Assembly (NCBI GenBank): GCA_030057555.1
Contig: JASGUU010000055.1
Span: forward strand, 1-34,237
DNA from: Bacillota bacterium
GTDB lineage: Bacteria > Bacillota > Clostridia > Saccharofermentanales > Fastidiosipilaceae
Direction of reading: 5' to 3'
Length of the DNA: 34,237 nt
Shown here: in pieces, positions 1 to 34,237 of the stretch
Numbering within the stretch: position 1 is the stretch's first letter
How the letters are laid out: every line of letters begins with the position of its first letter
Translations under genes and position numbers: made by a program
The notes under the pieces: model-generated
Database searches by the model: none
What the model saw: the letters and a program-made list of their open reading frames with translations, nothing else
What the model was told of the DNA's origin: nothing

Positions 1-354
1 TCTTCCTGGCATGCACCCCCGCTTCCCGTCCGGGTGTGCCTCCTGCTGTTCTCTGTAGTGGCCGAAAGGAGCAGCGCATGAAGCAAAGCGCCAGGGCTGA
101 TATTCCACTGCCTGGAATCCCAGTGAATATATTGATCTACCAGTCGGGCAAAGGCGATTTCGTCCCCAATCCGGTTCGTAACCGGCATCGGGAGGGAAAG
201 TTTCTTCGGTCGGCGGCGGGCGGTTGACATGTTGGGTACACAGCACACCTCGAAATGTGTTCCTTCCATTTCCGGTGTGCGGTCCATGTCGTGGTTTCAG
301 ACATGTTGTCTAATTTCTGCAGTCTCATCTCAGGGATGCCGGATGTGTAGCAAA
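1..354. other. Intergenic region, no convincing gene
   Basis: No gene is supported here. The only candidate is a 49-codon frame at 78-227 on the plus strand, which has a good ribosome binding site (AAAGGAG, 65-71), but its composition is not protein-like and I recognise no family. A 9-base direct repeat GACATGTTG occurs at 226-234 and 300-308. The upstream gene, if any, lies outside the window. Confidence 0.5.
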
Positions 355-381
355 AGCCCCCGGTTCCGGTGACCGGGGGCT
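355..381 (-). terminator. Rho-independent terminator after the zinc-ribbon gene
   Basis: A perfect 10-bp stem (AGCCCCCGGT at 355-364, ACCGGGGGCT at 372-381) with a 7-base loop. Read on the minus strand, the stem is followed by a short T run (CTTTTGC), so it terminates transcription coming from the small gene at 449-625. On the plus strand there is no T run. Confidence 0.75.
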
Positions 382-448
382 CTGTTCGCTGTCATGGCTG
401 TAAAGGCGTGACAGGCGTGATGCGTGATTCCAAATCTGCGTTCAGAGA

Positions 449-625
449 TCAGTAGCGGCTGTTCTGGTTATTCTGCTGGCGGCGGGCGTTTTTGCGCGCT
501 CGGCGGCAGTCGGGGCAGCGAACGGGATCGTTCTCGAAGCCCTTCTCGCGGTAGAAATTCTGCTCACCTTCGGTGAACACGAACTCCGCGCCGCAGTCTC
601 TGCACTGCAGGGTTTTGTCCGGCAT
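449..625 (-). CDS. Small zinc-ribbon protein (58 aa)
   Basis: A 58-residue protein that begins MPDKTLQCRDCG and contains two CxxC pairs (C8/C11 and C37/C40), the layout of a single zinc ribbon. The C-terminus is a basic, Arg/Asn/Gln-rich tail. It resembles the short 'probable zinc-ribbon domain' proteins common in Clostridia, whose function is not established; nucleic-acid or ribosome binding is a guess from the basic tail. The ATG at 625 is supported by an AGGAGG site (635-640) nine bases upstream, and a terminator follows at 355-381, so it is probably a single-gene unit. The gene is too short for many gene finders and overlaps a longer spurious frame on the same strand. Confidence 0.8.
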   Translation of the reverse strand: MPDKTLQCRDCGAEFVFTEGEQNFYREKGFENDPVRCPDCRRARKNARRQQNNQNSRY

Positions 626-763
626 GAAGTAATACCTCCTGTTGGAATCGGATCGGTTCTGGTTCGATTGTCCGAGTTCCGCGCCAACGGAGGGCAGGCT
701 AAGACAAGTTCTGAATGACAGACATATCCGTTGCGCTGGATTGTAACACAGCGCGGGAGAGGG

Positions 764-772
764 TGGTATAAT
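764..772 (+). promoter_or_regulatory. Extended -10 promoter upstream of the 809 gene run
   Basis: TGGTATAAT at 764-772 is a consensus -10 (TATAAT, 767-772) with the TGn extension. The nearest -35-like hexamer, TTGTAA at 741-746, is 20 bases away, which is long, so the extended -10 probably carries the activity. Transcription would start near 779, about 30 bases before the TTG start codon at 809. Confidence 0.55.
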
Positions 773-808
773 CCTTTCTGCTGTGCTTGATTACTCTAGG
801 AGACGACT

Positions 809-1651
809 TTGAGCTTGGTATTTGCGATCGAAGCCCTGAAGTTTTATCGGGTTCGGGCGGAACGTTTGCTGCGCTTCCTTTTTGCCGCCGTTCTGCTGCT
901 TAATCTGCTGTTTGCCCTGCTGCCGCCCGGCAGTCAGGACTTTACGGCACTCGTCGCCTGGAGCGAGCGCCTGCTTTCGCAGCCTCTGGCGCCGGCCATC
1001 GGCGCGGCCGGCCCGCCGGCTCTCAGCGTGGGCAATCTCATCTATCTGGGCGCGAGCCTGTTCCTTTCCGGACTCAACTGGATCGCGAGCGTGGCCTATG
1101 CCAGCTGCTACTCCGCGGAACGCGAGGGTTTGAGCGCGGAACAGGGCCTGGCCCGTTTCTTCCGCCGCCTGCCGCGCATTCTGGCCCTGTTCGGACTGCT
1201 CATTGTCCCCACCATCCTGAGCTCCTTCCTGCTGCTGCTGCCGCTTTTGTTTTTGCTCCTCGCGATCGCCCTCGCTCCCATGCTGATGGTTGACGACGGC
1301 CTGAAGCTCGCTGCCGCTCTCGAGACCTCCATCGATCGGACCCGCGGCAAGCGCGGCCTCATCTTTCTCAGTTTCGCCCTCCTCGCCGTTCTGGTCTCGG
1401 GCTCGCGTTCGCTTCTGGGCGGGCTCGTTGGACGCCTGGGTGCGGCCCTGCCCGTGACGATGGCCTTCGTCACGACCCTGCAGACCCTGATGAACGGCCG
1501 CCTGCTCGGCCTTATCCACCGCTTTGCCATTGTCTATCCGATCGGCATGCCGGCCCGCAGCACGAGTCCCGAGGATGCCCTCACCGTGATCCGGAATATC
1601 ACCGGCCGCGGACCTGGTGAACGGGATGCCGATTACGATGATGATGACTGA
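809..1651 (+). CDS. Multi-pass membrane protein of unknown function
   Basis: A 280-residue hydrophobic protein with about five to six predicted membrane segments (roughly residues 20-40, 75-95, 125-160, 185-205 and 215-230) and an acidic Asp-rich C-terminus (residues 274-280). The central motif, a hydrophobic stretch, then APMLMVDDG, then an amphipathic helix ending SIDRTRGKRG, matches the pattern seen in DUF975/YciC-like membrane proteins ('PYLLVEE..ALKRSWELTKGN'), but I cannot assign a family firmly. The start is TTG at 809, chosen because TAGGAGA (797-803) sits just upstream and the extended -10 promoter is nearby. It is first in a run ending at comEA, with 16 bases to the Lrp gene. No function can be given. 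Confidence 0.7.
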   Translation: MSLVFAIEALKFYRVRAERLLRFLFAAVLLLNLLFALLPPGSQDFTALVAWSERLLSQPLAPAIGAAGPPALSVGNLIYLGASLFLSGLNWIASVAYASCYSAEREGLSAEQGLARFFRRLPRILALFGLLIVPTILSSFLLLLPLLFLLLAIALAPMLMVDDGLKLAAALETSIDRTRGKRGLIFLSFALLAVLVSGSRSLLGGLVGRLGAALPVTMAFVTTLQTLMNGRLLGLIHRFAIVYPIGMPARSTSPEDALTVIRNITGRGPGERDADYDDDD

Positions 1652-1667
1652 TAAAGGAGTTATAACG

Positions 1668-2185
1668 ATGATCGAAAACCAGAATGCCAGCCCGGAACAA
1701 GATGCCCTGCGCACCGAACTGCTCGACCTGCTGCGCCGCGAACTGCGCCCCGACACGGCCCGCCTGGCCCTGCTGCTGGGGACCCCGGAGAGCGAGGTCA
1801 AAGCCGAGCTCGAGCGCCTCGAGGCCGAAGGCATCATCTTGGGCTACGGTGCCACTGTTGACGAGACCCGTCTCAACGGGGAGACCGTCACCGGTCTCAT
1901 CGAGCTGCGCGTCCAGCCGCAGCGGGACCGTGGCTTTGACCGCATCGCCCAGCGCATTTATCGCTTCCCCCAGGTGCAGTCGTGCTATCTGATGTCAGGC
2001 GACTACGACCTCCTGATTACCGTCGAGGGGCGGACGCTGCGCGAGGTCGCCGAGTTCGTCTCGGAGCGCATCGCCTCGAGCGAGAGCGTGCTGTCGACCC
2101 GGACCCACTTCATCCTGAAGACCTATAAGGAATCGGGCCGCATACTCTTCGATTCCGACGAGGATCAGCGCGAGGTTATGGTCCT

Positions 2186-2189
<4 letters not shown>
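1668..2189 (+). CDS. Lrp/AsnC family transcriptional regulator
   Basis: A 173-residue protein with an N-terminal winged helix-turn-helix (about residues 15-65, where RLALLLGTPESEVKAELERLE is the helical region) and a C-terminal ligand-binding RAM-type domain with the typical VQSCYLMSGDYDLLITVEG segment. Lrp-family proteins are DNA-binding, usually octameric, and respond to amino acids. I chose the ATG at 1668 over the upstream in-frame ATG at 1617 because AAAGGAG (1653-1659) lies eight bases before it and the preceding gene ends at 1651. It overlaps the next gene, an aminotransferase, by four bases (ATGA). This Lrp-aminotransferase pairing recalls the B. subtilis AlaR-AlaT (YugG-YugH) pair, so it probably controls its neighbour; that is inference. 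Confidence 0.88.
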
Positions 2190-3412
<1,223 letters not shown>

Positions 3413-3453
3413 GAGGGGAGACAACGGGCAGCCTGTCAGAGAGACGAGATACG

Positions 3454-4584
3454 ATGATCGAATTTGAAGCCCTGCGCCATGAGACCGAAGCGATGGAGGA
3501 GCCGCTCGCCGATCTGCGCGAAGCCCTCCACATCCGGCAGACCGAAGATGAGGCGGACGAGCTCGAGGCCCGTTCGCAGGAACCCGGTTTCTGGGATGAC
3601 CCGCAGGAGGCGGGGAAGGTGCAGACGCGCATCGCCCATCTGCGCCGCCGCGTTACGGATTTCAGCGCTCTGGTGGAGCGCCTCGAGAATCTCGCGGTCC
3701 TGATTGAACTGGGTGACGAGGCCGAGGATGCGGATCTCCTCGCCGAGGCCGAGAGCGAGCTGGAAACGCTGAAGGCGGACTACGAGGCGCTGCGGCTCGA
3801 GACGCTGTTCATCGGCGAGCATGATGAGAACAACGCCATCGTCAGTCTCCATGCCGGTGCCGGCGGCACCGAGGCTCAGGACTGGGCCGAGATGCTCTAT
3901 CGCATGTACACGCGCTGGGCGGAAAAGCACGGCTTCACCCTGTCCGAGCTCGACTATCTGGACGGCGATGAAGCGGGGCTGAAATCGGTCTCCTTCAGCG
4001 TCAGCGGGGAACACGCCTACGGCTATCTGCGCTCGGAGGGCGGCGTGCACCGCCTGGTGCGCATTTCGCCCTTTGACTCGGCCGGGCGGCGGCACACGAG
4101 CTTTGCCTCCGTGGAGGTGATGCCCGAACTCGATGACAGCATCCAGATCGAGATACGCCCCGAAGATATCAAGATGGATGTCTACCGCGCCTCGGGGGCC
4201 GGCGGCCAGCATGTTAACAAGACCTCCTCTGCCGTGCGCCTGACACATCTGCCGACCGGTGTGGTCGTCGCCTGTCAGGCCGAGCGCAGCCAGTTTCAGA
4301 ACCGTGACAAGGCCATGGAGATGCTGAAGGCCAAGCTCTTCGCCATCGCCGAGGCGGCCCAGATGGATCGCATCGAGGACCTCAAGGGAAATCAGATGGA
4401 GATCGCCTGGGGCAGCCAGATTCGCTCCTATGTGTTCTGTCCCTACACGTTGGTTTCCGACCACCGCACCGGACACAAGGAAGGCGATGTCGATGCCGTC
4501 ATGGACGGTGAGATCGATCCCTTTATCCAGAGCTGGCTGGCGATGAAAGCCGGCACCAGACAAAATGAGGAGGCGGCCATATGA
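3454..4584 (+). CDS. prfB: Peptide chain release factor 2
   Basis: A 376-residue class I release factor. The stop-codon recognition tripeptide SPF (205-207) identifies RF2, reading UGA and UAA, and GGQ (250-252, in SGAGGQHVNKT) is the peptidyl-transferase-centre motif. Length is normal for RF2. The frame runs uninterrupted from the ATG at 3454: the region equivalent to codons 25-26 of E. coli prfB lacks the CTTTGAC shift site, so this gene does not use the autoregulatory +1 frameshift known from E. coli and B. subtilis. The ribosome binding site is weak (AGAGAGACGAGA region, 3439-3449). It overlaps purH by four bases. Confidence 0.95.
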   Translation: MIEFEALRHETEAMEEPLADLREALHIRQTEDEADELEARSQEPGFWDDPQEAGKVQTRIAHLRRRVTDFSALVERLENLAVLIELGDEAEDADLLAEAESELETLKADYEALRLETLFIGEHDENNAIVSLHAGAGGTEAQDWAEMLYRMYTRWAEKHGFTLSELDYLDGDEAGLKSVSFSVSGEHAYGYLRSEGGVHRLVRISPFDSAGRRHTSFASVEVMPELDDSIQIEIRPEDIKMDVYRASGAGGQHVNKTSSAVRLTHLPTGVVVACQAERSQFQNRDKAMEMLKAKLFAIAEAAQMDRIEDLKGNQMEIAWGSQIRSYVFCPYTLVSDHRTGHKEGDVDAVMDGEIDPFIQSWLAMKAGTRQNEEAAI

Positions 4585-6188
4585 CGGATAGACAGGAAGC
4601 AGGGGCGAGGCGCCATCCGGCCGGACTGGCCCTGCTGTCAGTATCGGACAAGCGCGGGCTCGTGGACTTCGCCCGCCGCCTGGCGGGGGCGGGCTTCGGC
4701 CTCGTATCCTCCGGCGGCACGGCTGGCGCCCTGCGCGGGGCGGGGCTCGAGGTGCGGGACGTCAGCGAGCTGACGGGTTTCCCCGAGTGCCTCGGGGGGC
4801 GGGTGAAGACGCTGCATCCCGTTATTCACGCGGGGATTCTGGCGCGCCGTGAGGTGGCCGGAGACATGGATTTTCTCGCATCCGAAGGCATAGATCCCAT
4901 CAATCTGGTGGCGGTCAATCTCTATCCCTTCGCCGCGACAGCGTCCCGGCCCGAGGCCGCTTTCGCCGACTGCATCGAGCAGATCGACATCGGCGGCCCC
5001 TCGCTGCTGCGGGCGGCTGCCAAGAATCACAGTTCCGTCCTCGTGGTCTGTAATCCGGACGACTATGACCGCGTAGCCACGGCGGTTGAGACGGATGCGG
5101 TGACGGAAGCTCTGCGGCGCGAACTCGCCGCCCGGGTCTACCGCCACACGGCCGACTACGACCGCGCCATCGCCGACTTCTTCGCCACCGATCCGCGTGC
5201 CCGCATCGGAGAGGCGGAGGCAGCTGTGGCGGAGCGGCTCTTCCCCGAACGGATGGAGCGCAGCTGGCAGCGGCGTCAGCTGCTGCGCTACGGTGAGAAT
5301 CCTCAGCAGCTGGCGGCCTGGTATGTTGATGCCGAGCCCGAGCCCGGCTCTCTGGCAGCCGCGACCCAGCTCCACGGGAAGGAACTCTCCTATAACAACA
5401 TCGCCGATGCCGACGCCGCCCTCGACATGGTACGCGCCTTTCGCTCGCCCGCCGTCGTGGCGGTCAAGCACCAGAACCCCTGCGGCATCGCCGAGCGCGA
5501 CAACATCCTGGCCGCCTGGGAGGCCTGCTACGAATCAGATCCCGTCTCGATTTTCGGCGGTATAGTCGCCCTGAACCGCCCCGTCACGGCAGAGGTGGCG
5601 AGACAGATGCATGCCATTTTCCTCGAGGTTGTTCTCGCCCCGGCCTATGAGGACGAAGCGCTTGAGATTCTGGGCCGGAAGAAGAACCTGCGTCTCCTTG
5701 TCGTCCCCGGCATTGAGAAAGCCGCCGACAGGAGTCTCCTTTTGCGCTCGGTACGCTCGGGACTGCTGCTGCAGGAGGAGGACGAGGGCCAGGAGCTGAC
5801 AGACGACTGGCGCACGGTCACACAGCTTGAGGCCGATGACAGCATCCTCGCCGACGCGCGTTTTGGCATGCAGGTGGTCCGCTTCGTCAAGTCCAACGGC
5901 ATCGTGGTCGTCCGCGACCGGGCGACGCTCGGCATAGGGCCGGGACAGACCAACCGTGTCGGGGCCGTCGAAATCGCCCTCGCCCAGGCAGGCGAGAAGG
6001 CGCAGGGAGCGGTTCTCGCCTCGGATGCGTTCTTCCCCTTTGACGACTGCGTGCGGGTGGCGGCGGCGGCCGGCATTCGTGCGATTGTCCAGCCCGGGGG
6101 CTCACTGCGTGACGAGGACTCCATCCGGGCGGCCGATGAACTGGGCCTCGTCATGCTCTTCAGCGGGCGGCGCCATTTCCGCCACTAG
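4581..6188 (+). CDS. purH: Bifunctional AICAR formyltransferase / IMP cyclohydrolase
   Basis: A 535-residue protein carrying the last two steps of de novo purine synthesis: formylation of AICAR with 10-formyl-THF, then ring closure to IMP. The N-terminal IMP cyclohydrolase domain (about 12-150) shows LLSVSDKRGL, SSGGTAGAL, GRVKTLHP and DIGGPSLLRAAAKNH. The C-terminal transformylase domain shows RYGENPQQ (236-243), LHGKELSYNN (264-273) and the catalytic KHQNPCG (296-302). Length fits the family (about 510-530). It overlaps prfB by four bases (ATGA), so it is probably cotranscribed; no other pur genes are in view. Confidence 0.96.
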   Translation: MTDRQEAGARRHPAGLALLSVSDKRGLVDFARRLAGAGFGLVSSGGTAGALRGAGLEVRDVSELTGFPECLGGRVKTLHPVIHAGILARREVAGDMDFLASEGIDPINLVAVNLYPFAATASRPEAAFADCIEQIDIGGPSLLRAAAKNHSSVLVVCNPDDYDRVATAVETDAVTEALRRELAARVYRHTADYDRAIADFFATDPRARIGEAEAAVAERLFPERMERSWQRRQLLRYGENPQQLAAWYVDAEPEPGSLAAATQLHGKELSYNNIADADAALDMVRAFRSPAVVAVKHQNPCGIAERDNILAAWEACYESDPVSIFGGIVALNRPVTAEVARQMHAIFLEVVLAPAYEDEALEILGRKKNLRLLVVPGIEKAADRSLLLRSVRSGLLLQEEDEGQELTDDWRTVTQLEADDSILADARFGMQVVRFVKSNGIVVVRDRATLGIGPGQTNRVGAVEIALAQAGEKAQGAVLASDAFFPFDDCVRVAAAAGIRAIVQPGGSLRDEDSIRAADELGLVMLFSGRRHFRH

Positions 6189-6208
6189 GCAAAGAGGGGC
6201 CACGATCC

Positions 6209-7459
6209 GTGAATGTCGGCTACTTTGGCGGGACTTTCGATCCCATGCATAACGGCCACCTCCACATGCTGGACGCGGCCACGGAAAAGTTTGCTCTCGA
6301 CCTCGTGATCGTCATGCCGGCCGGCATGCCCTACCATAAGGATCTGCTTTCGGTCAGTCCGGCCTGCTTTCGCTACATGATGTGCCGGCGTGCCCTCAGC
6401 CGCCGCCCGGAGGTGGTGCTCTCGGCGGCGGAAATACGCCGCCGCGGTCCCTCATACACCATCGACACCGTGCATGATCTCAAGCGGGATTTCCTGCCCG
6501 AAGACCGCTTCTACCTCATCTGCGGCTCCGACATACTGGATTCGATTCAGCACTGGTACCATTTCGAGGAACTGCTGGCGGAACTCATTCTCGCGGTGGC
6601 GATCCGCCCCGGCGAAAAGCGCTCCAGTCTCGAGAAACAGGCGCGGGAGCTGCGGCAGCGCTACGGGGCCGAGGTGGTTCTTTACGATACACCGATGCTG
6701 CCCGTTTCATCGACCGCGATCCGCGGGCAGCTCGAGGCGGAACCCGGACGCCCGCCGTCCGACCTGCCGCCGGGCGTGATGCGCATCATCCGCCGCTATG
6801 GACTCTACCGCGAGCCCAATCCTCTCGTCTGGCTGCAGCCGGAGACGAGGCGGCAGGTTGTCGAACTCGAATCCAAGCTCTTCGACCTCATCAGCCTGAA
6901 GCGCCTGGCGCACTCCATGAGTACCATGTTCGAGGCTGTCCGCCTCGCCCAGCGTTTCGGGGGCGATGTCAACCGGGCGGCCCTGGCGGCGCTGCTGCAT
7001 GACTTTGCCAAAGAACTCACCGTCTCCGAGATGCTTTCCCTCGCCCCCGGTTTGACATCCGAATACGGTGACAGCAATGCCACCCTTCACGGACCTGCCG
7101 CGGGCCTGCTGCTGGAGCCGGTCTTCGGCATCAGCGACCCCGCCATCGCGTCTGCGGTGACCTGGCATACCACGCTGCGCGAGGGGGCCACGCAGCTTGA
7201 CAAGATCATTTTCCTCGCCGACAAGATCGAGCCCTCGCGCACCTTCGGCGATCTGGGGCCGATCCGCGCACTGGCCGAACAGGATCTCGACGCCGCCGTG
7301 CTGGCGACGCTGGAGGGAGTGCGCCAGCATCTGATTCGTGAGAAACTGAAAATACATCCCGCGAGCCTCGCCGCCATGAGCGAGCTGATGCGTGAGAGAC
7401 CCGGAGCTGCGGACCTGTCGGCCCGCAGAAAAAAGAAAAAGAGAAAGAAGGACAGGTAG
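6209..7459 (+). CDS. nadD: Nicotinate-nucleotide adenylyltransferase fused to YqeK HD-domain phosphohydrolase
   Basis: A 416-residue two-domain protein. Residues 1-200 are NadD, which makes nicotinate adenine dinucleotide from NaMN and ATP: GGTFDPMHNGH (7-17) holds the HxGH-type nucleotidyl-transfer motif, and SSTAIR (167-172) is the second signature. Residues about 220-400 are a YqeK-type HD domain, with H235, H264-D265 (LLHDFAKEL), H294, H320 and D337 as likely metal ligands. YqeK proteins hydrolyse diadenosine tetraphosphate. The tail is strongly basic (KKKKRKK). The two genes are adjacent in many Bacillota, and fused versions are known elsewhere. The start is GTG at 6209 behind AAAGAGGGG (6191-6199). 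One base separates it from rsfS. Confidence 0.93.
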   Translation: MNVGYFGGTFDPMHNGHLHMLDAATEKFALDLVIVMPAGMPYHKDLLSVSPACFRYMMCRRALSRRPEVVLSAAEIRRRGPSYTIDTVHDLKRDFLPEDRFYLICGSDILDSIQHWYHFEELLAELILAVAIRPGEKRSSLEKQARELRQRYGAEVVLYDTPMLPVSSTAIRGQLEAEPGRPPSDLPPGVMRIIRRYGLYREPNPLVWLQPETRRQVVELESKLFDLISLKRLAHSMSTMFEAVRLAQRFGGDVNRAALAALLHDFAKELTVSEMLSLAPGLTSEYGDSNATLHGPAAGLLLEPVFGISDPAIASAVTWHTTLREGATQLDKIIFLADKIEPSRTFGDLGPIRALAEQDLDAAVLATLEGVRQHLIREKLKIHPASLAAMSELMRERPGAADLSARRKKKKRKKDR

Positions 7460-7460
7460 A

Positions 7461-7796
7461 TTGACCAGCCAGAAACTCGCAGAGACGGCGGCGGCCATAC
7501 TGGCCACACACAAGGGAATCGACATTGAGACGATTGATGTCCGTGAGCGCACGAGCCTCGCCGACTATTTCGTCATCGCGAGCGGTACCTCGCAGATTCA
7601 TGTGCGCAGCCTCGTCGACTATGTGGAGAAGGAGCTCGGCGAGGAGGGCGTTCGTCCCCGCTCTATTGAGGGTGCCGATGCGCAGCGCTGGGTTCTGCTT
7701 GACTATGGCGATGTAGTCGTCCACATCCTGCATCCCGAGGAGCGCGAGTACTACGATCTCGAGAAGCTCTGGCTGCACGGCTGGAGCCGCGGCTGA
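7461..7796 (+). CDS. rsfS: Ribosome silencing factor RsfS (Iojap family)
   Basis: A 111-residue RsfS/YbeB protein, which binds ribosomal protein uL14 and blocks subunit joining under nutrient limitation. Family hallmarks are visible: DVRERTSLADYFVIASGTS near residues 25-45, then ALDIVD-like RSLVDYVEKELGEEG and the C-terminal GDVVVHILHPEEREYYDLEKLW. I chose the TTG at 7461 over an upstream in-frame ATG at 7392 because AAGGA (7448-7452) precedes it by eight bases, the preceding gene stops at 7459, and the 111-residue length matches the family. Location right after nadD-yqeK is the usual Bacillota order (nadD-yqeK-rsfS). Confidence 0.94.
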   Translation: MTSQKLAETAAAILATHKGIDIETIDVRERTSLADYFVIASGTSQIHVRSLVDYVEKELGEEGVRPRSIEGADAQRWVLLDYGDVVVHILHPEEREYYDLEKLWLHGWSRG

Positions 7797-7877
7797 GGTC
7801 ATACAGGGACAATTCGGGGCGGATTGGAGCCGGCCCGTCAAACTGGCTGACCAGCTAGAATGAGCCTCCGAAGTTCA

Positions 7878-7900
7878 GGCGGGAGAGGAATTCTCCCGCC
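7878..7900 (+). promoter_or_regulatory. Perfect stem-loop directly before the comEA ribosome binding site
   Basis: GGCGGGAGA (7878-7886), a five-base loop GGAAT, and TCTCCCGCC (7892-7900) form a 9-bp perfect stem. It ends one base before the ribosome binding site GGAAGGAGGAG (7902-7912) of comEA. There is no T run, so a terminator is unlikely; mRNA stabilisation, processing or weak translational control is possible. Confidence 0.5.
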
Positions 7901-7917
7901 CGGAAGGAGGAGAAGGC

Positions 7918-8649
7918 ATGGCGAATTGGCGCCCGGCCAGGCGCCTGCTTCTGTTGCTACTCGGAACGGCGCTCCTGCTGCTTGTGGCCCTCGCCGGTCT
8001 GGCGGGTCTGGGCCCGCCCTTTGACGGCAGCTGGTTCTGGACTCCGGTGGCACAGGAGGAGGGGACGGCGGAGACATCCGGTACGGCGGAAGCGGCGGAG
8101 CCGTCGGCTGACAGCCGTGAGCATGCTGCCGGAGGGTCGGACACCGCTACGGAGACAACTGTCCTCATCACTGTTCACCTGACCGGGGCTGTCCGTATGC
8201 CCGGTGTCTACCGCCTGCCTGCTGGTGCGACATTGATCGACGCGGTGACGGCGGCGGGTGGCCTGACGGCGACGGCCGCCAGGGAGCATGTGAACCTCGC
8301 CGCCCTGGTCCCGGATCATGCCCTGGTGCGCATACCGAGCAGGGAGGAGGTGGATGAGAGGGAGCCGCCGCTCTACGCCGTTTCGCCGCTGCCGGCCGGC
8401 TCCGAGCCCCGCTCTGCAACGGGCGCCGATCCGGCAGCTACGGCGCAGGCCGCACCGGTCAACCTCAACACGGCGGATCAGGGCATGCTTGAAACGCTGC
8501 CGGGAGTGGGGCCGCAGATCGCGCAGGCGATTCTGCGTCAGCGTGAGGAGCTGGGCGGCTTCGCGTCGGTGGAGGATCTGCTGCTCGTACCGGGTATCGG
8601 CGAACGCCGTCTCGAGGCCCTGCGCCCACTGGTTACTGTCGCTCCCTAG
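7918..8649 (+). CDS. comEA: ComEA-family DNA-binding protein
   Basis: A 243-residue protein with one N-terminal membrane anchor (residues 9-32), an Ala/Glu/Ser-rich linker, an SLBB domain (about 82-140, with GAVRMPGVYRLPAGATLIDAV) and a C-terminal double helix-hairpin-helix (about 180-241, with VNLNTADQGMLETLPGVGP and LLLVPGIGERRLE). This order matches B. subtilis ComEA, the membrane-bound double-stranded DNA receptor of the competence uptake machinery. The ribosome binding site is very strong (GGAAGGAGGAG, 7902-7912). comEB and comEC, its usual partners, are not next to it, so a role in transformation is not shown by context. It is last in the plus-strand run. Confidence 0.88.
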   Translation: MANWRPARRLLLLLLGTALLLLVALAGLAGLGPPFDGSWFWTPVAQEEGTAETSGTAEAAEPSADSREHAAGGSDTATETTVLITVHLTGAVRMPGVYRLPAGATLIDAVTAAGGLTATAAREHVNLAALVPDHALVRIPSREEVDEREPPLYAVSPLPAGSEPRSATGADPAATAQAAPVNLNTADQGMLETLPGVGPQIAQAILRQREELGGFASVEDLLLVPGIGERRLEALRPLVTVAP

Positions 8650-8707
8650 CGGGTTTATTCACGAGAATCCGTACATGAGTCCAGATAATGAGCAGAACAG
8701 CATCATG

Positions 8708-8748
8708 TATGTGCAATAGTTCGATTGATACACGGCTGAATGCACATA
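8708..8748. repeat. 8-bp inverted repeat between convergent genes
   Basis: TATGTGCA (8708-8715) and TGCACATA (8741-8748) are perfect reverse complements separated by 25 bases. The pair lies between convergent comEA and the DUF454 gene. There is no GC-rich stem or T run, so a classic terminator is not supported; it may be a weak hairpin or chance. Confidence 0.3.
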
Positions 8749-8803
8749 AGTCCATTGACTGCTCACGGCATACTCTACCCATGGCGAAGAGCGCCGGGTT
8801 CTG

Positions 8804-9199
8804 CTAGTCCGAACGCAGCTCCGCCCGGATGGTCTTCACGCCAAAGCAGAAATAGAGAATGTGAAAGATCCAGATACAGGCGAGAACAATGCAGCCGACG
8901 ACGATGCCCCGTCGTCCCATCATGACGAAACCGATGCTCATCAGCAGGGTGACCAGAAGCATCACGCGGATCTTTGTCCGCCAGGTCATGCCGCGTCCGG
9001 CGACGTAGTCTTCCAGATGTCTTTTGTAGAGGCCGGTGCCCCGGAACCAGCGCTCAAGCCTCTTCGAGCTGCGCGCGAAACAGAAGGCTGCCAGCATCAG
9101 GAAGGGGAAGGCCGGCATCATGGGGAGAACGGCTCCGATCGCGCCGAGAAGCAGGCCGACGAGACCGAGCAGTACATAGAGTGTTTTTCGCAGTTTCAT
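8804..9199 (-). CDS. DUF454 (YbaN-like) inner-membrane protein
   Basis: A 131-residue membrane protein of the DUF454/YbaN family. Visible features are an N-terminal pair of hydrophobic segments (about 5-40) containing GAVLPMMPAFPFLMLAAFCFARSS, close to the family signature (LPTTPFLLLAAFCFARSS), then a basic loop, and two C-terminal membrane segments (about 78-120). Function is unknown for the family. The ATG at 9199 is preferred over an upstream in-frame ATG because GGAGG sits a few bases upstream, giving family-like length. It follows the ABC exporter genes on the same strand after about 108 bases and may be cotranscribed with them. Confidence 0.85.
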   Translation of the reverse strand: MKLRKTLYVLLGLVGLLLGAIGAVLPMMPAFPFLMLAAFCFARSSKRLERWFRGTGLYKRHLEDYVAGRGMTWRTKIRVMLLVTLLMSIGFVMMGRRGIVVGCIVLACIWIFHILYFCFGVKTIRAELRSD

Positions 9200-9307
9200 G
9201 TCTTTGCCTCCGTATTCTCCTGTCTTTGTATCCATGTCCACAGCTGATGAATGACGAGCCCCGTGCGACGGGTCTTTGTCCATGTTTCAGCCTGCTTTCC
9301 GGACGCA

Positions 9308-10948
9308 TCAACTCATCCTCCCGTGCTCGAGCGAATAGCTGCGGTCGCAGATCCCCAGGGTCGACTGACGATGCGAGACGAGCAGCACCGTCTTTCCCCG
9401 GCGCCCCGTATGCAGGGATTTCAGAATGAGGGCCTCGTTCAGACTGTCGAGATTCGAGGTCGGCTCGTCGAGGAGCAGGAAGGGGGCGTTGTGCAGGAAG
9501 GCACGGGCGAGGCCGAGACGCTGGCGTTCGCCGCCAGAGAGCGTGTCGCCGAGTTCACCGACCTCGGTGTCATAGCCCTGTGGCAGGCTCTGGATGAAAT
9601 CGTGGATGGCCGCCTGGCGGCAGGCGGATTCCAGTTCCTCCTGACTCGCGTCCAGTTTTGCGATGCAAAGATTATTCCTGATGGAGTCGCGGAACAGATG
9701 GGTTTCCTGGGTCATATAGCTCTCGAGGCTACGCAGATGATCCGTGTTAATATCCTCGACACTGCGGCCTGAAATCAGGATGCGGCCCTTCTGCACCTGC
9801 CAGAAGCGCATGAAGAGCTTGAGGAGGGTGGATTTGCCCGAGCCGGAGCGGCCGCTGATTCCGATGATCTCCCCCTCGGGGACTTCGAGGGAGAGATCCT
9901 GCAGGATGTCCTCTCCTGAGTAGGCAAAGCTGACGGCCTCGGCCGCGGCGCCGTGAAAAGGGACGGCTTCCCGGCCGTGAATGTCCGTGACCACCGGTTC
10001 TTCGTCGAGGATATCGAGGACGCGCCTGGCGGCAGCGAAAGTGCGCTGCAGTGTGGAACCGAGGTCGGCGAGGGCCAGCGCGGGCCCGAAGGAGCTCATC
10101 AGGGTAAGCGTTGCGATCAGGGCGCCGGGAAAGTCACAGAGGCTCGAGGCCAGCAGCAGCATGGCAAAGTCAAAGGCGAGGATGACGGTGCTGTTCACAG
10201 CCTGGTTCAGCCCGCCACGGATTTTCATGCGCCTCTCACAGGCGGAGAGGGTGGCGGTCCGGCGCTGGATCGTAGCGAGCCGCGCCGCTCCCTGGCCGTA
10301 CTGCAGGACCTCGCTGAGACCACGCAGCGAGTCGAGAACATAGGAGGCGAGCTCGCCGGACTGCCGGCGCAGGTGGAGGCCGTCGTCCCCCGAGAGCCGC
10401 GAGGTCACGATGGGAATCAGGGCGCCGACCATGAGATGGGCCAGGGCGGCCAGCAGCCCCAGCAGGACATGACAGGAAGCGCAGACGAAAACCACTACCA
10501 GCCCGAACAGCACGGCGATGGCGATGGGGGAGATGGTGTGTGCGTAGAAGACCTCAAGAAGTTCAATATCGGAGGTGATGAGACTGATGAGGTTGCCCCG
10601 GTCCCTGCCCTCGAGTTTTGCCGGGCTGAGGCGGCGCAGCGCCGCGAAGACCCGGTCGCGCAGCAGGGCCAGGAGTTTGAAGGCGATATAGTGGTTGGCC
10701 GTCTGCTCCGCATAGCGCAGAATTCCCCGCAGCAGCGCAAAGACGAAGACAAGTATCAGGAAAAACTCCAGGCCCGACGACCAGTCGGGATACAGAACAG
10801 CCAGCAGGATGCGTCCCCCGACAACCGTGATTCCGCTCGCACAGAGATGGCCCAGCAGGCCCATGACAATGGCCAGCAGCATGTAGCCGGTAAGGGGCCG
10901 TACGAGGCCCATGAGCCGCACCATGACCTGAAAGCCGCCGGCTTTCAT
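9308..10948 (-). CDS. CydC-like ABC exporter subunit (membrane domain plus ATPase)
   Basis: A 546-residue half-transporter: six membrane helices (about 15-300), then an ATPase domain with Walker A GRSGSGKST (366-374), signature LSGGERQR (470-477) and Walker B LLLLDEPTSN. The sequence is closest by eye to CydC, which with CydD exports thiols such as cysteine and glutathione and supports cytochrome bd assembly. However, no cydAB genes are present, so the substrate is not settled. The start is the ATG at 10948, overlapping the stop of the upstream subunit by four bases (ATGA), which gives a normal length; a longer in-frame start at 11026 would place 78 bases inside the partner gene. Confidence 0.78.
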   Translation of the reverse strand: MKAGGFQVMVRLMGLVRPLTGYMLLAIVMGLLGHLCASGITVVGGRILLAVLYPDWSSGLEFFLILVFVFALLRGILRYAEQTANHYIAFKLLALLRDRVFAALRRLSPAKLEGRDRGNLISLITSDIELLEVFYAHTISPIAIAVLFGLVVVFVCASCHVLLGLLAALAHLMVGALIPIVTSRLSGDDGLHLRRQSGELASYVLDSLRGLSEVLQYGQGAARLATIQRRTATLSACERRMKIRGGLNQAVNSTVILAFDFAMLLLASSLCDFPGALIATLTLMSSFGPALALADLGSTLQRTFAAARRVLDILDEEPVVTDIHGREAVPFHGAAAEAVSFAYSGEDILQDLSLEVPEGEIIGISGRSGSGKSTLLKLFMRFWQVQKGRILISGRSVEDINTDHLRSLESYMTQETHLFRDSIRNNLCIAKLDASQEELESACRQAAIHDFIQSLPQGYDTEVGELGDTLSGGERQRLGLARAFLHNAPFLLLDEPTSNLDSLNEALILKSLHTGRRGKTVLLVSHRQSTLGICDRSYSLEHGRMS

Positions 10949-12681
10949 ACAGCCAGATCTCCTCTGACAAAGCCCTCGAGTTCCTGCTGTGTCTCCCAGA
11001 GGGCGGCGTAGACGCCCGCCCGGCACAGCAGCTCGGGATGACTGCCTGTTTCCACAACGACACCGTCGTGGAGCACATAAATCCGGTCTGCCGTCGTCAC
11101 ATTGGCCAGTCGGTGGGTAATCAGGATGACGGTTTTCGTCCGAGCGAGCAGATGAATCTGGGCCATGATGTCGCGTTCGCTCTCAACATCAATGTTGGAG
11201 GTAGCCTCGTCAAAGATGTAGACGGGACTGTCGTGGAGCAGTGCACGGGCCAGAGCCAGGCGCTGACGCTGGCCGCCGGAGAGATTGGCTGCGCGCTCCT
11301 CGAGCCGGGTCTCGAGACCGTTTCGGCTGCGGAGGAAATCGGCCAGCCTGACCTGTTCGAGAAGCTCCCAGAGACGCTCATCAGGGGTGTCAGCCCGGGC
11401 GATCAGGAGATTATCGCGAACACTGCCCTTAAACAGATAACTCTGATGGCTGACCAGGGTTATGCCTGTGTGCAGCGCTTCCTCGCTGATCCGGGCGAGG
11501 GGTATGCCTCCGACGCTGAGAGAACCACGGTAGTTTGTGCGCCGACCCATGAGGAGGGAGGCGACGGTGGACTTTCCGCAGCCGCTTTCGCCCACGATGG
11601 CGCTGAAGCTGCCGACCGGAAAGTCCATGTTGATGCCCCGGAGAATATCGCGCCCGGCTTCATAGGCGAAATGGAGCTCGCGCAGCTGCAGAGAAAAATC
11701 GGCGGGAACCGCGGTCTCGGGGCGCTGTTCTTCCGGTAGATCCAGCAGATGAAAGATTCTGTCCGCGGCGGCCATGCCGTTCATGCTGACGTGAAAAAAG
11801 GAGCCCAGCAGGCGCAGCGGCAGGAAGAAGTCGGCCGCCAGCAGGATGATCAGCAGACAGCCGGCCAGATCGATACGACCTGAGTGGAGGTTGCGGCTGG
11901 CCAGAATGACCCCGATGGCGGCGCCGCCATAGGCGATGAGATCCATGATGCTGATGGAGTTGAGCTGCATCGCGAGGACCTTCATGGTGATGCGGCGAAA
12001 ACGCTCGCTTTCTTCATTCATTCTTGCGTGCTTCCAGGCATCCGACTGGTAGATTTTTGTTGTGGTCAGTCCCTGCAGGTTTTCGAGAAAACTGTCGCCG
12101 AGGCTGCTGTACTGCTCCCAGTATTTGCCCAGCAGTTTTCTGGCCCAGCGCTGTACGGCCACGATGCCAGCAGGGATGAGAGGGACCAGCAGGAGCAGGA
12201 CGGCCGCTGTCTCGAGGCTGACGAAACTCAGAACGGTAAAGAGCGTCAGCGGTGCGAGCAGGGCGTAGAAGAACTGTGGCAGGTAGGCGCCGAAATAGGT
12301 CTCCAGCTGATCCACGCCCTCAACGGCGAGCTGGACGACCTCGGCGGTATGAACCTGCTCATCGTAGGCGGAGCCGAGTCTGAGCAGTTTGCTGTAGATG
12401 GCCGTCCGCAGCTTCCCCTTGACCGATTTTGAGCTGAGATAGCTGAAGTGACTTGACAGCAGAGTACAGATGAAGCGCATGAAAAGTGCGAAAGCGGTGC
12501 AGAGTGCCGTCAGGGAGAGCAGCCGCCTGTCGAGCTCATGTCGGTAGAGCGCGGCCAGGAGTCGCGAGATCGCCCCCATCAGGAGAATGTTGGCCAGCAG
12601 CGAGAGCCATTGAACACCGGCGTTGGCGGCGATGTACTGTCTCGCTTCTTTGATCGAACCGATCAGGCGCCTGTGGATCAT
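10945..12681 (-). CDS. CydD-like ABC exporter subunit (membrane domain plus ATPase)
   Basis: A 578-residue half-transporter with a type-IV exporter membrane domain (about 15-300, including the coupling region GLTTTKIYQSD near 204-214) and an ATPase domain: Walker A GESGCGKST (364-372), signature LSGGQRQRLALARAL (467-481) and Walker B VYIFDEATSN (487-496). It must pair with the following subunit, since the two genes overlap by four bases. The YFGAYLPQFFYALLAPL segment (129-145) resembles CydD. Related exporters in Bacillota are often annotated only as amino-acid or multidrug exporters, so the CydD label is tentative. The promoter region upstream carries paired palindromes that probably bind a repressor. 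Confidence 0.78.
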   Translation of the reverse strand: MIHRRLIGSIKEARQYIAANAGVQWLSLLANILLMGAISRLLAALYRHELDRRLLSLTALCTAFALFMRFICTLLSSHFSYLSSKSVKGKLRTAIYSKLLRLGSAYDEQVHTAEVVQLAVEGVDQLETYFGAYLPQFFYALLAPLTLFTVLSFVSLETAAVLLLLVPLIPAGIVAVQRWARKLLGKYWEQYSSLGDSFLENLQGLTTTKIYQSDAWKHARMNEESERFRRITMKVLAMQLNSISIMDLIAYGGAAIGVILASRNLHSGRIDLAGCLLIILLAADFFLPLRLLGSFFHVSMNGMAAADRIFHLLDLPEEQRPETAVPADFSLQLRELHFAYEAGRDILRGINMDFPVGSFSAIVGESGCGKSTVASLLMGRRTNYRGSLSVGGIPLARISEEALHTGITLVSHQSYLFKGSVRDNLLIARADTPDERLWELLEQVRLADFLRSRNGLETRLEERAANLSGGQRQRLALARALLHDSPVYIFDEATSNIDVESERDIMAQIHLLARTKTVILITHRLANVTTADRIYVLHDGVVVETGSHPELLCRAGVYAALWETQQELEGFVRGDLAV

Positions 12682-12720
12682 GCGTGCTTCTTATCCTCTC
12701 GTGTGGTGTAGACCGTTGCG

Positions 12721-12736
12721 GTTAGCCGGATCTAAC
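12721..12736. promoter_or_regulatory. Operator-like palindrome 1 (GTTAG-N6-CTAAC)
   Basis: GTTAG at 12721-12725 and CTAAC at 12732-12736 form a palindrome with a six-base spacer. The arms extend imperfectly to GCGGTTAG/CTAACTGC. It lies just downstream of a minus-strand -10-like TATTAT (complement of 12748-12753), where a bound protein would block the exporter promoter. An identical-arm partner sits 56 bases away. Confidence 0.55.
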
Positions 12737-12747
12737 TGCGGGTGGAA

Positions 12748-12753
12748 ATAATA
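12748..12753 (-). promoter_or_regulatory. Putative -10 box of the exporter operon
   Basis: TATTAT on the minus strand (complement of 12748-12753), about 67 bases before the exporter start codon and between the two palindromes. No good -35 is visible at 16-18 bases, so the promoter would be weak or activator-dependent. Confidence 0.35.
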
Positions 12754-12776
12754 GCGCCCTCTGCTGTCCGAACACG

Positions 12777-12792
12777 GTTAGATGACGCTAAC
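12777..12792. promoter_or_regulatory. Operator-like palindrome 2 (GTTAG-N6-CTAAC)
   Basis: GTTAG at 12777-12781 and CTAAC at 12788-12792, with the same arms and spacer length as the copy at 12721-12736 but a different spacer sequence. That pattern is expected of a protein-binding site. It lies upstream of the putative minus-strand promoter and about 60 bases before the thyA -10. Confidence 0.55.
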
Positions 12793-12849
12793 TAGTTGCG
12801 TTTATACCACAGGAGAGGAAGTTCTGTCACGTCCTCTGCCTGGCCAACG

Positions 12850-12855
12850 TATAAT
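12850..12855 (+). promoter_or_regulatory. Putative -10 box of thyA
   Basis: A consensus TATAAT at 12850-12855, 31 bases before the thyA ATG. The -35 is weak (a TGTCAC-like hexamer near 12825-12830, spacing about 19). Confidence 0.5.
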
Positions 12856-12886
12856 GAAAGCAATACAGAACGAGGGAGGATCCCAC

Positions 12887-13717
12887 ATGACACAGGCCGA
12901 CCGCTGCTTTATCGATACCTGCCGCGAGATTCTGGAACACGGCTGGAGTGACCGCGATGTCGAAGTCCGTACGCGCTGGCCCGACGGCACGCCGGCCCAT
13001 ACGAAGAAGGCCTTCGGCATCGTCAACCGCTATCGGCTGGACGAGGAGTTTCCGATGCTGACGCTGCGGCGTGTCCCCTTTATCACTCTGCTGCGTGAGA
13101 TCCTCTGGATCTGGGTGCAGCGCTCCAACCGCGTCTCTGATCTCGGCGCCAAAATCTGGGATGCCTGGGCCGATGAGGAGGGGACGATCGGCCGTGCCTA
13201 CGGTTATCAGCTGGGTGTCCGCCACAAATATCCCGAGGGCGAATTCGATCAGGTCGAGCGCGTCCTCTACGATCTCCGGCACAACCGCTACAGCCGCCGC
13301 ATCCTGACGAGCATCTATAATCATCACGACCTGCATCAGATGCAACTGTATCCCTGTGCCTGGTCGCTGACCCTGAATGTCACCGGCGATCGCCTCAACG
13401 CGATCCTGAATCAGCGCTCCCAGGACATGCTCGCGGCGAATGCCTTCAATGTCGCCCAGTATGCCGTCCTGGTGCACATGTTCGCCCGCGTGTCAGGGCT
13501 CAAGGCGGGTGAACTTGTCCACGTCATCGCCGACGCCCACATTTATGACCGTCACGAGGATATCGTCCGCGAGCTCATCGAGCGGCCCGGCTTCAGCGCC
13601 CCGACTCTGGAGATCGATCCCGCGGTTACGGACTTTTTTGCCTACCGGCCCGAGCACTTCGCCCTCCGCGATTATGTTCACGGTCCGGACATTCCCCGCT
13701 TCGAGGTGGCCATCTAG
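12887..13717 (+). CDS. thyA: Thymidylate synthase
   Basis: A 276-residue ThyA-family enzyme that methylates dUMP to dTMP using 5,10-methylene-THF, releasing dihydrofolate. The catalytic cysteine is C157 in QLYPCAWSLT, followed by the dUMP-binding QRSQDMLAANAFNVAQYA and the C-terminal HIYDRHEDIV. The usual PCH motif is PCA here, as in some divergent Bacillota ThyA enzymes. The ATG at 12887 is chosen because AGGGAGGA (12873-12880) lies six bases upstream; an in-frame ATG at 12782 would precede the promoter -10 at 12850. It is followed directly by folA, which regenerates THF from its product, and the two genes share a base (TAGTG). Confidence 0.93.
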   Translation: MTQADRCFIDTCREILEHGWSDRDVEVRTRWPDGTPAHTKKAFGIVNRYRLDEEFPMLTLRRVPFITLLREILWIWVQRSNRVSDLGAKIWDAWADEEGTIGRAYGYQLGVRHKYPEGEFDQVERVLYDLRHNRYSRRILTSIYNHHDLHQMQLYPCAWSLTLNVTGDRLNAILNQRSQDMLAANAFNVAQYAVLVHMFARVSGLKAGELVHVIADAHIYDRHEDIVRELIERPGFSAPTLEIDPAVTDFFAYRPEHFALRDYVHGPDIPRFEVAI

Positions 13718-14328
13718 TGTCGACCCTTTCTCTGCCGGATCTGAAACTCCCCGCCGGCCCCCGCGCCGAAGACCGCTTCCGCGCAATCGCCCCCGGCGAG
13801 CGCCGGCTGCTGCTGCTGGCCTCCGTCGACCGCGCCGGCGGCATCGGGCGCGGTGATGCACTGCTTCTCCCGCTGCGTCAGGACCTGAGACGGCTGCGCC
13901 GCCTGACGATGGGGGACACGGTGGTCGTCGGCCGCCGCACACTCGAATCCTTCCCGGGTGCGAAGCCGCTGGCCGGGCGTCCCCACCTCGTGCTCAGCGG
14001 CAGCCTCGCTGCAGCCGGCCCCTCCGCCTGGGAGGGCACGGAGATCTGCCCGGACCTGCCCGCACTGCTCGACGCCATCGCCCGGCGCAGCGGCCGCATC
14101 TGGATCCTCGGCGGTGCACAGGTCTATCGCCAGCTGCTGCCCTACTGCCATCAGGCCTGGCTGACGCACATTGACGCCCGGCTGCCCGGCGCGACGCATT
14201 ACCTGGACATCCCGCAGCTGGGCTGGCGGACTGTCTGGCGCTCTCCCGCCTATCTCGACCGTGCGAGCCGCCTCGGCTACCACTATGAGATCAGCTGCCA
14301 GGAGGAGCCTCACGCGCTGCCGCGTTGA
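13717..14328 (+). CDS. folA: Dihydrofolate reductase with N-terminal extension
   Basis: A 203-residue DHFR. The core starts near residue 30 (LLLLASVDRAGGIGRGDALLLPL), with GDTVVVGRRTLESFPGAKPLAGR (about 66-88) and WILGGAQVYRQLLPYCHQAWLTHID (about 128-152) as NADPH- and folate-site motifs. Most DHFRs start directly at the first beta strand; the roughly 28 residues before it here are an extension. The start is GTG at 13717, whose G is the last base of the thyA stop codon, so translation is coupled. The gene is GC-rich like its neighbours. The thyA-folA pairing makes a self-contained dTMP cycle. Its stop codon lies inside the -35 box of the tRNA-Pro promoter. Confidence 0.9.
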   Translation: MSTLSLPDLKLPAGPRAEDRFRAIAPGERRLLLLASVDRAGGIGRGDALLLPLRQDLRRLRRLTMGDTVVVGRRTLESFPGAKPLAGRPHLVLSGSLAAAGPSAWEGTEICPDLPALLDAIARRSGRIWILGGAQVYRQLLPYCHQAWLTHIDARLPGATHYLDIPQLGWRTVWRSPAYLDRASRLGYHYEISCQEEPHALPR

Positions 14329-14352
14329 CAGTTTTCTGCCGTGTGCTAAAAT
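14325..14352 (+). promoter_or_regulatory. Consensus promoter of tRNA-Pro
   Basis: TTGACA (14325-14330) and TAAAAT (14347-14352) with a 16-base spacer and a TGC extension before the -10. Transcription would start near 14359, six bases before the tRNA. The -35 overlaps the folA stop codon. Confidence 0.8.
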
Positions 14353-14364
14353 GCTCGGTGCATT

Positions 14365-14440
14365 CGGGGTGTGGCTCAGGTGGTAGAGCGCCTGGTTCGG
14401 GACCAGGAGGCCGGAAGTTCAAGTCTTCTCACTCCGACCA
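14365..14440 (+). tRNA. tRNA-Pro (anticodon CGG)
   Basis: A complete 76-base cloverleaf with encoded CCA. The acceptor stem CGGGGTG pairs with CACTCCG (one G-U). The anticodon stem CCTGG/CCAGG encloses loop TTCGGGA, giving anticodon CGG, which reads CCG proline codons. The T arm has loop TTCAAGT between GGAAG and CTTCT. It has its own promoter and is followed by a strong terminator, so it is an independent unit. Confidence 0.95.
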
Positions 14441-14444
14441 TGAT

Positions 14445-14490
14445 AAGCAGCTGTTGCGGCAGATATCAGCCGGCAACAGCTGCTTTTGAT
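14445..14490 (+). terminator. Rho-independent terminator after tRNA-Pro
   Basis: A 13-bp perfect stem, AAGCAGCTGTTGC (14445-14457) and GCAACAGCTGCTT (14473-14485), with a 15-base loop, then TTTTGAT. It begins five bases after the tRNA CCA end. The stem is symmetric enough (flanking A and T runs) that it might also act from the other strand. Confidence 0.85.
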
Positions 14491-14720
14491 CTGTCTGGTG
14501 TCTGTCGGACCTTTATGGCCCGCTGCCGGCGTGCACAGGGGAGTCACGATTGCGATGCCAAGAACACCAAAGACAGGATTATCCCCGCACCATCGGGACA
14601 TATTTCTATAGCGCAAAGTAGCCGGATGATCTGTAGTACCGCAGTCGTTTGCTGTATGATTCCTGCAGGGAGTGTCGTGCTCATGGTCCGGCACAGGACA
14701 GGCAGGGGAGGCGCACGAAG

Positions 14721-16337
14721 ATGAGAATCGGTATTATCCAGGCACCTTATCCAGATCATGAAACCTCATCGTACGATACTTGTTCCTTCATTCAGGACAG
14801 CATTGAAAATATGACAGAGACGCTCGAGCTTTTAGTGCTGCCGGAGTATGCGAACTGTCCCGGGATCTCCGATCACGACGAGCTCATTGCCTTTGTTAAC
14901 AGATACTCAGATTCCTTTCTCGCCGCATTACAGCGTCTGGCCAGAGAGAAACGGACCAACATCGCCCTCAACGCACTCCTTGAGGAGCCACCCGTATCTG
15001 GGAGAAAGCCGGTGTTTCGGAACTCGACGCTGCTGATCGGACGGGATGGCAACGAAATAGCACGTTATGAAAAAATACATCTGACGCCGACAGAAAAGGA
15101 ATGGGGAGTCGTTGCGGGCGAAAGGCCGGTTATGTGCCGGCTTGAGGGAGCCAGAATCACATTTGCGACCTGCTTTGACATCTATTTCGCCGAGTATTTC
15201 GAGCGTCTCGCCGCCATGCAGCCCGATCTGCTGCTGTTCCCCTCGTACCAGCGCTCGGAAGATCAGGAGATTATCCGATTGCAGACCAGAAGCCGCGCAG
15301 TGGACCTCGAGGCCCATGTATTGCGCGCTTCGTACAGCATGGGCGAGAAAGCCACCACAGGTGGCTGCTCCATGGTGGTCGATCCGTTGGGCAGGGTGCT
15401 GCTGGATGCCGGAAATGCGTGCGGGCTCTTTGTCTGCGACATCGAGCCGGATCTGAAACGGATCAGGCCGGCTGCCCACGGCCTGGCGAGGGATACTTCA
15501 CGAAATATCGTTGAGCGTAACCGCTGCCCGAAACTGTACCGTCCAACAACTGCAGCGCTCTCCGATCACGACAGGGACCGTTACCCCCGGGTGGTGGCAC
15601 ATCGTGGCTGGAGCGGCATCGCCCCGGAAAACACACTACCGGCCTTTGGGGCGGCACTGGCACTCGGCATTCAGGAGATTGAGCTGGACCTGTGGGGTTC
15701 GCGTGACCGCGAACTGATTGTCTGCCATGACCCGACCATCGACCGCACATCCGATCGGTCCGGCCGGATCGAAAAAATGACCTGGCCGGAAATCAAGGTG
15801 GCGGACGCCGGTGCCTGGTTCCAGGAGGACTGGGCGGGTGTCAGATTCTGCCGTCTGGACGATGTTCTGGCGAGATTTGCCGGACAGACGATCATGAATA
15901 TTCATATCAAGGCTCCTGGAGAGGATGGCTGGGTAGTCGAACGTGTCCGCGATCTGGTCGAGGCAGCCGGCGTCAGAGACCATGTCTATATCGCCGGTGA
16001 AGCCGATGTTCTGGAGTGGGCGCTCAGACTGGCTCCGGATATTGATCGCTGCTGCCTCGAGGGACAGGGGGACGGTTCCATTTTGACACATGCACTGAAG
16101 TACGACTGCCAGCGGCTGCAGTTTGGCAGGACCCATGTCAACCGCAGGATGGTTGAGCAGGCCCATGCGGCCGGCATGATCTGTAATTTGTTCTACGCCG
16201 ATGACATAGAAGAGGCGCGGGACTATTTCGCACTTGGCATAGACTCCATCCTCAGCAATCACCCGAACCGGCTTCTGCCCCTGCTGTCAGATTCCAGCGC
16301 TGCCGCCCCGGACATATCTTCATGTCCCTCTATTTGA
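14721..16337 (+). CDS. Fusion of nitrilase-family amidohydrolase and glycerophosphodiester phosphodiesterase
   Basis: A 538-residue two-domain protein. Residues 1-265 are a carbon-nitrogen hydrolase with its full catalytic triad: E42 (LVLPEYANC), K118 (RYEKIHLTP) and C151 (FATCFDIYF). Residues 288-530 are a GDPD domain: H294-R295 (VAHRG), E303 (PENT), E321/D323 (ELDLWG) and H336 (CHDPTIDRTSDRSG). The position usually held by a metal-binding Glu (NIEIK) reads NIHIK, with H395. No signal peptide is visible, so a cytosolic enzyme is expected. By family, one domain hydrolyses amides and the other glycerophosphodiesters; the substrate is unknown. The ATG at 14721 follows AGGGGAGG (14704-14711). 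Codon use is less GC-biased than the neighbours, suggesting acquisition. Confidence 0.88.
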   Translation: MRIGIIQAPYPDHETSSYDTCSFIQDSIENMTETLELLVLPEYANCPGISDHDELIAFVNRYSDSFLAALQRLAREKRTNIALNALLEEPPVSGRKPVFRNSTLLIGRDGNEIARYEKIHLTPTEKEWGVVAGERPVMCRLEGARITFATCFDIYFAEYFERLAAMQPDLLLFPSYQRSEDQEIIRLQTRSRAVDLEAHVLRASYSMGEKATTGGCSMVVDPLGRVLLDAGNACGLFVCDIEPDLKRIRPAAHGLARDTSRNIVERNRCPKLYRPTTAALSDHDRDRYPRVVAHRGWSGIAPENTLPAFGAALALGIQEIELDLWGSRDRELIVCHDPTIDRTSDRSGRIEKMTWPEIKVADAGAWFQEDWAGVRFCRLDDVLARFAGQTIMNIHIKAPGEDGWVVERVRDLVEAAGVRDHVYIAGEADVLEWALRLAPDIDRCCLEGQGDGSILTHALKYDCQRLQFGRTHVNRRMVEQAHAAGMICNLFYADDIEEARDYFALGIDSILSNHPNRLLPLLSDSSAAAPDISSCPSI

Positions 16338-16741
16338 CTCTGTAGACTCCCGTGCCGGGCGGAGTACTGTCTCTGACAGACGGCTGCGCTGTCGGTGTCG
16401 GCGGGAGAAGCCAGCGCTGGATGTACAGTCTGGAGAGCCGGTCCGCTCCGTCGCACTGCACCAGGCAGAACAGCTCCAGCCGTATTTCTCATAGAAACCA
16501 ACATGATCCGTGACCAGATAGAGGGTTGAAAGGCCCCTGGCTCTCATGTCTTCGAGCGCCATGTCCGGAAGCTGACCCGCAATGCACCGGGATCTATGCC
16601 CTTTTTAGTGTAGACGGAGCTGCTGTTTGGGGATAGATCCTTTCTCTCATGAAAATCGTTGGCAACGATGTCCAGTCCGCCGGCGATCTGTTCATCGTCG
16701 AGACAAAGACAGCTGACATATTCGCTGTCCCGCTGAGAAAG
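16330..16741 (-). pseudogene. Broken GNAT-family N-acetyltransferase
   Basis: Minus-strand remnants of one acetyltransferase lie in three frames in the right order. From about 16735 a frame reads DSEYVSCLCLDDEQIAGG then NDFHERKDLSPN. Near 16590 it shifts to AGQLPDMALEDMRARGL then LYLVTDHVGFYEKYGW. Near 16470 it shifts again to ELFCLVQCDGADRLSRLYIQ and ends at a stop at 16330. Together these give the acetyl-CoA-binding core and C-terminus of the family, with at least two frameshifts, and an in-frame stop further upstream (16742-16744). No intact N-terminus or start is found. It overlaps the end of the convergent fusion gene by eight bases. Confidence 0.75.
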
Positions 16742-17085
16742 TCACCCAGGCACGTTCTCTAGGCGTCACAAGGCACGCTCCGGAAAATGGGGTACAGCTC
16801 AACGTCACATAGCGATACCGTTGCATTCGTTCATGGCGCGTGCACTCGGCTTAACAGAAAGTATTTGCGAGAAAATCATAACTTGGACACATGCTTCATG
16901 TCCGGATTGAAATGCTTGTCTTTTTTTGGTCAAATTTACCCCTGTTGTTTGACAGGAACTGTCTCTTTTCGTTACCATAGAGTCCGATTTGAGCACATAA
17001 CCGTCGACAGCTCTCGCAACCTGGCTCATCCACCAGTTCTGACGTAATACCAATTCTGACGTATCAAAGAAAGTGGTGTGAGTTT
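16742..17085. other. AT-richer intergenic region before spoVG
   Basis: No gene is supported. An 86-codon plus-strand frame (16787-17047) shows no family resemblance or ribosome binding site. The region is less GC-rich than its surroundings. It holds the spoVG promoter and a 10-base direct repeat TTCTGACGTA at 17037-17046 and 17054-17063 (17-base period) in the spoVG leader. Confidence 0.5.
16949..16978 (+). promoter_or_regulatory. Putative spoVG promoter
   Basis: TTGACA (16949-16954) and TACCAT (16973-16978) with an 18-base spacer; transcription would start near 16985, leaving a leader of about 100 bases. This is a vegetative-type pattern; no sigma-H-like motif is evident. Confidence 0.55.
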
Positions 17086-17433
17086 ATGGAGATTACAGAT
17101 ATCATCGTTCGCCAGCTGCAGGAGACAGGGAAGCTCAAGGCTGTTGTTTCGGTCACCTTCGACAACTGCTTCGTTGTTCATGATGTCAAGGTCATCGAAT
17201 CCATGAATGGCCTCTTCATCGCCATGCCGAGCCGGCGGACGCCGAACAACAATTTCATCGATATCGTCCATCCGATCAATTCCGAGTTCCGCCAGACCAT
17301 GTCGGACGCCGTGCTTGCCGCCTACCGTGAGAGTCTCAGGCAGCGCGAGGAGGAGCTGCGCGCCGAACAGGAGCAGAGGGAGCCGGAGCCCGCTTCCTTC
17401 GCCTATTTCGGCGACCGCCCGACATCAGGCTGA
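17086..17433 (+). CDS. spoVG: Septation/regulatory protein SpoVG
   Basis: A 115-residue SpoVG. The conserved core covers residues 1-85, including KLKAVVSVTFDNCFVVHDVKVIES and GLFIAMPSRRTPNNNFIDIVHPI, the part that forms the dimer and binds nucleic acid. The C-terminus (about 90-115) is a variable charged tail, normal for the family. SpoVG proteins are DNA/RNA-binding regulators, named for a role in sporulation septation in B. subtilis but also present in non-sporulating bacteria, so the gene does not prove sporulation. The ATG at 17086 follows an AAGTGGTGTGAG stretch. It appears to be transcribed alone, since the feoA promoter begins 20 bases after its stop. Confidence 0.95.
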   Translation: MEITDIIVRQLQETGKLKAVVSVTFDNCFVVHDVKVIESMNGLFIAMPSRRTPNNNFIDIVHPINSEFRQTMSDAVLAAYRESLRQREEELRAEQEQREPEPASFAYFGDRPTSG

Positions 17434-17452
17434 GCCTTTCCTGCCTCCACCG

Positions 17453-17481
17453 TTGACGGTTAGGCGTCGATAACGTATTAT
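17453..17481 (+). promoter_or_regulatory. feoAB promoter
   Basis: TTGACG (17453-17458) and TATTAT (17476-17481) with an optimal 17-base spacer; transcription would start near 17488, 35 bases before feoA. No clear Fur-type palindrome overlaps it. Confidence 0.75.
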
Positions 17482-17522
17482 CCCCGGGACTTCAATTGCC
17501 TTTGAACAACGGGGAAGTGGAG

Positions 17523-17750
17523 ATGACACTGGATCAGCTGGAGCAGGGGAAGCCCGCGCGCATTGTCAACGTCGGTGGCGATACCGCACTGAGACGGCGC
17601 CTGCTTGACATGGGCCTGACACCGGGAACGGTTGTCGAGATAGACCGTTTCGCCCCGCTCGGGGATCCGCTCGAACTTTGCCTGCGTGGCTATCATCTCT
17701 CACTGCGTCTGGGCGCGGCCAGGGACATCGAGGTCGAGGCTCTGCCATGA
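17523..17750 (+). CDS. feoA: Ferrous iron transport protein A
   Basis: A 75-residue FeoA: a single SH3-like domain with LEQGKPARIVNVGGD, LRRRLLDMGLTPGTVVEI and the closing GYHLSLRLGAARDIEV. FeoA is a small cytosolic partner of FeoB needed for Fe(II) uptake. I chose the ATG at 17523, which follows GGGGAAG (17511-17517) and gives the usual length, over a start at 17496. Its stop overlaps the feoB start by four bases (ATGA), so the two are translationally coupled. No feoC follows. Confidence 0.92.
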   Translation: MTLDQLEQGKPARIVNVGGDTALRRRLLDMGLTPGTVVEIDRFAPLGDPLELCLRGYHLSLRLGAARDIEVEALP

Positions 17751-19870
17751 TTCTCGCTCTGGTAGGCAATCAGAATTCCGGAAAAACCACGCTGTTTAAT
17801 CGTCTCACCGGCGCCCGCCGTCAGGTCGGCAACTTCCCCGGTGTGACTGTGGACCAGGCACTGGGGCGCAGTCGCCGCTATGCCGATGTTGAGATTCTCG
17901 ACCTGCCCGGTATCTACTCGCTGTCACCCTATTCCAGCGAGGAGCGCATCAGCCGTGACGCCCTGATGAGCGGCAGATGCGACGGCATACTGAACATCGT
18001 CGATGCCACCAATCTCGAGCGCAATCTCTATCTCACCCTGCAGCTGATCGATCTTGGCCTGCCGATGACACTGGCCCTCAACATGATGGATGAAGTGGAG
18101 CAGCAGGGCCGCAGCATCGATGTCGCGGCACTCGAAGAGAGTCTCGGGATTCCGGTGGTGCCGATTGTGGCGAACAGTGGCCGTGGGGTTACCGAGCTGA
18201 TGCGCACCGCATATGAGACGACGCTGGAGCAGCGGCGGCCGCTGCGGCCGGACCTCTGCTCGGGACCGGTGCACCGCGCTCTGCACGCCATCGCTGCGCT
18301 GATTGAGGATCACGCCGAGCGCTGCCAGTTGACACCGCGCTATGCCGCGACCAAGGTGATCGAGGGTGACGAGCTTCTGCTGCCGCGTCTGGGCCTCAAC
18401 GAGAATGAGCTGGATGCCTGTGAGCACATCATCACTGAGATGGAGCGCGAACTGGGCACCGACCGTCTCGCGGCTCTCGCCGACATGCGCTACAGCTTCA
18501 TCCAGCCCATGGTGGCCCAGGTTACGCAGCTGCATGCCGATCGCTCCCAGATGAGCGACCGGACCGCCCGTATCGATCGGGTGCTTACACACCGCATCCT
18601 GGCGCTGCCGCTCTTCCTCCTTATCATGGCGCTGATATTCTGGATCAGTTTCGGCCCCATTGGCCTCACCCTTAGCGACTGCTTCGCCGACGCAATTGCT
18701 GCTCTGGGCGCGAGAACCGCTGAGGCTCTCACAGCGGCCGACGTGAACCCGGTTGTCGTCTCCCTCGTGGAAGACGGCGTTTTCGGCGGTGTCGGTTCGG
18801 TACTGGGCTTCCTGCCCATGATTCTTCTGCTGTTCACACTGCTGGGCATGCTTGAGGACTCGGGATACATGGCCCGCATTGCCTTTTTCATGGACCGCCT
18901 GCTGCAGCACATCGGGCTGTCAGGCTCCTCTTTTGTGCCGATGCTGCTGGGCTTCGGCTGTACCGTGCCGGCGGTGATGGCGACGCGGACTCTGCCTTCG
19001 CGGCGCGACCGCCTGATGACGGTTCTGCTCGTACCCTTTATGTCCTGCTCCGCAAAGGTACCGGTCTACGCACTGCTGGCCTCGGTCTTCTTCCCGCACT
19101 GCCAGACCCTGATCATAGTCGGGCTCTATATCCTGGGGATGCTGCTGGCAGTGGCAAATGGCCTTATCCTGCGCAACACGGTCTTTCTGGGAGAATCCAT
19201 CCCCTTTGTCCTCGAACTGCCGCCCTATCGTTTTCCCTCGCCGCTGTCGGTCTGGCGCGACGTGAGGCAGCGGGCAAAGGATTTCATGACGCGGGCCTTT
19301 ACGGTGATCTTCGTCGTAACCCTCGCGATCTGGTTCCTCGAAACCTTTGATCCCCGTCTCAACGTGGCGGGGGATGGAGAGTCCATTCTGGCTTCCCTGG
19401 GACGTCTCGCCGCTCCGCTATTTGCCCCTCTGGGCTTCGGAGACTGGCGTGTTGTCAGCGCCGTCATCAGCGGTTTCTCGGCGAAGGAGGCCGTCATATC
19501 TGCTCTCCGCGTCGCGGCGGGCGGCCTGGCGGGGAGCTTTGAGGCGCAGCTGCAGACCCTGCTCAGCGTACCGGCCGCCTTCTCGCTGCTGGTCTTTGTT
19601 CTCCTCTATACGCCCTGTTCGGCTGCTGTCGCCGCCATGGCCCGCGAGATCCGCATCCGCTTCTCGCTGCCGCTGATCATCATCTTCCAGACAGCCTATG
19701 CCTGGGTCATCGCCTTCTTCGGCTACCGCACGGCGCTCCACGTCGCCGCCGGTCACTATCTGCGCGCAATCCTCGTGCTGCTGCTGCTGCTGGGCAGCTG
19801 GCTGCTGGTCTATGTGGCCAGCCGGCGCCGCAGGCCGGCCACCGTGAAACAGAAGGCGAAAGGGAGCTGA
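17747..19870 (+). CDS. feoB: Ferrous iron transport protein B
   Basis: A 707-residue Fe(II) permease. The N-terminal GTPase domain shows G1 GNQNSGKT (7-14; the usual Pro is Gln here), G2 GNFPGVTV (28-35), G3 DLPG (52-55) and G4 NMMD (112-115), followed by a helical GDI-like segment to about residue 270. The C-terminal half holds two Gate repeats and about ten membrane helices, including GFGCTVPAVMATRTL and the SAKEAVISAL motif. It acts in the cytoplasmic membrane, importing ferrous iron. The ATG at 17747 overlaps the feoA stop; an upstream in-frame ATG at 17678 lies inside feoA. The gene is normal in length. Confidence 0.96.
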   Translation: MILALVGNQNSGKTTLFNRLTGARRQVGNFPGVTVDQALGRSRRYADVEILDLPGIYSLSPYSSEERISRDALMSGRCDGILNIVDATNLERNLYLTLQLIDLGLPMTLALNMMDEVEQQGRSIDVAALEESLGIPVVPIVANSGRGVTELMRTAYETTLEQRRPLRPDLCSGPVHRALHAIAALIEDHAERCQLTPRYAATKVIEGDELLLPRLGLNENELDACEHIITEMERELGTDRLAALADMRYSFIQPMVAQVTQLHADRSQMSDRTARIDRVLTHRILALPLFLLIMALIFWISFGPIGLTLSDCFADAIAALGARTAEALTAADVNPVVVSLVEDGVFGGVGSVLGFLPMILLLFTLLGMLEDSGYMARIAFFMDRLLQHIGLSGSSFVPMLLGFGCTVPAVMATRTLPSRRDRLMTVLLVPFMSCSAKVPVYALLASVFFPHCQTLIIVGLYILGMLLAVANGLILRNTVFLGESIPFVLELPPYRFPSPLSVWRDVRQRAKDFMTRAFTVIFVVTLAIWFLETFDPRLNVAGDGESILASLGRLAAPLFAPLGFGDWRVVSAVISGFSAKEAVISALRVAAGGLAGSFEAQLQTLLSVPAAFSLLVFVLLYTPCSAAVAAMAREIRIRFSLPLIIIFQTAYAWVIAFFGYRTALHVAAGHYLRAILVLLLLLGSWLLVYVASRRRRPATVKQKAKGS

Positions 19871-19879
19871 ATCTGATGA

Positions 19880-19896
19880 TTGCGAATCATTCGCAA
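19880..19896. promoter_or_regulatory. Fur/Zur-family operator palindrome
   Basis: TTGCGAATCATTCGCAA is a perfect 8-1-8 palindrome centred on 19888, with the central AATnATT typical of Fur-family sites. A -10-like GATAAT follows at 19901-19906, so a bound repressor would cover the promoter of the zinc-binding lipoprotein gene. Given that target, Zur is the likeliest regulator, though Fur cannot be excluded. Confidence 0.7.
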
Positions 19897-19935
19897 ACAT
19901 GATAATCTGAATTCCGTCAATCGACGGAGGTATGT

Positions 19936-21036
19936 ATGCTTTATTTTGCTTGGCGGCGCCCCCGGGGCGCCATTGTTCTGCTGCTGATCTTAGTCTCTGC
20001 GGCGCTGCTCGCGGGCTGCGGGGGCAGAGTCGCCGAAACGCCTGCGACCCGCGTTCCGGTGCCGGAGGGGGTGACGGAGCCATATGCCGTGCCTGCTGAA
20101 ACGACCGTCCCTGAGAGCACGCGCAGCGAAAAGCTGAAGATCCTGACCACCATTCGTCCGGCATATGATTTCACTGCCAAGATCGCTGGTGACGATGCTG
20201 AGGTGTCCGTCATCATTCCGGCGGGTGTCGCTGCCCACGGCTGGGAACCCGGTCCGAAGGACATGGTGGCCCTGAGCGGGGCCGATGTTCTGATCTCTAT
20301 CGGCGCAGGCATGGACGCCTGGTCCGAGACACTCGCCGCGACGCGCGGCGAAGATCTGATCCGGCTGGAGCTGGCCCGTCTCGTGACACTGCTGCCGGGA
20401 GATGCTGATCACGGGCACGGCGAAGCTGACGGGCACGGCGAAGCTGACGGGCACGAAGAGCATCATGATGAGCATGATCACGATGCCCACACGGGCCACA
20501 GTCACGGTGCCTACGATCCACATATCTGGCTGGATCCTCAGCGCGGAATCGAAATGGCCCGCGGAATTGCCGACCTGCTGGGTCATGCCGATCCAGTCCG
20601 GCGCGAAGCTTATGAAACCCGTGCTGCCGAGCTCGTCGAACGACTCGAAGAACTGGACAGCACCTGCCGCCGAAAACTGGAGCCCCATGCGGGTCGCGCG
20701 ATCCTGCTCTCTCATGCAGCCTTTGGCTATCTCTGCGATGCCTACGGTCTGCGTCAGATTGCGCTCGAAGGGGTGTTCTCGGAAAGCGAACCCTCGCCGG
20801 CCCGCATGGCGGAGCTCGTCCGGCTGGCTGCCGAGGAGTCAATCCGGGTGGTCTATGTTGAACCGCTGGCATCGCCGCGCACGGCCGAGGCCCTGGCCGC
20901 CGAGATCGGTGGCCGGACTCTGATACTCGATCCCTACGAGGGTGTCACGGTGGAACAGGAGAAGGCCGGTGATGATTACTTCACGGTGATGGAGAGGAAT
21001 CTCGAGGCTCTGCTTGAGGGCTTCGGCGCTGACTGA
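19936..21036 (+). CDS. znuA: Zinc-type ABC transporter substrate-binding lipoprotein (ZnuA/AdcA-like)
   Basis: A 366-residue cluster A-I binding protein. Residues 11-28 form a lipoprotein signal ending in lipobox LLAGC, with C28 as the lipidated cysteine. Likely metal ligands are H101 (AAHGWEPGPKD), H196 (DPHIWLDP), H260 (LLSHAAFGYL) and D332 (ILDPYEG). A His/Asp/Glu-rich loop (158-190) between the first two ligands is the mark of zinc- rather than manganese-specific members. An 18-bp tandem duplication (20413-20448) encodes part of that loop. The start at 19936 follows CGGAGG (19925-19930). A Fur/Zur-like palindrome lies upstream. No permease or ATPase gene is adjacent, so it must work with components encoded elsewhere. 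Confidence 0.88.
   Translation: MLYFAWRRPRGAIVLLLILVSAALLAGCGGRVAETPATRVPVPEGVTEPYAVPAETTVPESTRSEKLKILTTIRPAYDFTAKIAGDDAEVSVIIPAGVAAHGWEPGPKDMVALSGADVLISIGAGMDAWSETLAATRGEDLIRLELARLVTLLPGDADHGHGEADGHGEADGHEEHHDEHDHDAHTGHSHGAYDPHIWLDPQRGIEMARGIADLLGHADPVRREAYETRAAELVERLEELDSTCRRKLEPHAGRAILLSHAAFGYLCDAYGLRQIALEGVFSESEPSPARMAELVRLAAEESIRVVYVEPLASPRTAEALAAEIGGRTLILDPYEGVTVEQEKAGDDYFTVMERNLEALLEGFGAD
20413..20455 (+). repeat. 18-bp tandem repeat in the His-rich loop
   Basis: GGGCACGGCGAAGCTGAC at 20413-20430 is repeated exactly at 20431-20448, with a third partial unit to 20455. It stays in frame (six residues per unit) and adds His/Glu/Asp residues to the metal-binding loop of the lipoprotein. 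Confidence 0.85.
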
Positions 21037-21154
21037 GGCGGCAGCTGCAGGGCGGGGCAGATGATTCGAGAGCGCGAACCCGCGCACCACGAAGGCCAGA
21101 CTCGTTGCATGCTGCTGCCTGTTGTATAGGAGAAACATGAACGATATTCCATTT
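21037..21154. other. Non-coding stretch before repeat copy 1
   Basis: No gene, terminator or recognisable signal between the lipoprotein stop and the start of the dispersed repeat. Confidence 0.4.
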
Positions 21155-21697
21155 GCATAGGGGTACGCGTATATATCGGGACTTGGTAAAATCTTTTTCC
21201 GAGCCTTTCTCAAACTCCGGAAACTCCGACGTTTCAGCGTAGCTTGCATGAGGGCAGATGGAAGAGCTTTCTCCAATTGCCTGCGCAGCGAGAAGCCACA
21301 CACATTGCCGAATGTGAATGACATGCGACAGGATAGCGGGCCGCCAGGCTAACAGGCACGACCATGTGCGTTCAAGGAATTATGAAGGGACAGGTTCCCT
21401 TGCTCTGATGCCGTAAGTTTAAGGCGATCCCGACATTCCCCGGCCCTGTCGTCTCTCTATGGTCAAGATGGGGACTTTTCCAAATCTTTTTTTGGATTAC
21501 TCTTCGTTTTGACCAGAAACGGCCCCTTTGTGGTCAAGATGGGGACTTTTCCAAATCTTTTTTTGGATTACTCTTCGTTTTGACCAGAAACAGCCCCTTT
21601 GTGGTCAAGATGGGGACTTTTCCAAATCTCTTTTTGGATTACTCTTCGTTTTGACCAGAAACGTCCTCCTGTCAGCCGTCCTCCTGACATGCTCAAC
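21155..21697 (+). repeat. Dispersed intergenic element, copy 1
   Basis: This stretch aligns with 28000-28436 almost without gaps. Shared landmarks include GTAAAA at 21186 and 28029, GAATGTGAATG at 21310 and 28155, ACAGGCACG at 21352 and 28197, AAGGCGATCC at 21421 and 28269, a GTCAAG unit at 21460 and 28322, and CAGCCGTCCTC at 21673 and 28402. By eye roughly 70% of positions agree. No intact ORF is shared. One frame keeps codon-like conservation (from 21186: VK, EP, N..N, LA) but has stops in this copy. It differs from copy 2 mainly by two extra 71-bp units. Confidence 0.8.
21460..21672 (+). repeat. 71-bp tandem array, three units
   Basis: Units begin at 21460, 21531 and 21602, an exact 71-base period with only a few substitutions. 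Each unit starts with TGGTCAA and has the inverse TTGACCA about 50 bases on, plus an inner TCCAAA/TTTGGA pair, so each can fold into a nested hairpin. A single diverged unit is found in copy 2 near 28322-28370. There are no unique spacers, so this is not a CRISPR array. Confidence 0.9.
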
Positions 21698-21742
21698 CCG
21701 ATTCACGACATTCCTGACGTGCACCTCAGCCGGCTGAACGGT

Positions 21743-21772
21743 TTGACAGGCCGCGCTCCCGCCTCCTATAAT
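21743..21772 (+). promoter_or_regulatory. ileS promoter
   Basis: A consensus TTGACA (21743-21748) and TATAAT (21767-21772) with an 18-base spacer. Transcription would start near 21779 and enter the T-box leader. Confidence 0.85.
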
Positions 21773-21778
21773 CTGTCG

Positions 21779-21985
21779 GAGCAAATGGTGGCGGACGGTC
21801 AGAGCCATGGCAGCCGGTACAGAGAGTGCACAGATGCTGCGAGTGCATCCGGTTCGGTTCTGACGGATCACCGTCGCTGGAAAACCTGGCAGGTCGCAGT
21901 ACCTGACACGCGAACCGTGGCACGAGCACGGACTGGGTGGTAGAACGTTCATTAGGAGACGTCCCGGGAGCGGGTCGTCTTTTTT
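21779..21985 (+). promoter_or_regulatory. Isoleucine T-box leader with terminator
   Basis: A tRNA-sensing leader of ileS. Stem I features: AGAGAG, then TGCAC/GTGCA enclosing a loop with GCTG, then a candidate specifier ATC (Ile, 21867-21869) followed by A. The T-box sequence is GGGTGGTAG (21935-21943), close to the consensus GGGTGGnAC and containing the TGGN that pairs with an uncharged tRNA acceptor end. It overlaps an antiterminator/terminator region. The terminator is AGACG-T-CCCG, loop GGAG, CGGG-T-CGTCT (21957-21980), then six Ts. Uncharged tRNA-Ile should favour antitermination and raise ileS expression. The Stem I is compact. Confidence 0.82.
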
Positions 21986-22018
21986 GCATGACACAAACAA
22001 ACGGGGAGATAGACGGTA

Positions 22019-25000
22019 ATGTACCAGAAAGTTCCGACAGGCATGGATTTTGGCAGCCGTGAGGCCCAGGTGGCTGAGTTCTGGAAGCGGGAGAGCATCC
22101 AGGAACGTTCGCGCGCGGCAAGGGCGGGTGGCCAACGCTTCACCATCTATGACGGGCCGCCGACGGCGAACGGGCGTCCCCATATCGGCCATGTGTTGAC
22201 GCGTGTCGTAAAGGACATCATCCCGCGCTACCACACGATGAAGGGGCGCGATGTCGAGTTCAAGGCCGGCTGGGACACCCATGGCCTGCCTGTCGAGCTC
22301 GAGGTTGAGAAGGATCTGGGCATCAACGGCAAGCCTGAGATCGAGGCCTATGGCGTCGAGCCCTTTATCGAATGCTGCAAACACAGTGTCTGGACATATA
22401 AGGACGAGTGGGAACGAATCTCCGAGCGCATTGCCTTCTGGGCCGACATGGAAAACGCCTATGTCACCTATGACAACAGTTACATTGAGTCAGAGTGGTG
22501 GGCGCTGAAGAAGATCCATGAGCTTGGCCTGCTCTATGAGGGCCACAAGATCATCCCCTACTGCCCGCGCTGTGGCACCTCGTTGTCGAGCCATGAGGTA
22601 GCCCAGGGTTATCGTGATGTCAGCGAAGACACGGTCTATCTGCGCTTCGCCGTCTGCGGCGAGCCCGGTACCTGGCTGACCGCCTGGACCACGACGCCCT
22701 GGACGCTGCCGTCGAATGCCGCCCTCTGCGTCAATCCGGAAGCCCGCTACGTACTCGCCCGCCGCGGCCAGGACCGCTACTACGTCGCCGCCGATCGGGC
22801 AGAAGCCGTGCTGGGCCAGGACTATGAGGTGCTCGACACCTTCGTTGGCAGCGAGCTCGTCGGTATCGACTACGAGCCGCTGTTTCCCTATGCCCGCGAT
22901 CTGGTGGCGAAGAGTGGGCGCCGCGCCTGGTACGTCATCGCCGACGACTATGTCACAACCGGGGACGGCACGGGAATCGTCCATATCGCCCCAGCCTTCG
23001 GTGAGGACGACGCGCGCCTGGGCCGCGAGTTCGAGCTGCCGCACATCCAGTTCGTGGCGGAGGATGGCACCCTGACGGACGAGGTGACGGACTTTGCCGG
23101 GCGCTTCGTAAAGGATGCCGATCCCGACATCGTTGCGAAGCTCGAAGCCGACGGCCTGCTGCTCGGAATGGAGACGGTCGAGCACAGCTATCCCTTCTGC
23201 TGGCGCTGTGACACCGCCCTGATCTACTACGCCCGCCATGGCTGGTTCATCCGTATGACCACCCTGCGCGATCAGCTGGTGGCCAACAACCGCAGCGTAA
23301 ACTGGCTGCCGCCGACAATCCGCGACGGCCGCATGGGCAACTTCCTCGAGGGTGTCATCGACTGGGCTCTCTCGCGTGAGCGCTACTGGGGCACGCCGCT
23401 GCCGGTCTGGCGCTGCGCCGAGGGACACGTCCATGTCGTCGGCTCCATCGCGGAGCTGCGTGAAATGTCGGATAACTGCCCGCCCGACATCGAGCTGCAC
23501 CGGCCCTGGATCGACGCCGTCACCATCCGCTGCCCCGAATGCTCCGGGGAGATGAGGCGCGTGCCGGAGGTGATCGACTGCTGGTTTGACTCTGGCGCCA
23601 TGCCTTTCGCCCAGTATCACTATCCCTTCGAGAATCAGGAGCTGTTCGAGAAGAACTTCCCCGCCCAGTTTATCTCCGAGGCCCTGGATCAGACGCGTGG
23701 CTGGTTCTATTCACTGCAGGCGATTTCGACGGCGATCTTCGGCCGCTCGCCCTATGAAAATGTCATCGTCATGGGACTGGTGCAGGACCGCGACGGCCAG
23801 AAAATGTCCAAGCACAAGGGCAACGTTGTCGACCCCTGGGAAGTGCTCGACCGCTATGGTGCCGACGCCACGCGCTGGTACTTCCTGAGCGGAACCCAGC
23901 TCTGGCTCTCCGCACGCTTTACCATGGAGGCGGTGGAGGAGGGGCAGCGGAAGTTCATGGGCACGCTCTGGAATACCTATGCTTTCTATATCATGTATGC
24001 CGAGATCGACCAGTTCAATCCCACGGGCCTCCGCCTTGAGGATCAGGAGCTGACCCGCATGGACCGCTGGATCCTCTCGCGTCTCAACCGCCTGGTGGCT
24101 GTGGTCGACAGGGGGCTCGACAGCTACGACATCACGGGCTCAGGGCGCAGAATCCAGGCCTTCGTGGAGGAGCTCTCGAACTGGTATGTGCGCAGTGGCC
24201 GCGAACGCTTCTGGGGTCCTGACATGACCGCCGACAAGCGGGCGGCCTTCCTGACGCTCTACACGGTGCTCGAGACGGTCTGCCGCCTCGCCGCCCCCTA
24301 TGTCCCCTACATCACCGAACAGATCTATCAGAACCTCGTGTGTCAGGTGAACCCCGGGGCCGTGCCATCGGTGCATATGACCGATTTCCCGACGAGCGAT
24401 CCGAAGTGGATCGACGAGAAGCTCGAGGCGGGCATCGACGAAGTGCTGGAGCTGGTCGGCCTCGGCCGCGCCGCCCGCCAGGAGCGCCAGGTGAAGACCC
24501 GCCAGCCCCTCGCCGAGATGCTGGTCGTCTCACCCGTGCGTCTCGAGGACGAGGACCGCGACCTGCTGCTGGCCGAGCTCAATGTCAAACAGCTGCGCTA
24601 TGTGGATTCCGCCGCCGAGCTCGTGGACTACCGCTTCAGGCCGCAGCTGCGCACGCTGGGCCGTCGCCTCGGTGCCCTGGTGCCGAAGGTACAGGCCGCC
24701 CTCGCCGCCCTTGATGGCCGCGCGGCGAAGCGTCGCCTCGATGAGACGGGTGCGCTGGAGCTGGATATTGAGGGTGCATCGGTCCGCCTCGAGGCGGACG
24801 ACCTCCTCATCGACACTGTCCCGCTCGCGGACTTCGCCACGACGGGCTCCGGCGAGCGCACCGTGGCTCTCAACCTGCGCCTCAGCCGGGAGCTGATCGA
24901 AGAGGGGCTCGTGCGCGAGCTGGTCTCGAAGATCCAGACCATGCGCCGTGACAGCGACTTCGAGGTTACCGACCGCATCCGGGTCCTCTATGACGCCGGA

Positions 25001-25147
25001 TCCGACCTGACCTCCGTCATCACGCGTCATGCCGCCGCTGTTCAGGCGGCGACCCTCACCCGTGAGCTCGAGCAGCGCCCGGGTCTCGAGGGCGGGACGG
25101 ACTGGGAGATCAACGGCCATCCCTGCCGTCTGGTGATCGAGCCATGA
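22019..25147 (+). CDS. ileS: Isoleucyl-tRNA synthetase, type 2
   Basis: A 1042-residue class I synthetase that charges tRNA-Ile. The catalytic HIGH motif is at 55-58 (GPPTANGRPHIGHVL) and KMSKH at 595-599. Between them lies the CP1 editing domain (about 190-400, including TAWTTTPWTLPSNAAL and DDYVTTGDGTGIVHIAP). The C-terminal part covers the anticodon-binding helices (about 680-830) and a type-2 tail. Length and motif context (GWDTHGLPVELEVEKDLGI, YPFCWRCDTALIYYAR) match the eukaryote-like IleRS2 class rather than bacterial IleRS1; IleRS2 enzymes are generally mupirocin-tolerant. GGGGAG at 22003-22008 is the ribosome binding site. A T-box leader controls it. It overlaps the protease gene by four bases. 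Confidence 0.95.
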   Translation: MYQKVPTGMDFGSREAQVAEFWKRESIQERSRAARAGGQRFTIYDGPPTANGRPHIGHVLTRVVKDIIPRYHTMKGRDVEFKAGWDTHGLPVELEVEKDLGINGKPEIEAYGVEPFIECCKHSVWTYKDEWERISERIAFWADMENAYVTYDNSYIESEWWALKKIHELGLLYEGHKIIPYCPRCGTSLSSHEVAQGYRDVSEDTVYLRFAVCGEPGTWLTAWTTTPWTLPSNAALCVNPEARYVLARRGQDRYYVAADRAEAVLGQDYEVLDTFVGSELVGIDYEPLFPYARDLVAKSGRRAWYVIADDYVTTGDGTGIVHIAPAFGEDDARLGREFELPHIQFVAEDGTLTDEVTDFAGRFVKDADPDIVAKLEADGLLLGMETVEHSYPFCWRCDTALIYYARHGWFIRMTTLRDQLVANNRSVNWLPPTIRDGRMGNFLEGVIDWALSRERYWGTPLPVWRCAEGHVHVVGSIAELREMSDNCPPDIELHRPWIDAVTIRCPECSGEMRRVPEVIDCWFDSGAMPFAQYHYPFENQELFEKNFPAQFISEALDQTRGWFYSLQAISTAIFGRSPYENVIVMGLVQDRDGQKMSKHKGNVVDPWEVLDRYGADATRWYFLSGTQLWLSARFTMEAVEEGQRKFMGTLWNTYAFYIMYAEIDQFNPTGLRLEDQELTRMDRWILSRLNRLVAVVDRGLDSYDITGSGRRIQAFVEELSNWYVRSGRERFWGPDMTADKRAAFLTLYTVLETVCRLAAPYVPYITEQIYQNLVCQVNPGAVPSVHMTDFPTSDPKWIDEKLEAGIDEVLELVGLGRAARQERQVKTRQPLAEMLVVSPVRLEDEDRDLLLAELNVKQLRYVDSAAELVDYRFRPQLRTLGRRLGALVPKVQAALAALDGRAAKRRLDETGALELDIEGASVRLEADDLLIDTVPLADFATTGSGERTVALNLRLSRELIEEGLVRELVSKIQTMRRDSDFEVTDRIRVLYDAGSDLTSVITRHAAAVQAATLTRELEQRPGLEGGTDWEINGHPCRLVIEP

Positions 25148-25887
25148 TGACCGTGAACAACCTGCCGACCGCCGCTCTCGCCCTGCTGCGCGGCATCTCG
25201 CTGCAGAGCTGGCTGATCCAGATCCTGGCGGTTCTGCTCGCCCTCTCGCTGCATGAGGCCGCCCATGCCTGGATGGCGAACCGCCTCGGCGACTCCACGG
25301 CCCGTGAGGCCGGCCGCCTGACACTGAATCCCCTGGCCCATCTGGATCCGGCGGGTACCATCTTCATTCTGCTCGGCGCCCCGGTGGGCTGGGCCAAACC
25401 CGTGCCCTTCAACCCCAATCGTTTCGAGCGGCGCTACACGGTTAAACAGGGCATTGCCCTGGTCTCCATCGCCGGGGTGACGGCAAACGTCCTGCTGGCC
25501 GCAGTGAGTCGACTGCTGCTGGTCGGCGTGCAGCTGCTGCTTCTGCTGCTGCAGACGGATGTGGTGCTGCTGCACAATATCCTCGACATCAGCTATCAGT
25601 TTCTGTTCTCGCTCTTCTATATCAATCTCTACCTCTGTGTCTTCAACCTCCTGCCCATCCCGCCGCTCGATGGCTTCAAGTTCTTCGGCACGCTGCTGCC
25701 GAATCGTGTCTATTACTGGCTGATGCAGCGCGAGCGGATTATTGGCATGATCTTTATCGGCATCGTGATCTTTGCACGCGGCGCTCTCTCGACGGTTCTG
25801 CATACACTGGCAACGCCGCTCATCTGGATTCTGGATACGCCGGCAGTCTGGCTGCTGCGGCAGCTGGCGAGGCTCATCCTCTCCTGA
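25144..25887 (+). CDS. Site-2 protease family (M50) membrane protein
   Basis: A 247-residue intramembrane metalloprotease. The zinc site is HEAAH (37-41) in membrane segment LAVLLALSLHEAAHAW, and the third ligand D176 is in NLLPIPPLDG (168-177). Four to five membrane segments are visible; there is no PDZ or CBS domain, so this is the small SpoIVFB/YwhC-like form that is common beside scpA in Clostridia. Substrate is unknown. It begins inside the ileS stop region (ATGA) and ends four bases before scpA, so it is part of the ileS-scpB run. Confidence 0.92.
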   Translation: MMTVNNLPTAALALLRGISLQSWLIQILAVLLALSLHEAAHAWMANRLGDSTAREAGRLTLNPLAHLDPAGTIFILLGAPVGWAKPVPFNPNRFERRYTVKQGIALVSIAGVTANVLLAAVSRLLLVGVQLLLLLLQTDVVLLHNILDISYQFLFSLFYINLYLCVFNLLPIPPLDGFKFFGTLLPNRVYYWLMQRERIIGMIFIGIVIFARGALSTVLHTLATPLIWILDTPAVWLLRQLARLILS

Positions 25888-25891
25888 AGCG

Positions 25892-26809
25892 ATGGGTGAC
25901 ACGCTGAGCCGGGAGGGCCGGAACCGGCCGGAGATCCGTGCCGGCTCCTTCAGCGGGCCGCTGGATCTGCTTTTGCATCTCATAGAGCGTGACCGCATCG
26001 ACATTCATGATATCCCGATCGCCCGCATCACCGACCAGTACCTCGAGATCCTCGCCCGTGATACAGAGCTCGACATGGAGCTCGCGAGCGAGTTTCTGGT
26101 CATGGCGGCGACGCTGCTCCAGATCAAGTCGCGCCTGCTCCTGCCCGGCCGCCGTGAGGAGGGGGAGGAGGGAGAGGCAGATCCCCGTGAGGACCTGGTG
26201 CTGCGGCTGCTGGCCTATCGCCGCGCCCGCCTGCTGGCCGGTGTGCTGCGGGAGCGCCATGAACGCTACCGCGGCTGCCGACTGCGCCTGCCTGCGACGG
26301 CCAGGAGCCTCGGCATCCCGCTTGAGGCTGCCGAGCTGCCTCAGCCCCGGCTCAGTCCGGAGCGCTTCGAGCGCGCGGCCCGCAGGCTGGCTGAGCGCAA
26401 TCAGATTCGCTATGCCTCGCTGCGGGAGCGTCTCGAGCAGGTGCTGCGCCGTGAGCGTGTTTCGCTGACGGGTGCCATACGCTCCGTCTGGATGAGACTA
26501 AAGCGCCAGGCACGGCTGCTTTTCGACGAAATCTGGCCGCGGCGTGCCAGCCGCACGGAGCGGGTGACCGGTTTTCTCGCCATTCTGGAGCTGCTGCGGC
26601 TCAACCGCATCCATGCCGAGCAGGCTGTTGCGCTGGGGCCGATCCAGCTGAGTGCGGATCCGGACGCGTCGCTCGAACTTGGTGATCTCGACGGTCTGGA
26701 TGCTGCCTATGACAGTGCGTCTCCGGCGTCTGCCGAGCCTGTGCTGCCGGGCGGGCAGAGCAATGAGAATAATGAGAAGAAGGAGGAGGGGTCTCGTGAT
26801 GTCGGATGA
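25892..26809 (+). CDS. scpA: Segregation and condensation protein A
   Basis: A 305-residue ScpA kleisin, which bridges the SMC dimer in chromosome condensation. The N-terminal SMC-neck-binding part shows FSGPLDLLLHLIERDRIDIHDIPIARITDQYLEIL and FLVMAATLLQIKSRLLLP, both highly characteristic. The C-terminal winged helix includes VTGFLAILELLRLNRIHAEQ. The middle is a long Arg-rich linker. The ATG at 25892 is chosen because an upstream in-frame ATG (25772) lies inside the protease gene; the ribosome binding site is weak, suggesting coupling. The last 11 bases overlap scpB, its functional partner. Confidence 0.93.
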   Translation: MGDTLSREGRNRPEIRAGSFSGPLDLLLHLIERDRIDIHDIPIARITDQYLEILARDTELDMELASEFLVMAATLLQIKSRLLLPGRREEGEEGEADPREDLVLRLLAYRRARLLAGVLRERHERYRGCRLRLPATARSLGIPLEAAELPQPRLSPERFERAARRLAERNQIRYASLRERLEQVLRRERVSLTGAIRSVWMRLKRQARLLFDEIWPRRASRTERVTGFLAILELLRLNRIHAEQAVALGPIQLSADPDASLELGDLDGLDAAYDSASPASAEPVLPGGQSNENNEKKEEGSRDVG

Positions 26810-27473
26810 AGACAGTCGCGCCCTGCGACCTGAAGACCAGGAAGCTGAACTCAGCGAGGTCCTGCCCACGGAGCCGGTAGCCGGACATGAGCTCGCAGCA
26901 GTCCTCGAAGCCCTGCTCTTCGCCTCGGGTGATCCTCTGGACCTGACCGAACTCGCTGATCTGACGGGACACGCCCCCGATGTCATCGAGTCCGTCCTCG
27001 AACGTCAGCGCCGTGAAGCGGCGACAGATACCGGCCGCGGCATCGAGCTGCGACGCACGGGGTCGCGCTACTGCCTGGCCACGAAGCCAGGTGCCTCATC
27101 CTGGGTGGCGCGCCTCTTTGAGCCGCGGCACCGTCCGCGCCTGACTCCGGCGGCCTATGAGACGCTGGCCATAGTCGCCTACAACCAGCCTGTTACGCGG
27201 GCACAGATCGAGTTTGTCCGCGGGGTCAACTCAGACAGCATCGTCAGTCGTCTCGAGGAGCGAGGCTATATCGAGGTCGTCGGGCAGCTCGAGACGCCCG
27301 GCCGTCCCTCTCTCTTCGCCACGACGGAGCGCTTCCTGCTCGAGACAGGGCTTTCGGGGCCCGAGGAGCTGCCGCCCATGGAGATGCTGATGTACGACAC
27401 ACTGCAGTCCTTTGAACACGAATTCGAGCGGAGGGAGAACGGCGGGCCGGATCCGGAGGGCGAGGAATCCTGA
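26799..27473 (+). CDS. scpB: Segregation and condensation protein B
   Basis: A 224-residue ScpB, which dimerises and stabilises the ScpA-SMC complex. Two winged-helix domains are visible: the first about residues 30-110 (LAAVLEALLFASGDPLDLTELADL) and the second about 115-190 (LTPAAYETLAIVAYNQPVTRAQIEFVRGVNSDSIVSRLEERGYIE and GRPSLFATTERFLLETGL). The C-terminal acidic tail is short. The ATG at 26799 follows AGGAGGAGGG (26781-26790); a GTG one codon earlier and an ATG at 26652 inside scpA are less likely. A stem-loop follows the stop. Confidence 0.93.
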   Translation: MSDEDSRALRPEDQEAELSEVLPTEPVAGHELAAVLEALLFASGDPLDLTELADLTGHAPDVIESVLERQRREAATDTGRGIELRRTGSRYCLATKPGASSWVARLFEPRHRPRLTPAAYETLAIVAYNQPVTRAQIEFVRGVNSDSIVSRLEERGYIEVVGQLETPGRPSLFATTERFLLETGLSGPEELPPMEMLMYDTLQSFEHEFERRENGGPDPEGEES

Positions 27474-27490
27474 GGACTCGGCAGGCAGCG

Positions 27491-27510
27491 CCCGACATCT
27501 GGGTGTCGGG
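27491..27510 (+). terminator. Probable terminator after scpB
   Basis: CCCGACA (27491-27497), loop TCTGGG, TGTCGGG (27504-27510), then GTTTGAG. The stem is perfect but the T tail is short, so termination may be partial. It ends the ileS-scpB run. Confidence 0.55.
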
Positions 27511-27715
27511 GTTTGAGCCTGTGCCTGAAGCAGAGGTATCTGACTGTTTATAGGGCTGACTGCCATTCTTCTTCGGAAAGAGTCATGTCAAGCAGGGTGA
27601 CAACGCTAGAGATGGCAGACATCCTCTGGCTGTAACGTTGAGAAGAGTCCGCGAATCGGCTCACTACTCCTTCTGGCATCCACAAATGGCTCCAGATTAC
27701 GATCGTGTGATCCTG

Positions 27716-27933
27716 AATCGGGGGCACCAGCGTCATTTTTGTCCATCCGTGGCCAAATTTTCCGTTCCTGCCCGCAATCGGGGGCACCAGCGTCATTTTT
27801 GTCCATTCCTGGCCAAATTTTCCGCTCCTGCCCGCAATCGGAGGCACCAGCGTCATTTTTGTCCATCCGTGGCCAAATTTTCCGTTCCTGCCCGCAATCA
27901 GGGGCACCAGCGTCATTTTTGTCCATCCGTGGA
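27716..27933 (+). repeat. 60-bp tandem array, about 3.6 units
   Basis: Units at 27716, 27776, 27836 and 27896 (the last partial) repeat with an exact 60-base period and few substitutions. Each carries GCACCAGCGTCATTTTTGTCCA, whose complement begins TGGACAAAAATGACG, followed after TCCG or a near variant by TGGCCAAATTTTCC in the opposite orientation. So each unit holds a divergent pair of TGGnCAA half-sites. There are no spacers, so not CRISPR. Confidence 0.9.
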
Positions 27934-27999
27934 TCAGCCGTACCGCTTCAACTGTATTGAAGCGGAAATCCCAATTGCCTGGAAGGTTTTCGAGCCAAC

Positions 28000-28436
28000 A
28001 TGGGTGCACGTCATATTTGTCGGGACGAGTAAAACGTTTATGCGAACCATACGCAAACACCTTAAACACCGAAGTTCCAGCGCAGCTTGCAGGCAGGCAT
28101 ATGAAAGATCCCTTCTCCAGTTACCTGCGTAGTGATTAGCCTCACAAACGGCTGGAATGTGAATGGGATGTGCCAGGATGGCGAGCGACGAGGATGACAG
28201 GCACGGCCTCATACTTGCCAGAAGATTGTGAAGCGATCCAGGTTCTGTTGCTCTGAAACCGTATGATAAAGGCGATCCAGACTAACAACGTGCCGCGCAG
28301 CGGCGTACGCGCCCTTCATCATAGTCAAGGCAGCGAGCAATCCAAATCGTTATTTGGGCTTTTGACCACCAGAAATCCGCAAGCTGCTTTTCTCCCTTTT
28401 CCAGCCGTCCTCTTGATATGATAGTCCGCTTCCAGT
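28000..28436 (+). repeat. Dispersed intergenic element, copy 2
   Basis: Collinear with 21155-21697 (landmarks are listed under copy 1). It contains one TGGTCAA-type unit (28322-28370) instead of three, and lies just right of the 60-bp array. In the frame starting at 28029 the translation VKRLCEPYANTLNTEVPAQLA parallels VKSFSEPFSNSGNSDVSA in copy 1, which suggests decayed coding sequence rather than a structured RNA. I recognise no protein family. Confidence 0.8.
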
Positions 28437-28469
28437 CATTTAGACATGCGCCCAGCCAGCATCATGATC

Positions 28470-28498
28470 TTGCGCCTGTATTTGAGCTCCCGTATAAT
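28470..28498 (+). promoter_or_regulatory. Promoter of the transcarboxylase-like operon
   Basis: TTGCGC (28470-28475) and TATAAT (28493-28498) with a 17-base spacer. Transcription would start near 28505, about 60 bases before the first start codon. Confidence 0.65.
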
Positions 28499-28567
28499 TC
28501 TCTGTGATTGTTTTCGCGCGTTGGGAGTTTTCCCTACACATTTCTAGAACTGAGAGGTGCCACGCAC

Positions 28568-29998
28568 ATGGGATCCCGTGAGAAAATGGATCGCTTCCGC
28601 TCCACAGCCCTCGCCGGCAAAGAGGCTGCCGCAGCTTCGGATGCCCGTCGCTGGCTGGCGGAACTGCTCGATCCAGACAGCTTCGTAGAACTTGGCAGTT
28701 CACAGGCCCAGTCCGCCGCTGATGGTCTCGTCACAGGCTACGGCCAGATAGACGGCCGCATGGTTGTCGTCTGCGCCCAGGATGCCTCCGCGAAACAGGG
28801 TGGTGTCGGTCTCTCTCATGTAGGTCGCTTTGCCCGCAGCCTGGAGCTGGCACTGCAGTCCGGCGCCCCTCTCATATCTCTTCTGGATGCCGGCGGCCTG
28901 CTGGTTGACGAAGGGCTGCCACTGCTCACGGCGCTCGCCGGGCTCTATCAGGACTTCTCCGCGGCGCGCGAGATCGTACCGACGGTTGCCGTCGTCCTCG
29001 GTCCCTGCCCCGGTTCGCTCAGCTTCCTGCCCGCCCAGAGCGACATCGTCATTGTCGCCGAGGACAGAGGCGGCATCTATCTTCAGGGCCCTGGTATCAC
29101 GGGCGCTGAAGAAGGCAAAGGCCGCAGCCCGTCCGACATTGGCGGTGCCCGGGTCCATGCGGCCACAAGCGGCCTCGCGACCATGACAGCTCCCGATGCC
29201 GCGGCAGCTCTGGCGCTCGCCCGTCAGACCTTCGCCCTGCTGCCGGATGACTTCACCGGTTTCGCCACTGTCGTCGGCGATGACGACCCGAACCGCTCCG
29301 ACGCGTGCCTCGACGAACTCGCCGCCGCTCTCGACAGCGGCTTCGACACGGCGGCCGTCATGGATGCCGTCTTTGACGCCACGCCCGCGCTGTCGCTCTG
29401 GTCCGATTACGCGCCCGAGCTCGACTGCCGCCTCACGACGCTGGGCGGTGCTCCCGTTCTTGCCGTCGCCACGGCGGGTCCCGAGCTCGGCACACAGGCA
29501 GCGGCGAAGCTCGAGAAGATTGTTGCCCTTGCCGAGCGCTTCAGTTATCCGCTCGTGACCTTCGCGCACTTTGACGGCTTCGCCGCCGGCGCGGATGCCG
29601 ATGCCGAGGGCATCAGCGCCGCCGCCGCCCGCATGCTGGCCCTCTTCGGCGAGATGGAAGCCGTACCCCGTGTAGCAGTTGTCTGCGGCCGCCAGATCGG
29701 CGCTGCTCTGCTCGCCTTCAACAGCAGGCTCAACGGCGCCGACTTTGTCTTCGCCTGGCCCACGGCTGAGATCGGTCTCCTGCGTCCGGATGCCGCCGTT
29801 GCCCTCTACCGCGCAGACGAGCTCGCCGCGAGCAGCGATCCGATTGCGAAGCGCCCCGAACTCGAGGCGGAGTATTCCGCGAACGAGATGGGTGCCGCCA
29901 ACGCTGTCGCCGCCGGACTCGTCGACGAGGTCATCCTGCCCTCGGCCACCAGACCACGCCTGTACAGCGCCCTGCAGACCATAGCCGGTTTGCGCTGA
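28568..29998 (+). CDS. Carboxyltransferase-domain protein (acyl-CoA carboxylase beta / 12S-like)
   Basis: A 476-residue carboxyltransferase of the crotonase-like fold found in PccB, MmdA and the 12S subunit of transcarboxylase. Two homologous halves are visible: the N half (about 35-230) with LDPDSFVELG, LISLLDAGGLLVDEG and a gly-rich GPCPGSLSFLPAQSD, and the C half (about 250-470) with KLEKIVALAERFSYPLVTFAHFDGF and NGADFVFAWPTAEIGLL. It is somewhat shorter and more divergent than typical MmdA (about 510 residues). It would transfer carboxyl between biotin and an acyl-CoA. The start at 28568 follows GAGAGGTG (28551-28558). The next genes encode the biotin carrier and a 5S/OadA-type subunit, implying one complex. 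The CoA substrate is not readable from sequence. Confidence 0.85.
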   Translation: MGSREKMDRFRSTALAGKEAAAASDARRWLAELLDPDSFVELGSSQAQSAADGLVTGYGQIDGRMVVVCAQDASAKQGGVGLSHVGRFARSLELALQSGAPLISLLDAGGLLVDEGLPLLTALAGLYQDFSAAREIVPTVAVVLGPCPGSLSFLPAQSDIVIVAEDRGGIYLQGPGITGAEEGKGRSPSDIGGARVHAATSGLATMTAPDAAAALALARQTFALLPDDFTGFATVVGDDDPNRSDACLDELAAALDSGFDTAAVMDAVFDATPALSLWSDYAPELDCRLTTLGGAPVLAVATAGPELGTQAAAKLEKIVALAERFSYPLVTFAHFDGFAAGADADAEGISAAAARMLALFGEMEAVPRVAVVCGRQIGAALLAFNSRLNGADFVFAWPTAEIGLLRPDAAVALYRADELAASSDPIAKRPELEAEYSANEMGAANAVAAGLVDEVILPSATRPRLYSALQTIAGLR

Positions 29999-30061
29999 CA
30001 GCAGTCCTCTTCAAAACATCGAAAGCACGAAAAGACAGACCCCATCACAGGGAGGTTAAGG

Positions 30062-30499
30062 ATGAAACAGTATCGGATCACGGTTAACGGCCAGACCTAC
30101 AACGTTCAGGTGGAAGCTGCCGACGGCCTCGCAGCCCCGGCTCCCGCGCCCATGGCGGCCGCCCCCGCCCCCGCACCGGCACCCGCCCCGGCTCCCGCGG
30201 CTGCCCCGGCTCCCGCGGCCGCTCCGGCCCCGGCCGCGCCCGTCGCCGACGAAACCCCGGCTCCGGCTCCCGCCGCCCCCGCTTCCGGCGAGCCCGTGAA
30301 AGCGCCGATGCCCGGCACCATTCTCGCCGTCAATGTCAAAGTCGGCGACCGGGTCACACGCGGCCAGGTGCTGTGCATCCTCGAGGCGATGAAGATGGAA
30401 AACGAGATCATGGCCGCCCACGACGCGACGGTGACCCAGATCATCACCTCGGCTGGAACCCCCGTCAACGCCGGCGACAATCTCCTCTTCCTGGCCTGA
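30062..30499 (+). CDS. Biotin carboxyl carrier protein
   Basis: A 145-residue carrier. The C-terminal biotinyl domain (about 77-145) contains the biotinylated lysine K111 in EAMKMENEI. The N-terminal piece (1-20) is short and joined by a long Ala/Pro linker (about 24-75), typical of the gamma/1.3S subunits of decarboxylases and transcarboxylase. It shuttles carboxyl groups between the carboxyltransferase encoded upstream and the 5S/OadA-type subunit downstream. The ribosome binding site is GGGAGG before the ATG at 30062. The linker's GC-rich repeats give long open frames on the other strand, which are artefacts. Confidence 0.94.
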
Positions 30500-30543
30500 T
30501 GGCAGAGTCACTCTGAAGACCGACGCCTACGAAAGGAGCCAAG

Positions 30544-31940
30544 ATGGCCAAAGTACAGATCACCGATACGATCCTGCGTGATGCTCACCAGTCCCTGCCG
30601 CCACCAGAATGAGCTGGGATATGATGCAGGAAGCCCTGCCGATCCTGGACGATTTCGGCTACCACGCACTGGAAATGTGGGGCGGAGCGACCTTCGACTC
30701 CTGCGTCCGTTTTCTGAACGAAGACCCCTGGGAGCGCCTGCGCAAAATCAAGGCCGCCTGTCCGAAGACCCCGCTGCAGATGCTCCTGCGCGGCCAGAAC
30801 CTGCTCGGCTACAAGCACTATGCCGACGATGTCGTGGATGCATTCGTGCAGAAGTCCGTCGAAAACGGCATCGACATCATCCGCATCTTTGACGCCCTGA
30901 ACGACTTCCGCAACATCCAGCGCTCGGTGGATGCGGCGAAGCGTGCCGGCGCCCATGTCCAGGGCTGCATCTCCTACACCACGAGCCCTTTCCACTCACT
31001 GGAGCAGTTCGCGAGTGACTGCCGCCGCCTGGAGGAGATGGGCTGCGATTCCGTCTGCATCAAGGACATGGCAGGTCTCCTGCTGCCCCAGCCCGCCTAT
31101 GAGCTGACAAAGGCGATCAAGCAGAGTGTCTCCATCCCGCTCGAGCTGCATACCCACTACACGACCGGCATGGGCTCGATGACCTATCTGAAGGCCATCG
31201 AGGCCGGTTGCGACATCATCGACACCGCCCTCAGCCCCCTGGCCATGGGTACCTCGCAGCCCTCAACCGAAGTCATGATCGCCGCCCTTCAGGGCACGGA
31301 ATACGATACCGGGCTCGACATAGCGAAAATCATTCCGGCGGTTGAGATCTTCCAGCGCGTGCGCAGCCACTGGATCGAAATTGGCCAGATCTCACCGAAG
31401 GTTCTCGGCGTGGACATTCAGGCCCTGCGCTATCAGGTGCCGGGCGGCATGCTCTCGAATCTGGTTTCGCAGCTCCAGCAGGCCGGCCGCGAGGGCGATC
31501 TGCAGGCGGTTCTCGACGAGGTTCCGCGCGTCCGCGAAGACTTCGGCTATCCGCCCCTTGTCACCCCGACGAGCCAGATCGTCGGCACTCAGGCCGTCAT
31601 GAACGTCATCGCCGGTGAGCGCTATAAGCTGGTCCCGAACGAGTCAAAGGATCTGCTGCGCGGCATGTACGGGAAGACCCCGGCGCCGATTGATCCCGAC
31701 TTCCGCCGCTCCATCCTCGGTGACGAGGAGGCCTACGAGGAGCGGCCGGCCGACCGTATCCCGCCGGAGCTCGAGAAGGTGCGCCAGGAGGCCGCCCAGT
31801 ACATTGAATCGGAAGAGGATGTCCTGACCTGGGCGATGTTCCCGAAGGTTGCCGAGACCTACTTCCAGTGGCGCCTGCAGCAGAAGCACAAGCTCGACAA
31901 CACCGTTGGATCGGTGGCCGGTCGGGTTCAGCCGGTCTAG
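30544..31940 (+). CDS. Oxaloacetate decarboxylase alpha / transcarboxylase 5S subunit, apparently frameshifted near the N-terminus
   Basis: A pyruvate-carboxyltransferase-type TIM barrel with C-terminal helical domain, moving carboxyl between biotin and pyruvate/oxaloacetate. Translation from the ATG at 30544 (behind AAAGGAG) gives MAKVQITDTILRDAHQSL, the conserved first beta strand with the metal-binding Asp, but then hits TGA at 30610-30612. The rest (ATRMSWDMMQEALPIL to the end at 31940, 443 residues from the ATG at 30609) continues in another frame. One base is missing near 30597-30600, where CTGCTCGCC-like coding would be expected. The barrel motifs MLLRGQNLLGY, IDIIRIFDALND, CIKDMAGLL and LELHTHYTTGMG are intact. 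If the shift is real, the product lacks catalytic residues. There is no biotin domain of its own, consistent with the separate carrier. Confidence 0.85.
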
Positions 31941-31976
31941 ACAGCCGGGCTTTGCCTCGGACATCTGTTGACTACA

Positions 31977-32002
31977 GGCGCGCGCCCACAGTGGTGCGCG
32001 TC
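31977..32002 (+). terminator. Possible weak terminator before cmk
   Basis: GGCGCGCGCC (31977-31986), loop CACAGT, GGTGCGCGTC (31993-32002): a 10-bp stem with two G-U pairs. The following TGATGTTTA is only weakly T-rich, so it may attenuate rather than end transcription. Confidence 0.45.
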
Positions 32003-32030
32003 TGATGTTTAGGGAAGGAGCGGGGAGAGC

Positions 32031-32747
32031 ATGAAGCGACTTCGTATCGCCATCGACGGTCCGGGCGGTGCAGGCAAAAGCACCATCGCCCGCCGTGTTG
32101 CCGAAGCGCTCGGCATTGCCTATCTCGATACCGGGGCCATGTATCGCGCCGCGGGTCTGGCAGCCGCCAGGCATGGGCTGAAAGCCGAAGAGGTGAGCAA
32201 AATCGAAGCCCTGCTGGAGACGCTGGATCTCGCTGTTGTCTTTGACGAGAACGGACAGGACATCTGTCTCGACGGCGAACGCCTCGGCGACCAGATCCGG
32301 ACTCCGGAGGCCTCGCGCTGGGCTTCGGATATCTCACGCCTGCCGGCCTGCCGGCACATGATGGTCGCCCTGCAGCGCCGCCTCGCTGCGGGACAGGACC
32401 TCGTGCTGGACGGCCGCGATATCGGATCCTATGTGCTTCCGGATGCCGAGATCAAGATCTACCTCGACGCTTCGCTCGAGGAACGCGCCCGCCGCCGTCT
32501 CAAGCAGGAGCGCGAGCGCGACCCCGCGGCCACGGTGGAGTCGGTGGCCCGCGACCTCGCCTGGCGCGACCGCCAGGACAGCGAGCGCGAACTCGCCCCG
32601 CTCGTGTGCACGCCGGCGCATCACCGCATCGACTCCACGGGAAACAGCGTCGACGAGACGACGGCGACGGTTCTCGCCTGGATCTACAGCCAGTTCCCCG
32701 AACTCATCGCGGACAGAACGAAGGCGGTGGATCAGGATGGCGGTTGA
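32031..32747 (+). CDS. cmk: Cytidylate kinase
   Basis: A 238-residue CMP/dCMP kinase that phosphorylates (d)CMP with ATP. The P-loop is GPGGAGKST (10-18); IAYLDTGAMYRA (about 29-40), GRDIGSYVLPDAEIKIYLDAS (about 127-147) and the ERARRR lid segment are typical. Length fits the bacterial family. AAGGAGCGGGGAG precedes the ATG at 32031. It overlaps plsC by 11 bases and begins the order cmk-plsC-ispH, which is characteristic of Clostridia. Confidence 0.95.
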   Translation: MKRLRIAIDGPGGAGKSTIARRVAEALGIAYLDTGAMYRAAGLAAARHGLKAEEVSKIEALLETLDLAVVFDENGQDICLDGERLGDQIRTPEASRWASDISRLPACRHMMVALQRRLAAGQDLVLDGRDIGSYVLPDAEIKIYLDASLEERARRRLKQERERDPAATVESVARDLAWRDRQDSERELAPLVCTPAHHRIDSTGNSVDETTATVLAWIYSQFPELIADRTKAVDQDGG

Positions 32748-33405
32748 CATTCCCTCGCGGCTCGAGCTGCCCGACGACATGCACCGCGGCGGACGCCGGC
32801 TGATCCGCGTCGTCGTGGCCGCAGCGATGCGACTGATCTTTCGCATTCAGACAGAGGGCCTCGAGCGCTTTCCCGCGTCCGGCCCCGTCCTCCTCGTTTC
32901 GAATCACCGCAGCTTCTGGGACATTCCCGCCGTCCATGTCTTTGTCAGACCCTGGATCTATTTCATCGCCAAAGAGGAGCTCTACAGCTCCTGGTTCGGA
33001 AAGCGCTTCCTCTCCTGGTGGGGGGCGATACCGATCAACCGCGAGCGAGTCGGGCTCTCAACCGTCCGCGATATTATCGGACTTCTGCGTAAAAAGAAGA
33101 TCCTCTCCATCTTCCCCGAGGGCACCCGCGTTCCCGGAGACGCGGATCTGGCCCAGTACCCGCCGCATGCCGGCGTGATCAGCTTCGCCCGCCGCACCGG
33201 GGCCGCCATCCTGCCGCTGGCCATCGGCGGCCGCTACGGCTTCCGCCGCCGGGTCCGCATTGTGCTCGGCGCTCCCATTTCCCTGGAACACCTTAAAGAT
33301 GCAAAAGGCCAACCGCTCTCCGACGCCGCCGCCGCCCACCATGTCATGAGCGCCACCTACGCGCTGATCGACCGCCCCTATCCCGCCTGGCAGGGTGAGA
33401 ACTGA
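32737..33405 (+). CDS. plsC: 1-acyl-sn-glycerol-3-phosphate acyltransferase
   Basis: A 222-residue PlsC/LPLAT-family acyltransferase, which adds the second acyl chain to make phosphatidic acid at the inner face of the membrane. The catalytic HX4D motif is H57-D62 (SNHRSFWDIP), and the acceptor-binding FPEGTR is at 126-131, with INRER (100-104) between. One hydrophobic segment (about 22-36) may anchor it. The ATG at 32737 lies 11 bases before the cmk stop; a longer in-frame start at 32431 is inside cmk and unlikely. The ispH start shares the last base of its stop codon. Confidence 0.93.
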   Translation: MAVDIPSRLELPDDMHRGGRRLIRVVVAAAMRLIFRIQTEGLERFPASGPVLLVSNHRSFWDIPAVHVFVRPWIYFIAKEELYSSWFGKRFLSWWGAIPINRERVGLSTVRDIIGLLRKKKILSIFPEGTRVPGDADLAQYPPHAGVISFARRTGAAILPLAIGGRYGFRRRVRIVLGAPISLEHLKDAKGQPLSDAAAAHHVMSATYALIDRPYPAWQGEN

Positions 33406-34237
33406 TGCGCCCCCGCAGTGTGGAGCGCGCCTCCCGCGCCGGCTTCTGTGCCGGTGTGCGCCGGGCCGTCGGCATGGCGCAGAAGCTGATTCAGGATCCG
33501 CCCGGCGAACTCGTCATGTGGGGCGCCCTGATCCATAACGCCCGGGTGGTTTCGGAACTCGAACAGGGCGGCATGCGGGTTGTCGAAGATCTCGCTGAAC
33601 TCCGGGGAGGGGAGACGGTGCTCATCCGCGCGCACGGCATCTCTCCCGCCCTGCGGCGCGCCATTCAGGAGCGCGGCTGCCGGATTGTCGATGCCAGCTG
33701 CCCCTTTGTTCTGAAGATCCATGATCTCGTCTCTGCCGCGGCAGCCGCCGGCAGGCGCGTCTTCGTCACCGGCGATCCCCGGCACCCGGAAGTACAGGGC
33801 ATCGTCGGCGCGGCAGGGGGGGCGGCCACGGTATTGAGTTCGGTCGCCGAGTGCGAAGAACTCGTGCCCTGGCCGGGAGAGGCGGTTCTCGTCAGTCAAA
33901 CGACCTTTTCTGTCGCGACTTTCCGTGAGATTGCCACAATACTCGCCGGACAAATTGCAATGCTTGAGATCTTTGATACAATATGTGAAGCGACTGAAAA
34001 CAGACAGCTGGAAGCTGAGCGTATGGCGGAACGGAACGATGTCATGCTCGTCATCGGAAGCCGTACCAGCTCCAATACGATGAAGCTTGCGGAGGTCTGT
34101 AGAAGCGCGTGCAGGGCGACATATCTGATCGAGGATGCTGATGCTGTCCGGGGGCTGCTGTCCGCGGGTGCTTTCGCCGACAGGCGAATCGGTGTAACCG
34201 CAGGTGCGTCGACACCAGACAGTATGATCTTGGAGGT
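33405..34237 (+). CDS. ispH: 4-hydroxy-3-methylbut-2-enyl diphosphate reductase, 3' end beyond the window
   Basis: The first 277 residues of IspH (LytB), the last enzyme of the MEP isoprenoid pathway, which makes IPP and DMAPP with a [4Fe-4S] cluster. The three cluster cysteines are visible: C15 (RAGFCAGVRRA), C99 (DASCPF) and C194 (DTICEAT). RAHG (75-78), HPE (127-129) and the TAGASTPDSMILE motif at the window end also fit. The reading frame is open to the last base, so the gene is cut. In many Clostridia IspH is fused to ribosomal protein S1 domains; whether that is so here cannot be seen. The ATG at 33405 overlaps the plsC stop by one base. Confidence 0.95.
   Translation, partial: MRPRSVERASRAGFCAGVRRAVGMAQKLIQDPPGELVMWGALIHNARVVSELEQGGMRVVEDLAELRGGETVLIRAHGISPALRRAIQERGCRIVDASCPFVLKIHDLVSAAAAAGRRVFVTGDPRHPEVQGIVGAAGGAATVLSSVAECEELVPWPGEAVLVSQTTFSVATFREIATILAGQIAMLEIFDTICEATENRQLEAERMAERNDVMLVIGSRTSSNTMKLAEVCRSACRATYLIEDADAVRGLLSAGAFADRRIGVTAGASTPDSMILE

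Follow-up and report, generated by a model that had tools for sequence, protein, structure and literature searches.

In dispersed minisatellites of the MIRU/VNTR type, a single repeat unit recurs at numerous intergenic positions, each time as a short tandem array. The BOX elements of Streptococcus pneumoniae are built on the modular plan boxA-(boxB)n-boxC, and are described in PMC3049150 as interspersed elements with terminal inverted repeats and target duplications; their middle module may be absent or present in several copies, lone modules occur elsewhere, long copies hold open frames on both strands, and the elements are nearly confined to close relatives. Satellite-like repeats have also been described on non-autonomous elements in an oyster (PMC7492417), which can serve here as an analogy only. 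The ends of IS21 elements carry direct repeats, designated L1-L2 and R1-R2, with the layout CS1-AT-CS2 (PMC10122671).

The stretch of 34,237 nucleotides analysed here (the window) contains a 60-bp tandem array that appears to represent a type of bacterial mobile repeat which is new yet still recognisable, and not an IS21 transposon end. With moderate confidence, we consider it a solo satellite array from a family of genus-specific, dispersed and probably non-coding repeats that are carried by non-autonomous MITEs. The BOX elements are the closest described system in architecture, the likeness being one of architecture alone and not of sequence, and each of the BOX features listed above has a counterpart in the elements described here (PMC3049150). 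Unlike in BOX, however, the middle module is a 56-bp palindrome with a linker, which occurs in three families that share one dyad frame, and the 60-bp arrays mostly stand alone in the genome of the window. Like MITEs, our elements have inverted repeats, lack a transposase gene and show target duplications of about 9 bp. They differ from MITEs in carrying an expandable satellite, in that no parent transposon was found among 19 DDE_Tnp_1 loci, and in that these inverted repeats do not enclose the 60-bp array of the window. What sets the units apart from MIRU/VNTR minisatellites is their palindromic form, with a dyad of constant length (56 bp). We recognised no description of these repeats in the literature outside subscription journals.

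Structure of the 60-bp array

The 60-bp tandem array occupies positions 27716-27932 of the window, with no strand assigned, and is documented by TRF, by the sequence itself, by a dyad regular expression (in L016) and by 33 genomic loci. TRF reported a period of 60, 3.6 copies, 94% matches and zero indels, which bears out the approximately 3.6 units of period 60 of the original prediction. A partial dyad (27716-27745) is followed by three full 56-bp dyads (27750-27805, 27810-27865 and 27870-27925), and a TGG at 27930-27932, after the last full dyad, closes the array. The neighbouring genes are those for ScpB (PF04079, E 1e-47) and for a carboxyl transferase (PF01039, E 7e-67). Two other tandem repeats of the window lie within genes, one of them (20411-20455, in the ORF 19936-21036) being His-rich and the other (30134-30232, in the ORF 30062-30499) forming an Ala-Pro linker.

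Each 60-bp unit contains TGGACAAAAATGACG on the minus strand and TGGCCAAATTTTCC on the plus strand, which diverge and are separated by 4 bp. In another frame, the same unit reads as an imperfect palindrome of 56 bp, TGGNCAA...TTGNCCA, followed by a 4-bp linker, and the 71-bp unit of a second array in the window has a 56-bp dyad as in the 60-bp array, but a 15-bp linker. Because the half-sites of the 60-bp array are also convergent across 56 bp, like those of the 71-bp array, whether they point towards or away from each other is a framing choice. The divergent pair that had been predicted is therefore there, while the opposite orientation of the two arrays is not a real contrast, both being convergent across 56 bp. 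The convergent TGG...CCA frame is favoured because the ends of the 33 arrays cluster at TGG and CCA: ten of these arrays start at phase 1-2 (the outer TGG) and seven end at phase 56 (the outer CCA), the remaining starts and ends being scattered and many arrays truncated. The natural unit of the 60-bp array is thus likely the 56-bp imperfect palindrome plus its 4-bp linker.

Since 60 bp correspond to 20 codons and both strands are open, the array could be taken for the gene of a protein with a 20-residue repeat, and ORFs of 164 aa (plus strand, 27638-28132) and 173 aa (minus strand, 27548-28069) do run through it. However, neither ORF matches a Pfam family, the periods of the sister families (70 and 71) break the frame, and large BOX elements also tend to have open frames on both strands, some of them being transcribed (PMC3049150). 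We give a coding repeat next to no probability.

Three palindrome families with one dyad frame

Repeats of this type were searched in the genome of the window (G000) and in a sister genome (G001), the only other genome of the genus that was searched. The geometry of the units proved to be nearly invariant. Where distinct units adjoin each other, 42 of the 43 linkers of the 60-bp family in G000 and 78 of the 79 in the fetched loci of G001 measure 4 bp, and 78 of the 82 linkers of the 71-bp family measure 15 bp. A third family, with a period of 70 (56 + 14), was met in the flanks of the arrays and then searched by its inner palindrome GAGTTKTGTC-N10-GACAMAACTC with up to three mismatches, yielding 28 matches in G000 and 270 in G001 (reversed control, 0); among the matches listed, neighbours are mostly 70 bp apart. 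The four distinct units of this family that were read are 56 bp long and have TGGTCAA-like ends. The 70-bp family is found in G001 upstream of the carboxyltransferase gene (L180:985-1147) and in G000 at L096, L089 and L077.

The half-site common to the 60- and 71-bp arrays, as predicted, therefore recurs with a fixed 56-bp geometry, and does so in a third family as well. When arms are compared outside the half-site, in the register that the half-site sets, the 70-bp family is similar both to the 71-bp family (p about 0.007-0.013) and to the 60-bp family (p about 0.002-0.018), while the 60- and 71-bp arms show no direct resemblance to each other (p 0.23 and 0.30); it should be noted that these values come from ten uncorrected comparisons, and that the 70-bp profile derives from four units only. 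The half-site shared in a fixed geometry, together with the likeness of the 70-bp family to both others, makes common descent or recognition by related proteins plausible. To this extent the proposal that one protein recognises both arrays holds, as a shared frame that related proteins might read, but the part of it that named IstA does not (see below).

The dyad is strongly enriched in this genome. The exact pattern TGGNCAA-N42-TTGNCCA occurs 141 times in G000 and never in the reversed control, in agreement with the expectation that the half-site should be enriched in other genomic copies; with up to one mismatch, the counts are 241 and 3. In a sample of 390 other genomes of the class, which did not include G001, each genome has zero to two exact dyads (reversed control, 0-3). 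The 60-bp array gave 44 BLAST matches in G000, which were merged into 33 loci; for the 71-bp array there were at least 101 matches, merged by eye into at least about 40 loci (40 of 86 candidates scored), and for module A of the MITE-like element described below at least 42 (40 of 56 candidates scored). Among 58 genomes examined, the 60-bp array is present in two, G000 and G001, and absent from the other 56 relatives. In public assemblies, the exact half-unit pattern matched only contigs of one assembly, 'Bacillota bacterium isolate MAG87_KBP', in a search that may leave out records very near G000; we infer that this assembly is G001. As the repeat is found in two assemblies, an assembly artefact is unlikely.

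The largest 60-bp arrays have 11.5 copies in G001 and 6.8 in G000. The ends of the contigs C44, C51, C53, C65, C87, C89 and C90 have an array or a MITE copy no more than a few hundred bases away, so that the assembly is probably broken there, and the true length and number of the repeats underestimated. A phage or plasmid origin was rejected, because no plasmid match was found for 27480-28560 or 21158-21726, no phage match for the 60-bp array, and no exact match in viral contigs for the half-unit and inverted-repeat patterns.

Near-palindromic units may act as hairpins in RNA or single-stranded DNA, as do repeats of the REP/BIME or terminator type. The predicted RNA fold of one 71-bp unit (-26.4 kcal/mol, z -7.4) and that of a 70-bp unit (z -4.1) agree with such a role, a 60-bp unit of the window reaching only z -2.0. 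On the other hand, in three sets of distinct units from the 60- and 71-bp families (65, 77 and 104 units), the arms pair no better than shuffled arms, the observed value being reached in 500, 458 and 500 out of 500 shuffles; in the 60-bp family, moreover, positions 18-19 are mismatched almost without exception. Nothing therefore indicates that a hairpin is maintained in these two families: their arms do not covary, for which reason selection for a hairpin was rejected, and the compensatory pairing of REP/BIME hairpins was not found in them. Rfam gave nothing but one tRNA in the window at gathering level, and no match in 27480-28560 at E up to 5. A functional hairpin thus appears very unlikely, even if single units can fold, as can any near-palindrome.

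What is conserved is each arm for itself, the nearly fixed mismatches between arms included, with positions 1-3, 5 and 6 at 81-100%. This fits either copied sequence or a double-stranded protein site. In the latter case, the arrays could be genus-specific satellites with a host role in chromosome organisation or regulation, kept because a dimeric or tetrameric protein binds the dyads. The conserved arm positions, the dyad length of 56 bp in all three families, the linkers of 4 versus 14-15 bp, which differ by about one helical turn, and the likeness in register of the 70-bp family to both others are all consistent with this explanation. Yet copied related repeats would yield the same pattern without any host function, the 60-bp arrays were found in one genus only, and no gene orientation is preferred: by a simple ORF rule, the genes around 32 60-bp arrays are tandem in 11 cases, divergent in 10 and convergent in 6 (27 two-sided calls), with 5 arrays at a contig edge. 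We regard a host role as unlikely.

As for how the arrays form, the identity between units of the 60-bp family in G000 is 0.910 within arrays versus 0.808 between arrays, and local tandem growth is suggested because identity is higher within than between. The corresponding values in G001 (0.920 and 0.911) hardly differ, which speaks against local growth.

The MITE-like element and its relation to the arrays

The repeated element of the window, present as copies 1 and 2, is read as a modular, BOX-like MITE with an A-(B)n-C plan, the 71-bp array serving as module B in copy 1. The plan comprises 24-bp terminal inverted repeats, a 300-bp module A, the 71-bp palindromes, a module C and target duplications of about 9 bp. 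In an alignment of 31 core copies, the left end is sharp at GGGTGCACGTCATATTTGTCGGGA; 71-bp units, seen in most of the 31 copies read, number from about 0.4 to 6 per copy and are followed in most copies by module C and then by an inverted copy of the left end. This right inverted repeat has at most 7 mismatches out of 24 in 23 of the 31 copies (shuffled-repeat control, 6/620) and at most 9 in 25. The 24-bp repeat, GGGTGCACGTCA-N4-TGTCGGGA, matched 76 times in G000 and 83 times in G001, with one match in each control. Of 24 distinct flank pairs, 10 show a target duplication of at least 7/9 (control with mismatched flanks, 7/552), some of these being copies of one nested insertion, and the duplication reached 9/9 in L218; the other 14 pairs have no convincing duplication. 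No stop-to-stop frame within a pair of inverted repeats exceeds 262 codons, a length attained in a copy that carries a 60-bp array. A structured RNA in module A was considered and rejected, the RNAalifold covariation term being 0.02 over 29 copies.

A shared outer flank, CCATTTTG, brackets 6 of the 31 copies, some of which deviate slightly in the left flank, and is confined to the left side in three others. The copies with the outer repeat on both sides (L023, L031, L034, L036, L042 and L043) have a left sequence like CGTCCGGCACCCTGTAGTTCATTTAAGTTCCATTTTG and a right one like CCATTTTGTCGAAGGAACATGCATCCGCTGGGG. The shared outer repeat is apparently a nested composite that itself multiplied.

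Copy 1 (21159..21725, plus strand) has a decayed left inverted repeat, module A, the 71-bp array, a short module C and the right repeat CACGACATTCCTGACGTGCACC; its inverted repeats differ at 6 of 24 positions, and no clear target duplication was seen. Its internal 71-bp array (21460..21663, plus strand) has a period of 71, 2.9 copies and 97% matches by TRF, with units of the form TGGTCAA...TTGACCA plus the 15-bp linker. Copy 2 (28002..28453, plus strand) begins with the left inverted repeat GGGTGCACGTCATATTTGTCGGGA and module A, holds a single degenerate unit of the 71 type, and continues through module C to a decayed right end. The degenerate unit (28322..28368, plus strand) is a palindrome shortened to 47 bp, TAGTCAA...TTGACCA, and positions 28324-28357 match 71-bp units of other copies by blastn. 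Because the right inverted repeat of copy 2, with 10/24 mismatches, is at chance level, its right end was placed by homology of module C and by the flanks, AGCCAACAT and AGCCAGCAT, which agree at 8 of 9 positions.

The 60-bp array of the window lies 69 bp upstream of the left end of copy 2, and hence outside it, while the 71-bp array is inside copy 1; contrary to what had been proposed, the two arrays do not flank the core in a like manner. Among the 33 60-bp arrays of G000, 31 have no MITE inverted repeat (with up to 4 mismatches) within 1.2 kb or as far as the nearer contig end, the exceptions being the array of the window and L099, where an inverted repeat with 4 mismatches lies 1 kb away. 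In addition, the flank beyond the array is not conserved for most 60-bp arrays of G000, and the array ends fall at many phases; these observations count against the preferred explanation as regards the spread of the family in G000. In G001, two 60-bp arrays lie between MITE inverted repeats, at L250 (1.8 kb) and L251 (848 bp, one end having 6 mismatches), and a 70-bp array does so at L253. These come from 23 mapped loci that were picked partly for inverted-repeat matches near arrays; in ten of the 23 there is a 60-bp array longer than one unit, and two of these ten have it within a pair of inverted repeats.

A further module of 110 bp, with the inverted repeat GCCGCCGCTTT...AAAGCGGCGG, gave 30 matching segments in the loci examined, that at L268 being probably due to chance. 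It stands directly before the 60-bp array in eight loci of G001 (L183, L187, L189, L193, L219, L250, L251 and L265), before the array also in L082, L090 and L101 of G000, and after it in L103; in L080 the placement is similar by eye. The matches to scpB and to the carboxyltransferase gene are on different contigs of G001, with a 70-bp array upstream of the latter gene, so there is no clean empty site in G001 for the array of the window.

Transposases and the origin of the arrays

According to the original prediction, the shared half-site hinted at an IstA-like recogniser. The explanation that follows, namely that IstA binds the units as the multiple-repeat ends of an IS21-type element, of which the arrays would be remnants or targets, can appeal to several facts. 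The half-site is shared in a fixed geometry, the sites are repeated, as in IS21 termini, and the outermost bases are TG...CA in both; the arms, with a GC-containing start, an AT-rich stretch and a GC-rich block, resemble the CS1-AT-CS2 layout as given in PMC10122671; and an IS3-like gene with an rve match adjoins one 60-bp array. However, IstA as recogniser found no support when IS21 elements were surveyed in G000. Seven IstB-family matches were present, one of which spans the profile and has istA beside it; this istA-istB element (C20:166.2-168.7 kb, L108) lies near a contig end, and its ends, judged by eye, carry GAGCCACCTGCTCG-type repeats that are unrelated to the array units, so the search for an intact IS with matching ends turned up a different terminus. 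TGGNCAA/TTGNCCA occurs three times in this locus, once upstream and twice inside istA. The two or more direct repeats per end of IS21 have no equivalent in the arrays, in which the arms are inverted within each 56-bp unit.

Nor is a transposase gene recurrently associated with the arrays. The rve domain (PF00665) was found at two loci only in G000, the istA on C20 and the IS3-like gene. Among 40 fetched loci of G000, 32 of which are 60-bp loci, no istA or istB recurs beside or between arrays, and the 60-bp arrays have no transposase gene as a recurrent neighbour. The only frames recurring in more than three of the 40 loci are array-derived (24 loci) or ABC-ATPase-like (7 loci by eye, from a large family), and an array-linked gene was rejected on this basis. 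On these grounds, an IS21 origin is highly improbable.

The gene with the rve match belongs to an element of two ORFs that adjoins the 60-bp array at L085 (C87:33-34.7 kb), which we take to be IS3-like. In L088 and L093, too, the end sequence of this element lies at an array or close to one, and a related sequence is present at L097. We take the element to have inserted into arrays, which may be its targets, although it may instead have a role in moving them.

A parent of the MITEs themselves was sought among 19 DDE_Tnp_1 loci of G000 and G001, none of which has MITE inverted repeats on both sides. The locus L271 was tried as an autonomous parent because it has a convergent pair with 7 mismatches each; it was rejected, as one of the repeats falls inside the gene.

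Returning to the preferred reading, in which the window holds a solo satellite array of a MITE-carried family, the 56-bp palindromes with 4-bp linkers would be boxB-like tandem modules of non-autonomous mobile repeats. Unequal recombination or replication slippage would lengthen or shorten arrays where they stand, while MITEs with GGGTGCACGTCA-N4-TGTCGGGA ends, moved in trans by a transposase, would carry units to new intergenic sites and generate target duplications of about 9 bp. The 60-bp array of the window would likewise have been carried by a MITE, its carrier having since been lost. The dyad frame common to the three families suggests a common ancestry of the units, and perhaps a shared DNA-binding protein. 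A bolder version, which we think distinctly unlikely, is that a dedicated protein or its paralogues recognise the 56-bp dyads in all three satellites, whose linkers differ by one helical turn, and that the resulting genome-wide array of hundreds of bound sites drives trans-mobilisation of the MITEs or organises the chromosome.

The family looks like a bacterial counterpart of the satellites found on non-autonomous transposable elements, with palindromes that expand in place, MITEs that disperse them, and several diverging families that keep one dyad frame. If a protein reads the dyad frame, the genus would offer a natural library of hundreds of sites for finding that protein. Otherwise, these repeats would be a lineage-specific family, mainly of use for annotation, since they probably break assemblies and create spurious open reading frames.
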